Shown here piece by piece: positions 1 to 64,000 of a stretch of DNA of 64,000 nucleotides. The notes beneath the pieces are model-generated. The model saw nothing but the letters and a program-made list of their open reading frames with translations. It was not told where the DNA came from and did no database searches. Position 1 is the first letter of the stretch, and each line of letters begins with the position of its first letter. The translations under genes and the position numbers were made by a program. Source of the stretch: Prochlorococcus marinus subsp. marinus str. CCMP1375 (GTDB lineage: Bacteria > Cyanobacteriota > Cyanobacteriia > PCC-6307 > Cyanobiaceae); NCBI RefSeq assembly GCF_000007925.1, contig NC_005042.1, positions 1,240,001-1,304,000 of the forward strand, read 5' to 3'.

Positions 1-331
1 CCATAGTTAAGAGAAATTCCTGAGCCTCTTTAATGTTTTGAGGCATTATTCTAGGTTGATTGTCAAAAACAAGATATTCTTTTTTAAAATACTCTTCATC
101 TACAGGCTCCCAAACAATTTCCTCTTCATGTGTTGGAAAGTTTTCTTTATATGAAACTTTCTCCCATATAATCGAAGAAGATCTTGGCTTAAGCTTATCA
201 GCTTTATAATTCTCTTCTAACAATAAAAAAAGGCCTAGAAAAATAAACGCAGAAGTAACATATTTTCTATTTGCAAATAATCTCATATATCTGAGAATCC
301 TACGAAATTTATCTCTATAGTCTTCCTGCAT
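1..331 (-). CDS. Unknown membrane-anchored protein, 3' part cut off by the window edge
   Basis: An open frame runs from an ATG at 331 off the left edge, giving about 110 residues with no stop. The N-terminus is basic (MQEDYRDKFRRILRYMRLF) and is followed by one hydrophobic segment (about residues 26-38), then a charged, acidic soluble part. This suggests a single-pass protein with a short cytoplasmic tail. The ATG lies only 7 bases after the lexA stop, so the two genes are probably co-transcribed. A second ATG at residue 16 is preceded by an AGGA-like site and could be the true start. I do not recognise the family, and no function can be given from this fragment. Confidence 0.6.
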   Translation of the reverse strand, partial: MQEDYRDKFRRILRYMRLFANRKYVTSAFIFLGLFLLLEENYKADKLKPRSSSIIWEKVSYKENFPTHEEEIVWEPVDEEYFKKEYLVFDNQPRIMPQNIKEAQEFLLTM

Positions 332-338
332 TGGCTAT

Positions 339-947
339 TTAAGCTTTTCTCCAAACTGCTAAAAGTTTCCCCTGTATCTTTACCATTTCTGCATCAATCT
401 CAATAGGTTCATAAGCAGGATTAGCAGCTTCAAGTATTACCAAAGATCCTTTGCGGTAAAAATGTTTTAATGTTGTTCCTGATCCTGGAACCATAGCACT
501 TACAACTGTCCCATTTCTTATCAGTGAAGGCTCTTGAACTGGTTCCATCAAAACAACGTCCCCATTTGCAATATAGGAATCGACCATAGAATCTCCATTA
601 ACAGTTAAAGCAAATAGCCCTCGAGTTTTAAGAACAGAACTCATATCAAGCGTTTCTTGAACATCATCAAATGTTTCAACCAATCCGCCAGCAGCAACTG
701 CTCCAAGGACAGGAACCCCAGACAAAGCATTATCTAGAAGCTGCAATGTTCTTGCTTGCCCTTCCTTCCACGTGATCCATCCTTTTTCTTGCAAATGCCT
801 TAAACGACTCTGTATAGGGGCAGGGGAGCGAAGCCCCATCCCATCCATCATCTGCCTAATTGAAGGACTATGTTGATGCGAAGCGATGTAATCGGATAAC
901 CAATCAAAAAGTTCCTGCTGAGCAGGCGTAAGAGTTTCTCCTCCCAT
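339..947 (-). CDS. lexA: LexA repressor, S24 self-cleaving family
   Basis: This 202-residue protein has the LexA layout: an N-terminal winged-helix DNA-binding domain (about 1-70) with recognition-helix region SPSIRQMMDGMGL, the Ala-Gly scissile site in GAVAAGGL (about 86-87), and the Ser-Lys dyad in NGDSMVD (Ser 120) and TTLKHF (Lys 161). It is expected to repress DNA-damage genes and to cleave itself when stimulated by RecA filaments, although some cyanobacterial LexA proteins have drifted to other roles. The ATG at 947 is preceded by AAGGAG at good spacing. Two LexA-like palindromes lie just upstream, which points to autoregulation. The downstream membrane gene follows after 7 bases. Confidence 0.95.
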   Translation of the reverse strand: MGGETLTPAQQELFDWLSDYIASHQHSPSIRQMMDGMGLRSPAPIQSRLRHLQEKGWITWKEGQARTLQLLDNALSGVPVLGAVAAGGLVETFDDVQETLDMSSVLKTRGLFALTVNGDSMVDSYIANGDVVLMEPVQEPSLIRNGTVVSAMVPGSGTTLKHFYRKGSLVILEAANPAYEPIEIDAEMVKIQGKLLAVWRKA

Positions 948-962
948 TTAGCTCCTTAGCAA

Positions 963-992
963 TGCATATGTTCTACAATACATATGTACCTA
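963..992 (-). promoter_or_regulatory. Two LexA (SOS) box-like palindromes upstream of lexA
   Basis: Between the argF stop and the lexA start, read on the minus strand, are AGGTACATATGTATT (about 979-992) and AGAACATATGCA (about 963-974). Both are near-palindromes centred on CATATG. Each differs by about one base from the cyanobacterial LexA consensus as I recall it (RGTAC-N3-DGTWCB). Their place 15-45 bases before the lexA start fits negative autoregulation and may also control the membrane gene behind lexA. The promoter elements themselves are not clear. Confidence 0.7.
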
Positions 993-1013
993 AAGCAAGG
1001 CTTTTTGTAAATT

Positions 1014-1970
1014 TCAAAGCCCCCCAAGCAAAGCAGCAAGTAGAGCTTGTTGAACATGCAATCTATTCTCAGCTTGATCAAATATTCGACTTGCTGAGCT
1101 TTCGAGCACATCATCAGTAATTTCCTCTCCTCTATGCGCTGGCAAACAATGAAGAATTATTGATTCTTTTTCTGCTTTATCTACTAAATCTTTGTTTACA
1201 GTATATCCCTCAAAGATTTCTTTTCTTTGTGCTTGTTCACTCTCTTGTCCCATAGAAGCCCAAACGTCTGTATAAATAACATGTGCCCCACTGACAGCGT
1301 CAATAGGGTTATTTGAAACACATATTTTTAACGTAGGGTGCGCCAAAGTTTTAGCTCTTTCAACAATTGAAGGCAAAGGTTCAAAGCCTTTAGGAGAAGC
1401 TATTTGTATATTGACCCCTAGTAGAGTTCCGCAGATCATTAAAGAATTTAATACATTATTCCCATCTCCTATATACGCAAGTGTAATTCCATCCAAGCTC
1501 CCAAAGGCCTCCTTAATAGTCAAGAAATCAGCAAGAGCCTGACATGGATGCTCCAAATCTGTAAGAGCATTTATCACAGGTATTGAAGACCATTTTGCAT
1601 ATTCAATCAATTCATCATTGCCAAAAGTTCTTAGTGCCAATGCATCACAATATCGACTTAAAACTCTTGCAGTGTCTTTAAGAGGTTCTCCTCTAGCCAA
1701 TTGAGTGGCCTGATTACTTAGATCAATTGTTTGCCCCCCCAATCTAGCCATTGCCACTTGAAAACTAACTCTTGTCCTAGTAGAAGCTTTGCTAAAGATA
1801 AGACCTAATACACGATTCCCTAAATCTATTCTCCGATCTCCGTTTTTTAATTGACTAGATAGTTGGAGAAGAGCTTTCACTTGATCTGATGTGAAGTCAG
1901 AACAAGAAATAAAGTCCTTACCTGCCAAATCAGCAAGGACTCTTGATACAGATAGGGAGTTCATGTTCAT
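1014..1970 (-). CDS. argF: Ornithine carbamoyltransferase
   Basis: This 318-residue enzyme joins carbamoyl phosphate and ornithine to make citrulline in arginine synthesis. The carbamoyl-phosphate loop STRTR is present (in FSKASTRTRVSF), as are the DLEHPCQ motif of the HPCQ signature and the HCLPAHRG ornithine-binding motif near the C-terminus. The length is normal for the family. It lies between ftsH upstream and lexA downstream on the same strand, with 59 and 66 bases between genes. The lexA operator region begins right after its stop, so lexA may be expressed from its own promoter. A second ATG lies two codons after the first. Confidence 0.97.
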   Translation of the reverse strand: MNMNSLSVSRVLADLAGKDFISCSDFTSDQVKALLQLSSQLKNGDRRIDLGNRVLGLIFSKASTRTRVSFQVAMARLGGQTIDLSNQATQLARGEPLKDTARVLSRYCDALALRTFGNDELIEYAKWSSIPVINALTDLEHPCQALADFLTIKEAFGSLDGITLAYIGDGNNVLNSLMICGTLLGVNIQIASPKGFEPLPSIVERAKTLAHPTLKICVSNNPIDAVSGAHVIYTDVWASMGQESEQAQRKEIFEGYTVNKDLVDKAEKESIILHCLPAHRGEEITDDVLESSASRIFDQAENRLHVQQALLAALLGGL

Positions 1971-2029
1971 ATAAACAATCTAAAATCACATTAAGAAGTG
2001 ATCAAGTACATATTTGAGCAATTAAAAAA

Positions 2030-3910
2030 CTATTTTTTTGGATTAACAGTCTCAGCAAGGAGTCCTTTTAAATCATCACCTTCAATAACTTCTTTCGCAA
2101 GAATCTTTTGAGCAATATTTTCTAACAAAGGCAAATTATGACGAAGAATACTAAGTGCACTTTCATGAGCTTCATCAACAAGACTTCTTACTTCCTTATC
2201 AATAGCTTGTGCCGTTGCATCACTTACTACTCTTCTTGGATTGTTGTTACCTCCAAGGAACTGCCCTCCTCCTTGTTTGTCATACGCTAAAGGGCCCAAG
2301 ATGTCACTCATGCCATAAGTTCCAACCATCTGTTCTGCAATGTCAGTTGCTCTTTGCAAATCATTTGAAGCTCCTGTCGTAACTTTGCCAAAAACAATTT
2401 CTTCAGCAGACCTTCCTCCTAGCAATGTGGCAATTTGTCCCTTCAATTCATCTTTTGAATTCAAAAATCTTTCTTCGGTTGGGACTTGCAAGGTATATCC
2501 GAGAGCACTCATTCCCCTTGGAACAATAGAAATTTTTGAGACTTTACTACCGCCAGGCATAAGGTGCCCAACAATTGCATGGCCAACTTCGTGATAAGCG
2601 ACCACTTTCTTCTCATCATCTTGAAGAACTCTACTCTTCTTCTCTAATCCAGCTACAACCCTTTCAATAGCCTCATTTAAATCTTTTTGCTCAACTGAAG
2701 TACGTTTAGCCCTTGCAGCTAATAAAGCTGCTTCGTTAACCATATTTGCCAAATCTGCTCCGGCAAAACCACTAGTGGCTTGGGCTATTGAATCTAAATC
2801 TATTTTCTCTGCAAGTTTTACTTTTTTGGTATAGATATCAAGTATTGTTTTTCTTCCTGAAAGATCTGGCCTATCAACTAATACTTGTCTATCAAATCGT
2901 CCTGGTCTTAATAATGCTGCATCCAATACCTCAGGTTGATTAGTCGCTGCTAAAACAATAACTGGTTTATCTGCAGATGAAAAACCATCCATTTCCGTAA
3001 GCAACTGATTGAGGGTTTGTTCCCTTTCATCATTACCACCCACAACTCCCATAGAGCCTGATCTACTTTTACCAATTGCATCTAATTCATCAATGAAAAT
3101 AATGCATGGTGCTTTTTTCTTTGCTTGTTCAAATAAATCTCTAACTCTTGCAGCACCAGCTCCAACAAAAAGTTCAACAAACTCTGAGCCAGAAATAATG
3201 AAAAATGGAACTTCCGCTTCTCCAGCAACAGCTTTAGAAAGTAAGGTCTTGCCTGTTCCAGGAGGTCCAACTAACAAGACTCCTTTAGGAATACGGGCAC
3301 CAATATCAGAATAACGTTGAGGCCTCTTTAAGAAATCAACTATTTCTGTTAATTCATCCTTAGCTTCATCAACACCTGCTACATCGTCAAAAGTAACTCT
3401 TGATTCTTCATCAGGAACATATACTTTTGCTTTGCTTTTGGTAAAGCTCAACGCACCTTGAGCTCCGCCTCCACCCATACTCCTTCGTGCAAAGAATTGA
3501 AGTACTAAAATAAAAATTAAAGGCGGTACTACCCAACTAAGAATAGTTGTAAAAATATTGGGCTTCTTAGGAGGAGCTGCAGCAAATTCGACACCTTTAT
3601 TTTCTAGACGTTGAGGTAGGTCCATATCAAAAATTGGCGTAGTTGCCAATACAGATGGAGCACCTTCAGTGGGAGCAGATAATTCGTATCTGATTTGTTC
3701 CTGTGTTATATAGGCCCTCTTGACTTCTCCATCATTGACTTGATTAATAAATAAGGAATAAGGAACTCTTGGTACTTGAATATTTTGGTTAGGGAAAAAA
3801 CTACTAAGAAGCAGAAGGGCTCCAAAACCAATTAAAACTAGATTTATTATGCCGAATCGCCTATTTGGCTGATTCTCATCTTGGCGAATCGGCATGGGTA
3901 CAAAATTCAA
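2030..3910 (-). CDS. ftsH: FtsH ATP-dependent zinc metalloprotease
   Basis: This 626-residue membrane-bound AAA+ protease degrades damaged membrane proteins; in cyanobacteria that includes photosystem II subunits. It has two transmembrane segments (about 21-40 and 128-143) around a short lumenal or periplasmic domain, then the AAA module with Walker A GPPGTGKT (215-222), Walker B CIIFIDELDA, the SRH, and the zinc site HEVGH (440-444). It is one of several FtsH paralogues expected in such a genome. ATG codons at 3910 and 3895 are both possible; the second gives MPIRQDENQPNRR, the more usual N-terminus. RibD lies 80 bases upstream. Confidence 0.95.
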   Translation of the reverse strand: MNFVPMPIRQDENQPNRRFGIINLVLIGFGALLLLSSFFPNQNIQVPRVPYSLFINQVNDGEVKRAYITQEQIRYELSAPTEGAPSVLATTPIFDMDLPQRLENKGVEFAAAPPKKPNIFTTILSWVVPPLIFILVLQFFARRSMGGGGAQGALSFTKSKAKVYVPDEESRVTFDDVAGVDEAKDELTEIVDFLKRPQRYSDIGARIPKGVLLVGPPGTGKTLLSKAVAGEAEVPFFIISGSEFVELFVGAGAARVRDLFEQAKKKAPCIIFIDELDAIGKSRSGSMGVVGGNDEREQTLNQLLTEMDGFSSADKPVIVLAATNQPEVLDAALLRPGRFDRQVLVDRPDLSGRKTILDIYTKKVKLAEKIDLDSIAQATSGFAGADLANMVNEAALLAARAKRTSVEQKDLNEAIERVVAGLEKKSRVLQDDEKKVVAYHEVGHAIVGHLMPGGSKVSKISIVPRGMSALGYTLQVPTEERFLNSKDELKGQIATLLGGRSAEEIVFGKVTTGASNDLQRATDIAEQMVGTYGMSDILGPLAYDKQGGGQFLGGNNNPRRVVSDATAQAIDKEVRSLVDEAHESALSILRHNLPLLENIAQKILAKEVIEGDDLKGLLAETVNPKK

Positions 3911-3990
3911 AGGAATATAAAACTAACAAAGATGCGTAAATCAGAGAAAGAAAATTAGGTGTAAGAACCGAACGAGAGAAGAAAAAAAAT

Positions 3991-5094
3991 CTACCCATAA
4001 TTATCAAAAAGCATATTTAATACAAAGTCTTCCCCTGATTTATTTGAAGAGACCTCTTTCAATTTGAAAACTTGTTCCATTGAACTAAACCCAAAATCGG
4101 CCAATGGTGTCATTGCAGAAACTCCTCCTAACAATTTTGGTGATAAAAATAAGCTCAACTCTTGAACACAATTCTGCTGTATTGCTTTTGTTGCAAGTGA
4201 ACTACCACATTCCCATAAGACTTGATTGCATCCTCTTTGAGCAAGAGCCTCCATAACCTTTATAGGGGTGTTTTCCTCGAGACAAAGTCTCTCTGGTCCC
4301 GATGGCAAGTTTTCTAAACACCTGGCATCACTTTCAGGCCCATAAAAAATCAAGGTTTTTGCAAGCTCGGTATTCCACAATTGAGCTTCTTTTGGAAGAT
4401 CAAGGGTTGAGCTGCAGACAACTCTTAAAGGTTCTATATCAGCAATCCCTCGAGTAGTTAAAAGTGGATTATCAGATCGGACTGTTCCACCTCCAACAAT
4501 TACAGCATCATTCTTGGCACGAAGAGAATGAACCCTTTTCCTGGATTTTTCTCCACTTATCCATTTACTTTTTCCATTTGACAGACCAATTCTCCCATCA
4601 AAGCTCATTGCCCATTTAAGTGTTCCCCAAGGTCTTCCAGTTCGATTACGAAAAATGAACGCCCTATTCAAAAAAGCAGCTTCCTTCTCCAGTATCCCTG
4701 TAACAACTTCAATCCCAGATTCCTTTAAAAAGGCTATTCCTTTGCCGGAGACCCTTTGATCAGGATCTTGGATTGCAACAACAACTCTTTTGATACCGGA
4801 TCGAAGTATTGCATCAGTGCAAGGAGGCGTTTTACCCCTATGGCAGCATGGCTCAAGATTAACCAAAAGTGTCCCGCCTTTTGCTAATGATCCAGCTTGT
4901 TCTATAGCGCCAATTTCAGCATGAGGCTCTCCAGAGCGTAAATGAAACCCTTCACCTACAAGTCTATTCTTTTCATCTAATATCACAGCACCAACTAAAG
5001 GATTAGGACTAGTTTGACCTTCAGCCAAAGAAGCTAAATTTATTGCACGGAACATCCATGGTTCCCATATATGCGAATTTAAATTAGTTGCCAT
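3991..5094 (-). CDS. ribD: Bifunctional riboflavin deaminase/reductase RibD
   Basis: This 367-residue protein catalyses two consecutive steps of riboflavin synthesis. The N-terminal deaminase domain (about 1-150) has the zinc motif HAE (in GEPHAEIGAIEQAG) and PCCHRGKTPPC. The C-terminal reductase domain (about 155-367) uses NADPH. Length and order fit the fused bacterial enzyme. Its ATG overlaps the end of the upstream DUF3122 gene by 11 bases, so the genes are probably translationally coupled. RibF, which acts later in flavin synthesis, is elsewhere in the window (10.7 kb). Confidence 0.95.
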   Translation of the reverse strand: MATNLNSHIWEPWMFRAINLASLAEGQTSPNPLVGAVILDEKNRLVGEGFHLRSGEPHAEIGAIEQAGSLAKGGTLLVNLEPCCHRGKTPPCTDAILRSGIKRVVVAIQDPDQRVSGKGIAFLKESGIEVVTGILEKEAAFLNRAFIFRNRTGRPWGTLKWAMSFDGRIGLSNGKSKWISGEKSRKRVHSLRAKNDAVIVGGGTVRSDNPLLTTRGIADIEPLRVVCSSTLDLPKEAQLWNTELAKTLIFYGPESDARCLENLPSGPERLCLEENTPIKVMEALAQRGCNQVLWECGSSLATKAIQQNCVQELSLFLSPKLLGGVSAMTPLADFGFSSMEQVFKLKEVSSNKSGEDFVLNMLFDNYG

Positions 5095-5614
5095 TTTCTA
5101 AATGAATTTTCTTCATTGATCGCCACTCATTAACAAGATAAGGAGGTACAGGCAATTCATTAAAACCGTCTCTCAAGGACAACCTTAATGGACGATCATT
5201 TTTGAGATCCATTAGTAAAGGTCCAAGTTCAAATTCAGCCGCAGCATCGCGATTATCTTCAAACAATTGAGGGTTCTCTAAAGTTATATCTGAAAGGTTC
5301 CAAGACTTAATACCAGATTTTACCTGTAATTTTTCGGGATGATCTAACCTTAGACTTCCTGTAAATCCTATAATCCTAAGAACCAATTCATCTTGATTTT
5401 CTGCTTTAGGATAAACAACTAATTGCCAAGTTTGATAGTCAAGATCTCTTAAACTTTCCAAGCTTCTTTGCATTTCATAATCATTTTCATTTTGAAAAAA
5501 TTCTAACTTTGCTTCCGAGGGGGAAGCTACTAGTAAGAGTAATGCACAAGAAATTAATACGAGTCCAAAGTCAATAATTGACTTAATATGCTTTTGATTG
5601 GAAAGATTAATCAC
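5084..5614 (-). CDS. DUF3122-type exported cyanobacterial protein
   Basis: I recognise this as resembling the cyanobacterial DUF3122 family, whose function is unknown. It has an N-terminal hydrophobic segment ending in an ASPSEA-like signal-peptidase site, then a soluble domain of about 140 residues (SLRDLDYQTWQLVVYP, LVLRIIGFTG), so it is probably exported to the periplasm or thylakoid lumen. The open frame extends to 5644, but GTG at 5614 has a GGAGG site nine bases upstream and overlaps the preceding gene by only 8 bases, so I prefer it (176 residues). The stop overlaps the start of ribD. Confidence 0.75.
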   Translation of the reverse strand: MINLSNQKHIKSIIDFGLVLISCALLLLVASPSEAKLEFFQNENDYEMQRSLESLRDLDYQTWQLVVYPKAENQDELVLRIIGFTGSLRLDHPEKLQVKSGIKSWNLSDITLENPQLFEDNRDAAAEFELGPLLMDLKNDRPLRLSLRDGFNELPVPPYLVNEWRSMKKIHLENGN

Positions 5615-5873
5615 ATTGAATACCCTCCGAATCAAGCAAGGCATCCAAAGTTATAGAAGAATTAACCAATGATTGGTATTTGGCCAAAACTCGTCGATTA
5701 CGGTCTAACCATTTGGCAGGGTCAGCTGCATTGCCACCTTTAGCATCAAACCTTGGTCCTTCTGCATCCATTAATTCCAAATCATCTTGTTGTTGAATAA
5801 GCGCTATCAAAAGCTCATGTTGACGCTGCCGCCTAATAAGATCTTTATTTGTCGAATGGTTTGACTTTTCCAA
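5607..5873 (-). CDS. Small conserved-looking protein of unknown function, 88 residues
   Basis: This is a soluble, charged, mostly helical protein without a signal peptide or membrane segment. Notable pieces are RRQRQHELLIALIQQQDD and DPAKWLDRNRRVLAKYQ. I do not recognise the family. Its stop overlaps the start of the DUF3122 gene, which is itself coupled to ribD, so the three form a compact operon-like set. Divergent cobL starts 60 bases away, leaving a short shared promoter region. Confidence 0.6.
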   Translation of the reverse strand: MEKSNHSTNKDLIRRQRQHELLIALIQQQDDLELMDAEGPRFDAKGGNAADPAKWLDRNRRVLAKYQSLVNSSITLDALLDSEGIQCD

Positions 5874-5933
5874 TGAGCCTTAAAAGAAGCAAAAAGAATC
5901 TAATCAATTAATCTATTAAAAGAGCTTTTTCAT

Positions 5934-7238
5934 ATGCTAAGAAACAATATAAATTCTGACAAAGCTTTTCTTCCAATAAATGTTGTTGGGGTTACAGCCT
6001 CAGGAGTTTTCGGTCTTCCATTGGAACTCCAACAATTAATCCTCTCAGCAAAAAATATTTCTGCTCCTAAAAGAATATTAAATAATTTCGTTGAATGGTG
6101 GGAGCATCAAGCTGCAAATGCCCCCTCTCCAGAGCTTTTCCCAAGCGATAAACCCAATGAATTAATCGAATGGTTGAAGCAACGAAATCAAAAGACAGTT
6201 TTGCTAGCAAGTGGAGACCCTCTTTGGTTTGGAATAGGAAGAGTCCTACTTAATCATTTTCCATCAGAGCAACTAATCTTCCATCCTTCACCTACTTCAT
6301 TGCAACTAGCTTTTGCGCAATTAAAGAGGCCTTGGCAAGATACAAGCTGGATAAGTTTGCATGGTAGAGATGCCAGCCCTCTCTTTAATCTTTTACAACA
6401 AAGGCCTAACGCGATTGGAATACTAATAGATCCAAATAAAGGAGGTGCAAACGAAGTTCGAGAGATACTTCATTCCTCTGAACTTGAAGACCAGTATGCT
6501 TTTTGGATATTTGAAAAGTTAGGACACAAAGAAGAACGTATTTTCAGAATATTTTCCAATGAAAAGCTATCAAAGTTAGATCCATTGCATCTAGTAGTTC
6601 TTATAAAAGAAAAAAAAATTATCAAGACCAAAAAAGAGCTCCCATTATTTGGAATAGAAGATGGTTTCTATCTGCAACATGCTGATCGACCTGGACTTAT
6701 GACAAAGCGAGAAGTTCGTACTCAAGTATTAGCAGATCTTGAGCTTCCAGAAACTGGTGTTATTTGGGACATAGGTGCAGGAGTAGGAACTATTGGATTG
6801 GAAGCTTTAAGGTTAAGGCCAAACTTAAAATTATTGATGATTGAAAAGCGTATTGGGGGTAAAGAGTTAATCAATGAAAATGCTAAGCGCTTATCTGTTA
6901 AGCCAGAAATAGTAATTGAAGGAGAAGCTCTTAATTTTCTAGAAAAAGAATCAATTCCTATTCATATTTCAAAACCAAATAGAGTGATTTTAGGAGGAGG
7001 GAATAGTCGTAAAGATACTCTTCTAAAAATAATTCTTAGCTTCATTCAACCTCTAGGGATAATAGTTATCCCTTTAGCAACATTGGAGCATCTTGAAAAA
7101 ACAATTCTAGTTTTAAAAGAAGCTGGCTGTGATGTGAAAATCAGTCAACATCAAAACTTTAGAGGTGTTCCCTTAATGCAAGGGACTCGTCTTCTTCCAA
7201 TGAATCCAGTGTTTATTATTAAAGGAAAATTAAAATAA
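5934..7238 (+). CDS. cobL: Precorrin-6Y C5,15-methyltransferase (decarboxylating), CbiE-CbiT fusion
   Basis: This 434-residue corrin-ring enzyme of B12 synthesis methylates C5 and C15 of precorrin-6Y and decarboxylates the acetate side chain. The N-terminal CbiE-like domain (about 14-215) begins VVGVTASGVFGL and carries LASGDPLWFGIG. The C-terminal CbiT-like SAM domain (about 235-434) has the glycine-rich loop WDIGAGVGTIGLE. Together with cobD at 53.7 kb it shows that the host makes a cobalamin-type cofactor. In marine picocyanobacteria this is reported to be pseudocobalamin; that part is general knowledge, not read here. Confidence 0.93.
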   Translation: MLRNNINSDKAFLPINVVGVTASGVFGLPLELQQLILSAKNISAPKRILNNFVEWWEHQAANAPSPELFPSDKPNELIEWLKQRNQKTVLLASGDPLWFGIGRVLLNHFPSEQLIFHPSPTSLQLAFAQLKRPWQDTSWISLHGRDASPLFNLLQQRPNAIGILIDPNKGGANEVREILHSSELEDQYAFWIFEKLGHKEERIFRIFSNEKLSKLDPLHLVVLIKEKKIIKTKKELPLFGIEDGFYLQHADRPGLMTKREVRTQVLADLELPETGVIWDIGAGVGTIGLEALRLRPNLKLLMIEKRIGGKELINENAKRLSVKPEIVIEGEALNFLEKESIPIHISKPNRVILGGGNSRKDTLLKIILSFIQPLGIIVIPLATLEHLEKTILVLKEAGCDVKISQHQNFRGVPLMQGTRLLPMNPVFIIKGKLK

Positions 7239-7255
7239 GAATATGATTTTTTAGT

Positions 7256-8164
7256 TCAATATTTTTCAGGTTTTGCAACATGAGGCAATCCCCATCCCAA
7301 CTTTTTGCGAAGCACTTGGAAAAACTCATGATCAGTCAAGCGAATAAATCTTACTGGATGATTACTCTTTCGAATTAGAACCCTGTCTTCTGGCCAGACA
7401 TAACAACCTGCTGTGCCATCCACTACCATCATCAATCTTTCAGGTGTCGCAGGGAAAACCGTAACGGGTTCTAAATCACTAAAGACAAGTGCTCTAGAGG
7501 CCAAAGAATGAGGAGCAATAGGAGTCAGCTGCAGCACTGGGCAATCAGGTGTAATAACAGGGCCACCTGCGCTAAGAGAATAAGCAGTGGAACCTGTAGG
7601 GGTTGAAAGGATGACTCCATCAGCTGAAATGTCAACAGGAGCATGTCTACCTATAGATATTTCAAAATGGCACATACTCGTCAAAGGTTCTCTATGCAAT
7701 GCCATTTCATTAAGACAAAGAGCTTCCCATCGCCTTTGTTCTCCTCTCATTACACTAACAACAAGGCTAGTTCTCTCTTCAATTTCCCATTGACTTGCAA
7801 GTACTTGTTCTAAAGCTTTATCTATATCAGGGAGATATGCCTCGGAAAGGAACCCTAAATGGCCAGTATTAATTGTAAGTATTGGCACTCCAACTGGCGC
7901 TGTCTGTCGAGCTGCAGACAATACGGTGCCATCACCTCCCAAAACAATTGCTAATTTCATTGAAGGATCAAAACCTTCGGGGACACAAGCGTTGTAACCA
8001 AGGGTTCTCATATGTTGATCTGGATTGGCAAACCCAACCATCCCTCCAGAACTGCTTACTCGTACTACTTCATATCCAGATTTCTCCAGCTTAGACTCAA
8101 TGCTGAGAGCAGCCTTTAAAGCGAGCTCCTTACCATCATTCAAAATCAGTCCTAGCCTAGGCAC
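7256..8164 (-). CDS. nadK: NAD kinase
   Basis: This protein phosphorylates NAD to NADP. It has the GGDGT motif (in [14 protein letters not shown]), the [10 protein letters not shown] segment and the conserved [21 protein letters not shown] block. The frame is open to a TTG at 8176, but GTG at 8164 gives [12 protein letters not shown], matching the usual N-terminus, and makes a protein of 302 residues. The N-terminal part is longer than in the shortest NAD kinases, as is common in cyanobacteria. It converges on cobL with 17 bases between the stops. Confidence 0.95.
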
Positions 8165-8202
8165 TGACAAAAACAAGCAAATAACTTATTCACTCTAACT
8201 AA

Positions 8203-9210
8203 TTAAAACTGTTCTAAGAATCTCAGATCACTTGTATAAAGCCTTCTAATATCATCAATACCATGTCGAACCATACAAAAACGTTCAACTCCAAGTCCTG
8301 CCGCAAATCCAGACCACCTCTCAGGATCAATTCCTAACCCCTCTAAAACAGAAGGATCAACCATCCCACACCCCATAACCTCAAGCCATTTACCTCTCCA
8401 TTGAACATCAACCTCTGCTGAAGGTTCAGTAAAAGGAAAATAACTTGCTCTAAACCGCACAGGCAAATCCCCAAAGAAAGCTTTTAGAAAAGCCATAACA
8501 GTTCCGCGAAGATGGCTAAAATCCAAACCCTCATCAATTGCTAAAACTTCTACTTGATGAAAAACAGGGGAATGAGTTGCATCTACAGCATCTCGTCTAT
8601 AAACCCTTCCAGGGGCAACAATCCTAACTGGAGGGGCACTATTCTCTAAACATCTAATCTGGACAGGTGATGTATGAGTTCTTAAAAGTAAGTTATTACT
8701 CAAGTAAAAAGTATCTTGCATATCTCTAGCAGGATGATCTTCTGGAATGTTTAAGGCAGCAAAATTGTAAAAATCATTCTCTATTTCAGGACCCTCATGA
8801 ACTTCATAACCAAGACCACAAAAGAGATCTACGATATGTTCTGTTGTTGTCAGCAAAGGGTGTCTGTGGCCGAAAGGGGTCCCAATTGGAGGAGCAGTTA
8901 CATCAATCCTTTCACTTGCGATTAATTCATCTAGTTCCTTTTTCTTTAAAGTATTTAATCTATCTGTAATAAGTAGTTGAAGTTGATTTTTCAATAAATT
9001 TGCCCTTTGTCCTATTAATGGTCTTTCCGATCCTTTTAAAGTTGCCATAGAGCCAAGAATTTTTGATAAACGCCCTTTTTTCCCAAGCAACTGAATACGC
9101 AAATTTTCTAGAGATTCCTTATCGTTTGAAAGAGTAATATCATTTGCAGCCTCCTTCTCTAACCCTTCTAGGGAATCAGTTAGTTGTTTAAGAGATTCGT
9201 TTTGACTCAC
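8203..9210 (-). CDS. pheS: Phenylalanine-tRNA ligase alpha subunit
   Basis: This 335-residue catalytic subunit of the alpha2-beta2 synthetase has an N-terminal coiled-coil arm (about 1-90) that contacts tRNA, followed by the class II core. Motif 2 ([36 protein letters not shown]) and motif 3 ([27 protein letters not shown]) are intact. The start is GTG at 9210. The beta subunit gene is not in the window, so pheS and pheT are unlinked here, as in many cyanobacteria. The divergent neighbour is surE. Confidence 0.97.
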
Positions 9211-9281
9211 AAGAAAAAGGAATTGAATACAAACTTTAGACAGACATGGGGCCTAATTTTCCTAAAGAGCACACTTCATCC

Positions 9282-10070
9282 ATGAAACCTTTGAAAATTT
9301 TAATTAGTAATGATGATGGTGTGTTTGCGGAAGGAATAAGAACTCTGGCAATTGCAGCTGCAAGTCGAGGGCATGAAGTAACTGTGGTATGCCCTGATCA
9401 AGAGCGCTCTGCAACAGGGCATGGGCTCACATTACAAGCTCCTATTAGAGCAGAAAGAGCAGATGAGCTTTTTAATGAAGGAATTCAGGCATGGGGATGT
9501 AGCGGAACACCTGCGGACTGCGTAAAACTTGCATTGAATGAACTTCTTAAAGAAAAGCCAGATCTTATTTTATCAGGAATCAATCATGGTCCAAATTTGG
9601 GCACAGATATTTTCTGTTCTGGAACTGTCGCAGCTGCTCTTGAAGGAACTCTTGAAGGTATTCCATCTCTAGCTGTAAGCATAGCCAGTTTTCAATGGCG
9701 CAAATTCAAACTAGCTGGAGAATTAGCATTAAATATTGCTGAAAATGCAATAAACCAGAAATGGCCTAAAAAACTACTTCTCAATTTAAATATTCCTCCT
9801 TGCGATTCAGAGCAAATGGGTAAACCAGGATGGACTAGGTTATCTATTCGCCAATATCAAGAGCAATTTAGCAAACGTAAAGATCCTAGGGGCAATGCTT
9901 ATTATTGGCTGGCGGGAGAAGCTGTCAAAGACCTTGAATCTGCTGGAGATGGTCCTAAAGAATGGCCTAGTGACGTATCCCAAATAGAAACGAACTCACC
10001 TTCTCTTACTCCTATACAACCAGATTTATTTTGGCGAGGTAATGTTAATGATTTACCTAAATTAAATTAA
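9282..10070 (+). CDS. surE: 5'/3'-nucleotidase SurE
   Basis: SurE family nucleoside-monophosphate phosphatase. The divalent-metal motif ISNDDG is near the N-terminus, followed by [11 protein letters not shown] and [22 protein letters not shown], all diagnostic. An earlier ATG at 9246 is in frame, but the ATG at 9282 gives [13 protein letters not shown], the normal N-terminus, and 262 residues, the usual length. It may take part in nucleotide recycling or stationary-phase survival; the physiological substrate in cyanobacteria is not settled. It is divergent from pheS and convergent with the DUF3611 gene. Confidence 0.93.
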
Positions 10071-10075
10071 TAAGA

Positions 10076-10639
10076 TCATTTCACACGATAGATCCGCTGA
10101 AGCAGCCAAAGAGAAAAGATCAACCCAATCAAGTGTGCAAAGAGTACTTGAGTATTGCTTAGTACCGAAAGCATTTCCAAAGAAGTAATTGGATAATTCT
10201 CCATTGATCTAACCCCAGCTCCGATAGAAATACCAGGAGCCTGCATAGAGGCTTGAACAAAAAGCGCTCCTGCTAAAGATTGATATCCAACAGAGGAAAA
10301 AACCAATCCCAACAGATCAACAATTAAACCCCTTTTTAACAATCTGCTTGTCTCAGCTCTGCTAGGTCTGGCTGGGGTATTAATTGATCTACCAGCAAGT
10401 ACTATCAACCAACCCTGCCAAAGGCTGTATAACAATAAGAAGAAAGCCAAAGTGGTAAGGGATAATCCTGGCCCAAGGCCCAATGCTCTCTCTGAATTTC
10501 TTGCCAAGCTGCTTCCTATATTGTTAAAAAGCAACACACCAATCACAACAACTCCAAGCACTGTTTGGAACCAAAAGCGTATCCATCCAATACGACGCAT
10601 GCCTAATGCAAGCAAAGGAAAATCGGGCTGCTCAGCCAT
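10076..10639 (-). CDS. DUF3611 membrane protein
   Basis: This protein of 187 residues has four hydrophobic segments (about 22-42, 62-85, 110-130 and 160-180). It resembles the DUF3611 family of cyanobacteria and plastids, whose function is not established. I chose the ATG at 10639 (MAEQPDFPLLALGMRR) over an in-frame TTG three codons earlier. The N-terminal RRIGWIRFWFQTVLGVV and LYSLWQGWL are the recognisable parts. It is divergent from ribF with about 60 bases between them and ends 5 bases from the surE stop. Confidence 0.7.
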   Translation of the reverse strand: MAEQPDFPLLALGMRRIGWIRFWFQTVLGVVVIGVLLFNNIGSSLARNSERALGLGPGLSLTTLAFFLLLYSLWQGWLIVLAGRSINTPARPSRAETSRLLKRGLIVDLLGLVFSSVGYQSLAGALFVQASMQAPGISIGAGVRSMENYPITSLEMLSVLSNTQVLFAHLIGLIFSLWLLQRIYRVK

Positions 10640-10699
10640 CAAAATCAATACGGCATTAAGTCAAACTTGCCACCAAAACGAGAAAATTGCACGCTCATC

Positions 10700-11617
10700 T
10701 TGATATCACTCTGTTCTCCACTTCAAGCTCGTCTCCCTACGGCATTAGCTCTTGGGAGCTTTGATGGCCTTCATGCTGGCCATAGAAGCGTTATAAAAAC
10801 AATCACTAGCAATACAACTGCTGTTCCTACAGTTGTAAGCTTTTGGCCCCATCCACGAGAAGTCCTTTATGGAGAATCAAAGCTTCGACTTTATCTTCCC
10901 TCAGAAAAGGCTTTGTTACTTGAACACTTAGGAGTAAAGCAATTAGTTCTGGTTCCATTTGACCTTTCTTTAGCATCCTTAAGTGCAGATGAATTCTTTC
11001 ATGAAATCCTCATCAAAAACCTTCAAGCAAAACAAATTTCAGTAGGAGCTAATTTCAGGTTTGGAAAAAACAGAGAAGGTGATTCTGACAAATTGATAGA
11101 ACTTGGGGAAAAAGCAAATATCAAAGTCAGAGTTCTAGAGATAATTGAAGATAACCAAGGCCGTATGAGTAGCAGCAGAATTAGAGAAGCCTTAAAAGAT
11201 GGTGATATAAAATTAACAAATTCTCTTTTAGGAAGAGCTTATAGCTTTGGTGGGAAAGTTGTGCCAGGGAAAGGTATCGGAAGAAAATTAGGATGGCCTA
11301 CAGCAAACCTAGAGATTGATGGAAGCAAGCTGCTTCCAGGTCAGGGAGTCTATGCAGTTATGACGAGAGCATCTGATGAAAAATCTTTTAGCCCTGCAAT
11401 TATGAATTTGGGACCGCAACCAACCATCAATCCTCATGCTCCATCAGCAACAGAAGTTCATGTTTTAAATAAGCAAGTAAACCTAAAAGGGAAAGATTTA
11501 ATTGTTGAACCTGTAGAAAGAATAAGAACTCAAAAGAAATTCACAACTCTAAAAGATCTAAGCAATCAAATTGAATTAGACGCGAGAAAAGCTATTTCAA
11601 TACTTACTCAAAGGTAG
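10700..11617 (+). CDS. ribF: Bifunctional riboflavin kinase/FAD synthetase RibF
   Basis: This protein phosphorylates riboflavin to FMN and adenylates FMN to FAD. The N-terminal nucleotidyltransferase domain has ALGSFDGLHAGHR and the SSSRIREAL motif. The C-terminal flavokinase domain has GKGIGRKLGWPTANLE and the conserved MNLGPQPT segment. No ATG precedes the first motif. TTG at 10700 gives the N-terminus MISLCSPLQ and 305 residues, and a TTG at 10667 is the longest option; neither has a clear ribosome binding site. Its stop is 3 bases from that of the convergent 38-residue membrane gene. Confidence 0.92.
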   Translation: MISLCSPLQARLPTALALGSFDGLHAGHRSVIKTITSNTTAVPTVVSFWPHPREVLYGESKLRLYLPSEKALLLEHLGVKQLVLVPFDLSLASLSADEFFHEILIKNLQAKQISVGANFRFGKNREGDSDKLIELGEKANIKVRVLEIIEDNQGRMSSSRIREALKDGDIKLTNSLLGRAYSFGGKVVPGKGIGRKLGWPTANLEIDGSKLLPGQGVYAVMTRASDEKSFSPAIMNLGPQPTINPHAPSATEVHVLNKQVNLKGKDLIVEPVERIRTQKKFTTLKDLSNQIELDARKAISILTQR

Positions 11618-11619
11618 AA

Positions 11620-11736
11620 TTAAGATGGGGAGGGATAAGCATTAGCAAGTCCCCAAACCACAAAAAAGCCTATTCCACCCAGCAAGACAACTCCCCAAAT
11701 CAGCACATTGGTGCTATCAAAATCTGCCTTTTCCAT
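11620..11736 (-). CDS. 38-residue single-pass membrane protein
   Basis: A short ATG frame encodes MEKADFDSTNVLIWG followed by a hydrophobic helix (about residues 11-31, including LLGGIGFFVVWGL) and the tail ANAYPSPS. It resembles in size and layout the tiny subunits of photosystems or the cytochrome b6f complex, but matches none of those I know by sequence (PetG/L/M/N, PsbT/X/Y, PsaM, Ycf12). It fills the gap between ribF and thiE almost exactly, and its composition is not that of random AT-rich spacer. Function is unknown. Confidence 0.65.
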   Translation of the reverse strand: MEKADFDSTNVLIWGVVLLGGIGFFVVWGLANAYPSPS

Positions 11737-11779
11737 AACCTAAGGAATATGCAACCATTTAAAGGTTGGCACGAAATAG

Positions 11780-12820
11780 ATGTCTGTCACCCCTAATCCA
11801 GATCAACATGTGGCTCAGCTCATAGATGCCAACTTAGATAGAGCAAGGGAAGGGCTACGTGTAATTGAAGACTGGTGCAGATTTAGCTTAAAAAATAAAG
11901 ATATGGTTATAACTTTAAAAAACTGGAGGCAACAACTAGGGAAAGAGCATTACGAAATATACAAAAACGCGAGGTCCTCAAGCTCTGATCAAAGTGCAGG
12001 GTTGAGTCATCCAGCTCAAAAGGAAAGAATTCTTCCTCAACAAATACTTTCAGCTAACTTTGCGAGAATTCAAGAAGCTTTAAGAGTCATAGAAGAATTC
12101 TCTCGCATTTCTCACCCGAAACTGTCAAAAATTTCTGCACAGATTCGTTATGAGATCTATGACTTAGAAGTAATCATATTAAAAATTTCCAACCTCAATA
12201 TGCTTGATGAAAAACTTAAATCTTGCAAACTTTGCCTTATTACAAGAACTCATCCAGAACTAATTAAGACTGTTTTGTTAGCACTAAAAGCAGGCGTAAC
12301 TATGATTCAATATCGATGCAAAGAAACTCCTGATAATCAAATGATTGCAGAAGCAAAAGAATTAGCTTCTATTTGCAAAAGTTACAATTCTCTTTTCTTA
12401 ATAAATGATAGAGCTGACATAGCATTAGCAGTAGACGCTGATGGAGTTCATCTAGGGCAAAAAGATATGCCAATACAAACAGCAAGAAAAATAATAGGGC
12501 ATCAAAAGATTATCGGATTAAGTACACATTCATTAGAAGAAATTCAAAATGCCACATCTCAAGGCTGCAACTATATCGGTATAGGCCCTATCTTTAAAAC
12601 CAAGTCCAAGCAAAATGATTTATCATTAGGTATTGATTTCTTCAGCAAAATCAATCTAAAAACTAATCTCCCATGGTTTGCAATTGGTGGAATTAATAAA
12701 GATAATATTGATAAAATAAAAGAAGTTGGGATAAAACGGGTCGCCGTAATAAATGCAATTATGGGAGCAGAGGATCCTTACCTAGCTAGTAAAGAACTTT
12801 TGGGGAAGCTGAAAAAATGA
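11780..12820 (+). CDS. thiE: Thiamine-phosphate synthase with N-terminal ThiD2-like domain
   Basis: This 346-residue protein couples HMP-pyrophosphate and thiazole phosphate to thiamine phosphate. The C-terminal TIM barrel (about 145-346) has the ThiE signatures FLINDRADIALAVDADGVHLGQ and YIGIGPIFKTKSK. The N-terminal 140 residues form the extra domain usual in cyanobacterial ThiE (ThiD2-type). It contains an internal repeat: DANLDRAREGLRVIEDWCRF (about 16-35) and SANFARIQEALRVIEEFSRI (about 91-110). The stop overlaps the thiS start in ATGA, so the two are coupled. No TPP riboswitch is evident upstream. Confidence 0.95.
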   Translation: MSVTPNPDQHVAQLIDANLDRAREGLRVIEDWCRFSLKNKDMVITLKNWRQQLGKEHYEIYKNARSSSSDQSAGLSHPAQKERILPQQILSANFARIQEALRVIEEFSRISHPKLSKISAQIRYEIYDLEVIILKISNLNMLDEKLKSCKLCLITRTHPELIKTVLLALKAGVTMIQYRCKETPDNQMIAEAKELASICKSYNSLFLINDRADIALAVDADGVHLGQKDMPIQTARKIIGHQKIIGLSTHSLEEIQNATSQGCNYIGIGPIFKTKSKQNDLSLGIDFFSKINLKTNLPWFAIGGINKDNIDKIKEVGIKRVAVINAIMGAEDPYLASKELLGKLKK

Positions 12821-13029
12821 ACCTAATAATAAATGGAGAGCAAAAAATCATTAACGCAAATTCTCAAGTTGCGAATTTAGCAATAGTTATTAAGGAGCTA
12901 GGATTTAATCCAAAATTAATAGTAGTCGAATTCAATGGTTTAATACTAAGTCCTCAAGTTTGGGAAACCCAGGAAGTAAGAGACGGGGATATTCTTGAGA
13001 TAGTTACAATTGTTGGAGGTGGGTGCTAG
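12817..13029 (+). CDS. thiS: Sulfur carrier protein ThiS
   Basis: This 70-residue ubiquitin-fold protein carries sulfur as a C-terminal thiocarboxylate for thiazole formation. It has the ThiS core (VVEFNGLIL, DGDILEIVTIVGGG) and normal length. The unusual point is the end: the sequence finishes GGGC, one Cys beyond the Gly-Gly that would carry the thiocarboxylate. Either the last residue is removed or activation tolerates it. It is translationally coupled to thiE (ATGA overlap). The 249 bases after it hold no gene that I can support. Confidence 0.93.
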   Translation: MNLIINGEQKIINANSQVANLAIVIKELGFNPKLIVVEFNGLILSPQVWETQEVRDGDILEIVTIVGGGC

Positions 13030-13278
13030 CTCGGTCAATCAAATCCTAAAACCAATGACTTTATTTCTTTGAATATTAAAGTTAATCACAGCAACTAGAA
13101 AACATAGAAACTTCTAAGAAAAGCGAAAACCAACTCAAATCTTAAGCATTTATAAAAAACAAGGCAAAAAAAGGCTCTTTTTTGAAATCTTTATATTTTC
13201 TTTCGCTAAAAACTCGCAATATGTCTCGTGTCAGCGGTTTCACACAGTTAAGTTACCCATACGTTTTTTATTAATTAG

Positions 13279-13446
13279 GTGTCTGCTTCATCTCAGCCTG
13301 AGCCTCGGTCAATGAAGTGGGAGCTCAATGGCGAATTAGCTCAAAGAGATTTATCTGAGCTTGTCAATCGATTGCTTGATGTTGAATCAAAAAGCAACAG
13401 CAATGAGCTTTCACGATTGGGAACAAAATATGACAAAGAAGATTGA
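13279..13446 (+). CDS. Small acidic protein of unknown function, 55 residues or fewer
   Basis: A GTG-started frame encodes VSASSQPEPRSMKWELNG followed by ELAQRDLSELVNRLLDV and a polar tail. An internal ATG at 13312 would give 44 residues (MKWELNGELAQRD). Predicted to be soluble and helical. The codon use (mostly A/T third positions, sensible amino-acid mix) looks coding, but there is no strong ribosome binding site for either start. I do not recognise the family. It lies alone between thiS and larB, just ahead of another tiny frame. Confidence 0.5.
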   Translation: MSASSQPEPRSMKWELNGELAQRDLSELVNRLLDVESKSNSNELSRLGTKYDKED

Positions 13447-13553
13447 TCTTCCTGAATACCTCTTGCGAATTTATAATTCATAGATCAACTTTTATTTAAT
13501 AAGAAAATAATTTTTTGGAACCATCAAGATCACTGTTATGGGTCAATACACCT

Positions 13554-13649
13554 GTGCTACTTGAAGCTCTAGAAAGGTACCAAGAAGATCGACTTGCTCA
13601 TCCAATGAAATTATGGGTAGAGCAGATACTTGAGTTGAATCAAAATTAG
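13554..13649 (+). CDS. Very small possible protein, 31-44 residues
   Basis: The frame VLLEALERYQEDRLAHP followed by MKLWVEQILELNQN looks like a compact amphipathic helical peptide rather than random sequence. It starts at GTG 13554, or at TTG 13515 if extended to 44 residues. No clear ribosome binding site is visible. It ends 10 bases before the convergent larB stop. It may be a real microprotein or the remains of a longer gene; I cannot decide from one sequence. Confidence 0.4.
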   Translation: MLLEALERYQEDRLAHPMKLWVEQILELNQN

Positions 13650-13659
13650 TTTTAAAAAA

Positions 13660-14331
13660 TCAATATTTTTTAAAAAGGTCAGATTTAATAATTCTCAAAG
13701 CTGCCATAGCAGCTCCATATCCATTATCGATATTTACTACCAACAATCCTGGGGAGCAACTCGAAAGCATACTCAGCAAAGAAGCATTGCCTCCGCCACT
13801 TACTCCATAACCAACTGATACTGGCAAACCAATTACTGGCTGTGGAATCAATCCTGCAATGACTGTTGGCAAAGAGCCCTCCATGCCCGCACAAACAATA
13901 ACAACTCTTGCTTTAGTAAATCTCTCTAGCTTTCCCAATAGCCTATGTAGTCCCGCTACACCTATGTCCATCAAGCAATCTGTTTGTATTCCATGCATAC
14001 GTAAAGATAATTCTGCTTCTGCTGCTACCCCCACATCACTAGTCCCACCACTAACCACTAAAACCTCTCCTAAAGATGGATCAAGATCAAGCGGAGAGCC
14101 TAATGTCAAGCAAGAGGCCTGAGAATGATATTGAACACTTTCTAAAGTATCTAATATTTTTTCAGCTTTTTTATTATCCACTCTTGTTACTAAAGCCATT
14201 TGAGAGGTAGCTTGAAATCTCCTCAAAATCTCGCAGATCTGCTCATATGATTTGTGCTGACCCCATATAGCCTCAACCATGCCTAAGCGTTTAAGTCGCT
14301 CATGATCTAGCTTAAATTCTTTTTCAATCAT
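13660..14331 (-). CDS. larB: LarB-like (AIR carboxylase-related) protein
   Basis: This 223-residue protein matches the LarB family: a PurE-like C-terminal domain with VVSGGTSDVGVAAEAELSL, CAGMEGSLPTVIAGL and PVSVGYGVSGGG. In lactobacilli LarB carboxylates and hydrolyses NaAD as the first step of the nickel-pincer cofactor of lactate racemase. Whether it does so here is unknown, since no larC, larE or larA lies nearby. The start ATG overlaps the stop of the upstream TIGR03792 gene (ATGA), suggesting coupling. Confidence 0.88.
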   Translation of the reverse strand: MIEKEFKLDHERLKRLGMVEAIWGQHKSYEQICEILRRFQATSQMALVTRVDNKKAEKILDTLESVQYHSQASCLTLGSPLDLDPSLGEVLVVSGGTSDVGVAAEAELSLRMHGIQTDCLMDIGVAGLHRLLGKLERFTKARVVIVCAGMEGSLPTVIAGLIPQPVIGLPVSVGYGVSGGGNASLLSMLSSCSPGLLVVNIDNGYGAAMAALRIIKSDLFKKY

Positions 14332-14777
14332 TGAGGAAATAATTCACCTTGAGCTTTAATTGGAAAAGGATTCGATAATGTTTCCCCAGTTAAATCCTTT
14401 GCAATTTCCTCAAAAAGTTTTTGAATCTTATCAATCTCTTCTTGTGGAATTCTTTTCCAATCTTCTCGAGTAGCCCAACTTATAAGTAAAATTGCTTCTT
14501 GTTTTTGAGGGTTCCAAAGAAGCTGTCGGCCAAGGAATCCTTTTTGTTCTTTAAGCCAAGGTTCCCAACTTTTTTTCTCAGCAGTTAACCAAGCCCTTCT
14601 TTCTTGATCACTGACTTTTAGTCGAAGGTACTCAATAACAGTAGTGTCAGTATTTTTCATATCTACCTGATTTGCAGCATATACAACTTGAGCATTTGCA
14701 AGAAAAAGAGCCAAGAAAGAAAGAAACAAAGTTAATACAATGAAGATTTTCTTCCTAAGTAATTTTACGAAAAGCAT
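14328..14777 (-). CDS. TIGR03792-type exported cyanobacterial protein
   Basis: This 149-residue protein begins with a hydrophobic signal or anchor segment (about 10-33, ending near NAQVVYAANQ). A soluble domain follows that looks like a ferredoxin-like dimeric alpha/beta-barrel fold (VIEYLRLKV, KKSWEPWLKEQKGFLGRQLL, ILLISWATREDW). This agrees with the cyanobacterial TIGR03792 family, which has no known function. It is 2 bases downstream of the trmD-ispF fusion and coupled to larB by ATGA. Confidence 0.7.
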   Translation of the reverse strand: MLFVKLLRKKIFIVLTLFLSFLALFLANAQVVYAANQVDMKNTDTTVIEYLRLKVSDQERRAWLTAEKKSWEPWLKEQKGFLGRQLLWNPQKQEAILLISWATREDWKRIPQEEIDKIQKLFEEIAKDLTGETLSNPFPIKAQGELFPQ

Positions 14778-14779
14778 TT

Positions 14780-16003
14780 TTATGTTTTTTCTAACAGCAC
14801 AACTGCATGACTACTAATTCCTTCTTCTCTTCCCTCTGCTCCAAGCAATTCATTTGTTGTTGCTTTCACACCCACAGAAGAAGTTTCTATTCCTAGTTTA
14901 TCAGCAATATTTTGGCGCATAGCATCAATGTGAGGCTTCAATTTAGGCCTCTCTGCAATAACAACTGAATCAATATTTACCACCTTCCATCCTTCCTCTT
15001 TTATTAAACATCCAACCTTTTCTAAAAGCATCAAACTATTTGCATCTTTCCATTGAGGATCATTTGGAGGGAAATACTTTCCTATATCCCCTAAAGAAAG
15101 AGCCCCAAGCATTGCATCCATTAAGGAATGAATCAATACATCTGCATCACTATGTCCATCAAGTCCTAACCCTTCTGGGTGATGAAGCCTAACGCCGCCA
15201 ATGATAAGGGGTCTATCAGTCACCAATCGATGAATGTCATAACCATTACCGATACGAAAAGGCACAGAAGTAAATCCAGATAAATCTATTCTTGTCTTAT
15301 TAGATGCCTCTTTTGCAACCCATAGTTCATAAAGATCTGGTCGTCGTTCTTTTGTGCGTTGCTCTCTTTTTTCCTGTCTCCAAGTAGAAATAGCTGCATG
15401 ATTCCCACTAAGTAATACCTTTGGCACATTAAGACCCCTAAATATCTCTGGGCGCGTGTAATGAGGATGTTCAAGTAAACCATCTGCATGACTCTCATCA
15501 ACCAATGATTCTGCGCTACCAATAGTCCCTGGAAGCAACCTTAAGACTCCATTGATAATTGTCATGGCAGCCAATTCACCTCCAGTCAAAATAAAATCGC
15601 CTAAAGATATTTCTTCATCAGCAAGAGTTCTAATTCGCTCATCAAAGCCCTCGTAATGTCCGCAAATAAAAACTAATTGCTCATATTCTTTAGCCCATCG
15701 CCACAAATCATTTTGTGTCAACTTGTTCCCTTGTGGTGTCATCATTAACACTCTTCTCTTCGGCAAGGCTGGGATGGATTCAAAAGCTTCAAAAAAGGGT
15801 TCTGTTTTTAATACCATGCCTACACCACCTCCATATGGCTCATCATCTACTTTGTGATAGCTATCCTTTGTAAAGTTTCTAGGATTATATAAATTCAAAT
15901 CAGCAATTCCTGTAGAAAAGGCTCGTCCAATGACTCCTAGTTCATTAAGACTTTGAAAAGAATCAGGGGCTAGGCTTAATACATCCAGGCGATATGCAGT
16001 CAT
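14780..16003 (-). CDS. trmD-ispF: In-frame fusion: TrmD tRNA (guanine37-N1)-methyltransferase and IspF MECDP synthase
   Basis: One uninterrupted 407-codon frame holds two enzymes. Residues 1 to about 235 are TrmD, which makes m1G37 in tRNA, with the trefoil-knot SAM site [13 protein letters not shown] and [11 protein letters not shown]. Residues 247-407 are a complete IspF of the MEP isoprenoid pathway, with metal ligands in GYDIH (Asp 256, His 258) and His 292, plus the HSDAD motif. No stop separates them. The codon at 247 is GTG (minus strand, 15265) and begins a normal-length 161-residue IspF, so internal initiation could also give free IspF. Era lies 5 bases upstream. Confidence 0.93.
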
Positions 16004-16008
16004 AACTT

Positions 16009-16953
16009 TTATTTCTCCCCAAAACCCAACTCGGCCAACCTTGCTGGCTTACTTCTCCAATCAGGAACAACCTTTACAAAAAGCTCAAGATATACAGGTC
16101 CATTTAAGAGTTTCTGAATTTGCATTCTTGCGCCTTTGCCTATTTTCTTCAACATAGAGCCTCCTTTACCGATCAATATTCCTTTCTGACTTTTCCGTTC
16201 TACTAAAACTGTTGCCAATATGGCAATTCTTTTTTTGCTAACCCCTTTTTTCTTGCTTGCAGTCATCTCTTCAATACGATCAATGCTCACAGCAACACTA
16301 TGAGGAATTTCTTCTCTTGTGTTTAGAAGAACTTGCTCACGAATAAGTTCCCGCATCAAAATTTCTTCAGGTTGATCAGAAGTGACACCTGATGGATAAA
16401 GAAGAGGACCAACTGGTAATGTGCTTGAAATCTTTTGTATTAAGCCATCGCAACCTTTGCCGTTAATTGCGCTGCAACAAAAAAAGTTCCAGCCGGTGTT
16501 ATTAAAGAAGCTTATATATTCCTTTATCCTGTCTGTACGTTGATTTTCTGTAACAAGATCCCATTTATTTAAAACAATGGTTACCGGTATGTTTTGACCC
16601 TTAAGTAATTTCACAATATAAGAATCTCCACTGCCAGGAGGTTCATTGCCATCAAAAATAAGCAAAATGCTGTCAACTTCCCCTATAACTTTTTTCGAAG
16701 TATTTACTAATCTTTCCCCCAGCAAATGATGAGGCTTATGAATCCCTGGAGTATCAACAAAAACCAATTGAGCCTTATTAATAGTCAAAATCGCTCTTAA
16801 TCGGTTTCGCGTTGTTTGAGCTACAGGAGAAGTAATCGCAACTTTCTCTCCTACAAATTGATTAATCAAAGTTGATTTACCAACATTAGGCCTGCCAATC
16901 AATGCCACAAAACCAGACCTGAAACCCTCTGGAGTGGGCTCTAATGTTGACAT
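16009..16953 (-). CDS. era: GTPase Era
   Basis: This 314-residue GTPase helps 16S rRNA processing and 30S assembly. The G1 loop [10 protein letters not shown]3 DTPGIHKP and G4 NKWD are present, and the C-terminal KH domain carries [15 protein letters not shown]. The open frame begins at a TTG (16959), but the ATG two codons later is the more likely start. It heads a minus-strand run with trmD-ispF, the TIGR03792 gene and larB, with gaps of 5 and 2 bases and then a 4-base overlap. It is divergent from the 172-residue gene at 17003. Confidence 0.96.
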
Positions 16954-17002
16954 AGTCAATGACTCTCCTCACACAGTTTGCTCCCTAAAGCAAAATAACT
17001 GT

Positions 17003-17521
17003 ATGGACAAACAAACTCCGAGTTTTGAAGAAGCAATGAATGCTGCATCTTTATGGTGCAATGCTTGGGAAGAAGGCGAACTTAGCGATGAAGTTTTAGC
17101 TGACAGAGTCGCTGAGCTTGTAGAAACTATAAATGGAGCCAGAGGGTTCTTTGTCATTAGCCTTTCAAGCAACTCACCCCTTATGGACAGACTACCTGAA
17201 GCGCTTATATTTCGATTAAGAGCAGCTGGAGATTCCGTAATTGACCTTACAATCAGGAATCTTGCAATGAGCACTGCAATGTCATTGCATCATGAAAGAG
17301 ATAAAAACCTAGAGCAAAAGTATAATTCCGAACAAATTAAAAGAAGATGTATAGAGCTTTTAAGATTACTTGAGCCAAATTCAGTTAAGGAAAAAATAGA
17401 ACAGCTTATACAATCAATAAGTGGTGAAGGTTGTTACGGAGATTTCCTAAAGAGATGGGGCTATGATGAAGAGCAGAAAAAAGCCATAATATCAAGTATT
17501 AATTCTATTGTGGAAAATTAA
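17003..17521 (+). CDS. Conserved-looking cyanobacterial protein of unknown function
   Basis: This soluble, mostly helical protein has 172 residues. The N-terminal part reads FEEAMNAASLWCNAWEEGEL and the middle GARGFFVISLSSNSPLMD. I do not recognise a catalytic motif. The frame is open from 16934, but that extension runs into the era promoter region, while ATG at 17003 gives MDKQTPSFEEAM, a natural start. The gene ends just before a strong terminator hairpin. Function is unknown. Confidence 0.75.
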   Translation: MDKQTPSFEEAMNAASLWCNAWEEGELSDEVLADRVAELVETINGARGFFVISLSSNSPLMDRLPEALIFRLRAAGDSVIDLTIRNLAMSTAMSLHHERDKNLEQKYNSEQIKRRCIELLRLLEPNSVKEKIEQLIQSISGEGCYGDFLKRWGYDEEQKKAIISSINSIVEN

Positions 17522-17530
17522 ATAAATAAT

Positions 17531-17561
17531 AAAAAAGGAGGCATTATAAGCCTCCTTTTTT
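17531..17561. terminator. Bidirectional rho-independent terminator
   Basis: The inverted repeat GGAGGC (17537-17542) and GCCTCC (17550-17555) with a 7-base loop is flanked by A6 on one side and T6 on the other, so it works in both directions. It lies between the convergent 17003-17521 gene and the Bax-inhibitor-like gene. Confidence 0.9.
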
Positions 17562-17587
17562 ATTATTTATTTATAGAAATTAAACTA

Positions 17588-18325
17588 TTAATCTCTTCGC
17601 CCACCTCCTTGCAAGGCAATGATTAAGCGAAGTATGAATACAAATAAATTTATGTAAGTTAAATACATGCCTAACGCACCAGCAAGATACTGCTCATCGT
17701 TATACCTACGGGGCATTGTATAAAAGTCAACAAAGGCCATTGCAACAAACAACACTGTTCCAAAACCAGCAATCATCAACTCAAATCCACTACCGCCAAA
17801 CATTCCAGGTACAAAAAGACCTCCAATAAACTGAATAACCATTGCAATAATTAGGCCTACAAGGCCTAATCCAACCGCGCCAGTTAATGCTTGGCCAACA
17901 CTGTCAGTCATACGACTTCCAACAAATGAAGCGATAACGAAAGTGATTCCAGTAGCAAAAGCTGCTGTTCCAACTGAACCAATGCCTGCTGTACCAATTG
18001 CTATTGCAACTATCCCACTCAAAGTGAAGCCTGTTAAAAGGCTAAAGCCTGTTAAAAGAGGTAAAGCCTTTGCATTATTTGCATTATTTGCTGCACTAGT
18101 TGCCATAAAAAACAGAACCAATTCTGCAATAAATGCAACTAAAGCAAGAGGTTGAAATAATCCAGGGTTAGAAGCCAATAAGGACAATCCACTCAATACT
18201 CCAAGAGCAGTAAGGACCATTCCTCCACCCACATAAGGCAAAGCCTTATTCACGACGTTTGGACCAACTAATGAATTCGATTGAGCGTCGCGAATAGCTT
18301 GCTGAAAATTGCTACTTGCTGGCAT
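17588..18325 (-). CDS. Bax inhibitor-1/YccA-like membrane protein
   Basis: This 245-residue protein has six or seven hydrophobic segments. The C-terminal block (FVDFYTMPRRY, then GALGMYLTYINLFVFILRLI) is the recognisable BI-1/YccA signature, in which members may act as pH-dependent calcium leak channels or interact with FtsH. The N-terminus SSNFQQAIRDAQ is cytoplasmic. It is separated from phoH by 72 bases and probably has its own promoter there. Its role in cyanobacteria is not established. Confidence 0.85.
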   Translation of the reverse strand: MPASSNFQQAIRDAQSNSLVGPNVVNKALPYVGGGMVLTALGVLSGLSLLASNPGLFQPLALVAFIAELVLFFMATSAANNANNAKALPLLTGFSLLTGFTLSGIVAIAIGTAGIGSVGTAAFATGITFVIASFVGSRMTDSVGQALTGAVGLGLVGLIIAMVIQFIGGLFVPGMFGGSGFELMIAGFGTVLFVAMAFVDFYTMPRRYNDEQYLAGALGMYLTYINLFVFILRLIIALQGGGRRD

Positions 18326-18397
18326 TTTTATCCAAGTAATTACTAAATACTTTGACAGAAAAAAATAATTTTCGCGAATTATTTCGTTCGGATGTCA

Positions 18398-19369
18398 CTA
18401 ACCTTTCTCTTTTTGTGCATATGCATCAACTACTTTGTGAACTAATGGATGTCGAACAATATCTGCCGAAGATAAATGGCATATAGCAATTCCTTGTATA
18501 TTTTTAAGAACTTCAATGGCTTCCACCAGTCCACTTATCTGTCCTTTAGGGAGATCAATCTGAGTAATATCTCCTGTTACAACCATCCTAGACCTTTCTC
18601 CTAATCGCGTAAGAACCATTCTCATTTGCGCCGAAGTTGTATTTTGCGCCTCATCAAGAATAATAAATGCATCTTCAAGGGTTCTTCCTCTCATATATGC
18701 CAAAGGAGCAACTTCAATGACACCTTTATCAAATAATATCGATGTTTTTTCCAATCCAAGCAAAGCATGCAGGGCGTCATAAAGAGGACGTAAATACGGG
18801 TCAACCTTTTGTTGAAGATCTCCTGGAAGAAAGCCCAATCTTTCTCCAGCCTCTACTGCTGGTCTTGTCAAAATAATTTTCTCTATTTTTCTCTCCGTAA
18901 GCATTCGAACAGCCAAAACAGTTGCAAGAAAAGTTTTTCCAGTCCCAGCAGGGCCAAGAGAAAAAGTAAGATCATTCTTCTCCATGGCATCAACATAAGC
19001 CTTTTGGCGAAGTGTCCTTGGCCTCAAGAGATGGCCTCTTTGGCTTTTCGCTAAAACCTTATCTGCAAGAGAAGCATGATCAACTTCCTTGCCTTTATCA
19101 ATAGAAGTTAAAGCAGCAGTTAAGTCAGCTAAAGAAACTATTTGTCCTTCTTCCCAAACTGGTCTAATTAACTCAACCAAAGCAGCGGCTCTTTCAATTT
19201 GACTTGAACGGCCAGTAATTTCAAGTTGTAATCCTCTTAAAACAATTGATGCCCCAGTTAGATCTTCTAATTTATGAAGTGTTGACTGACCTGCACCTGC
19301 TATAGCTATAGCCGCATCTGAATCAGGCAAATCAATTGAAAACCTTCCAGAAGACTCTGCTTCTGCCAT
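18398..19369 (-). CDS. phoH: PhoH-like ATPase
   Basis: This 323-residue protein has an N-terminal KH-like segment (about 15-70) and a PhoH ATPase domain with Walker A GPAGTGKT (139-146), Walker B in AFIILDEAQNTT, and the RSRMVVTGD sensor segment. PhoH proteins are thought to be RNA helicases or RNA-turnover factors. The ATG is 7 bases after the rpsP stop, placing it in an apparent ffh-rpsP-phoH transcription unit. Confidence 0.93.
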   Translation of the reverse strand: MAEAESSGRFSIDLPDSDAAIAIAGAGQSTLHKLEDLTGASIVLRGLQLEITGRSSQIERAAALVELIRPVWEEGQIVSLADLTAALTSIDKGKEVDHASLADKVLAKSQRGHLLRPRTLRQKAYVDAMEKNDLTFSLGPAGTGKTFLATVLAVRMLTERKIEKIILTRPAVEAGERLGFLPGDLQQKVDPYLRPLYDALHALLGLEKTSILFDKGVIEVAPLAYMRGRTLEDAFIILDEAQNTTSAQMRMVLTRLGERSRMVVTGDITQIDLPKGQISGLVEAIEVLKNIQGIAICHLSSADIVRHPLVHKVVDAYAQKEKG

Positions 19370-19376
19370 GTAAATC

Positions 19377-19772
19377 CTAAGCTTCCGAAGAAGCTTCTAA
19401 TGTTTCTGATTCTTCTACCTTCTCTTCATTAGCTTTTTCTTCATTAGCTTTTTTATTTTTGGCTGAAGTCTTAGCCTCTGATTTCCTTAACTCTTCTTGC
19501 TTGGATTTCCCAATCAATTCTGCTGGTCGAATTGTCTTTTCAAGAAGGCCACCTTTTTCTAATAAAGAGCGAACTGCATCTGTTGGTTGAGCACCTTGAC
19601 TCAATCTCAGTCTAAGTGCCTCAGTATCAAGTCTTGTTTCCTTAGTTCGCGGATTGTAAAAGCCTAATTCCTGAAGTGGACGGCCGTCTCTACGCGATGT
19701 GCTATTACAAGCAACCAGGCGAAAACTAGCTTCCCTCTTCTTGCCAAACCGCTTCAGGCGGAGCTTGATCAT
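19377..19772 (-). CDS. rpsP: 30S ribosomal protein S16 with extended C-terminus
   Basis: The first 80 residues are standard S16 ([34 protein letters not shown]). The C-terminal 45 residues are a low-complexity, Lys/Glu/Ala-rich tail containing a perfect tandem duplication (KANEE twice, from a 15-bp DNA repeat). The total of 131 residues is longer than the 80-90 of most bacteria, although picocyanobacterial S16 is often extended. It lies between ffh (74 bases upstream) and phoH. Confidence 0.97.
19424..19453. repeat. Perfect tandem 15-bp repeat inside rpsP
   Basis: CTTCATTAGCTTTTT occurs twice back to back (19424-19438 and 19439-19453), encoding the duplicated KANEE in the acidic tail of S16. 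This is a recent in-frame slippage product and a likely length polymorphism between strains. Confidence 0.9.
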
Positions 19773-19846
19773 ATTCGCTTAATTAAATTGTTGATTAAAG
19801 GCAGTGATTAAACACTTACCAAACAAACATTCTAACTTGTTGAGTG

Positions 19847-21304
19847 CTACAAATCTCCAAAACCTTTCTTTTTTTTATGAGGACGTTGACGCTTAGGCTT
19901 ATTAATTGGCCCTCCTCCTCCTCTAGAAGCATACTGATTTGGCATCATACCAGGCATACCTCCTGGCCCACCCATCCCTGGGAATCCACCCATACCAGGC
20001 AATCCGCCACCACTAGACATTTGTTTCATAAGGCCCCTCATCTTCTGAAAGTCTGCTAACACCTTGTCTACTTCTACTGGTGTATGCCCACTCCCAAAAG
20101 CAACTCTTTTCCTTCTAGAGGGCTGAGCAGCAAGCAACTCAGGCTGGGTTTGCTCTGCATTAGTCATAGATCCAATCATTGCTTCAATGCGTTTTAGCTG
20201 ATCTTCACCACTCTTTAACATTCCATCATCGATTTTATTCATTCCAGGAATCATTTTCATCAGCCCTCCTAAAGAGCCCATCCTTTTAATCAATCTCATC
20301 TGCTTAACAAAGTCAGAAAAGTCAAAAGTTGCCTCTTGAAACTTTCTTTGCATTTGCTCAGCATCAGCAATCTCAACTTCCTTCTGGGCTTTTTCAACAA
20401 GAGTTAAGACATCACCCATGCCAAGAATCCTGCCAGCCATTCTTTCTGGATGAAAAGGCTGCAAAGCTTCTACCTTTTCCCCCGTACCAATAAACTTGAT
20501 AGGCTGGCCGCTTACTTTCCTAATTGAAAGAGCAGCCCCACCACGCGAATCACCATCAAGCTTCGTTAAAACAGCTCCTGTAATACCAACTTTTTCATGG
20601 AACGCTCTTGTGAGGTCTGCAGCTTCTTGACCAATCATTGAGTCAACTACTAGCAAGACTTCGTCTGGATCGACAGCTGATCGAATGCGGACCATCTCAT
20701 TCATCATTTCTTCGTCTATCTGTAATCTTCCAGCTGTATCAACTATCAACGTGTCAAAATCTTCTTCCTGAGCCTTTTTCAATCCAGATGCTGCAATATC
20801 TTCAGGCTTAGATTCTTTTCCAAGACTAAAAACCTCTACATTTATCTGTTTGCCTAACGTATTTAGTTGGTCTATTGCTGCAGGCCTGTAGACATCTGCC
20901 GCAACCATTAGCGGCTTTAGACCTTTATCTTTTAAATATAAGCCTAATTTTGCAGCTGCTGTTGTCTTCCCTGCACCCTGAAGCCCTGCCATAAGTATCA
21001 CGGAAGGCTTTTTTGTCGAATCAGCCAATGGAGAATTCGCACCTCCCATCACTTCTACCAATTCTTGATGAACAACTTCAATAAATTTCTGTCCTGGATT
21101 AACCCCTCTAACTACTTCTGCCCCAATAGCTTTATCACGCACTTCCTGAACAAATTGTTTAACAACGGAAAGACTTACGTCTGCTTCTAAAAGAGCACGT
21201 CGAACTTGTTTAAGTGCAATATCAACATTGTCTTCACTGATTTTATTCTCGCCTCTAAGGCCTTTTACAGCATCTTCAAAACGTGCCGAAAGCTCATCAA
21301 ACAT
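19847..21304 (-). CDS. ffh: Signal recognition particle protein Ffh
   Basis: This 485-residue SRP54 homologue targets nascent membrane proteins. It has the N domain, the GTPase G domain (AGLQGAGKTTAAAKL, DTAGRLQ, TKLDGDSRGG) and the methionine-rich M domain (FVKQMRLIKRMGSLGG, MIPGMNK), then a Gly/Met/Pro-rich tail ending in a basic stretch (KRQRPHKKKKGFGDL). Its RNA partner, ffs, is at 47.9 kb on the same strand. The gene leads the ffh-rpsP-phoH group. Confidence 0.97.
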   Translation of the reverse strand: MFDELSARFEDAVKGLRGENKISEDNVDIALKQVRRALLEADVSLSVVKQFVQEVRDKAIGAEVVRGVNPGQKFIEVVHQELVEVMGGANSPLADSTKKPSVILMAGLQGAGKTTAAAKLGLYLKDKGLKPLMVAADVYRPAAIDQLNTLGKQINVEVFSLGKESKPEDIAASGLKKAQEEDFDTLIVDTAGRLQIDEEMMNEMVRIRSAVDPDEVLLVVDSMIGQEAADLTRAFHEKVGITGAVLTKLDGDSRGGAALSIRKVSGQPIKFIGTGEKVEALQPFHPERMAGRILGMGDVLTLVEKAQKEVEIADAEQMQRKFQEATFDFSDFVKQMRLIKRMGSLGGLMKMIPGMNKIDDGMLKSGEDQLKRIEAMIGSMTNAEQTQPELLAAQPSRRKRVAFGSGHTPVEVDKVLADFQKMRGLMKQMSSGGGLPGMGGFPGMGGPGGMPGMMPNQYASRGGGGPINKPKRQRPHKKKKGFGDL

Positions 21305-21376
21305 CTGATTAGAGTCTTAATCTATTTGACTTATAGCTTAGCTAAATAGCAACCATATCAAACTAAGAATCATGAC

Positions 21377-23434
21377 CTAGTTACCACTATAGAAATCAAG
21401 CAGCTTCCATTGCCCCTTTTTTCTTCCTAAAATATATTTTACTGTTAGAGATGGAATACTTGTTTCAGATACTACATCTCCAGACTCTTTGACCCTTTGA
21501 TCCCTATATGAAATTCTTGCCTTTACTGCAATCCTCTTACTTGTTTGATCTTCTATTTCTAAAGATTCCACCTTAGTCGTAATAATCTGTTTCTCTTTTA
21601 AAGATATATCTTTTAATCTTTGTTGATTGACTATTTTAACTAATGGTTCTCTAGCAACCTTATTCAAAGCATTACTTTCCTTGCCTAAAAGTATATCTGC
21701 CTTAGATTGCAACCAAACTTTTATTAGCCTAAGGATTTGCTCTTCAGAAGGCTTTGATGCAGTTAAAGGAGAGAAAGTAAGTGGAACTTTTAAATCTTGA
21801 GATTGTTTTCCCTCAGAGCTAACTTCATCATCAATAATCTTTTCGGAAGAATCATTCTTAATCTTTGATGTGCCCAAAACAGTGCTATCTGGTACTAGGG
21901 TTCTCATGGAAACCAAACTTATTAAGCCACCAGAAACAAATAACAAAATAAAAACAAACGTTCCTAAAAATAAACGGTTGCTCTTAAGAGCAAGTTTGAT
22001 CATCGAAAAATTCAGATCTGGTCTTAATAAAGATGAAATTATGTATTTATAATTTTCAAAAAGGTTCTGGGCAAAGGTAAATCTTCTTACATTTTCTTTT
22101 CTCAAAAGGACATCATTTAAAGGCGAATCATCCAAATCGTCTGCAACAGAATCAAAATTAGATTCAGATTGTTTTGAATCCAAAGATTCATTTGACTGGT
22201 ATTTTTCTGGAGACATTCCAGAGATCAATGATAGTCCAGCCCGAGCTATACCTAACGCACCTCTCTTTTCAATTTTATCTACATAATCTTGAACATCTCT
22301 ATCAGCAAACCAGGCTTCTAAATCTACTGAATCAACATCAATGTCTCTAAATCCAGGCAATACATCCCTCAACAGCCAATTTCTAGAGTAATCGCATAAG
22401 GCCGCCAGCCTTTCTCCAGGATATTTATCTAACCATTCTTTTAGCCCCTGATCAGGACTATTTCTAAAACACTCTTCAGCTTGCTGAACATCTGCAAGTA
22501 AAAGATCTATGCAACCAAGAAGAGGCATTGAATCAAAACCTCCTTGCAGATTAAGCTTATTAATTCGCCTCTTCGCTTTTTGCAATTGTGCTGGTTTACG
22601 CCTATAGAAGCCAGATGCAACTAATGAAATAGCACAGAGAAATCCTGCATCAGGAGATCCATTTTTATACCAATGTGAATAAAGGTCTATCTGTTCTTGA
22701 ACTGTTAAAAATTTCCTAATCTGTTGAAAAAAGATCTCAAAATCAGATTGATTCAACTCATCTCCCAAACGACTTAATTTCTTTCCTTCTAGTCCTCCTC
22801 TTTTCAAAACAAAACTATCAAGCAAATTAAGTCCTTCTTGATGAGAGTTTTGATCAGATAAATCTCTACTAAGTAAGTCTAGGATTCTATACGGAAGTAA
22901 TGCTTCAAGTTCTTTTTCCAGATTCTGTCTGTTCTCCGGGAGTTTACCCATCCTCTGAAGTAACTGGATGCCTTCTTCTAAAAGCTCTGCAGAAGATGAA
23001 TAATGCCTCTGTTCCTGCTCATGTAAAGCAGCATCTCTACAAGCTAAAGCTGCCAAAAGAGTTAAATCGGACTCTCTTCCACTACCAAGAGCAGGAGCCT
23101 GGGGAGGGCGGAGTGCTTTACGAGCTAACTTAAATGCCTCATAAGAAATATCTGCTTCCCATAAAAGTATTAAGCCTGCAACTTCTCTATTAGATGAAAA
23201 TTCAAGGCCTGAAGCACCTCCTAAAAGGGCTGTTTCATAATTTTCTCGCAACTGTTTGTTGCAAAGCAAGTCGGCAGAACGGCGTAATAGTTCCGCTCGT
23301 TGCGCTATTACTTCAGGAGTAAATCCATCTTGAGGAGCGCGATCTAAGCGCAAATGGAAGAATCTAAGTACTTCCTCAGTGTCAGAAGAAGGACTTACTC
23401 CAAGTAAACGAAAATGATCGATCGGTAGTTCCAA
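21377..23434 (-). CDS. zipN: ZipN/Ftn2 (ARC6-like) cell division protein
   Basis: This 685-residue protein has an N-terminal J-like domain without the HPD motif (IDHFRLLGVSPSSDTEEVLR), a long helical region, one transmembrane segment (about 490-512, FLGTFVFILLFVSGGLI) and a C-terminal IMS-type domain (about 565-685). This is the layout of cyanobacterial ZipN/Ftn2 and plant ARC6, which anchor FtsZ to the membrane. The start is TTG at 23434, which gives the expected position of the J-like domain. FtsZ and FtsQ are elsewhere in the window. It is divergent from pdhA. Confidence 0.88.
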   Translation of the reverse strand: MELPIDHFRLLGVSPSSDTEEVLRFFHLRLDRAPQDGFTPEVIAQRAELLRRSADLLCNKQLRENYETALLGGASGLEFSSNREVAGLILLWEADISYEAFKLARKALRPPQAPALGSGRESDLTLLAALACRDAALHEQEQRHYSSSAELLEEGIQLLQRMGKLPENRQNLEKELEALLPYRILDLLSRDLSDQNSHQEGLNLLDSFVLKRGGLEGKKLSRLGDELNQSDFEIFFQQIRKFLTVQEQIDLYSHWYKNGSPDAGFLCAISLVASGFYRRKPAQLQKAKRRINKLNLQGGFDSMPLLGCIDLLLADVQQAEECFRNSPDQGLKEWLDKYPGERLAALCDYSRNWLLRDVLPGFRDIDVDSVDLEAWFADRDVQDYVDKIEKRGALGIARAGLSLISGMSPEKYQSNESLDSKQSESNFDSVADDLDDSPLNDVLLRKENVRRFTFAQNLFENYKYIISSLLRPDLNFSMIKLALKSNRLFLGTFVFILLFVSGGLISLVSMRTLVPDSTVLGTSKIKNDSSEKIIDDEVSSEGKQSQDLKVPLTFSPLTASKPSEEQILRLIKVWLQSKADILLGKESNALNKVAREPLVKIVNQQRLKDISLKEKQIITTKVESLEIEDQTSKRIAVKARISYRDQRVKESGDVVSETSIPSLTVKYILGRKKGQWKLLDFYSGN

Positions 23435-23535
23435 TCAACATCAAGCTATTTAGAAACAAACTTTAGACAGAACAAAGATCTCTGCAATGATTTTCCCATC
23501 GCCCTTTAAAGTCGTACATGGAGACTGTCCATTAA

Positions 23536-24630
23536 ATGATGCAATCAACCAACGTGACCAATCAAGAAACAACCAATAATATTTCTTTAAGAAGTGCACA
23601 CGCAGAGCGAGTTAGCAAACTCTCTACTCAAGAGCCTGCTCAAGTGAATCGCGAAACAGGATTGAAAATTTTTAGAGATATGACCTTAGGAAGAAGGTTT
23701 GAAGATAAATGTGCAGAAATGTATTACAGAGGCAAAATGTTTGGGTTTGTCCATCTCTACAACGGTCAAGAGGCTGTCAGCTCTGGTGTAATTTGTGCAA
23801 TGCAACAAAAACATGACTGGTTCTGTAGCACCTATCGAGACCATGTTCATGCTCTAAGTGCCGGAGTCCCCGCGAGAGAGGTTATGAGCGAATTGTTTGG
23901 CAAAGAATCAGGTTGCAGTAAGGGGAGAGGAGGTTCCATGCACCTTTTTTCTAAAGAACACCATTTATTGGGAGGATATGCCTTTATTGGAGAAGGCATT
24001 CCAGTAGCCCTTGGGTCAGCCTTCACCAGTCGATATAAAAAAGAGGTTTTTAATGAAAAAGGTAGCAATTCTGTTACAGCAGCGTTTTTTGGTGACGGTA
24101 CATGCAATAACGGTCAATTTTATGAGTGTTTAAACATGGCCCAACTATGGAAGTTGCCAATACTTTTTGTTGTTGAAAACAACAAATGGGCTATTGGGAT
24201 GGCTCATGATCGAGCAACTAGTGATCCTGAAATTTGGAGGAAAGCAAATGCATTTGGTATGAAAGGAGAAGAAGTTGACGGGATGGATGTTCTTGCCGTG
24301 CGTGGGGCCGCTCAAAGAGCAATAGAAAGGGCTCGCGCAGGAGAAGGGCCAACTTTGCTCGAATGCCTAACCTATCGATTTAGAGGCCATTCACTGGCAG
24401 ATCCCGATGAACTTAGATCAGCAGAAGAAAAAGACTTTTGGGCCAGTAGAGACCCTTTAAAGCTTCTTGAAAAAAATCTTACTGAAAAGGATTTAGTTTC
24501 TAGTAAGGAACTAAGAGCTATAGAAAAAGAAATTGATCAGGAAGTTGCAGATGCGGTTGAATTTGCAATTGGATCAGCTGATCCAAAACCCGAAGAACTC
24601 ACAAAATATATATGGGCAGAAGATATTTAA
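23536..24630 (+). CDS. pdhA: Pyruvate dehydrogenase E1 component, alpha subunit
   Basis: This 364-residue thiamine-diphosphate-binding half of the E1 heterotetramer decarboxylates pyruvate. The ThDP motif begins [17 protein letters not shown] and ends about 30 residues later at [21 protein letters not shown] and the phosphorylation-loop-like [13 protein letters not shown] are present. The start is one of two tandem ATGs at 23536-23541. The E3 subunit (lpd) is at 33.4 kb; the beta subunit is not in the window. Confidence 0.97.
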
Positions 24631-24685
24631 TTTTAAATAAAACTATCTAAAGATAAAACTTGGTATAAATGTTTTTTGCAACCAC

Positions 24686-25627
24686 TTAAATACCACTAGG
24701 CAACTTTCTAGTTAGATTCCTTAATTTTCTTAAGGACTTTAATTCAACTTGTCTTACACGTTCCCTAGAAACTTCAAGCAAACGTCCTATTTCAGCAAGT
24801 GTATGCCTGTCGTTACCTTCGAGGCCAAACCTTAATTTAAGTACATGCTGTTCTTGCTCGCTTAAATGAGTTAACCATCTTCCAAGTTGCTCCTGATGAA
24901 TACTTTGCTCAACCTTATCCAAAGGTTCTTCTACTGAACTATCAGCAATCAAATCTCCTAGGAAACTTCTTCCATCATCTCCATTAACAGGCGCATCGAG
25001 ACTACTAGTCGTCAATGCTTGACGCAATATGGAATCAAGCTCTTCCACTTCTATATCCATTTCTTCAGCAATCTCAAGACGATTTGGCATTGCCCCTAAT
25101 TTATGCGCCAAATCTAGGCTTACTTTTCTAATTGTTGCAAGCCTTTCGCTCAAATGAACGGGTAACCGAATTGTACGGGACTGACATGCAATCGCTCTAG
25201 TCATACTTTGCCTTATCCACCAGAAAGCATATGTAGAAAATTTATACCCTCTAGTTGGATCAAACTTTTCAACAGCACGTTCTAATCCAAGTGAACCTTC
25301 TTGAACAAGATCTAAAAGTTCCAAGCCTTTACCTTGATATTTTTTGGCAACACTCACAACAAGACGCAAGTTAGCTTTCATCATGCGTTCTTTAGCCCTT
25401 CTTCCTATTCGTATAGATCGTCTTTCATGGGATGTAAATTTCTTTGTTTTCTCATTAACCATTCCATCTTCGGTCAAATTCATCATTACTTGAACTTGAT
25501 TCCCTAATTCAATTTCCTCTGCTGGAGTTAATAAAGGAACTCTTCCAATAGTTGCTAAATACCAACTAATTGGATCTGTGCTGCGTCGTTTCTGCGATTC
25601 AGCAGGCTTGGGTGCTGATGAAACCAT
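24686..25627 (-). CDS. RNA polymerase sigma factor, sigma-70 group 2
   Basis: This 313-residue sigma factor lacks region 1.1. It has region 1.2 (DPISWYLATIGRVPLLT), region 2 (GLELLDLVQEGSLGLERAVE, FSTYAFWWIRQSMTRAIA), region 3 and region 4 with HTLAEIGRLLEVSRERVRQ. The length and the RPOD-like -10 and -35 domains place it in group 2, the alternative sigmas that respond to stress, light or circadian cues in cyanobacteria. I cannot say which paralogue it is. It is convergent with pdhA and follows nnr by 131 bases. Confidence 0.93.
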   Translation of the reverse strand: MVSSAPKPAESQKRRSTDPISWYLATIGRVPLLTPAEEIELGNQVQVMMNLTEDGMVNEKTKKFTSHERRSIRIGRRAKERMMKANLRLVVSVAKKYQGKGLELLDLVQEGSLGLERAVEKFDPTRGYKFSTYAFWWIRQSMTRAIACQSRTIRLPVHLSERLATIRKVSLDLAHKLGAMPNRLEIAEEMDIEVEELDSILRQALTTSSLDAPVNGDDGRSFLGDLIADSSVEEPLDKVEQSIHQEQLGRWLTHLSEQEQHVLKLRFGLEGNDRHTLAEIGRLLEVSRERVRQVELKSLRKLRNLTRKLPSGI

Positions 25628-25758
25628 TTTTTCTTTCCCAAACTTTTATAGTTGACTTTCCTACGGATTTCGTAAAAGAGGCCAATGCTTCCAAAACCCT
25701 TCAGATTCTTGCGTTGGAACGTAAACATTTCGCCCAAAAAACGTCATTTATCACCTCT

Positions 25759-27318
25759 TTATGTATCAAATTGAACCTTTTTCATTTGGATGGCCTTGAA
25801 GAGTTTTCCCAATTTTTTAGAAACAAATGCTGCATTAGTGCCTTCTTCACATTCACTAGCGGCATAAGAATGTATCAGAGCAGCAACTGCTAATAGACCA
25901 TGATCAAAACTTCCTTCAGAAATCATCCCCAAAGCTCCAATACCTCCAACAAAACCTGCTAATACATCACCCAAGCCAGCACGAGCAACAAAAGAGGATG
26001 TATTAGTCAATTGCCAAATCGGGCCATTAGGGACTGCAATAACAGTGTTAGCACCTTTAAGCAAAACTCCTACGCCACTTATACGCGCTGCTAAAGACGC
26101 CGCATTAATGGGAGAAGAAATGTCAATTTCAGGGAAAAGCCGGCAAAATTCATTCGGATTTGGAGTGATCCAAGTAGGCCCTTTACGCTTGCGAAACCAT
26201 TCCCAACCCTGTTGTGAGCAAGAAATCCTATTTAAAGCGTCAGCATCTAATACCAAAAGGCCTAAAAACTCTTCAAGAATTAATGCTGAATCCTCCCATT
26301 TTTCTATAGACAAACCTATACCAGGGCCAACTACCAAAGATTCAATTCGATCAAACTTAATCTTTTTAAGACATTTAATTAATTCAATTTCTTCATTGCT
26401 TTCTTCTTCAAAAACAACTTCAGGAACTTTTATCCAAGCATACTTCGAAATGCTTTTTGGTAAAAAGGCCTGCACACTTCCAGTACCACTTGCAATAGCA
26501 CCCTGCAATGTCAACAAAGCAGCTCCTCGATACTTCTTGCTACCAGCAATAACTGCCAGTCTTCCACGTTCATACTTGCTTGCATTGCATTCTATTTGAG
26601 GAGCTTTCAATGAAATAATGTCATTTGACGAAATTTTCAGAGGAACATCTTTAGGCAGCAAATTTAAAACCCCGGATGGGATTCCAATATCAATTCTTTT
26701 GAGACTTCCCACATAAGGCAAAGCCATATCTTGAAGCAAGCCAACTTTAATTAAGCCAACAGTCAAAGTAGAAATAGCTCTGGCTGCACAAGTATCAAAA
26801 GTTTTACCTGTATCTGAACAAATTCCAGCTGGCACATCCAAGCTTATTAATTTGCCAGGGGTAAATTTCTCTCTTTTTTTAAACAGATTTCCTATTTCTT
26901 TAGGTAAAGGCTTAGTTTGTCCTAAGCCAAAAAAAGCCTCAATCCAAAAGCAATTTCCAGTAACATCTGGTTCGCTTTGCAACTGCGTAATACCAATAGA
27001 TATGCAATAAGACAAATGGCTCTTAGTTAATGACCTCTTTATTGGGAATGGGCACCATAAAGAGACATCAACACCATCCAAGAAAAGTTCTCTTGCTACT
27101 ACAAGACCATCACCACCGTTATGCCCAGGACCAACTAAAACAACAACACCACTTTCTAAAAGATTAAAATTGCTTATCAGAAAATCTTTCATTGATAATC
27201 CAACCTTCTCCATTAATGCTTCTTCGGTCATCCCATACGAAAAAAGCTTTTGCTCTATCTCTTTCATCTGTGAAGATGAGACAATTAAATGGTCAGCATC
27301 AGATTTAGGCCAGCTCAA
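25759..27318 (-). CDS. nnr: Bifunctional NAD(P)H-hydrate repair enzyme (epimerase/dehydratase)
   Basis: This 519-residue protein repairs hydrated NADH and NADPH. The N-terminal epimerase domain (about 1-225) has [17 protein letters not shown] and ALMEKVG. The C-terminal ADP- or ATP-dependent dehydratase domain (about 240-519) has [23 protein letters not shown] and the ribokinase-like [15 protein letters not shown] loop. The start is a TTG at 27318; a later ATG (27267) would cut into the conserved SSSQMKEIE start of the domain. It is divergent from mnmA with 44 bases between. Confidence 0.94.
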
Positions 27319-27362
27319 AACTATTCCGCGTCTTAACCCACTATGGAGAAATTAATGCGGTA

Positions 27363-28583
27363 ATGACAATTACTCCTAAAAACAAAAGAACTTCTTCTAT
27401 ACCCAAGAGTCAAACGGCAACAATTGGAGGGGAAGAGGTTTTAAAAAAACTAAAGGGCGTAGAAGGAGATCATTCTATTGCTGTAGGGCTTTCAGGTGGA
27501 GTCGATAGCTCGTTAACTGCTGCTCTACTTGTAGAGGCAGGCTGGAACGTTGAAGGAATAACTCTTTGGCTAATGAGCGGCAAAGGGTCTTGCTGTACAG
27601 ATGGTCTAGTGGATGCTGCGGGTATATGCGAACAACTAGGAATACCTCATCATGTAATAGATGCTAGAGAAACATTTCAAAGAGAGATTATTGAATCACT
27701 CGTTAAGGGATATCAGGAAGGTATGACTCCATCACCCTGTTCAAAATGCAATAGATTTGTAAAGTTTTCTCCAATACTGGAATGGGCGGAGCAAAATCTT
27801 GGCCTAAAACGTATTGCTACCGGTCATTATGCCCGAATAAAGCATTTGCAAGAACCAATAAAAATTTCTTCTGCTAAAGAAAATCAAATAAGAAGACATC
27901 AACTATTGAGAGGTCTTGATCAAAATAAAGATCAAAGCTATTTCCTTTATGATTTGTCGCAAGAAATCTTAGAAAAAGTAATTTTTCCTCTCGGAGAGCT
28001 TAAAAAAGCAGACACAAGAAAAGAGGCCAGTCGAATTGAATTAAGGACAGCAGAAAAACCAGAGAGTCAAGACTTATGCCTAGCCGAACATCATGGATCA
28101 ATGAAAGCCTTTTTAGATGAATATATATCTCCTAGAAATGGTGAAATACTTTTGTCAAATGGCCAACTTTTAGGACAGCATGATGGAATTGAACACTTCA
28201 CAATTGGGCAGCGAAAAGGGCTAGGAATCGCGTGGAAAGAACCTCTCCATGTAATAGAAATTCAATCTTCTACAAATCGAGTGATAGTTGCACCTCGATC
28301 AGAAGCAAGTAGAGATAATTGCACTGTTGGATCAATTAATTGGGTATCAATAGAACCGCCTTCTAAGAAAACAATAGTAGAAGTTCAGTTGCGTTATAGA
28401 AGCAAGCCAGTATTAGCAACTTTAACTCCTATTAAGCCTTTGAAAAAAGACATTGAAAATGATCGTCCCTATCGCTGTAATCTTCAGTTTCAATCAGAAC
28501 AATTTTCTATAACACCTGGTCAAGCAGCAGTCTTTTACGAAGGGGAAATTCTTCTGGGTGGAGGGATCATTGAAGGAAACTAA
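27363..28583 (+). CDS. mnmA: tRNA-specific 2-thiouridylase MnmA
   Basis: This 406-residue protein thiolates U34 of Lys, Glu and Gln tRNAs. The ATP-pyrophosphatase loop SGGVDSS is present, along with the catalytic cysteines in [11 protein letters not shown] and [10 protein letters not shown], the KDQSYFLY motif and [10 protein letters not shown]. About 35 extra N-terminal residues precede the core, as in other picocyanobacteria. It ends 2 bases from the convergent lnt stop. Confidence 0.96.
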
Positions 28584-28585
28584 AA

Positions 28586-30070
28586 TTAAGCCTTCCCCTT
28601 TAAACGAGCAATGAAACATAAAACAATTAAAAGGCTTGAGATCAAAGGGATCTCTCCCCAACGGACGTATCCACTAATTTTTTGAGAGACGTTAATATCT
28701 ATAACACCTACACCTTCATTGAAAGGCTCAATGATGGATTTGATTTTCCCAGAGCTCAAAATCATAGAAGTTGGGCCTGTATTCGCAACACTAATTAAAT
28801 TTCGAGCAGATTCAATACTTCTCAATTGTGCTAAAGCAAGAAACTGCCTTTGCAGAGAAATCGGATAAGGATCAAGGTTTGCTATAGCCAGAATCCATTC
28901 CGCTCCATCAAAAATTGCTTTAGCCAAATTATTACCATCACTTAATTCATAACAAATCGCCACTGCCAAAGGGCCTCCATCCCAATCAAAGAATCTAGAC
29001 GCATCCCCTGGATCAACTCCACCAACAAAAGACAATCCATTCCAATTAACACCAGGTAACGATGGGAGCCATTCTCCTAAAGGAACTAATCGATGCTTAT
29101 CTATTGCAGAAGAATAACTAGTACTACCTTCATTAAAAACAAGCAAAGAGCTCATTTGCTTGTTTTTAACCCTTCTAAAGCCCCCTGAAAGTAATGGCAA
29201 AGGAGATGGTGCAAGAAGATTCTGTCCTGCTGACAGTGTCCCCTCAGGAGCAACCATCCAATCTGCTCCCAAATTATCAGCTTCTTCTAAAGCATCCTGG
29301 AGAGAAATAGGCAGTCTCTTTAATTCTCTCAAAGTGAATTTCTGTCTTGTAGGAATATTTGTTTGCCAGAGTGCTATACGTTTAGAAGAAGTGAATTCAT
29401 TATCAGCTAAGAGAATCCATCCAATGCAATGAGCCAATAGAAGAGAGCAAACTCCTAAAGCAAATAATCCCAACCATGGTGATCCTTTTTTAAAAGCAAA
29501 TATGATTTTCCATACCCACCAGCCAAGAATTAATTGAAGTGCAGCCAAGCCTCCTGAGCCAAACCATCTTGCTAAGCCAGCCAGCCATCTATCATAAGGC
29601 AATAGACTATCGCCAAGACCAAACCAAAAAAAAGGGCTTTTAGCAAGACCTACTTCAACAAGACCCCATATCAAAGAAAGCGCAATCACATATAAGAGCT
29701 GATCCTTTGTAGAGCTATTGAGGCGCCTTTGAAAAAAAGGGATTTGCCCAATCAAACTCCAAAGAGCTACTAACAACCCTCCAAGCAATCCACAAGAAAA
29801 CCAAATCAAAATTGCTATTGGTAGACTAAAAGCTATAGGGACACCAATCCAAGTCAAAGGGTGAAGATATAACAGCCATCTATAACTGAGAAGAATTGCA
29901 AACAAACCCCAAAGGAAAACTGCCGAAGGGAATGCCATAGAAGCCCAAAGGCATGCTGTAGAAATCCATATAAAAACAACTCCACCTTGAGAAAGGCCTA
30001 CCCCTGCAAGCAAACCTCCAACTGTTCCAGTTAAAAAGGCAAAATATTTAGAACGACTTAGAGCTAGCAT
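28586..30070 (-). CDS. lnt: Apolipoprotein N-acyltransferase
   Basis: This 494-residue protein adds the third acyl chain to lipoproteins in the plasma membrane. Several transmembrane helices fill about residues 10-215 and the last 20 residues. Between them is the nitrilase-type domain with the catalytic triad region: Glu in WMVAPEGTLSAG, Lys in RRVKNKQM or DKHRLVPLGEW, and Cys in VAICYELSD. It is divergent from the FKBP gene, with about 108 bases shared upstream. Confidence 0.93.
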   Translation of the reverse strand: MLALSRSKYFAFLTGTVGGLLAGVGLSQGGVVFIWISTACLWASMAFPSAVFLWGLFAILLSYRWLLYLHPLTWIGVPIAFSLPIAILIWFSCGLLGGLLVALWSLIGQIPFFQRRLNSSTKDQLLYVIALSLIWGLVEVGLAKSPFFWFGLGDSLLPYDRWLAGLARWFGSGGLAALQLILGWWVWKIIFAFKKGSPWLGLFALGVCSLLLAHCIGWILLADNEFTSSKRIALWQTNIPTRQKFTLRELKRLPISLQDALEEADNLGADWMVAPEGTLSAGQNLLAPSPLPLLSGGFRRVKNKQMSSLLVFNEGSTSYSSAIDKHRLVPLGEWLPSLPGVNWNGLSFVGGVDPGDASRFFDWDGGPLAVAICYELSDGNNLAKAIFDGAEWILAIANLDPYPISLQRQFLALAQLRSIESARNLISVANTGPTSMILSSGKIKSIIEPFNEGVGVIDINVSQKISGYVRWGEIPLISSLLIVLCFIARLKGKA

Positions 30071-30178
30071 TCGACACTTTCTGCAAAAATCATTTGATTC
30101 TTATTAGTTTCAAAAAGTAAGAAATACCTTAATAACAAATCTTCTGCGAGAATCAATTCAGATGAATTACAAATTTCT

Positions 30179-30772
30179 GTGAAAGAGATCTTCATTAGTT
30201 TCTCAATTTTCTTGGCTTGCGTAATTGTTGCAGTTACAAGCCAAATCATTTCGCCATCAATTGTCACAGCAGAAACTAACTTTACTTCAGCTTTGAACAC
30301 TGAAGCAGGTTCACTAAAAACAGAACCTGCCATCCAAAATCCAATGGAATTAGACCCAGACGATCCCAATCCCTCTCTTTTTATAATGGCAAGTAACACA
30401 AAAGCATCAGCTAATTCTCTGGGAGATTCTCTTAAAACAGAGATCACTTCCTCAGGCCTTAGAATTACAGAAATCACCATTGGCTCTGGAGATGAAGCCG
30501 CATCAGGTAAAAACGTCTCAGTAAACTACAGAGGAACTCTGGAAAACGGCAAAGAATTTGATAGTAGTTACGGAAGAGCTCCTTTTACTTTTCCTCTTGG
30601 CGCTGGAAGGGTAATCAAAGGGTGGGATGAAGGTGTTGCCGGGATGAAAGTAGGAGGGAAGAGAGAATTAACTATTCCACCTTCACTAGGCTATGGAGAG
30701 AGAGGCGCAGGGGGAGTAATTCCTCCAAATGCGACTTTAATTTTTGAAGTTGAGTTGTTAGATGTTCAATAG
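30179..30772 (+). CDS. Exported FKBP-type peptidyl-prolyl isomerase
   Basis: This 197-residue protein has an N-terminal hydrophobic signal or anchor (about 5-22), a linker of about 70 residues, then a complete FKBP domain (about 95-197): VSVNYRGTLENGKEFDSSY, FPLGAGRVIKGWDEGVAGM, GKRELTIPPSLGYGERG and LIFEVELLDV. It probably folds proteins in the periplasm or thylakoid lumen. The start is GTG at 30179; no ATG is available before the signal segment. Confidence 0.92.
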   Translation: MKEIFISFSIFLACVIVAVTSQIISPSIVTAETNFTSALNTEAGSLKTEPAIQNPMELDPDDPNPSLFIMASNTKASANSLGDSLKTEITSSGLRITEITIGSGDEAASGKNVSVNYRGTLENGKEFDSSYGRAPFTFPLGAGRVIKGWDEGVAGMKVGGKRELTIPPSLGYGERGAGGVIPPNATLIFEVELLDVQ

Positions 30773-30860
30773 AAAAAAAGATTTCTATTGAATAAATCAA
30801 AAATCACTCATTAATAGAGATGGCCAAGTAATGTGGCAGAAGGTTTTTCATTTGTGACTA

Positions 30861-31334
30861 ATGCTGCGTTTGGCGATCTCATCACTTCTAAAAAGGCTTC
30901 CGGCCCAGAAAGCTCTTGCTCATTGTGATGGACCTTGTGGAGTTTACGATCCTGCATCAGCTCGTATTTCAGCTGAAGCTGTATTGTCTATGACCAAAAA
31001 GCTCTTAGCTTTAACCCCTCCAGAAGGAAAAGATTCATCTGAATGGGCTACATATAACAATACTTTTTCCAGATTTGTTGCTGTAAAAGAAGAACAAGCT
31101 CAGGAAACAAAAAAAGAGCTCCTAATCCTTTGGACAGATTATTTTAAACCAGAGCATTTAGCTAGTTTCCCTGACCTTCATGACACTTTCTGGAAAGCCG
31201 CAAAACTTTGCAGCGCATGCAAAGTAAACATTGACCAATCAAAAACTGAGGAGTTAATGGCTGCTGTAGAGAAAGTACACCATATGTTTTGGAAATCCAA
31301 AGGTCGTTCAGATTCTTGGACTACAGCAAGCTAA
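30861..31334 (+). CDS. sodN: Nickel superoxide dismutase precursor
   Basis: This 157-residue Ni-SOD precursor removes superoxide. After a 20-residue propeptide (LLKRLPAQKALA) comes the nickel hook HCDGPCGVYDP, where His 21, Cys 22 and Cys 26 bind nickel once the propeptide is cut before His 21. The rest is the four-helix bundle. Marine picocyanobacteria commonly use Ni-SOD in place of Fe-SOD, which ties growth to nickel supply. The processing protease sodX follows directly, and a probable nickel permease lies convergent beyond it. Confidence 0.98.
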   Translation: MLRLAISSLLKRLPAQKALAHCDGPCGVYDPASARISAEAVLSMTKKLLALTPPEGKDSSEWATYNNTFSRFVAVKEEQAQETKKELLILWTDYFKPEHLASFPDLHDTFWKAAKLCSACKVNIDQSKTEELMAAVEKVHHMFWKSKGRSDSWTTAS

Positions 31335-31362
31335 AAGGGAAGATTTCAAAGGAAGCATCCTT

Positions 31363-31686
31363 ATATCTTTATTCCTTTTATTAATTGGTTTTCGGCGGCA
31401 TTGTCGTGTTGTCGGAAATTCAATGTTGCCTACATTGAAAAATGGCGATCTAATAATCTACAAGCCTTATAAATATAGAAAAGATAAAATCATTCAAGGT
31501 TCTTTAGTAGTTGTCCAGCATCCTATTCACAAAGAAACATTAATTATTAAAAGAGTTTCAAAGATAAGCTCTTCACATATAGAGATCCTCGGTGACAACA
31601 AGAAAGAAAGTATAGATAGCCGTCAATTTGGACAAATTAATAAACTACAAGTCCTAGGAATTGTTGAGAAAATAATTGCTAAATAA
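31363..31686 (+). CDS. sodX: SodX-type Ni-SOD maturation peptidase (S26 family)
   Basis: The protein is a signal-peptidase-like protease expected to cut the SodN propeptide. The first ATG in the frame (31423) gives 87 residues, but it encodes the Met of VVGNSMLPTLKNGD, so it would exclude the catalytic Ser just before it. The lysine of the dyad is in LIIKRVSK. Translating upstream in the same frame gives a hydrophobic segment and RRHCRVVGNS, back to a stop at 31267, with no ATG, GTG or TTG. ATA at 31363 has AAGGA nine bases upstream and is my tentative start; other near-cognate starts are possible. Confidence 0.8.
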   Translation: MSLFLLLIGFRRHCRVVGNSMLPTLKNGDLIIYKPYKYRKDKIIQGSLVVVQHPIHKETLIIKRVSKISSSHIEILGDNKKESIDSRQFGQINKLQVLGIVEKIIAK

Positions 31687-31703
31687 AATTATCTTTAAAA
31701 TCT

Positions 31704-32372
31704 TCAAAAAATATAACTAGAAGTTTTATGAATCCAGAAAAAGCCTGTAAGGATAGAAAGCAACCCTGTGAATCTGAAAATTATAGGTAGATTATTTTTA
31801 CCTGCTCTCAATGTTGCTAAAGACATTGCAGAAACAACTGCTCCCATAGCAACAATCGAACCTAAAAGGTAAAAAAACAAATATAGGGATGCTCCAAAAG
31901 GAGGAAGAGCTAACGCAGGGATTACGGCAAGAAGATGACTTGCTCCAGCCAAACCATGAAGTAACCCTAAACTTGTGGAAGCATGAGAATGCCGAGAATG
32001 TTTTCTACTTCCTCTGAAATGTAAATGAAAATGTTTATGCTTATTCCCCGAACCATGATGATGGTCATGAGTATGAATATTAAGGCCTAAAGAAGTTCTT
32101 ATAGTAAGGAATCCCACCACTAAAAGAAAAACTCCCACACTTAATTCAGCAAAACTAGACATGCGTTCAATTTGAGCAAAGTCTTTAACCAATATCGCCA
32201 CCGCTGACAAAATAAGAACCCCCGTCGAATGACCTAATCCCCAAGCTAAACCATTTCTCAAAGCCAATTTGGGCTTTCGAAAAGCACTTGGTGCCATTGC
32301 AATCAAATGATCGGCACCTCCCACAACATGAACTGCTCCAGCAGCAAAGCCAGTCAAGATACTAATTAACAT
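31704..32372 (-). CDS. Putative nickel permease in the Ni-SOD locus (NicO/HupE-like)
   Basis: This 222-residue protein has about six hydrophobic segments and a loop that is extremely rich in histidine (HTHDHHHGSGNKHKHFHL and on to about residue 131), flanked by GGADHLIAMAPSAF and SLGLLHGLAGASHLLAVIPA. Such His-rich loops and HxxxxDH-like motifs are typical of nickel or cobalt transporters. Its place next to sodN and sodX supports nickel uptake for Ni-SOD, as inferred for the sodT-type genes. The exact family is uncertain. Confidence 0.75.
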   Translation of the reverse strand: MLISILTGFAAGAVHVVGGADHLIAMAPSAFRKPKLALRNGLAWGLGHSTGVLILSAVAILVKDFAQIERMSSFAELSVGVFLLVVGFLTIRTSLGLNIHTHDHHHGSGNKHKHFHLHFRGSRKHSRHSHASTSLGLLHGLAGASHLLAVIPALALPPFGASLYLFFYLLGSIVAMGAVVSAMSLATLRAGKNNLPIIFRFTGLLSILTGFFWIHKTSSYIF

Positions 32373-32470
32373 TTCATTCGCTCACTTCATTAAGTCTACC
32401 CCATAAGAAAAGACTTTGCTTAATGTTTTCTTGAAAGAAACAACTTAATGATAAAAAGTTCTTCAATGTA

Positions 32471-33352
32471 CTAACCAATTAATTCCTTTAATGCATTAGT
32501 TAGGTCTTTTTGTCTCATCAAAGATTCTCCGATCAAAACTGCACTAGCTCCAAAGGAAGCAACTTTTTGTAAATCTTCACGCGTAAATATTCCAGACTCA
32601 CTAACTAAAAGTACATCTTGTTCTTTTAAAAGATTGGAACATTCAGTCGCAACCTTACAGGTAGTAGTTAAATCAGTTTCGAATGTTTTTAGATCTCGAT
32701 TATTAATTCCAATTAAAGGAAATCCACCAAGTCTAAGCACTCTATTTAGTTCAGCTGCATCATGAACTTCAACCAATATTGACAACCCAAGACTTAATGC
32801 AATTTTGTTTAAATACATCAAATCTTGATCAGAGAGTATCGCTGCAATTAACAAAATTGCATCTGCACCTGAGGCTCTAGCCTGATAGATCTGATAAGGA
32901 TGGAGAATAAAGTCCTTACAAAGCAAAGGGATGTCAATAATCTTCCTGACGTCAGCCAATACATCAAAGCCACCTTGGAAAAAAGTTTTATCTGTAAGAA
33001 CAGACAAGCATGTTGCACCTCCTTTTTGATATGCAATTGCTATATCACCTGGTTTAAAATCTTCTCTAATAAGCCCTCGACTAGGACTTGCCTTCTTAAT
33101 CTCAGCTATCACTGCAGGAGAAGTAACAGAATCCTTTAAAGTTTGTAAAAAATTCTTAGTGTCAGATAATTTCTCAATTTTTGCTATGAGCTTTGGCAAA
33201 GGTAATCGGTGACGAGCAAGTTCTACTTCTCGATCTTTTTCCCACACTATTTTTTCTAAAATATTTCGAGGCTCAGACTCTTCATGCGGTATCGCATATT
33301 CAAGGTTGGCTACCTTAACCTTGGGATTGGGGGGACGACGGCGAATCTCCAT
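32471..33352 (-). CDS. trpC: Indole-3-glycerol phosphate synthase
   Basis: This 293-residue TIM barrel closes the indole ring in tryptophan synthesis. It has [49 protein letters not shown] and VSESGIFT, all core motifs. The N-terminal 30-residue extension ([10 protein letters not shown]) is typical of cyanobacterial TrpC. The lpd stop lies 23 bases upstream. Confidence 0.96.
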
Positions 33353-33374
33353 ATGTAAATGTTTTTAAGGGTTT

Positions 33375-34820
33375 CTAAAGTTTTTTCATTTGCTGAACAG
33401 CTTGCTTATAAGCAACCTCAACAACTTCACTCAGAGTGGGGTGAGTATGAACTTCCAAAGCCAGATCAACCACACTCTGTTTTCTTGCTAAAGCATTAGC
33501 TACTTCTTGTATTAAATCAGCAGCATGAAGACCGTATATGTGTGCTCCAAGGATCTGACCGTTATCTTTTCTAAAAAGCAATTTCATTAATCCATCACTC
33601 TCTAATTCCGCTAAAGCCTTTGAGTTGGCTTTGAAATAACTTCGAATTATCCCAAGTGAGAAGTTCTCTTTCGCAGAAATTTCCTTCGCTTGTTCCTCAG
33701 ACAATCCAACTGAACTGATTTCTGGATGGGTAAAAGTTGCTGCAGGAATGCTTCGATAATCTATCTTCCTCTTGTTCCCAAGAATATTGTCGACCGCGAC
33801 TGTACCTTGTGCTGCTGCTGTATGAGCCAACATTAATTTCCCAGTAACATCTCCAACTGCCCAGAGATGAGGTAAAGGTTTGCCATCAACTAAAACTCGC
33901 ATTGATTCATCAATAGGTATAAAGCCTTTATGGGTTTCAACAGACATCGACTCTAAATTTAAATCTTTGCTACTAGGGACCCTACCAGTGGCAACAAGTA
34001 CTGCATCAACCTCTAATTCTTCTACAACAACTCTGGTATTTACATCCGCCAATTCTATCTTTACTGGACACCCAGGCTTGACTTTACTCGCTAGGACACC
34101 TGACTTCGCATCAATATCCCTACCGGCAATTAAATTACGCGAAGCAATTTTAGTTATATCAGGGTCAAATGTAGGCATTACTCTTTCCAACGCCTCAATC
34201 ATAGTTACTTCACAACCGAGCGCTGTATAAACATCTGCAAATTCAAGTCCTATATAGCCACTACCAATAATTGCTATCCACCTTGGAAGCCACTCAAGAC
34301 TAATTGCCTCATCACTTGTAAAGACTGTACGTCCATCAGTCTCAATGCCAGGGGGAACAAAAGGGTCTGAACCTGTGGCTAAAATTACATCTTTTGCAGT
34401 TAAAACTTTATCTACTCCACTACTTTCTCTCACTCCTACTCTTTGAGGACCTTCTAATCTACCTTGTCCTCTCAAAATGATTACGCCTGCTCGCTCTAAA
34501 GTTTTGGTCAAATTATTCCTAACATTAGCAACCAAGTTATTTGCATGATCTGCTATCTTTTGACGTTCAAATCGAACAGGCGCTGCATGAATACCAAACA
34601 AAGCAAGATGATCAGCATTTGCTAATTCACGAACTTTTCCACTCGCAGCCAACAAAGCCTTAGAAGGAACACATCCTCTATTCACACAGGTCCCACCCAA
34701 CTCTCTAGATTCAACAATTCCTACTTTCAATCCATTCTCAGCAGCATGCTTGGCAGCATCAAAGCCACCATATCCTGCTCCAATGACAATCAAATCAAAA
34801 TCGAATTTTGTTTTGCTCAC
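33375..34820 (-). CDS. lpd: Dihydrolipoamide dehydrogenase
   Basis: This 481-residue flavoprotein is the E3 of pyruvate dehydrogenase and perhaps of glycine cleavage. It has the FAD motif VIGAGYGGFDAA, the redox disulfide CVNRGC (45-50), the NAD motif IGSGYIGLEFADVY and the C-terminal dimer motif EVHTHPTLSEV. The start is GTG at 34820. Gaps of about 15-23 bases to the SpoU methyltransferase upstream and trpC downstream suggest one operon. Confidence 0.96.
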   Translation of the reverse strand: MSKTKFDFDLIVIGAGYGGFDAAKHAAENGLKVGIVESRELGGTCVNRGCVPSKALLAASGKVRELANADHLALFGIHAAPVRFERQKIADHANNLVANVRNNLTKTLERAGVIILRGQGRLEGPQRVGVRESSGVDKVLTAKDVILATGSDPFVPPGIETDGRTVFTSDEAISLEWLPRWIAIIGSGYIGLEFADVYTALGCEVTMIEALERVMPTFDPDITKIASRNLIAGRDIDAKSGVLASKVKPGCPVKIELADVNTRVVVEELEVDAVLVATGRVPSSKDLNLESMSVETHKGFIPIDESMRVLVDGKPLPHLWAVGDVTGKLMLAHTAAAQGTVAVDNILGNKRKIDYRSIPAATFTHPEISSVGLSEEQAKEISAKENFSLGIIRSYFKANSKALAELESDGLMKLLFRKDNGQILGAHIYGLHAADLIQEVANALARKQSVVDLALEVHTHPTLSEVVEVAYKQAVQQMKKL

Positions 34821-34835
34821 ATTTTTTAATTGATA

Positions 34836-35630
34836 CTAAGAGGTCATTGTGGCCCGTAGCCTTTCTAAAAGTAGTGGAACTGCTGCAGATGCAACATTTA
34901 GAGACTCAACTTGTTGATTATGAGGCAAACTCACTGAATGAGTACAACAATCCTGAATTGTTGGATGAACACCATCTCCTTCATTACCTAAAACCAATAC
35001 AGTCGGTTTCGTCCAATCAAGCTCCCAGTAAGGAGAAACTGCAAGAACATGGCATGAGTTTGGGCTATAGGTTCCGACAATTTGGAACCCTTGCTTTCTC
35101 GCTTTTTCCAACTTCTCAACAAGTTCATTAATAGAATGCTTTTCTGCACCCCCTAAACGCTGAAAAGGAAGCTTTAATACTGCTCCTGCTGAAGATCGTA
35201 AAACCTTTTGGCCCAGAGGGTCAGCACCTAAAGCAAGCCAAACCAAATCTACATCAGCTGCTAAAGCAGTCCTAAACAAAGTCCCTAAATTTCCTGGATC
35301 CTGTAAACGATCTAATGCCAAGACGAAATTACTTTGATCACTTGGTTGCGGGAGAACACTTAAAGGGAAAATTGATGCCACTCCATTTGGATTAACTGTT
35401 GTCAAAGAAGCTTGAAGAACTGACTGAGTGACAGAGTTTAATTTCACTTGGCTTGGGATTCTTTTTAAAAGTTCTAAGTTATCTTCAATCCATTCAGGTG
35501 TAGCAACTATCTCAGAAGGTCTAGCGCCCGTTTGCAAAGCTTCAAGTAACAAATGAGTCCCCTCAAGCAACAAAGATGAATATTGAATACGTCCTTTAGC
35601 ACTAGATAATTCTCTTAATCTACGAACCAA
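34836..35630 (-). CDS. SpoU/TrmH-family RNA 2'-O-methyltransferase
   Basis: The protein is a trefoil-knot RNA methyltransferase with substrate-binding N-terminus (SAKGRIQYSSLLLEGTHLL) and the three knot motifs LDRLQDPGNLGTLFRTALA, VLVLGNEGDGV and VESLNVASAA. Target RNA is unknown. The TTG at 35630 is the first ordinary start codon in the frame. Upstream, however, the same frame encodes ISSRRNP, which resembles the usual start of this family, and reaches a stop near 35684 without ATG, GTG or TTG. The real start may be a near-cognate codon about 8-10 codons earlier. Confidence 0.9.
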   Translation of the reverse strand: MVRRLRELSSAKGRIQYSSLLLEGTHLLLEALQTGARPSEIVATPEWIEDNLELLKRIPSQVKLNSVTQSVLQASLTTVNPNGVASIFPLSVLPQPSDQSNFVLALDRLQDPGNLGTLFRTALAADVDLVWLALGADPLGQKVLRSSAGAVLKLPFQRLGGAEKHSINELVEKLEKARKQGFQIVGTYSPNSCHVLAVSPYWELDWTKPTVLVLGNEGDGVHPTIQDCCTHSVSLPHNQQVESLNVASAAVPLLLERLRATMTS

Positions 35631-35824
35631 CGGGTTTCGTCGGCTTGAGATCAGTAGCAGCTCAGTCCTATCTATCTTTCAACTCCTCTAATCATCGTAT
35701 TTTGCCTATTTATATATAGCTCTTCATAAGATTTTTTCTTCTCTTCTTTATCAATAGAATCGAAACTAAAATGTGTAAGTGGTTCACTCAGCTTTTAAGG
35801 GATCAATTCCCATGATGAAATTAA

Positions 35825-35907
35825 TGCGGATGGGGAGACTTGAACTCCCACAGCACAAGGCCACATATACCTGAAACATGCGCGTCTACCAATTCCGCCA
35901 CATCCGC
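35825..35907 (-). tRNA. tRNA-Leu (anticodon CAG)
   Basis: The minus strand folds as a class II tRNA: acceptor GCGGATG with CATCCGC, discriminator A, D arm with GGTAGACGC, anticodon stem CATGT/ATATG around loop TTCAGGT, a long variable arm, and a T arm GGGAG-TTCAAGT-CTCCC. The anticodon is CAG. CCA is not encoded. Confidence 0.95.
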
Positions 35908-36077
35908 AAGGAATCAAAAATTAATCATTATGAAAATAAATGATTTCAAGAAAAGTAAGCCCAGAATAATCAAATTCATAGAACAAACTAGCTTTTAATT
36001 CCTTAATAAATCTAGATAAGTGTCTAACGTATTAAATGTTCTTGCATCATCATGATATTCATGTTTTGATTCAGGGC

Positions 36078-37451
36078 ATGCATAGTGTGTCATCAATATC
36101 AGAAGAGAGTCTTTTGCCATTTTTGAGGGTTGAAGGAAAAAATGATTTGTCAGGACAAATCAAAATAAGTGGTGCCAAGAATTCGGCATTAGTGCTAATG
36201 GCTGGAGCGCTATTGACAGAAGAAAATGTTCATTTGAACAATGTCCCTAATCTTACTGATATTGATGTGATGACAGATTTGCTCTTGCACATAGGAGCTA
36301 ATGTCAACCGCAATACAAATCAAGTCCTTCTACAAGCAAATCAATCAGATCTATCTAAAAATGAACTGCCTTATGAACTTGTTCATGCCCTGAGAGCTAG
36401 CTTCGTTTGTATAGGTCCTCTACTTGCAAGACTTGGAGAAGTTAAAACACCTCTTCCTGGCGGATGCAGGATAGGCTGCCGACCTATTGACGAGCATATT
36501 CAAGGTCTAAAAGCTCTTGGGGCATCCGTAAGGATTGATAATGACACTGTTATCGCAAAAATAGTCAATTCTCGCAAAAGACTAATCGGGACAAAAATAA
36601 AGTTCAACTGCAAAAGTGTTGGTGCAACTGAGACAGTTCTTATGGCTGCGACCCTTGCAGAAGGAGAAACGATTCTCGAAAATGCTGCTCAAGAACCTGA
36701 AATTCAAGATCTTGCAAATATGTTGAACAAAATGGGTGCAAATGTACAAGGAGCTGGCACCTCACAAATAAAAATAGAAGGAGTCAGTCATCTAAAAGGA
36801 TGCGTACATGATGTAATTCCTGATCGTATTGAAGCAGGGACTTTTCTGATTGCTTCAGCAATCACACGTTGTCCTCTAACCATAAGTCCTGTTATTCCTG
36901 AACATATTGGTGCTGTTATTAAAAAACTTAAGCAATGTGGCTGCTCAATTGAAAAAGCAGGAAAAGGTCTAAAAATATTCCCAGGAGAGAAAATAAGCTC
37001 CGTTGACATGTCAACAAGTCCCTTCCCAGGCTTCCCAACTGACTTACAAGCACCTTTTATGGCACTAATGAGTATTGCCACAGGAACTTCAAAAATAGAA
37101 GAGACAGTATTTGAAAGAAGAATGCAGCATGTTGGAGAGTTACAAAGGATGGGAGCTCAAATTTCGCTTTCTGAAAACACTGCTTTTATTTCAGGTGTCA
37201 ATGAATTAATTGCTACTTCAATTACTGGGGGAGATCTAAGATCATCTGCTGCAATGGTATTAGCAAGTCTTAGCGCAAAAGGCACCAGCGTGATTCAAGG
37301 GTTAAATCACCTTGATAGAGGATATGAAAATTTTGAGCACAAGCTCAGCCAAGTTGGAGCAATTATCAGTAGAAGTCCAAACAAACTTAAAATAGATACA
37401 AAAAGCTCAGAAGATCTGCAAAAGTTTTCCTCTGGGACCGAAGTAGCTTAA
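36078..37451 (+). CDS. murA: UDP-N-acetylglucosamine 1-carboxyvinyltransferase MurA
   Basis: This enzyme starts peptidoglycan synthesis by transferring enolpyruvate to UDP-GlcNAc. It has [30 protein letters not shown], the active-site loop [16 protein letters not shown] with the catalytic Cys (fosfomycin target), and [11 protein letters not shown]. The frame is open to 36036, but ATG at 36078 has AGGG just upstream and gives 457 residues, so I prefer it. The tRNA-Leu(CAA) gene begins 36 bases after its stop, so murA, the tRNA and argD could share a transcript. Confidence 0.96.
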
Positions 37452-37486
37452 AATCATTATATATTTCTGACATAAAACACATTTAA

Positions 37487-37568
37487 GGGAGCGTGGTGGA
37501 ATTGGTAGACGCACCGCACTCAAAATGCGGCACCTTCGGGTTTGTCGGTTCAAGTCCGACCGCTCCCA
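37487..37568 (+). tRNA. tRNA-Leu (anticodon CAA)
   Basis: Class II tRNA: acceptor GGGAGCG with CGCTCCC, discriminator A, D arm GGTAGACGC, anticodon stem CCGCA/TGCGG with loop CTCAAAA (anticodon CAA), variable arm, and T arm with TTCAAGT. CCA is not encoded. The argD coding region begins 5-8 bases beyond the 3' end. Confidence 0.97.
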
Positions 37569-37576
37569 CTTTTTTG

Positions 37577-38761
37577 TTGGACACCTATAAAAGGCTGCCT
37601 TTAAAAATTGTCAAAGGGAATGGGTGCTGGTTATGGGATGAAACGGGCAAAAAATATCTGGACGCAGTAGCCGGCATTGCTACATGTAGTCTTGGGCATA
37701 GTGATAAAAAATTATCAAAGGTTTTAAGCCAACAACTCAGAAAAATTCAGCATGTTTCCAATTTATATAGAATCCCTGAACAAGAAGATTTGGCTCAATG
37801 GTTAGTTAATCAAAGTTGCGCAGACAGTGTGTTTTTCTGCAATAGTGGCGCTGAAGCAAACGAGGCAGCAATTAAACTAGCTCGTAAATATGGGCAGATT
37901 AAAAGAGGTATTAAACGCCCAATTATACTTTCAGCCAAATCAAGTTTCCACGGCAGAACTCTTGCAGCCTTAAGTGCTACAGGACAAACAAAATATCAAA
38001 AAGGGTTTGAACCTTTAGTAGAAGGTTTTGAATTTTTTTCTTTTAATGATTCAAATTCAGTTCAAGATCTGTATGAAAACCTTGAGAAAGATGAGCCTAG
38101 AGTTGCAGCAATTTTAATAGAGCCAATACAAGGTGAAGGAGGTCTCAATCTTGGAGATCAAAAATTCTTTTACTTTTTAAGAGACTATTGCAATAAAAAT
38201 AATATTTTATTGTTGTTTGATGAAGTTCAATCCGGCATGGGAAGGACTGGGAAACTTTGGGGCTATGAACACTTCAACGTAGAACCTGATGCTTTTACCC
38301 TGGCCAAAGGATTAGGCGGAGGGCATTCCATTGGTGCTTTGTTGGTAAAAGAAAATGCAAGTATTTTTGAACCTGGAGATCATGCAAGCACCTTTGGAGG
38401 GAACCCTTTTGCCTGTAAAGCGGGCTTAACTGTTGCCAAAGAAATACAAAATCGCAACTTACTGGAGAACACATATTGTAGAGGCAATCAATTAAGAGAA
38501 GGCCTTCAGAAACTTATCAATAATTATCCTCATCATTTAGAGGAGGTAAGAGGTATTGGATTAATGCTAGGCCTAGCAATTAAAAAAAATAGCAATTTAA
38601 CATCTCAAAAAATTGTAGAGCTTGCAATTAAAGAAGGCTTGCTTGTTATTGGTGCTGGTGAAAAAGTAATACGCATGCTTCCCCCTTTAATTATTACAAA
38701 AAGAGAAATTGAGACGCTACTCACAAGGCTTAATGCTTGCTTTAGAAAATTAAATAATTGA
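37577..38761 (+). CDS. argD: Acetylornithine aminotransferase
   Basis: This PLP-dependent transaminase of arginine synthesis has CNSGAEANEAAIKLARKYG, SFHGRTLAALSATGQ, LLFDEVQSGMGRTG and the lysine of TLAKGLGGG. The frame remains open back through the upstream tRNA, but that part only translates the tRNA. The family N-terminus is LDTYKRLPLKIVKGNG, so the start must be TTG at 37574 or 37577, which is 5-8 bases after the tRNA 3' end and has no ribosome binding site. The protein is about 394 residues. The stop overlaps the folC start. Confidence 0.93.
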   Translation: MDTYKRLPLKIVKGNGCWLWDETGKKYLDAVAGIATCSLGHSDKKLSKVLSQQLRKIQHVSNLYRIPEQEDLAQWLVNQSCADSVFFCNSGAEANEAAIKLARKYGQIKRGIKRPIILSAKSSFHGRTLAALSATGQTKYQKGFEPLVEGFEFFSFNDSNSVQDLYENLEKDEPRVAAILIEPIQGEGGLNLGDQKFFYFLRDYCNKNNILLLFDEVQSGMGRTGKLWGYEHFNVEPDAFTLAKGLGGGHSIGALLVKENASIFEPGDHASTFGGNPFACKAGLTVAKEIQNRNLLENTYCRGNQLREGLQKLINNYPHHLEEVRGIGLMLGLAIKKNSNLTSQKIVELAIKEGLLVIGAGEKVIRMLPPLIITKREIETLLTRLNACFRKLNN

Positions 38762-39993
38762 ACCTAATTAATTACAAAGAAAATAATGATTTTGAAGAAT
38801 TAATACCTTCATTTAAGTCAAAGGGAATGAATCTTGGACTTGACAGAATACAAAATGCCTTACAAAAAATGGGGAACCCTTGTCACAAAGTTCCTGCAAT
38901 TCAAATTGCAGGGACTAACGGGAAAGGGTCTATTACCTGCTTCCTTGAAAGTTGCCTAACAAAAACTCATATTAAAACTGGATGCACTACTTCGCCTCAT
39001 CTAGTTAGCTGGTGCGAAAGAATCAGAATTGATGGTCAAATGATTTCACCAGAAAAACTTCGAAAATTTGTCAATGAAGTTAAATTAATTACAAAGTCTG
39101 AGCAATTAACTCCGTTTGAACTTGTAATAGCCTCTGCATTTAATTATTTTTTTGTTAATCAAGTTGAATTAATTCTTTTAGAAGTAGGACTCGGGGGAAG
39201 ATTAGATGCAACAACAGCACATCCCTGGAGACCAATTATTGCAATGGGAAAAATAAGTTTTGATCACTGTGAATATCTTGGGGAAAGTCTAGCCAAGATC
39301 ACGAAAGAAAAAGCTGCTGTAATTTCTTATGGGAGTCACGTAATTAGTGCGGACCAAGAACCTGAAGTTAAGAAAATCCTCGAAGATACTGTATTAAAGA
39401 AAAACGCAAAGATTTCTTGGGTTTCTCCATTATCTAAGCAATGGGAATTAGGTATCGCTGGTGAAATTCAAAGAGAGAATGCAGCTGTTGCAAAAGCAGT
39501 ATTAGAATCCCTTCCTACTTTTGGCTGGAAAATAAATAATAATCAAATCAAAAAAGGTCTTGCTTCAGCAAATTGGCCAGGAAGACTTCAAAGTACAAAA
39601 TGGGAAGGTCTCCCTTTGATACTTGATGGCGCACATAACCCAGAAGCAATAAGACAACTCTCAAAAGAACGAGCTCTCTGGGTAAATCAAAGCTCAATTG
39701 TTCATTGGATAATTGGTATACAGACGAATAAGAATGCTCCTGAAATGCTACGTAATTTGTTAAAGGAAAAAGATATTGCTTGGATTGTTCAGATCCCTAA
39801 CCATCAAAGCTGGAGCAAAGATCAACTTTTAAAAGCCTGTCCAGAATTGTCTCATCAATTAAGAAAAGCAGAAAGTATTCTAAAAGTTTTAGAACTTTTG
39901 AGATCAAACAATCAATGGCCAACACCTCCTCCTATAGTAACTGGCTCTCTTTATTTGATAGGTGATCTAATAAAAAACAAAATCATCACCTAA
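38758..39993 (+). CDS. folC: Folylpolyglutamate/dihydrofolate synthase
   Basis: This 411-residue enzyme adds glutamate to folates. The ATP loop AGTNGKGS (in PAIQIAGTNGKGSI), TSPHLVSWCERI, LLEVGLGGRLDATTAH and LDGAHNPEA are all present. The best start is a TTG that overlaps the argD stop as TTGA; it restores the usual N-terminal helix (FEELIPSF) before the LGLDRIQNAL segment. An ATG at residue 24 is the alternative. The overlap suggests translational coupling with argD. Confidence 0.95.
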   Translation: MNLINYKENNDFEELIPSFKSKGMNLGLDRIQNALQKMGNPCHKVPAIQIAGTNGKGSITCFLESCLTKTHIKTGCTTSPHLVSWCERIRIDGQMISPEKLRKFVNEVKLITKSEQLTPFELVIASAFNYFFVNQVELILLEVGLGGRLDATTAHPWRPIIAMGKISFDHCEYLGESLAKITKEKAAVISYGSHVISADQEPEVKKILEDTVLKKNAKISWVSPLSKQWELGIAGEIQRENAAVAKAVLESLPTFGWKINNNQIKKGLASANWPGRLQSTKWEGLPLILDGAHNPEAIRQLSKERALWVNQSSIVHWIIGIQTNKNAPEMLRNLLKEKDIAWIVQIPNHQSWSKDQLLKACPELSHQLRKAESILKVLELLRSNNQWPTPPPIVTGSLYLIGDLIKNKIIT

Positions 39994-39997
39994 TTAA

Positions 39998-41338
39998 TTA
40001 AATCCAACCTTTTAACTTTCCTGGATTAAGTATTCCTTTGGGATCATATTCTCTTTTGGCCTTAACCTGCTCAGAATCAATTACACCAAGGCCTCCATCC
40101 TCAACAGTGATGACATGTGGATTAAATATTATTGCTCCTAACTCCTTACATTCATTTATCAATTGTTCAAGATTATCCTTTCCTTGCCATCTAACTAACG
40201 GCAATGCAGCAATTCTCTGATCACCTTGTTGCCTTACTGCTTCTAAATGCCAAAGAATATTTTGGCCCCATTTTCTACTTAAAGTATTAATTAAATCAAT
40301 CTCAGGTTGAGGCAAAAGCATTTGCAGATATGTCCAATCAGAATTAACACCTCTCATATGCATAGTTGTGTGGTTCCATGTCAGCTCTCTCAAACCATTA
40401 CCAACTTTCTCTTGCTCAGAACCTAAATGATAAAAATCAGCTCCTACAGATTTAGATAGTCTTTCTAAAGTACTAATTCCATCTGGCTCAACCAAAAGTA
40501 ATAATCTATGCTTACCTGCAGGATTTCCGCTCCAAGTTGGAAGACTTTCAACAATTTTGTTTTCAAGCAAACTACACAAAAACAAATTAACTGCAACCTG
40601 ATTACAAGTCTTAAATAGTTTTACTGCCTCATAAAAATCAGCACAATCAATAGTAACTTCCTGCCAATCAACATTAGGACAAGTGGATAATTTTAAAGAA
40701 GTAATGATTCCATTAGTCCCATATGCATGATTGAGAGCTTCAGCCGGCTTAGCATTAAGTTGGATTTTCCTAGGAGATTCTTCTAACGTCACAATTTCCA
40801 GCCCTAAAAGGTGCCCAGGATCTCTTAAAAATCCCCAACGTACAGAACCAATTCCTCCTGATCCTCCTGCTATAAAGCCAGCGACTGAAGCAGTCCTCCA
40901 AGTACTAGGAAGCAACCTCAATTGGCGTCCTTTGGAAATTAAAAATCTATTCAGATCTATTAGTAGACACCCAGCTTCAACAGTGACTTCTCCCGTCTGA
41001 GAATCAAAATTTCTTATTTGAGTTAAAGAAGTCATCAACATAACAACCCCCCCTTGAAGCGGAACACACTGTCCGTAATTACCTGTCCCTGCGCCTCTAA
41101 GAGTCAAAGGAATTTGAAAAGCTTGGCAAATCTGTGCAACTGAGATAACTGCATCAACCGAAAGTGGTCTAACGACTAGATCAGCACAACACCCCGCAAG
41201 CTCTTCTTTTAAAACAGGTGAATACTCATAGAAATCGCGAGAATATCTTTTGTGCTCAGCTGATCGAAGAAGAACCTCTAAGTTCGGGATGTTCTTTATC
41301 TCATTTACAAACTGATTAAAATCTGATCTTTCAAGCAT
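39998..41338 (-). CDS. FAD-linked oxidase (GlcD/BBE-like)
   Basis: This 446-residue protein has the PCMH-type FAD domain in its first half: LTLRGAGTGNYGQCVPLQGG, VTVEAGCLLIDLNRFL and VAGFIAGGSGGIGSVRWG. The C-terminal half has a substrate cap and ends DPKGILNPGKL, as in glycolate, lactate or cytokinin-type oxidases. No second cysteine signature of berberine-bridge enzymes is clear. The substrate cannot be inferred. It overlaps the upstream amidohydrolase gene by 8 bases, so the two are probably co-expressed. Confidence 0.85.
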   Translation of the reverse strand: MLERSDFNQFVNEIKNIPNLEVLLRSAEHKRYSRDFYEYSPVLKEELAGCCADLVVRPLSVDAVISVAQICQAFQIPLTLRGAGTGNYGQCVPLQGGVVMLMTSLTQIRNFDSQTGEVTVEAGCLLIDLNRFLISKGRQLRLLPSTWRTASVAGFIAGGSGGIGSVRWGFLRDPGHLLGLEIVTLEESPRKIQLNAKPAEALNHAYGTNGIITSLKLSTCPNVDWQEVTIDCADFYEAVKLFKTCNQVAVNLFLCSLLENKIVESLPTWSGNPAGKHRLLLLVEPDGISTLERLSKSVGADFYHLGSEQEKVGNGLRELTWNHTTMHMRGVNSDWTYLQMLLPQPEIDLINTLSRKWGQNILWHLEAVRQQGDQRIAALPLVRWQGKDNLEQLINECKELGAIIFNPHVITVEDGGLGVIDSEQVKAKREYDPKGILNPGKLKGWI

Positions 41339-42629
41339 GAGATAAAAACCCTTCTTTTAAGGAAAGATCATCTGTTTCAATCCAATGTCCATTAATCATT
41401 ACTTTTCTAATTGGCGGAGTAGACATAGCACCAGCCCAACTATCTGCATCTAATAAAACAAAATCTGCAGGGCAACCTATGTCAATAATTCCATCCCATT
41501 CAAGCTGCATTATTCTGGCTGCTCCTGTTGTAAACGTCGAAAGTCCAAGCCTATTCCATGGAGCAATTTGAGCAAAAGCCATTGAGGCTGCCATTAAAGA
41601 AAGTGGATCAAAATTGCCACCAGGGTACCAGGGGTCTTGAACATTATCCCCACCAATAGCAACATTAACTCCTGCATTTTGAAGTTGCTTTATAGGTGCT
41701 ATAGGACGTCGTATTGGAGATGTTTTGTCAGATCTAGCAAGCAACCAAAAATTAGTAAAGGGGAGTGCTACAACATTTATATTGAAAGAAGCAATACGTT
41801 CTGCCAATAACTTCAAGGGGTTGGAGGGAAGCAACCCCATGCTGCTTAAATGGCTACAAGTAATTGGTATATCAAGGTCTATTTGTTCAAGAACATAAAT
41901 GATTTCACGTATGCCACCTCCAGGTGTCAAAGAAGTTTCATCAACGTGAATGTCAATTCCACATCCCATATCATTCGCCAAACAAAAGAAATTAATCAAC
42001 AACTCTCTTAGATTAGCTTTGTGATAGGGAGGCACAATTACACCTCCAAGCAATCCTCCTTCTGCAGAAACTTGTCGAGCTAAATCTTTCCCTCTTTTAG
42101 TAGTCCAATATTCCAATGGGACCAACGCTACTAGTTGCAATTCAACAAATTCTTCCCACTCACTTTTAATATTCTTCAAAACCTCCCAAGTCTGTTGTCC
42201 TGAGGAATCAAAACTATCTACATGACTTCGAACTGCTCTAATACCATTTTTCAAGGATAGTTTCATAGATCTCTCTGCTCTATCTCGAACTTTCTGCATC
42301 GTGCGACCTTTTTGTTCTTCCAAGTTTGCCTGTAATGCATTCTGATAAGTTCCAGAAAAATTTGGGAACGATTTCCAAGTGAATGCCTTGTCAATATGAG
42401 CATGAGGCTCAATAAGTCTAGGAAGCAACAAACTCAAAGAAGATTCTTTGGAATGCTGAATTACTTCTATCTCATTTAAACAGCCATCTTTAATATGCAT
42501 TCTTAATGGACAGAGCCCTTCTTCAGTTATTTGGGCTTGTAAAAGACCTTTACCACAAGCAATTAAGCTACGAGGAACCAATGCATCAATGCATTGAATA
42601 TTAGGAGATGTCTTTTTTTGCGCAAACAT
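41331..42629 (-). CDS. codA: Cytosine-deaminase-like metal-dependent amidohydrolase
   Basis: This 432-residue TIM-barrel amidohydrolase has metal ligands HAH (LIEPHAHIDKAFTW), IDIHVDET, CSHLSSMGLL and the late Asp in AIGGDNVQDPWYPGG. The pattern is closest to bacterial cytosine deaminase or related N-isopropylammelide and isoguanine deaminases; the precise substrate is not certain. It leads a two-gene set with the FAD oxidase and is divergent from tRNA-His and miaB. Confidence 0.85.
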   Translation of the reverse strand: MFAQKKTSPNIQCIDALVPRSLIACGKGLLQAQITEEGLCPLRMHIKDGCLNEIEVIQHSKESSLSLLLPRLIEPHAHIDKAFTWKSFPNFSGTYQNALQANLEEQKGRTMQKVRDRAERSMKLSLKNGIRAVRSHVDSFDSSGQQTWEVLKNIKSEWEEFVELQLVALVPLEYWTTKRGKDLARQVSAEGGLLGGVIVPPYHKANLRELLINFFCLANDMGCGIDIHVDETSLTPGGGIREIIYVLEQIDLDIPITCSHLSSMGLLPSNPLKLLAERIASFNINVVALPFTNFWLLARSDKTSPIRRPIAPIKQLQNAGVNVAIGGDNVQDPWYPGGNFDPLSLMAASMAFAQIAPWNRLGLSTFTTGAARIMQLEWDGIIDIGCPADFVLLDADSWAGAMSTPPIRKVMINGHWIETDDLSLKEGFLSHA

Positions 42630-42671
42630 ATATATGAATCAATGGTGAATTAGGTAAATTTGTATATACGC

Positions 42672-42745
42672 GGCGGGCGTCGCCAAGTGGTTAAGGCAGC
42701 GGCTTGTGGCGCCGCTATTCGGGGGTTCGAATCCCCTCGCTCGCC
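42672..42745 (+). tRNA. tRNA-His (anticodon GTG)
   Basis: Cloverleaf with acceptor GCGGGCG/CGCTCGC, anticodon loop containing GTG (CTTGTGG), and T arm with TTCGAAT. A genomic G at 42672 pairs with discriminator C73, providing the extra G-1 identity element of histidine tRNA. CCA is not encoded. Confidence 0.96.
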
Positions 42746-42844
42746 CTTACTTAATAGAATCTTATGAAATATCACAAGCAAAAGTGATCTTTATGGAGAA
42801 AATTAAGAAAGCTATTGTTCAAACTTTAGGTCTGCATTTTCAAA

Positions 42845-44245
42845 GTGATACAAACTAAATCAGAAACAATAACTAGAGAATTTACAACCTCTGCAAAAAA
42901 CAGAGGAAGTTATTGGATTACAACTTTTGGTTGTCAGATGAACAAAGCCGACTCTGAAAGGATGGCTGGAATTCTTCAAGCAATGGGTTACCAAAAAGCA
43001 AAAACAGAACTTTGCGCAGATCTTGTTTTATATAACACATGCACAATTCGTGATAATGCAGAGCAAAAAGTGTATAGCTATTTAGGCCGACAAGCGATAA
43101 GGAAAAAATCTTCTCCTCACTTAAAGCTTGTTGTTGCAGGATGCGTAGCTCAACAAGAAGGAGAATCCCTTTTAAGGAGAGTACCTGAACTTGACCTTGT
43201 GATGGGGCCTCAGCATGCAAATCGCTTAGAGGACCTCCTTAACCAAGTTGATAATGGTCAACAGGTTGTTGCAACAGAAGAACATTTAATACTTGAAGAC
43301 TTAACCGCTGCAAGAAGAGATAGCAATATTTGCGCCTGGGTTAATGTTATATATGGCTGCAATGAAAGATGTACCTACTGCGTAGTCCCTTCGGTAAGAG
43401 GTAAAGAACAATCAAGAGAGCCTAAAGCAATAAAATTAGAAATAGAAGACCTTGCTAAAAAAGGATTTAAAGAAGTGACCTTATTAGGTCAAAATATAGA
43501 TGCATATGGGCGAGACTTGCCAGGGATTTCTTCTTCAGGAAGAAGAGAAAATACTTTAACCGACCTGCTTTATTTTATACATGACATTAATGGCATTAAT
43601 CGCATTCGATTTGCTACCAGTCATCCAAGATATTTCACAACGCGGCTCATTGAAGCTTGTGCAGAGCTACCAAAGTTATGCGAACACTTTCACATTCCAT
43701 TCCAAAGTGGAGACAATGAAGTACTTAAAAGGATGGGAAGAGGATACACAATTGAAAAATATAGAAGAATTATCGACAAAATCAGAGAGCTGATGCCCAA
43801 TTCTTCAATAAGTTCAGATGTAATAGTTGCTTTCCCAGGAGAAGATGAAAGTCAATTTCAAAATACTTTAAAAATTATTCGAGAAATTGGTTTTGATCAG
43901 GTTAATACTGCTGCATATTCACAAAGGCCTAACACTCCTGCAGCCTCATGGGCTGAACAGCTTCCAGAGTCAGTAAAAATCGACCGACTCAAAGAATTGA
44001 ATTTACTAGTTGAACAAACTGCTAAGGATAAAAATACTCGGTATCATAATCAAATTGTAGAAGTCTTGGCTGAAGGTATTAATCCCAAGAACCAAGAGCA
44101 ATTAATGGGCAGAACAAGAACAAATAGATTAACATTTTTTTCAAAGATTGGACCTAAAAAATACTCATACAATCCAGGAGATCTAGTTAAGGTAAAAATA
44201 AGTGAAATTAGAGCATTCTCTTTAACAGGGTCACCAATACAATGA
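42845..44245 (+). CDS. miaB: tRNA-2-methylthio-N6-dimethylallyladenosine synthase MiaB
   Basis: This 466-residue radical-SAM methylthiotransferase acts on i6A37. Three N-terminal cysteines (30, 66 and 100) hold the auxiliary cluster, and the radical-SAM motif is Cys 172, 176 and 179 (GCNERCTYC). The C-terminal TRAM domain includes MGRTRTNRL. The start is GTG at 42845. It follows tRNA-His and precedes ddl, separated by 55 bases. Confidence 0.96.
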
Positions 44246-44300
44246 GAATTAAATCTAATGAGAATAATTTATTTTTTCTAAGAAACTAACTTAATTCAAC

Positions 44301-45356
44301 ATGCGAAATGCAATTAAAACAGTTGGAATAGTTTTTGGAGGAGTTTCTGGAGAACATGAGGTTTCTATCAAATCTGCAAGAACTATTATTCATGCCTTAA
44401 AACATCCAATTAATATCAATAAGTTTGATGTAATAAGTATCTATATTGATAAAAAGGGGAAATGGTGGCCCAGTGAAATTGCAGAAAAGGTCTTAGAATC
44501 AGATCCTAATTTTGATAAGAATATATTCTTCAAGCAAGTTGAATTCATAGGATTAGATCACCTTCCAAAAGAAACTGAAAAAATACAGATTTGGTTCCCT
44601 GTACTTCATGGGCCAAATGGTGAAGATGGTTCTATCCAAGGATTCTTTCAACTAACAGGAAAACCATATGTAGGCTCAGGAGTCTTAGGCTCTGCCTTAG
44701 GAATGGATAAGATTGCCATGAAAGCTGCTTTCTCTGCAGCTGGACTACCACAAGTAAATTATTGCGAAATACATTCGATAGATCTATTGGACAAGAAAAG
44801 ATTGTCTTACTTAATACAAAAGATTGAGACCCAATTGGGATACCCATGTTTCATAAAGCCTGCAAATCTAGGATCCTCAGTTGGCATTTCCAAAGCCTAT
44901 GACAAAAAAGAGCTCCTCAATGGTTTGGATCTTGCTGCTCAGCTAGATAGTCGCATAGTTGTTGAAAAAAACATCAAAGCCAGAGAGCTTGAATGCGCTG
45001 TAATTGGAAAAAAACAGATAAAAACTTCATGCGTAGGAGAAGTTAGGTATAGCTCAGATTGGTATGACTATGACTCAAAATATTCTAAAAACTCAACTAA
45101 AACTCTAATTCCAGCTCCTATACCAGAAAAAATTTCTAAAGAGGTTCAATCATTATCTATCCTTGCATGCAAAGCAATTTCAGCAGAAGGAATTGCAAGA
45201 GTCGATTTTTTTTACGACGAGGAAAAAGATTCTTTGTGGATTAATGAAATCAATACAATGCCTGGCTTTACGGAACAAAGCATGTACCCAATGCTTTGGG
45301 ATGCTTCAGGAATAGATATCTCACAACTTGTGGCAAGGTTGATAGAAAGCGCTTAA
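44301..45356 (+). CDS. ddl: D-alanine-D-alanine ligase
   Basis: This 351-residue ATP-grasp enzyme makes the D-Ala-D-Ala dipeptide of peptidoglycan. It has GVSGEHEVS, VLHGPNGEDGSIQG, CFIKPANLGSSVGI and WINEINTMPGFTEQSMYP. The length is normal. It begins a cell-wall and division cluster (ddl, unknown, ftsQ, ftsZ) in the usual cyanobacterial order. Confidence 0.97.
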   Translation: MRNAIKTVGIVFGGVSGEHEVSIKSARTIIHALKHPININKFDVISIYIDKKGKWWPSEIAEKVLESDPNFDKNIFFKQVEFIGLDHLPKETEKIQIWFPVLHGPNGEDGSIQGFFQLTGKPYVGSGVLGSALGMDKIAMKAAFSAAGLPQVNYCEIHSIDLLDKKRLSYLIQKIETQLGYPCFIKPANLGSSVGISKAYDKKELLNGLDLAAQLDSRIVVEKNIKARELECAVIGKKQIKTSCVGEVRYSSDWYDYDSKYSKNSTKTLIPAPIPEKISKEVQSLSILACKAISAEGIARVDFFYDEEKDSLWINEINTMPGFTEQSMYPMLWDASGIDISQLVARLIESA

Positions 45357-45409
45357 GAATAAAAGAGTTCCATTTGCATGGTGATTAAAACCACTGTTGC
45401 CAAAACAAC

Positions 45410-45820
45410 ATGATGCATGGTTTGCTTTGGTTCCCTTTACTCTTAGTTTTTGTGCTTTTAACCGCACTTGGATGGCTTGAGAGACGAAGGCAAAATCTTT
45501 ATCGTTTTTGGGCAGAAGGCTCCGAACTAGCCAAACTTGACGGGTCAGGAGCCGCGCGTCTTAAGGATGGGATTATTACATGGAGCAGTTTCGAGGCAGG
45601 TAGCTTCAAAGAAAAAGATACTTTTGAAGTTAAGCGCTTAGAACTAGTTGAATTAATGGCTTTGAGCTCTGGAGAAGCACCTCTTACAAATGAGTCGCAA
45701 GGTCAATGTCGCCTTCGATTAATTGGATGTGGGAAAGAAATAGATGTTCCTTTTGCAGATGCTGAACGTGCTCGGCAATGGATGGATCAATTAATGGGGA
45801 AGGCTCGTTGCGACCTATGA
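45410..45820 (+). CDS. Membrane-anchored protein of unknown function between ddl and ftsQ
   Basis: This 136-residue protein has an N-terminal transmembrane segment (about 4-22) followed by a soluble domain that begins with a basic stretch (ERRRQNLYRF). The domain has short beta-like pieces (CRLRLIGCGKEIDVPF). It starts at tandem ATGs. The stop overlaps the ftsQ ATG (ATGA), so its expression is tied to ftsQ and ftsZ, which hints at a division or envelope role. The family is not recognised. Confidence 0.75.
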   Translation: MMHGLLWFPLLLVFVLLTALGWLERRRQNLYRFWAEGSELAKLDGSGAARLKDGIITWSSFEAGSFKEKDTFEVKRLELVELMALSSGEAPLTNESQGQCRLRLIGCGKEIDVPFADAERARQWMDQLMGKARCDL

Positions 45821-46596
45821 CATGGTCTTCAAAGCCATTTAGGAGGCCAAAGAATTCTGGAAATTTAAAAATCAAGCAAATCTGGGGAATCATCTGTTTT
45901 TTCTCAATTACAACCTTCTTAGGGGGGCTACTTGTAACGAAAGGGAGAGAACCCATTAATAGCAATCAAATCCATATCAAGGGTGCTGCAAATACTCCCA
46001 ATAGAGAAATAGTTAAGGCTATGGGTATTAATTTGCCAACATCCCTTTTAGAAATAAATCCAAAACAACTAGAAAACAATCTTCAAAAGAATTTACCGAT
46101 AAAAGCTGTTGCAATTAGTCGAAGGATTGCTCCACTAGGAATTGACGTACAAATTTTAGAAAGAGAGCCCATAGCTTTTGCTCTAAGGAAACAAGGCAAT
46201 AATCAAGAAAAAGGAATGGTTGATAAAGAAGGTTATTGGATACCCATTATTAATGGCACTAATGAATCTTCAAACACATCAAAAGGTCTCATTATTGATG
46301 GCTGGGACCCTAGCAAAAAAGATCTGATTAAATTTCTCTTGAGAAATCAGACTAGTCTTGGCAGCCCTCTTAAAAGAGTTATTTTCAATCCAAATGGAAA
46401 TATAAGCCTCCAAACAGAGTTTTTTAAATTTGTTCATCTAGGGAACAAATCAAACTTGTTAGACCAGCAATTGAAAGCAATTGCTCAATTGTCTAAGTCA
46501 CTCCCAAATAAATTAACTGACACGTCCGAAATTATTCTCAACTTAAAAAATCCCTCAAAACCAAAATTGTTTTTACCAAATGAAAAAAATAATTAG
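45817..46596 (+). CDS. ftsQ: Cell division protein FtsQ
   Basis: This protein of 259 residues has a short basic N-terminus, one transmembrane segment (about 26-45, GIICFFSITTFLGGLL) and an extracytoplasmic POTRA domain (IHIKGAANTPNREIVKAMGI, EINPKQLENNLQK), followed by the FtsQ beta domain (VQILEREPIAFALRK, GMVDKEGYWIP). I chose the ATG at 45817, which overlaps the previous stop, over an upstream in-frame start that would lie inside the neighbouring gene. FtsQ links the late divisome; ftsZ follows after 152 bases. Confidence 0.9.
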   Translation: MTWSSKPFRRPKNSGNLKIKQIWGIICFFSITTFLGGLLVTKGREPINSNQIHIKGAANTPNREIVKAMGINLPTSLLEINPKQLENNLQKNLPIKAVAISRRIAPLGIDVQILEREPIAFALRKQGNNQEKGMVDKEGYWIPIINGTNESSNTSKGLIIDGWDPSKKDLIKFLLRNQTSLGSPLKRVIFNPNGNISLQTEFFKFVHLGNKSNLLDQQLKAIAQLSKSLPNKLTDTSEIILNLKNPSKPKLFLPNEKNN

Positions 46597-46748
46597 AAAA
46601 AACACCTCTTCAAAGCCATGAAAATCTGGAGAAAAGTCAGTGAACTCTGATTTATCTCCTTAAAGAAAGACGAGACTTTCTTGAAAAACCCAACAGATCT
46701 CCAAAGCCAGTCATAATGCACCAAAAATCATTCATCTAAATCCCGAGT

Positions 46749-47870
46749 ATGGTGATGGCTATGGGAAACAATTCAAACTCGTCCATTAGATCAGAGAGCA
46801 TTCAACCAAGCCAGAATGCCCGCATTGAAGTAATTGGCGTAGGTGGTGGTGGCAGCAATGCTGTAAATCGAATGATTCTTAGTGATCTTCAAGGGGTCTC
46901 ATACAGAGTTCTCAATACTGATGCACAAGCTTTGTTGCAATCTTCGGCTGAGAATAGAGTTCAACTTGGTCAAACATTAACTCGAGGCCTAGGAGCTGGA
47001 GGGAACCCAAGTATTGGAGAGAAAGCTGCAGAAGAATCTAGAGCAGAGCTTCAACAAGCTTTAGAAGGTGCCGATTTGGTATTTATTGCCGCTGGCATGG
47101 GTGGAGGAACAGGCACTGGAGCAGCACCAGTAGTTGCAGAAGTAGCCAAACAAAGCGGAGCCCTTACTGTCGCAATAGTTACTAAACCATTTAGTTTTGA
47201 AGGTCGCCGCAGAATGCGTCAAGCAGATGAAGGTATCGCCAAGCTCACAGAAAGTGTTGACACTTTAATTGTCATCCCTAACGATCGCCTTAAAGATGCA
47301 ATTGCAGGAGCGCCCCTTCAAGAAGCATTTAAAAATGCAGATGATGTTTTACGAATGGGAGTGAAAGGCATAACCGACATAATCACTTTGCCTGGTCTTG
47401 TAAATGTGGACTTTGCGGACGTTCGCTCTGTAATGACTGAAGCTGGAACATCATTACTTGGAATAGGCATTGGATCTGGTCGTTCTAGAGCCGCCGAAGC
47501 CGCTCAAGCAGCAATAAACAGTCCTTTATTAGAAGCTGGTCGTATAGATGGAGCAAAAGGCTGCGTAGTAAATATTACAGGCGGGAAAGACATGACATTA
47601 GAAGACATGACCTCTGCTTCAGAGGTTATTTACGATGTTGTAGACCCAGAAGCAAATATTATTGTTGGCGCAGTTATTGATGAAGCTCTTGAAGGGGAAG
47701 TTCAAGTAACTGTAATTGCAACTGGTTTTGATGGGAATCAGCCTTACACCAAGCAAAAAGCAGGTGCTAAATTATCTCCTCAATCTCTATATCGACAAAC
47801 ACCAAACAAAGAGCCTGGAGCAAGTATCCCTGAATTCCTAAGACTTAGACAACTTAGGCGTGATCAGTAA
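46749..47870 (+). CDS. ftsZ: Cell division protein FtsZ
   Basis: This 373-residue tubulin-like GTPase forms the division ring. GTP-binding motifs are [13 protein letters not shown] and the tubulin signature [10 protein letters not shown] (118-127). The T7 loop [11 protein letters not shown] and the C-terminal tail [11 protein letters not shown], which binds partners such as ZipN and SepF, are present. The N-terminus has about 22 extra residues. The 152-base gap after ftsQ suggests a separate promoter. Confidence 0.98.
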
Positions 47871-47889
47871 AATCAAGGCTTTAATTTAG

Positions 47890-47990
47890 GTGACCCGGAA
47901 TCCACGCCAGATTCAAGCATCCCTTGTGGCTGCTACCTTCCGGTCCTGACCAGATTTAGGCGTCGAAGCCGCATGGGCCCGAGTCTCCTA
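47890..47990 (-). ncRNA. ffs: Signal recognition particle RNA (bacterial small type)
   Basis: On the minus strand, CTGGTCAGGACCGGAAGGTA followed by GCAGCCAC is the conserved SRP RNA apical hairpin (GGAA-type tetraloop and symmetric loop bound by Ffh). The flanks pair to extend the rod: GACTCGGG at the 5' side with the CCGGGTC segment at the 3' side. It lies between ftsZ and panB on the opposite strand. Exact ends are approximate. Confidence 0.92.
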
Positions 47991-48027
47991 AAGTTTAGCA
48001 ATCCAAATCTCTTAGCAAACAAGCTAA

Positions 48028-48798
48028 ATGCTTCCTAAGGAATTAGTTCGATTTAAAGAACTTGGAAATCAAATCACAATCCTCACTGCTTGGGACAGCC
48101 TTTCTTCGGCAATTGTTGAAGCTGCAGGAGCAGATGTTGTTCTTGTAGGGGACTCACTAGCAATGTTCATTCATGGGCATACCACAACATTGCCTGTAAC
48201 TCTTGAACAAATGCTCCATCACACTCAAGCTGTTGGGAGAGGTTTTTTAAGTCCAAAAAATAAGCAACCTCTAGTAGTTTGTGATCTTCCATTTCTGAGT
48301 TATCAATGTGGAGAAGATAAAGCCGTAGCGGCAGCTGGAACCTTACTGAAAAACTCTTGTGCTGCAGCTGTAAAAATCGAAGGAGCTGAACCTGAAGTCA
48401 TTTCAGTTATTGAAAGGCTTATTCGAATGGGCATACCTGTAATGGGGCACCTTGGCTTAACCCCACAATCAGTTAATAATCTTGGGTATCATCGACAAGC
48501 TGAAGACGCATTGGGGCAAGAAAAGTTAGTCACTCAGGCTCTAAAAATTGAACAGGTTGGCTGCTTTTCAGTAGTCTTAGAACATGTCCCTTCAAAAGTT
48601 GCCAGTAAAGTAACTCAAATGCTCAAAATCCCTGTAATAGGAATTGGTGCAGGAGAGGAATGTGATGGTCAAGTAAGAGTAACCGCAGATTTACTAGGCC
48701 TTACAGACAAACAGCCTCCATTTGCAAAACCCCTTATAGATGGAAGGTCCTTATTTATAGAATCACTTACAAGTTGGGTTGATCAATTGAGGAATTAA
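48028..48798 (+). CDS. panB: 3-methyl-2-oxobutanoate hydroxymethyltransferase PanB
   Basis: This 256-residue enzyme catalyses the first committed step of pantothenate synthesis: ketopantoate from alpha-ketoisovalerate and methylene-tetrahydrofolate. It has [40 protein letters not shown] and [12 protein letters not shown]. The end overlaps the convergent hemW end by 32 bases. Its substrate comes from the valine pathway, to which ilvC at 52.7 kb belongs. Confidence 0.97.
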
Positions 48799-50017
48799 GT
48801 AAAGACTCATACCACAACAACATATCAACAAGAATCTGATTACTAAGATCCATTCCATGAGGATCAGTTAAATAAAATCTATATCCTCTTTGTTTAATTA
48901 ATCCCTCCTTAAGAGAGTTTGCCCAATAATTTTTTAAATTATTCAAATTAATCTCAAGCTGACTCTCATCCCAATTAAAACTACTAACAAGTTCTTTGAA
49001 ATCTATTCCCTCTCTTCTACGGAGTCCAAAGATTAAAAGCTCATCTAGAGGAATTAATTGGCCTTCATTATTTAAAGTCAAAGATTTATCCAATCCATCA
49101 TTCTCTTGAACCTCTAACCATTTTTTATATTTTTCTCGAGTCCTAGGCCTAGAGGACCTCACTCCCCATGGACAACTGGTAGCACCTTGTCCAAAACCCC
49201 ACCATCCAGAGCCACTCCAATAAACACGATTATGGCGAGAAGCGTGCCCAGGTAGTGCATAATTAGAAATTTCATATCGAGAAAAACCTGCTTGTTTTAA
49301 TTTGTCACTAGTCATCTTTGACATATCAGATGCATCATCTTCATTAGGCAAAGACAATTCCCCCCTATTTTGTCTCCATTCAAAAACAGTACCTTTCTCA
49401 ATGGAAAGATCATATATCGACATATGTGGAGGTGAAATATCTAAAGCCTTCAAAAGTTGCTTTTCCCAAGAACATAAATCCTGTCCAGGTAGATTTTGAA
49501 TTAAATCAAGACTCCAACTAAATAGTTTTCTTTCGTTAAAGGCTTGATTAATCCAACCACAAGCATCTAGCAAATCATTGGCAGTATGACGTCTTCCTAA
49601 TTGAGCAAGAACTTTGTCATCAAAACTTTGTGCTCCTAAGCTTAATCGATTTACTCCTGCATCTAAAAAGCCTTCCAATGAAAAAGTATCAAAACTTGCA
49701 GGATCTACTTCAAAAGAAATCTCAGCACCATTTTGAAACCCAAAATGTAATCGCAAATGATCTAATAAATTTGCTACTTGGTCAGCACTTAAAATAGAAG
49801 GTGTTCCTCCACCTATATAAACAGTTGATAATGAGGCAACTTTAGGAGCTAAAGAAATCTCCCTATGTAAAAGATTCAAATATGATTTGACAGAAGAGCT
49901 ACCTGGTCCATTCTCAGTTCCAGCTCTATCTCCCAAAGGGACAACTGGGAAATCACAATAGAAGCAGCGTCTATGACAAAAAGGTATATGTAAATAAGCA
50001 CTTCTAGGATAATTCAC
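48767..50017 (-). CDS. hemW: HemW-like radical SAM heme chaperone (coproporphyrinogen oxidase-like)
   Basis: This 416-residue protein has radical-SAM cysteines in [10 protein letters not shown] (14, 18, 21), the GGGTPS motif, and the HemW C-terminal domain ([12 protein letters not shown]). It lacks the fourth Cys pattern (CxxxCxxCxC) of true HemN, having Phe after CD, so heme chaperone HemW is the better name. The start is GTG at 50017. Its last 32 bases overlap the panB end in the opposite direction. Confidence 0.9.
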
Positions 50018-50125
50018 AGGTTGACTTATAAATCAATACACAAAGCTATGCATATTCCTTTAAACCAATAGATTACATAAGAACAATGCTACATAAATCA
50101 AAAAAGAGGTCCCAAACTTAATGCC

Positions 50126-51235
50126 ATGGTGGAGATACTCGTACTGATTTTATTTTTTATTACTGGTGTAGCTAGTGGTTGGCTTGGCTTTGACGCGTTT
50201 TCTCCACTAATTTTAAAAAAGTTCTCGACTTTAAGTGAAGCAAAAGAAGTTTCATCTGCAGCCAGTGGCCTTTTGGCCTTGCTAATAGGAATTATTTTTC
50301 AACAACTCAGGAAACAGTTCACTCGGCAAAATAAAACTACCCCTACAGATCTTTTAGTAAGTAGAGCTATAGGTTTAATACTTGGATTAATTATAGCTAA
50401 TTTACTTCTTGCTCCAATTCTTCTACTACCTTTACCTAAAGAGATATTTCTTGCAAAGCCCATTGCAGCAGTATTTAGCAATGTTTTTTTTGGATTACTT
50501 GGTTATAATCTCGCGGAAATTCATGGCAGAACATTCCTTCGTCTTTTAAATCCAAATAGTGCTGAAGCTCTATTGGTAGCCGAAGGCATACTTACACCAG
50601 CAAGTGCCAAGATAATTGATACTAGTGTAATTATAGACGGGAGAATCAAGTCTCTCATTGACTTTGGGCTAATTGAAGGAAAAATCATAGTTGCACAACC
50701 TGTTATAGAAGAACTGCAAAAATTAGCCGATTCTAGTAATAATGAGAAAAGGTCTAAAGGAAGAAGAGGTCTAAAGATATTAAGAGATTTAAGAGAAAGT
50801 TTTGGCAAAAGACTTGTAATAAACAGCACAAAGTATGAAGGGACTGGTGTCGATGAAAAGCTTTTAAAACTAACTCAAGATACAGATGGAATTCTTATTA
50901 CTGCTGACTATAATCTTTCACAAGTAGCTCAAGTAAAAGAGCTAAATGTTTTAAATCTCAGTGAGCTAGTAATAGCACTTAGGCCAGAAGTTCAACCAGG
51001 TGAAAGATTATTATTAAAAATAGTTCGCGAAGGTAAAGAAGAAAGTCAAGGTGTTGGGTATTTAGATGATGGAACAATGGTTGTAGTTGAGCGAGCAAAA
51101 GATTTGCTAGGGCAACGATTGCATGTAATTGTCACAGGTGCAATCCAGACTCCAACAGGAAGAATGGTATTCGGCAAACTTGAGAAAAATCCTCCTACCA
51201 ACAAATCTGACAAAACACGAGCATCTTCTGGCTAG
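50126..51235 (+). CDS. PIN-TRAM domain membrane protein (YacL-like)
   Basis: This 369-residue protein has four hydrophobic segments in the first 140 residues, then a PIN nuclease domain (about 158-285; KIIDTSVIIDGRI, ITADYNLSQVA) and a TRAM RNA-binding domain (about 295-355; VGYLDDGTMVVVERA). This matches the YacL family, membrane-bound proteins with probable RNase activity and unknown target. The PIN acidic residues are retained. It precedes clpR by 38 bases. Confidence 0.9.
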   Translation: MVEILVLILFFITGVASGWLGFDAFSPLILKKFSTLSEAKEVSSAASGLLALLIGIIFQQLRKQFTRQNKTTPTDLLVSRAIGLILGLIIANLLLAPILLLPLPKEIFLAKPIAAVFSNVFFGLLGYNLAEIHGRTFLRLLNPNSAEALLVAEGILTPASAKIIDTSVIIDGRIKSLIDFGLIEGKIIVAQPVIEELQKLADSSNNEKRSKGRRGLKILRDLRESFGKRLVINSTKYEGTGVDEKLLKLTQDTDGILITADYNLSQVAQVKELNVLNLSELVIALRPEVQPGERLLLKIVREGKEESQGVGYLDDGTMVVVERAKDLLGQRLHVIVTGAIQTPTGRMVFGKLEKNPPTNKSDKTRASSG

Positions 51236-51273
51236 ATGTGGCTAGGCTCGAAACCTGAACAAATTTAAACCAT

Positions 51274-51939
51274 ATGACGGCATCTGCTCCTTACTACGGC
51301 GATTCAGCCGTAATGCGAACTCCCCCCCCAGACTTGCCATCCCTTTTGCTAAAGGAACGCATTGTTTATCTAGGACTTCCTTTGTTTTCTGATGATGATG
51401 CGAAAAGACAGCTTGGGATGGATGTAACTGAACTAATTATTGCTCAATTATTATTTTTAGAATTTGATAACCCTGAAAAGCCTATTTATTTCTATATCAA
51501 TTCAACAGGAACAAGTTGGCACACAGGAGATGCAATTGGATTTGAGACAGAAGCCTTTGCTATTTGCGACACTATTAGTTACATAAAACCACCCATTCAT
51601 ACAATCTGCATCGGCCAAGCTATGGGAACAGCCGCAGTCATTCTCTCTGGTGGATCAAAAGGACATCGTGCAGCCTTACCTCACGCATCAATTGTTCTTC
51701 ACCAGCCAAGAAGTGGTGCAAGTGGTCAAGCAACTGATATACAAATTCGCGCAAAGGAGGTTATTCATAATAAACAAGCAATGCTTGAAATACTTTCAAA
51801 AAATACTGGTAAAAGTGTAAGCCAATTATCAAAGGATTCTGACAGAATGAGTTATTTGAACCCACATGAAGCAGTTGAATATGGCCTAATAGATAGGGTC
51901 TTAACTAGTAGGAAAGATTTGCCCAAAAATATTAACTAA
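51274..51939 (+). CDS. clpR: ClpR, ClpP-like subunit without catalytic serine
   Basis: This 221-residue ClpP-fold protein has the region around the nucleophile reading CIGQAMGTAAVILSGG instead of the [11 protein letters not shown] seen in the next gene, so the active-site Ser is absent. The His-containing block (LPHASIVLHQPRSG) remains. It is therefore the ClpR subunit that forms a mixed barrel with ClpP3 in cyanobacteria and works with ClpC. The adjoining clpP gene is its expected partner, 42 bases away. Confidence 0.93.
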   Translation: MTASAPYYGDSAVMRTPPPDLPSLLLKERIVYLGLPLFSDDDAKRQLGMDVTELIIAQLLFLEFDNPEKPIYFYINSTGTSWHTGDAIGFETEAFAICDTISYIKPPIHTICIGQAMGTAAVILSGGSKGHRAALPHASIVLHQPRSGASGQATDIQIRAKEVIHNKQAMLEILSKNTGKSVSQLSKDSDRMSYLNPHEAVEYGLIDRVLTSRKDLPKNIN

Positions 51940-51981
51940 CTTTCATTACTAAAACATTAATCTCTTATCTAATTTTTCATC

Positions 51982-52584
51982 ATGCCTATTGGTACACCAA
52001 GCGTTCCTTACAGACTCCCAGGAAGTCAATTTGAACGCTGGGTAGATATATACACAAGACTAGGTGCAGAAAGGATTCTATTCCTTGGACAAGAGGTGAC
52101 TGATGGGGTGGCAAATAGCTTGGTCGCTCAAATGCTTTATTTGGACTCTGAAGATAGTACAAAACCTATCTATTTATATATCAATAGCCCAGGGGGGTCA
52201 GTTACTGCAGGGCTTGCCATATATGACACTATGAAATACGTAAAAAGTGATGTTGTAACTATTTGTGTTGGTCTTGCCGCCTCAATGGGGGCATTCCTTC
52301 TATCAGCAGGAACCAAAAACAAACGTCTAGCCTTGCCACATAGCCGTATCATGATTCATCAACCTCTGGGAGGAACATCCCAAAGACAAGCAAGTGATAT
52401 TGAAATCGAAGCAAAAGAGATTCTACGAATTAAGGACATGCTCAATCGTTCAATGGCTGAGATGACAGGACAGCCTTTTGAAAAAATTGAAAAAGATACT
52501 GACAGAGATTATTTTCTTAGTGCAAAAGAAGCTAAAGACTATGGTCTTATTGACAAAGTCATTTCCCATCCAAATGAGGCTTGA
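51982..52584 (+). CDS. clpP: ATP-dependent Clp protease proteolytic subunit (ClpP3-like)
   Basis: This 200-residue serine peptidase subunit has the nucleophile motif [14 protein letters not shown], catalytic His in [14 protein letters not shown], and the Asp region [18 protein letters not shown]. The clpR-clpP arrangement is that of the clpR-clpP3 operon described in Synechococcus, so ClpP3 is the likely paralogue. The 160 bases after it contain the probable ilvC promoter. Confidence 0.95.
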
Positions 52585-52692
52585 TTTTTAAAAAATTAAA
52601 TTTTTCACCCAAGTTACTTAATTTGTTTTCATTCGGTTCAACACAAACCCTACCTAATTTTAAAAAAGTCTTTATCCCATAGCTTTCTTATT

Positions 52693-54754
<2,062 letters not shown>

Positions 54755-54761
54755 ATATAAA

Positions 54762-55499
54762 TCAATAAGCTCCTCTATCTCGTGGGAAAAGAAGTACTCC
54801 AAAAGTTCTTAAAAATATTCTCAGATCCATAATAAAACTTCTTTTCCTCACGTAAAAGAGGTCAAGCATAACTCTTCTTCTATACGTTAAATTATTACGT
54901 CCACTAACTTGCCATAGACCTGTTATTCCAGGTCTTACAGAGGCAACTTCTTTCATATATGGACCATAACGTTGTACTTCTTGCAGCACTATTGGTCTAG
55001 GTCCTACAATGCTCATATGTCCTTGAAGGACATTGAAAAATTGTGGGAGCTCATCTAAACTTGAAACTCTTAAGAAGCGACCTATTGGAGTAATCCTAGG
55101 ATCATCGCGAAGCTTAAAATCCTTCTCAAACTCAGCTTTAAGAGAAGGTTCTCTTGCTAAAAGATTTTCCAACAAACTATCTGCTTCTGGATGCATTGTG
55201 CGAAACTTAATACAACCAAAAAACATATAATTACGGCCCAACCTTTCTTGAAGATAAAAAACAGGTCCTGGCGAACTTAATTTAACTAATAAACCTATTA
55301 AAATAAAAAAAGGTGCTCCAACTAAAATTACTAGTAAAGAAAAAACTATATCACCAGTCCTCTTTATAGTTCTGTCATAGCGACACTGTCTTTCCAGCAA
55401 TTCTTGTGTAGAAAGATCATCTGGAGAAAGTGAGGACTTAAGAAAAGAGTGCTCAAAGAAATCTGAGTTGTTATTTTTGTCCAGCGGAGTTCTTTTCAT
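54762..55499 (-). CDS. Undecaprenyl-phosphate sugar phosphotransferase (WcaJ/PglC type)
   Basis: This 245-residue short-form bacterial sugar transferase has one hydrophobic segment (about 50-72, VFSLLVILVGAPFFILIGLL) and the family core: RMHPEAD, RITPIGRFLRVSSLDELPQF, MSIVGPRPI and RPGITGLWQVSGRN. It transfers a sugar phosphate to the lipid carrier to start a polysaccharide or O-antigen chain. It pairs with the glycosyltransferase upstream, which it follows by 50 bases, and converges on cobD. Confidence 0.92.
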   Translation of the reverse strand: MKRTPLDKNNNSDFFEHSFLKSSLSPDDLSTQELLERQCRYDRTIKRTGDIVFSLLVILVGAPFFILIGLLVKLSSPGPVFYLQERLGRNYMFFGCIKFRTMHPEADSLLENLLAREPSLKAEFEKDFKLRDDPRITPIGRFLRVSSLDELPQFFNVLQGHMSIVGPRPIVLQEVQRYGPYMKEVASVRPGITGLWQVSGRNNLTYRRRVMLDLFYVRKRSFIMDLRIFLRTFGVLLFPRDRGAY

Positions 55500-55549
55500 A
55501 AAAGAATTTTACTCATGAAAACTCATTGAAAATGAATCCTCATCAAAAA

Positions 55550-56761
55550 TCATGATTTTTTGAATTCAAAAGGATCACTTGATGAAATAGTGCATTTGTT
55601 TAAATGAGCATGCCAAGCTTTATTTAGGACAACCTCAAATTTCTTTGAGAATTCATCATGGCTAAATTTTTGCGCCCATTCGTTAATTGCTTCAGAACTC
55701 ATTTGTTCCCATAATTTCTTTTCTTCAAACCAATTAATAGCTTCTATTAAAGATTGCACTTTTTGATGCTGGAAAAGTATACCTGTTGAAGATTGAATTC
55801 CTCTGGAAGCACATCTAACTGTATCCAACAAGCCTCCTTTGCCTAAAGCAATTACTGGCGCACCTGACGCCATTGCTTCCACTGGAGCTATACCAAAGTC
55901 CTCAACCCCTGCATATACATAAGCACGACATTTTTGCATCAAGTCTTCAACAATTTGTTTATTTTGATAACCCATAATTTTAACATTTGGACCTGCTATA
56001 CGTTTTAAGAAAGATCTTTCAGGGCCATCACCAACTATCAGCAAAGGAAGTCCTAAAGAGTTAAATGCACGAACCACCAAATCAACTTTCTTATTGGGAA
56101 CTAAACGGCAAAGGCAAAGATAATAATCATCTCTATCTTGAGTAAAAGTAAATCGATCTACATCTACAGGTGGATGAACAACTATAGATTCACGGCCCCA
56201 ATACTTCAAAATTCTTCTAGCAGTAAAACGAGAGTTAGCCAACAAGCAATCCACTCTTGCACTACTTAATTGATCCCATTGTCTTAATTTATGTAATTGC
56301 CAACGAATAACTGGTCCACAGCCAATTCTTCGCAAAAAAGATCTTTGCAAATAGACCTCCATTTGATCCCATGCATATCTAACAGGAGTATGGATGTAGC
56401 TGAGATGCAACTGATCCGGAGAAGTAAGAACACCCTTAGCGACAAGATGACTACTACTAATAACTAATGGATATTCTTTTAGATCTATTTGTTCAATTGC
56501 ATAAGGTAGAAGGGGTAAATAACTCTGAACATGACTAATACCAAACGGCAAGCCTTGGATACAGCTAGTATTTACAGAACGTCCAGACAACCAACTCTCA
56601 GATCTAATACTTTCAGCATCAATAAGAGCACATAGGCTTGCAGAACTTCCTAAAGACGAGATTATTTCATCTACTGCACGGACCACTTGCTCAGAACCGC
56701 CAGAAGAACGAGGAGAAAACCACTCATGAACAAGAGCTATATCTTTAGGGAAATCATGCAT
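55550..56761 (-). CDS. Glycosyltransferase, family 4 type
   Basis: This 403-residue GT-B enzyme has an N-terminal acceptor half (HEWFSPRSSGGSEQVVRAVD) and a donor half with RLVPNKKVDLVVRAF, LLIVGDGPERSFL and EDFGIAPVEAMASGAPVIA. Acceptor and sugar are unknown; together with the sugar transferase it suggests a surface polysaccharide. The Gly-Gly loop of the N-terminal half fits GT4 enzymes. Confidence 0.92.
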   Translation of the reverse strand: MHDFPKDIALVHEWFSPRSSGGSEQVVRAVDEIISSLGSSASLCALIDAESIRSESWLSGRSVNTSCIQGLPFGISHVQSYLPLLPYAIEQIDLKEYPLVISSSHLVAKGVLTSPDQLHLSYIHTPVRYAWDQMEVYLQRSFLRRIGCGPVIRWQLHKLRQWDQLSSARVDCLLANSRFTARRILKYWGRESIVVHPPVDVDRFTFTQDRDDYYLCLCRLVPNKKVDLVVRAFNSLGLPLLIVGDGPERSFLKRIAGPNVKIMGYQNKQIVEDLMQKCRAYVYAGVEDFGIAPVEAMASGAPVIALGKGGLLDTVRCASRGIQSSTGILFQHQKVQSLIEAINWFEEKKLWEQMSSEAINEWAQKFSHDEFSKKFEVVLNKAWHAHLNKCTISSSDPFEFKKS

Positions 56762-56803
56762 AAAAGTAGAGAAATAACAAAAAAAATGTAATGGGGATTT
56801 TCC

Positions 56804-57271
56804 TCAGGCAAAAGGCACAATATTAATAAAGCTATTTCTTAGAGCGAAAAAGAATAACAGTCCAAAAAAAGATGATAAGGATATAAGATATCTAACATAG
56901 CCTTTAGCTCTGGGCAACCTAAGGTAGGAAGCCACCATAACAAGTAGAGCTATGATTCCAATGATTAACATAGAAATCTCTGAGGTATTATTTAGATTTA
57001 AAGTTATACTATAATCATAATTAAGTAATCTCAAAGGCTTAATTTGCAACTCAGAAGAAATATGTTTATAAAACAAAATCGAGACATATACTGTAGAGAA
57101 TAAAATACTATTTATTAATATGAAGGAGACAGGTTTTGTAAGCCTATTGATTGTTCTGTTAAAGCTAACAAGTAAAAGCCCAATAAAAAAGGAAGCCAGG
57201 AGTGGAATTAGTGGTATTAGAATAGCAGAGTCAATGAGATTTGGCATTAGCATCAATTTCTTTTCACCCAT
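56804..57271 (-). CDS. Short membrane protein resembling the N-terminus of NDH-1 subunit NdhF
   Basis: This 155-residue protein has about five hydrophobic segments. The first half (IPLIPLLASFFIGLLLVSFN, NRLTKPVSF, ILFYKHI) resembles the N-terminal end of the antiporter-like NDH-1 subunits (NdhF/NuoL), but the whole proton-pumping body is missing. The end is a normal stop, not a window edge. It could be a decayed paralogue, a small accessory NDH subunit or chance similarity among membrane helices. Start codons at 57271, 57253 and 57247 are all possible. Confidence 0.6.
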   Translation of the reverse strand: MGEKKLMLMPNLIDSAILIPLIPLLASFFIGLLLVSFNRTINRLTKPVSFILINSILFSTVYVSILFYKHISSELQIKPLRLLNYDYSITLNLNNTSEISMLIIGIIALLVMVASYLRLPRAKGYVRYLISLSSFFGLLFFFALRNSFINIVPFA

Positions 57272-57538
57272 GACATTAACTCGTCTATGAGTTATCTAAT
57301 AGGGATTAAAAATAAAATAAAACAATTCGCTCTTATAAAATAGCTTGATTTAACAATTAAAGTTTAAAATTTGATTAGGCAATAGTAATTACAACCATTC
57401 TGGGATAATTTCATTAAAATAGAAGGTTCATTATCTTCTTGAATAATATTTTAGAAACAAATCAAGCTTAAGTTAGCTAAGTTAAAGGTTGGACTTAGAA
57501 CTAATAGAGTAATAAAATGAGAAAAACTCTATAGCGCA

Positions 57539-57703
57539 ATGCATATATACTACATATTTCTAATCCTTATCGTTCTCTTAATTTCTATAGCAAGTTTCAG
57601 ATTATATGTAGTTGAAAGGTTCCATCACCTTTCTTTGAATAAAAGAAAAATCAAGAAAAGAAGAAAAAAACTACTGAAAAACAAAAAAACAAATAAAATT
57701 TAG
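57539..57703 (+). CDS. 54-residue membrane protein with a strongly basic tail
   Basis: ATG-started frame: MHIYYIFLILIVLLISIASF forms one membrane helix, then RLYVVERFHHLSLN leads into a Lys/Arg-rich tail (KRKIKKRRKKLLKNKK). This is a simple anchor-plus-basic-tail design that could bind nucleic acid, ribosomes or lipid. It lies in an otherwise gene-free 450-base AT-rich spacer (57272-57721) just before the hli gene. AT-rich sequence can produce such Lys/Ile-rich frames by chance, hence the moderate confidence. Confidence 0.5.
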   Translation: MHIYYIFLILIVLLISIASFRLYVVERFHHLSLNKRKIKKRRKKLLKNKKTNKI

Positions 57704-57721
57704 ACAGATTATTGAATTTTA

Positions 57722-57988
57722 ATGCGCATGGAAGATAATCTAAATCAAAAGAATGAAGAAGATCGCTTCGATGAGAATCTTATAGGTTCTCGCAAAGAAA
57801 TTACAGGCACTTCAGACGCTAAATGGGTAGATAATAACGACAATGAGGTTACTCAAGTTTTTGGGTTTAATGAAAATGCAGAACTTGTAAACTCTAGAGC
57901 TGCAATGATTGGGTTTATAATGCTGATATTAACTGAATTGATTTTCAATGGAAAGCCAGTTACTCTTTCAATTTTCGGCATAAACTAA
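57722..57988 (+). CDS. hli: High-light-inducible (Hli/Scp) protein
   Basis: This 88-residue protein has an acidic N-terminal part of about 45 residues and one membrane helix with the chlorophyll-binding-type motif ENAELVNSRAAMIGFIMLIL, where Glu and Arg plus Asn are the conserved pigment and salt-bridge positions. Hli proteins protect photosystems under high light and nutrient stress. A second ATG follows two codons after the first. The N-terminal extension is long compared with the shortest Hli proteins. Confidence 0.92.
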   Translation: MRMEDNLNQKNEEDRFDENLIGSRKEITGTSDAKWVDNNDNEVTQVFGFNENAELVNSRAAMIGFIMLILTELIFNGKPVTLSIFGIN

Positions 57989-58051
57989 TGATAACTCCAT
58001 GCTTCTTCTGAAGCGAAGTGCTATATCATTAATTATTATTATCTGAGAAAA

Positions 58052-58255
58052 ATGAGCAAAAAAGACTGGTTAAGCATTTTATATGTTTCTTTTGCTGTAA
58101 TTATTTGGGGCACAATAGGATCTCTAATTGATTACCCTCTATTACAAAATAATGTGTATTTAGCTGGATCACTAGGCCAGTACTCCACTTTCATAATTTC
58201 AGGCATATTAACTTCAGTTGCTGCAATAATCTTATTTAAAAGAACTTTCAAGTAA
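58052..58255 (+). CDS. Two-helix small membrane protein, 67 residues
   Basis: MSKKDWLSILYVSFAVIIWG starts the first helix, and the second (about 43-62) is followed by FKRTFK. GTIGSLIDYPLL between them is probably conserved. It follows hli by 63 bases on the same strand and may share its regulation. I do not recognise the family. Confidence 0.65.
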   Translation: MSKKDWLSILYVSFAVIIWGTIGSLIDYPLLQNNVYLAGSLGQYSTFIISGILTSVAAIILFKRTFK

Positions 58256-58275
58256 GTTTTTCCTCACTAATATTT

Positions 58276-58521
58276 TTAATATCTATACCTTTTCATTACA
58301 TCTGCTGGTTGATTTGATTTAGCAGAGTCAAAAAGGATCCATTGCCTAGTTTCCGTATCATGATCACACCCTGCTTCAGAGGAATTAAGCGCACTCAACT
58401 CAAAATGACATGCTTGATCTGCCTCAAAAGCTGATCTGTATTTGCTTTTCAAAGATAAGCTGACTAAAAGGAACGTGAACAAAATCAATAATGAAACAAC
58501 AATGCCAATAACTATCTTCAT
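58276..58521 (-). CDS. Membrane-anchored small protein, 81 residues
   Basis: One N-terminal hydrophobic segment (about 3-24, GIVVSLLILFTFLLV) is followed by a soluble part of about 55 residues with two cysteines (QACHFELSAL and SEAGCDHDTETRQ) that could form a disulfide if exported. It converges on the 67-residue membrane gene with 20 bases between the stops. Function is unknown. Confidence 0.6.
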   Translation of the reverse strand: MKIVIGIVVSLLILFTFLLVSLSLKSKYRSAFEADQACHFELSALNSSEAGCDHDTETRQWILFDSAKSNQPADVMKRYRY

Positions 58522-58870
58522 AACAAAAGCTATCCCATAAGCTTAAATACTAGTACTTATTTAAACTTATGGTGGGGAAGGCTGTGATTTACTTGTCCAA
58601 TCATCCAAGTGTTTTAAGTGCTATGTAACTTTAATGTTTTAACTATATATATAAAGTTCTCTCCGATCGTAAAAAGCAACAATAGCCTAATTGCTCGCAT
58701 TATCTACTTAAACTCTCCCAAGAAAATCTTTTTGCCCATTTCCAGATAACCAAAAGACTGTAAAAACTAGCTTTGAGCTAACGCCTTATCTCAACTGTCA
58801 CTGTGACAGTTGAGATAGCTACCTTGATCCTGCCCGTAAAAATAAACTTTAGTAATAATTATATTGTGAG
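58522..58870. other. Gene-free spacer upstream of the small-RNA candidate
   Basis: About 350 bases contain no frame longer than about 20 codons that I would support. The main structure is the perfect palindrome at 58787-58817. AT-rich stretches near 58640-58660 and 58853-58865 could hold -10 elements, the latter for the RNA starting near 58870. Confidence 0.6.
58787..58817. repeat. Perfect 31-bp palindrome (15-bp arms, 1-base centre)
   Basis: TATCTCAACTGTCAC, then T, then GTGACAGTTGAGATA, with no mismatch. No T-run follows on either strand, so it is not an ordinary terminator; it could be an operator for a dimeric regulator or an RNA hairpin. Nine bases of the right arm (AGTTGAGAT) recur at 58872-58880, in the 5' stem of the small-RNA candidate. 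Confidence 0.9.
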
Positions 58871-58962
58871 GAGTTGAGATTTAGCGAAGGAGTCGAAACT
58901 AGGAAAGACTTCCTAAGCCAATCTCAAATAAAAGCCCTGCTATTAGCAGGGCTTTTATTTTT
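58866..58962 (+). ncRNA. Small RNA candidate with terminator, possibly Yfr2/Cyano-1-like
   Basis: The plus strand has an outer stem TTGAGATT (58874-58881) with AATCTCAA (58920-58927), an inner hairpin TAGGAA-AGAC-TTCCTA (58900-58915) and then a strong intrinsic terminator (58926-58960). No coding frame fits. The overall pattern (short structured domain directly followed by a terminator, with GTCGAAACTAGGAAA in the middle) resembles what I remember of the abundant cyanobacterial Yfr2 (Cyano-1) family, but I could not verify the match. A TATATT or TAATAAT box lies just upstream. The exact 5' end is a guess. Confidence 0.7.
58926..58960 (+). terminator. Strong rho-independent terminator
   Basis: AAATAAAAGCCCTGCTA and TAGCAGGGCTTTTATTT are perfect 17-base complements around a single T, so a stable GC-rich stem followed by a T-run forms at the end of the small-RNA candidate. 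It could also act on the other strand. Confidence 0.92.
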
Positions 58963-59120
58963 CTATTAATGTTAAAGGCATTCTACGAGCCCATTTAAGT
59001 AATCAGAGCCCTCAATCATTCTTAGAATTACTAATCAATATTCAAAAGTTTGTAAAGATCGTCAATATTAAATTAAGAACTAACGTTACGCAAAAGAATT
59101 ATCTTTCTTAAATAAAATCC

Positions 59121-59417
59121 TTAACTTCGTCCAACGTTATAAACAAATTGCTGGAAGGCTGGAATATAAAAATACGCTGCTACTGCCAAAACAAGCAGTA
59201 GATTCAACCCTAAAACAATTGAACCTATAATAATGCGTTGCCTTTTACCTGGGGTTTTATACTCAAACCCCCCTACTTTAATAAGAACCTCTTCAGAGGG
59301 TGGGTTGGGTTGAGATTTTGAATTTGATTTAACTTTCTTCGATTTGGAATTGTTCAAGACAAGCTCTGGATCTTTTGGTTGTCTTGATTCTTCTGAAGAT
59401 GGTTTTTTATTTCCCAT
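59121..59417 (-). CDS. Small protein with C-terminal membrane anchor, 98 residues
   Basis: The first 45 residues are polar and Lys/Ser/Pro-rich (KKPSSEESRQPKDPEL, KSKKVKSNSKSQPNPPSEE). A conserved-looking VLIKVGGFEYKTPGKRQR precedes one membrane helix (about 66-88, IGSIVLGLNLLLVLAVAAY) and a short tail. Likely a tail-anchored cytoplasmic protein. Spacer on both sides (about 160 and 124 bases) holds no other gene. The family is not recognised. Confidence 0.65.
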   Translation of the reverse strand: MGNKKPSSEESRQPKDPELVLNNSKSKKVKSNSKSQPNPPSEEVLIKVGGFEYKTPGKRQRIIIGSIVLGLNLLLVLAVAAYFYIPAFQQFVYNVGRS

Positions 59418-59541
59418 TTAATCAACATAGCTTTGTATTATTCTATTATAAGAATTACCAGTAAAGCCAAGTTAAATTAATACATTAAAGTTAAATTAAA
59501 TAATTCAAACCCTTATTGTTTTGTATTTACTCCATTTACTT

Positions 59542-59901
59542 TCAATTTAAAGAGCTGCATGCTATTTTTAAATCTTTTAGGTTTTCTTTATAAATTCGGC
59601 CTTTTTTCATTTTAAACATTGCCATGATTAACCTAGATTCCAATCCAAGTAATCTTGTCTCGCAAGCATAATATTCTTTAGATCGCGCAAGCAACTTAAG
59701 TTCTTCTACTTCGTCTAAAGCAATTTTACATCTATCTTTACTATCTGAGTGAAAACATTGATATGACAAAGATTGAATTGCTTGTATAGTTCCAGCTTGT
59801 ATCTCGTCAAATAATAGGGAGGAGATTATTATAATAAATGTACTTATTAATAAAAAATTAATTCCTAAGTACTTATTCAGACTTGTATTTGAGTATTTCA
59901 T
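59542..59901 (-). CDS. Exported or anchored small protein, coupled to gluQ
   Basis: This 119-residue protein has an N-terminal hydrophobic segment (about 13-32, LGINFLLISTFIIII) and a helical soluble part with four cysteines (QCFHSDSKDRCKIAL, YYACETRLLG and a final ACSSLN). The ATG at 59901 overlaps the gluQ stop as TGATG, so translation is probably coupled; a TTG one codon earlier is less likely. I do not recognise the family or see a link to tRNA modification. Confidence 0.6.
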   Translation of the reverse strand: MKYSNTSLNKYLGINFLLISTFIIIISSLLFDEIQAGTIQAIQSLSYQCFHSDSKDRCKIALDEVEELKLLARSKEYYACETRLLGLESRLIMAMFKMKKGRIYKENLKDLKIACSSLN

Positions 59902-60851
59902 CAAAATAATAAAGTAAGTTTATCTTGAACTTTTCTATTAAATATACTTTTTAGATTATTATTATCATTTTTCAATTCACTTAGCAACTCAAGAGCAGAC
60001 AAATCAGATCCTTTAGGTACTAGGTTCAGACTAGATGCAAGTAACCCTATTATTTTAGAAGCTGAAAAACCTTTATCTCTGTAAAAAACAAGTGAATGGT
60101 CTTTATTTGTCTTGGATAATTTTCTTCCTTCAAAATCTAATAAAAGCGGAGCATGCTTATAAGAAATTGGTCCTTGGCGCAAAGCTTTAATTATTGCAAG
60201 TTGTGCAAATACTTGTTCAGCTAAATCTTGACCTCTAACAACTTCATTTATTCCTAGTGTTAATTCATCAACAACTGTTGCTAAATGATAAGCGATTAAT
60301 CCATCAGCTCTTCTTACTATTATATCCCCACAAAGGAATGAAAATTCTTTTGCAACTTTAAGTCTCCAACTAGGTTTTCTATTGTTTCTGTATTCTGTAA
60401 ATTTTTTTTTCTCTCTGCATTTACCAGAATATAAAAAAGGTCCATTTTGTAAATCATTTGCTTTTGAAAGCATTCTACGAGAACAGGTACATGGAAATAA
60501 TTTCTCTTCACTTCTTAAAATAGAAAGTACACTGCTATAAATATTTATCCTCTCGCTTTGAAATATTGTTGGTTTATCCCAAGTAATACCTAACCAACTA
60601 AGATCATCTTTAATTTTCTCAGATGAACCTAATCGATTTCTGGGTTTATCCAGATCATCAATTCTCAAGAGAAATTTTCCAGAAAAAAGTCTTGCTCTTA
60701 GCCACGCGATCAATGCAGTGCGCAAATTTCCTAAATGAAGATCTCCTGATGGGGTTGGAGCAAAGCGACCTCTATATCCTTGCTGTCGCAAATAATCCCC
60801 ATGCTCAAGCATCTTATTCAGGCTTTCAGGGGAAACATCTATGTCATCCAT
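59901..60851 (-). CDS. gluQ: Glutamyl-Q tRNA(Asp) synthetase
   Basis: This truncated GluRS-like protein attaches glutamate to the queuosine of tRNA-Asp. It has GRFAPTPSGDLHLGNLRTAL (HxGN in place of HIGH), the zinc-type cysteines in PCTCSRRM and YSGKCREK, and GRKLSKTNKDHSL (KMSKS-like), with no anticodon-binding domain. The frame is open from 60893, but that part only translates a terminator hairpin. ATG at 60851 gives MDDIDVSPESLNKML and 316 residues. The start directly follows the U-tract of the HU terminator and lacks a visible ribosome binding site. Confidence 0.9.
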   Translation of the reverse strand: MDDIDVSPESLNKMLEHGDYLRQQGYRGRFAPTPSGDLHLGNLRTALIAWLRARLFSGKFLLRIDDLDKPRNRLGSSEKIKDDLSWLGITWDKPTIFQSERINIYSSVLSILRSEEKLFPCTCSRRMLSKANDLQNGPFLYSGKCREKKKFTEYRNNRKPSWRLKVAKEFSFLCGDIIVRRADGLIAYHLATVVDELTLGINEVVRGQDLAEQVFAQLAIIKALRQGPISYKHAPLLLDFEGRKLSKTNKDHSLVFYRDKGFSASKIIGLLASSLNLVPKGSDLSALELLSELKNDNNNLKSIFNRKVQDKLTLLF

Positions 60852-60887
60852 AAAAAGATTAGGAGCCAACAATTTATTGGCTCCTAA
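60851..60887 (-). terminator. Terminator of the HU gene, abutting the gluQ start
   Basis: Minus strand: TTAGGAGCCAA, loop TAAATTG, TTGGCTCCTAA (perfect 11-base arms, 60859-60887), then TCTTTTTAT. The U-run ends in the gluQ ATG. It should end most HU transcripts; read-through would supply gluQ. Confidence 0.88.
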
Positions 60888-60941
60888 AATCAAGGTTGGA
60901 TTCGTTCAAAATAATCTAACTGTTATTTAAAAACAGCTAAA

Positions 60942-61217
60942 TCAACCCTGAACACGATCCTTAAAGAGTTTACCCGCAGTAAATGCAGGGACTCGCTTTG
61001 CTGGGATCTTGATTTTTTCACCAGTTTTTGGATTTAAACCCTGACGGGCTGAGCGATCACGAGGTTCAAATGAGCCAAACCCAAGAATGGAGACTTTTTT
61101 GCCTTCAACTACTGAGTCAACAATTGTTTCTATGGCAGCATCGACAACAAGTGCCACGTCTGTCTTAGTTAGCTCTGTTCGAGCTGCAACCAAATTAACT
61201 AGATCTGCTTTGTTCAT
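60942..61217 (-). CDS. hup: HU-type DNA-binding protein
   Basis: This 91-residue histone-like protein begins MNKADLVNLVAARTELTKTD. It has the GFGSFEPRDRSARQGLNPKT arm and the proline-tipped IPAKRVPAFTAGKLF region typical of HU. It bends DNA and is expected to be abundant. The 160 bases upstream hold its promoter but no clear box; a terminator lies 55 bases beyond the stop. Confidence 0.97.
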   Translation of the reverse strand: MNKADLVNLVAARTELTKTDVALVVDAAIETIVDSVVEGKKVSILGFGSFEPRDRSARQGLNPKTGEKIKIPAKRVPAFTAGKLFKDRVQG

Positions 61218-61376
61218 TGGAAAAGTGTGTTGTAGCAGAGAGTGAAAGGCGAAAAAGCTCGTGAAGAGTTAATCATCAAACACTCGATCCCGCTTATCGT
61301 ATGGAGCTAAAGCTATTGAGGCAATAGAAAAGTAAGTTGGTGCAAAGCTTTATACCAAAACTTTACGGAGAATTAA

Positions 61377-62012
61377 CTATTGTCCATTGGGTTTCCAAGC
61401 AGTCCAAGGGAAAAGCTTTTGACTATCAGAAGAATGCGAAACTACTCCTGAAGCTAGTGATGGTCTATGTTCTGAAGGAAGCCATTGAATTAATTTAACC
61501 AAGCTGTTTTGCTGATTTGTCCAATGAAAAGTGTTTCGAGTACGAACTGCGCCAACTTGAGCATTTGCAAATGGAATTAACAAACGTCCGCAGAACAGCA
61601 CATTCCAAGGCGAAGGAGCATACACAACACAGCTCCCAGGTGTTGTTCCAGGAGTCCAAAGTAATTTTAAGCCTGCAGCAGTAATAGCCTCCTCTCTAAA
61701 ACTTTCAAGATTTTTTATTCCTGGGAGTAAATAAGCCTCTTGTTCTTGAATAAGCACTGGCCAACCAAATTTTTTGTTTAAATCTGATATTTTGTTATGA
61801 CCATCACGACTAGTAAGAAGAATTTTAGGATTAGAGGCTTTTGAAAGCTGCTCCAAATCATTTATTACTTGGGGAGTGAGCTCAGGGCAATCAATCAAAA
61901 CAGGCTCAGGCTCGCAATTCAACCACCAAGCAGCCATGCCTTGAGAAGAATTCTTGGAGGGGAACATCCATAACCAATCTCTAATTTGTTGAACAGAGTT
62001 ACTCAAATCCAC
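61377..62012 (-). CDS. Degenerate metallo-beta-lactamase-like protein
   Basis: This 211-residue protein has the outline of the MBL fold: VLIDCPELTPQVINDLEQL, ILLTSRDGHNKISDL at the place of the HxHxDH motif, LLWTPGTTPGSCVVY at the place of TPGHTPG, and WNVLFCGRLLIPF at the GD position. Of the metal ligands, only Asp and His of DGH seem to remain, so it probably does not bind two zinc ions. The start is GTG at 62012. I assign no reaction; the divergent neighbour is glgX. Confidence 0.75.
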   Translation of the reverse strand: MDLSNSVQQIRDWLWMFPSKNSSQGMAAWWLNCEPEPVLIDCPELTPQVINDLEQLSKASNPKILLTSRDGHNKISDLNKKFGWPVLIQEQEAYLLPGIKNLESFREEAITAAGLKLLWTPGTTPGSCVVYAPSPWNVLFCGRLLIPFANAQVGAVRTRNTFHWTNQQNSLVKLIQWLPSEHRPSLASGVVSHSSDSQKLFPWTAWKPNGQ

Positions 62013-62069
62013 TGAAGAGAAACCAAAATTGAAGTTGCTAAAAATAACTATGGCATTAGCTTGTATTTA

Positions 62070-64000
62070 ATGCTTACTGTCGAAGGGAAAAATTCAGTGG
62101 GCAAAATCAACCTTGGCACTGCTTGGCCTCTAGGAAGCTCAATAACTAAAAGAGGGGTTAATTTTTCAGTTGCCGCTCCAAATGCAAGTTACGTAGAGCT
62201 TTTATTATTTAATAATGCAAATGATTCAACGCCTAAAGAAATAGTCAAGCTTAATTCAGAGAATAAGTCTGGCGATTATTGGCATATTGAAGTTGAAGGC
62301 ATAACAATCGGCTGTAATTATGCATACAGAGTTTATGGGAAGGGTGATTTAGGAGATGCCAACAAACACTGTGGAAAAATATTATTAGACCCTTGTGCCA
62401 GAGAAATATCAGGATGGGATGAATTTCAAAGAATTTCATCTAAAGAAGAAATACCTAATCTGAGCAATTGTCTAAAAGGAATTGTTTCTGAAAGAGACGA
62501 GTTCAATTTCAATGCTCACCCTAGGCCAAGACACCCTTGGCATAAAACAATTATTTATGAGTTGCATGTAGGCGGTTTTACAAGAAGTGTTTCATCTGGT
62601 TTAAAGAGTGGCAACAAAGGTACTTTCCTAGGTCTAATCGAAAAAATTCCTTATTTAAAAGATTTAGGAATTACAACTATTGAGCTGCTTCCTGTATTTG
62701 CATTTGACCCTTCAGATGCACCTTATGGAGTAGAAAATTTTTGGGGTTACAGCCCAGTTAACTGGTTTACACCCCATCAAAGTTTTATTTCAAAAGTAGA
62801 TAATCTAAGTCCTCGAGATCAATTTAGAAAGCTAGTGGCTACCTGCCATGACAATGGAATAGAGATCATATTAGATGTTGTTTATAACCACACAACAGAA
62901 GGGAATGAAAATGGTCCTGTTATTAGTTGGAAAGGATTTGGGGAATCAATTTATTATCACAAAAATGAACAAGATGAATTCTTAGATGTAACTGGTTGTG
63001 GAAATACCATTGCAGCAAATCAACCGATTGTTAGGCAATTAATACTCGAATCAATCAAGTGCTGGAGCCAAGAACTTGGCGTGGATGGTTTTCGGTTTGA
63101 TTTGGGGGTTGCATTAAGTAGAGGCAAAGATTTAGCTCCACTTGACTCGCCTCCAATATTTGAAGAGATTGAATCTGATCCATTGTTTAGCGAGTTAAAA
63201 TTAATAAGTGAGCCATGGGATTGTGGTGGTTTATATCGCCTTTCTGACTTTCCAGCTAAAAGAGTTAGCACTTGGAACGGACATTTTAGAGATGACCTTA
63301 GAAGATTTTGGAAAGGTGATAAAGATAGTACTTGGGCCTTAAAAGATAGACTTCTAGGTAGTCCCTCAATCTACAAAAACAACAAAAACTCTGTAGAAAA
63401 ATCTATTAATTTTATAACTTCACATGATGGATTTACGCTAATTGACCTAGTTAGTTTCGATAAAAAACACAATCTTTCTAATGGTGAAAGTAACCGAGAT
63501 GGCGAAAATCATAACAACAGCTGGAACCATGGAGTAGAAGGACCTACCACAAATCAGAAATTAAACATGATTAGACAGAGACAACAACGCAATCTTTTAT
63601 CTAGTTTGTTGTTATCTCCAGGTGTACCAATGCTTCTTATGGGAGATGAAGTGGGAAGAAGTCAAGGTGGAAATAATAATGCTTGGTGTCAAAATACTTC
63701 TATTGGATGGATGATATGGAATACAGGTAGCTGCGATAATGAATTAAAAGATTTTGTCAAAAACCTCATATCCATTAGGAAAAATCTTTCAGAATTTTTC
63801 AGCCCAGAAACTACACCAATTTCACACCCTTCTATTTCTCAAAATAATAAAAACCACTGGGTTCAATGGCATGGAGTTAAAACTAATACTCCTGATTGGG
63901 GCAGTTGGTCCCACACAATTAGCTATAGCATTAATAAAGGAGATCAAGGTTCTTTAATGTGGCTAGGGTTAAACGCATATGATCAATCAATGAAATTTCA
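62070..64000 (+). CDS. glgX: Glycogen debranching enzyme/isoamylase (GlgX/TreX type), 3' end outside window
   Basis: An unbroken frame of 643 codons runs from ATG 62070 off the right edge. An N-terminal CBM48 domain (about 10-110; GTAWPLGSSITKRGVNFSVAAP) precedes the GH13 barrel with ILDVVYNHT (about 268-276), nucleophile Asp in GFRFDLG (about 340-346), acid/base Glu in LISEPWD (about 382) and TSHDGF (about 450). It hydrolyses alpha-1,6 branches of glycogen. The 57-base gap to the divergent MBL-like gene is its promoter region. Confidence 0.95.
   Translation, partial: MLTVEGKNSVGKINLGTAWPLGSSITKRGVNFSVAAPNASYVELLLFNNANDSTPKEIVKLNSENKSGDYWHIEVEGITIGCNYAYRVYGKGDLGDANKHCGKILLDPCAREISGWDEFQRISSKEEIPNLSNCLKGIVSERDEFNFNAHPRPRHPWHKTIIYELHVGGFTRSVSSGLKSGNKGTFLGLIEKIPYLKDLGITTIELLPVFAFDPSDAPYGVENFWGYSPVNWFTPHQSFISKVDNLSPRDQFRKLVATCHDNGIEIILDVVYNHTTEGNENGPVISWKGFGESIYYHKNEQDEFLDVTGCGNTIAANQPIVRQLILESIKCWSQELGVDGFRFDLGVALSRGKDLAPLDSPPIFEEIESDPLFSELKLISEPWDCGGLYRLSDFPAKRVSTWNGHFRDDLRRFWKGDKDSTWALKDRLLGSPSIYKNNKNSVEKSINFITSHDGFTLIDLVSFDKKHNLSNGESNRDGENHNNSWNHGVEGPTTNQKLNMIRQRQQRNLLSSLLLSPGVPMLLMGDEVGRSQGGNNNAWCQNTSIGWMIWNTGSCDNELKDFVKNLISIRKNLSEFFSPETTPISHPSISQNNKNHWVQWHGVKTNTPDWGSWSHTISYSINKGDQGSLMWLGLNAYDQSMKF

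Follow-up and report, generated by a model that had tools for sequence, protein, structure and literature searches.

A Yfr2 gene in the window

Yfr2 is a small regulatory RNA of nearly all cyanobacteria, and one of the few sRNAs to have been kept so widely. The window analysed here, a stretch of 64,000 nucleotides, covers positions 1240001-1304000 of the one-contig genome (1,751,080 bp) of Prochlorococcus marinus SS120; coordinates are those of the window unless they are said to be genomic. Using cmscan, we found that 58860-58929 on the plus strand matches Rfam family RF01701 (Cyano-1, the Yfr2 family) with 56.3 bits over model positions 1-69 of 69; the gathering score of this family is 41. 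An earlier note, made from the letters of the sequence, had guessed at a Yfr2/Cyano-1 member here and had proposed a search with the Rfam model in Infernal as the check; that search gives a full-length match above the gathering score and supports the guess. The note had also described an outer stem, an inner hairpin and a terminator following one another on the plus strand of a gene-free spacer: all three are present in that order, and 58860-58929 is free of overlapping ORFs of 60 aa or more. The SRP RNA that it had mentioned in the same window was recovered as a bacterial small SRP RNA at 47889-47985 on the minus strand (55.7 bits). Within 58500-59120, 17 further Rfam matches at E <= 1, mostly over the terminator, all score below the gathering scores of their own families. 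The element is an ordinary and well-supported member of the Yfr2 family whose promoter is informative.

The predicted transcript spans about 95 nt, from 58866 to 58961 on the plus strand. Its start was set at 58866 by comparison with the published SS120 yfr2, whose first base (genomic position 556701, complement) is the same G of GTGAGGAG; its 3' end was taken from the position of an intrinsic terminator, a strong one with 17-bp arms and a T-rich tail (58926-58962, stem to 58960). By eye, the terminator stem (58926-58960) has a T-rich end on both strands, and it may also end the convergent minus-strand gene downstream, an ORF of 98 aa at 59121-59417. A probable -10 element, AATAAT, lies at 58854-58859; it agrees with TATAAT at five of six positions, and NATAAT is found at a similar distance in orthologues. 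There is no good -35 element (the best hexamer scores 3/6), and a consensus promoter scan returned no plus-strand promoter at this gene. Pfam assigns no family to the neighbouring 67-, 81- and 98-aa ORFs.

Fold and covariation of the stems

The RNA opens with an unpaired 5' element, GUGAGGAGU (58866-58874), followed by an outer stem whose arms lie at 58875-58881 and 58920-58926. Nested within it is an inner stem formed by 58888-58894 and 58907-58914, which carries a bulged U at 58910 and encloses a 12-nt loop, GAAACUAGGAAA (58895-58906), defined by both the family model and the partition function. The bulge lies three pairs from the loop (position -4), as in the family description. In the partition function, six of the seven inner pairs have probabilities of 0.94-0.99 and the seventh, beside the bulge, has 0.49; the outer pairs lie between 0.77 and 1.0, and the loop is unpaired at 0.98 or more. 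The first eight bases are unpaired with probabilities of 0.99-1.0 (the ninth with 0.68), so that the conserved 5' GUGAGGAG at 58866-58873 is exposed, as is expected of the family. One structural detail differs from the earlier note: TAGGAAAGACTTCCTA (58900-58915) does not form a hairpin by itself, and its bases are part of the 12-nt loop and of the 3' arm of the inner stem. Forcing the self-hairpin costs 5.6 kcal/mol, and its mean pair probability is 0.0003.

The segment 58866-58962 folds at -39.3 kcal/mol, compared with a mean of -20.4 (sd 3.0) for dinucleotide shuffles (z -6.2; 0 of 200 shuffles as good). Most of this energy is owed to the terminator: with the terminator excluded (58866-58926), the fold has -16.4 kcal/mol and a z of only -1.83, and 10 of 200 shuffles do as well. 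Fold energy was therefore rejected as proof of the stems, which we hold to be real because of the match to the family model and because of covariation.

Covariation was assessed on an alignment of 58 sequences, comprising 31 of the 41 matches in the genus and 27 further loci among the family matches listed. As related sequences are not independent, the covariation and permutation figures that follow are not formal probabilities. Of the cells of the inner helix, 92.5% are paired (shuffles 72.1%, slid controls 29-48%). Its covariation score reaches 0.484, whereas shuffles give 0.154 and slid controls no more than 0.119, and 74 cells are changed on both sides against 26.1 in shuffles. Two other measures, the number of pairs with change on both sides (five) and the number of further pair types (10), do not rise above the shuffles, 397 of 500 of which reach each value; three of five measures thus lie beyond every shuffle and two do not. 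The stems do covary among relatives, the lack of which the earlier note had named as grounds for giving up its reading. In the loop, GAAAC and AGG vary little or not at all among the 58 aligned sequences; of 57 distinct rows, 44 close the loop with G-C and 13 with C-G, and the pair is never broken.

The outer stems were tested without an alignment, because a MAFFT alignment of seven orthologues was seen by eye to misplace the outer arms of one of them (L042). Over 50 distinct arm pairs, arms joined to their own partner have a mean of -8.6 kcal/mol against -4.0 when permuted, and none of 10,000 permutations is as good. Replacing the 3' arm by a foreign one gives equal or better pairing in a median of 6% of cases; for the window copy the figure is 8%, with two orthologues among the foreign arms.

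Copies in the genome and in related genomes

Three yfr2-type copies are present in the SS120 genome, with 56.3, 52.8 and 38.5 bits, and the window copy scores highest. The second, a minus-strand Cyano-1 match at genomic 556643-556707 in which GTGAGGAG begins at 556701, is by its coordinates the published SS120 yfr2, given as complement(556612..556701) in Table 2 of Axmann 2005 (PMC1242208). The third (L003, G000:C1:636172-636238, minus strand) falls below the gathering score; it has the GTGAGGAG start and an end that resembles a terminator, and its loop differs by one change (GGUAA). Neither the window copy nor the third copy appears among the SS120 rows of the excerpt of the PMC1242208 table. 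The window copy is undescribed in the literature searched; Gierga 2009, which lay outside that search, is cited in the excerpt of PMC6778093 as the source for many Prochlorococcus strains having two yfr2 copies, and so may already list it.

Cyano-1 matches occur in all 14 genomes of the genus (41 matches, 35 over the cut-off) and in 80 of 81 genomes of the family (over the cut-off in 71). A homologue of the 98-aa ORF was found in 12 of the 14 genus genomes, several of which are incomplete, and in seven of these 12 (G000, G001, G002, G005, G007, G008 and G013) a yfr2 lies beside it in convergent orientation. The position of the window yfr2 is common within the genus; among four strains, yfr2 loci are described in the available text of PMC1242208 as not fixed. 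A synteny search with the Glu/Gln-tRNA-synthetase-like neighbour returned seven loci, all non-cyanobacterial, and no DNA similar to the window element was found in the phage collection. The orthologue in G008 (L063, G008:C6:20911-20979) has an altered 5' motif, GAGAGGAG, no terminator-like site and no upstream palindrome at up to four mismatches, and is perhaps a decaying yfr2 copy.

A conserved palindrome upstream of yfr2

The main addition of this analysis is a conserved palindrome upstream of an otherwise normal Yfr2. A perfect palindrome of 31 bp, with 15-bp arms around one T, lies at 58787-58817, centred at -64 with respect to the inferred start, with its core, AACTGTCAC-T-GTGACAGTT, at 58793-58811; we take it to be a probable GntR/PlmA operator. 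The core pattern AACTGNCACNGTGNCAGTT (up to two mismatches) occurs once in the SS120 genome and is present in seven of the 14 genus genomes. Seven genus genomes have a window-locus orthologue, and in six of them the core precedes it at -64 to -67 (with two mismatches in G007). In the seventh genus genome with a core, G003, the site has two mismatches and lies about 2.6 kb from a yfr2, which looks like chance. The other two SS120 copies have no site with a 1-bp centre at up to four mismatches in the 200 nt upstream. By eye, a second, similar stretch that reads TAGYTRCM follows the palindrome (58816-58823 in the window) in five of the six orthologues that have the palindrome, L044 being the exception.

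Across the 81 family genomes we found 64 core sites, which were compared with at least 150 yfr2 places, those listed from the family search; at least 26 sites are near one. These include 13 of 14 perfect cores with a 1-bp centre, nine of 12 with one mismatch and four of 38 with two. Their distances to the inferred start are -64 to -68 in 17 cases, -28 to -31 in eight and -42 in one. One perfect core (L135, G091:C1:1228217-1228235) has no Yfr2 core within 701 bases by a regular expression, and the regulator may have a further target there. The variant with a 2-bp centre (up to two mismatches) occurs 16 times in the 81 genomes, 10 times near a listed yfr2 (seven at -64.5 to -67.5, three at -70.5); as only one of its five perfect sites is near a listed yfr2, this form is not specific to yfr2.

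We then grouped the promoters of 79 fetched copies, a partly different set in which up to three mismatches were allowed. RNAs with a GUC...GAC loop closure make up 18 of 20 copies in the -66 group if L151 is counted there (17 of 19 without it), and 8 of 35 copies that have no operator (9 of 36 if L151 is counted with these). All eight copies of the -30 group, and all 16 copies with the 2-bp-centre form at about -66, are GUG...CAC RNAs. Within the genus, 17 of 18 operator copies have a -35 hexamer at 3/6 or less and seven of 10 others have one at 4 or 5; this contrast fails over all 79 copies, where operator copies are no more often without a -35 than the others. Mean -35 scores are 3.4 for the -66 group with a 1-bp centre, 2.75 for the 2-bp centre, 4.0 for the -30 group and 3.1 for copies with no operator (among which L151, a -66 member, was counted at 0).

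A tentative reading, which we consider possible and would not favour, is that one operator serves sub-lineages of yfr2 promoters divided by RNA type: those at -66 mostly with GUC...GAC, those at -30 or with the longer centre at -66 with GUG...CAC, with one regulator then able to raise some copies and lower others among related cells. On general promoter geometry alone, a site at -66 would activate and one at -30 would repress. No -66/-30 operator pattern was found in the literature searched; Gierga 2009 and Lambrecht 2018, both outside that search, may contain one.

The available text of PMC6778093 reports that the GntR protein PMM1637 binds yfr2 promoters containing the element CGRE1. A single GntR gene (PF00392), an ORF of 328 aa at genomic 1651060-1652046, is present in the SS120 genome. 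The palindrome is probably this published target, to which we matched it by description, and probably the site at which a nitrogen- and light-linked regulator acts on the window yfr2.

Predicted pairing with Yfr10

According to the sections of PMC6778093 available, Yfr1 and Yfr10 are pairing partners of Yfr2, which lifts the repression by Yfr1 in E. coli; low-light II/III strains lack Yfr1, and SS120 has Yfr10. The 5' element GUGAGGAGU is a perfect 9-nt complement to part of the Yfr1/Yfr10 motif ACUCCUCACAC. An exact-motif search found ACTCCTCACAC twice in the genome. One occurrence was rejected as a Yfr1 gene, as it lies inside a 905-aa ORF. The other, at genomic 1596047-1596057 on the minus strand, sits in the loop of a hairpin with the stem GGACA/TGTCC. 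A terminator-like hairpin comes next, and the whole fits the description of Yfr10; no Rfam family matches this candidate at E <= 0.1. Its ACUCCUCAC motif is the only exact Yfr1-type motif outside an ORF in this genome. The perfect match to the motif is 9 nt long in the window copy and 8 nt in the other two copies. Among 500 shuffles of the 5' end, 16, 0 and 3 reach the pairing energy of copies 1, 2 and 3, so that for the window copy, with 16 shuffles as good, pairing energy by itself is modest support.

Interpretation and alternative explanations

Taken as a whole, the explanation that we consider likely is that the window carries an SS120 member of the Yfr2 family, probably the regulated copy among three, which is bound at its palindrome by a GntR protein and titrates Yfr10. 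A GntR protein of the PMM1637/PlmA type would bind about 64 nt upstream of the gene and might help RNA polymerase at a promoter with a -10 and without a clear -35. The resulting RNA of about 95 nt would end at the terminator, and its unpaired GUGAGGAGU 5' end would pair with the ACUCCUCAC motif of Yfr10 and so titrate it; from published work on MED4, the 12-nt loop may contact other targets. The analysis itself establishes the family membership, the covariation of the stems and the conservation and position of the probable operator; transcription, the protein that binds, activation and pairing in the cell are the inferred parts of this picture. With the operator at only one of three copies, SS120, which the available text of PMC6778093 reports to lack Yfr1, the partner of Yfr2, offers a natural case in which to ask which copy answers nitrogen and light stress.

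Three other explanations were weighed against this one. The palindrome might be a structured nucleic acid, either a hairpin in an upstream transcript or a cruciform, and not a protein site. In three genomes of the genus the arms beyond the 9-bp core are complementary with differing letters, adding 6, 8 and 12 pairs (L001, L042 and L044), an extension that a plain operator does not need. However, extensions of at least five pairs occur at only four of 44 yfr2-linked sites (and one of 18 others), the core letters recur in both arms, and, measured from the start, most sites cluster tightly at two positions, which makes a structured palindrome improbable. Slightly less probable still is that the window holds a degenerate or silent yfr2 whose fold is kept by descent only. 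The losses in L063 (altered 5' motif, no palindrome, no terminator-like site) show that decay at this locus does happen; the window copy, however, outscores the other two in its genome, has kept its 5' motif, loop, -10, operator and terminator intact, and has a compensated closing pair.

The least probable, to the point that we rejected it, is that the element serves a neighbouring gene as its leader or attenuator and is not a free sRNA. There is precedent in Synechocystis, where two members share a start with a downstream gene (available text of PMC2662882), but here the ORF that comes next (59121-59417) is read from the other strand, towards the element, and a strong terminator follows the element immediately.

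Comparison with known Yfr2 RNAs

The window copy resembles MED4 Yfr2-Yfr5 and the Cyano-1 family in its full-length model match, its unpaired GUGAGGAG 5' end, its terminator and its length of about 95 nt (excerpts of PMC1242208 and PMC2662882), and shares with the family the long stem, with its bulge at -4 from the loop, and the 12-nt loop itself (PMC2662882, in part). It differs from the Rfam consensus in its closing pair, which is C-G (GUC...GAC) and not G-C (GUG...CAC), and at loop position 6, which is U where the Rfam Cyano-1/MED4 comparison has A. The GGAAACA repeat described for MED4 Yfr2-5 in the excerpt of PMC1242208 is literally absent because of this closing pair, and the window copy has CGAAACU and GGAAAGA in its place; we treated the repeat as non-defining for the family. 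The flip is compensated, and recurs in the 13 of 57 distinct family-model sequences noted above and in the primers for Synechocystis Yfr2b/c.

From those published primers, Yfr2b and Yfr2c have the same GUCGAAAC...GGAAA arrangement (excerpt of PMC2662882); in both, a downstream protein gene uses the same start site, whereas the window copy ends at a terminator of its own and its neighbour is convergent. The published SS120 yfr2 is of the same family, lies in the same genome and has the same GTGAGGAG start. Unlike the window copy, it has no palindrome at up to four mismatches in the 200 nt upstream, and it has a -35-like hexamer, TTGCAA (4/6), and a GUG...CAC closing pair. CGRE1 is described in the available text of PMC6778093 as a motif of yfr2 promoters in marine picocyanobacteria, and the window palindrome, compared by description, is likewise one.
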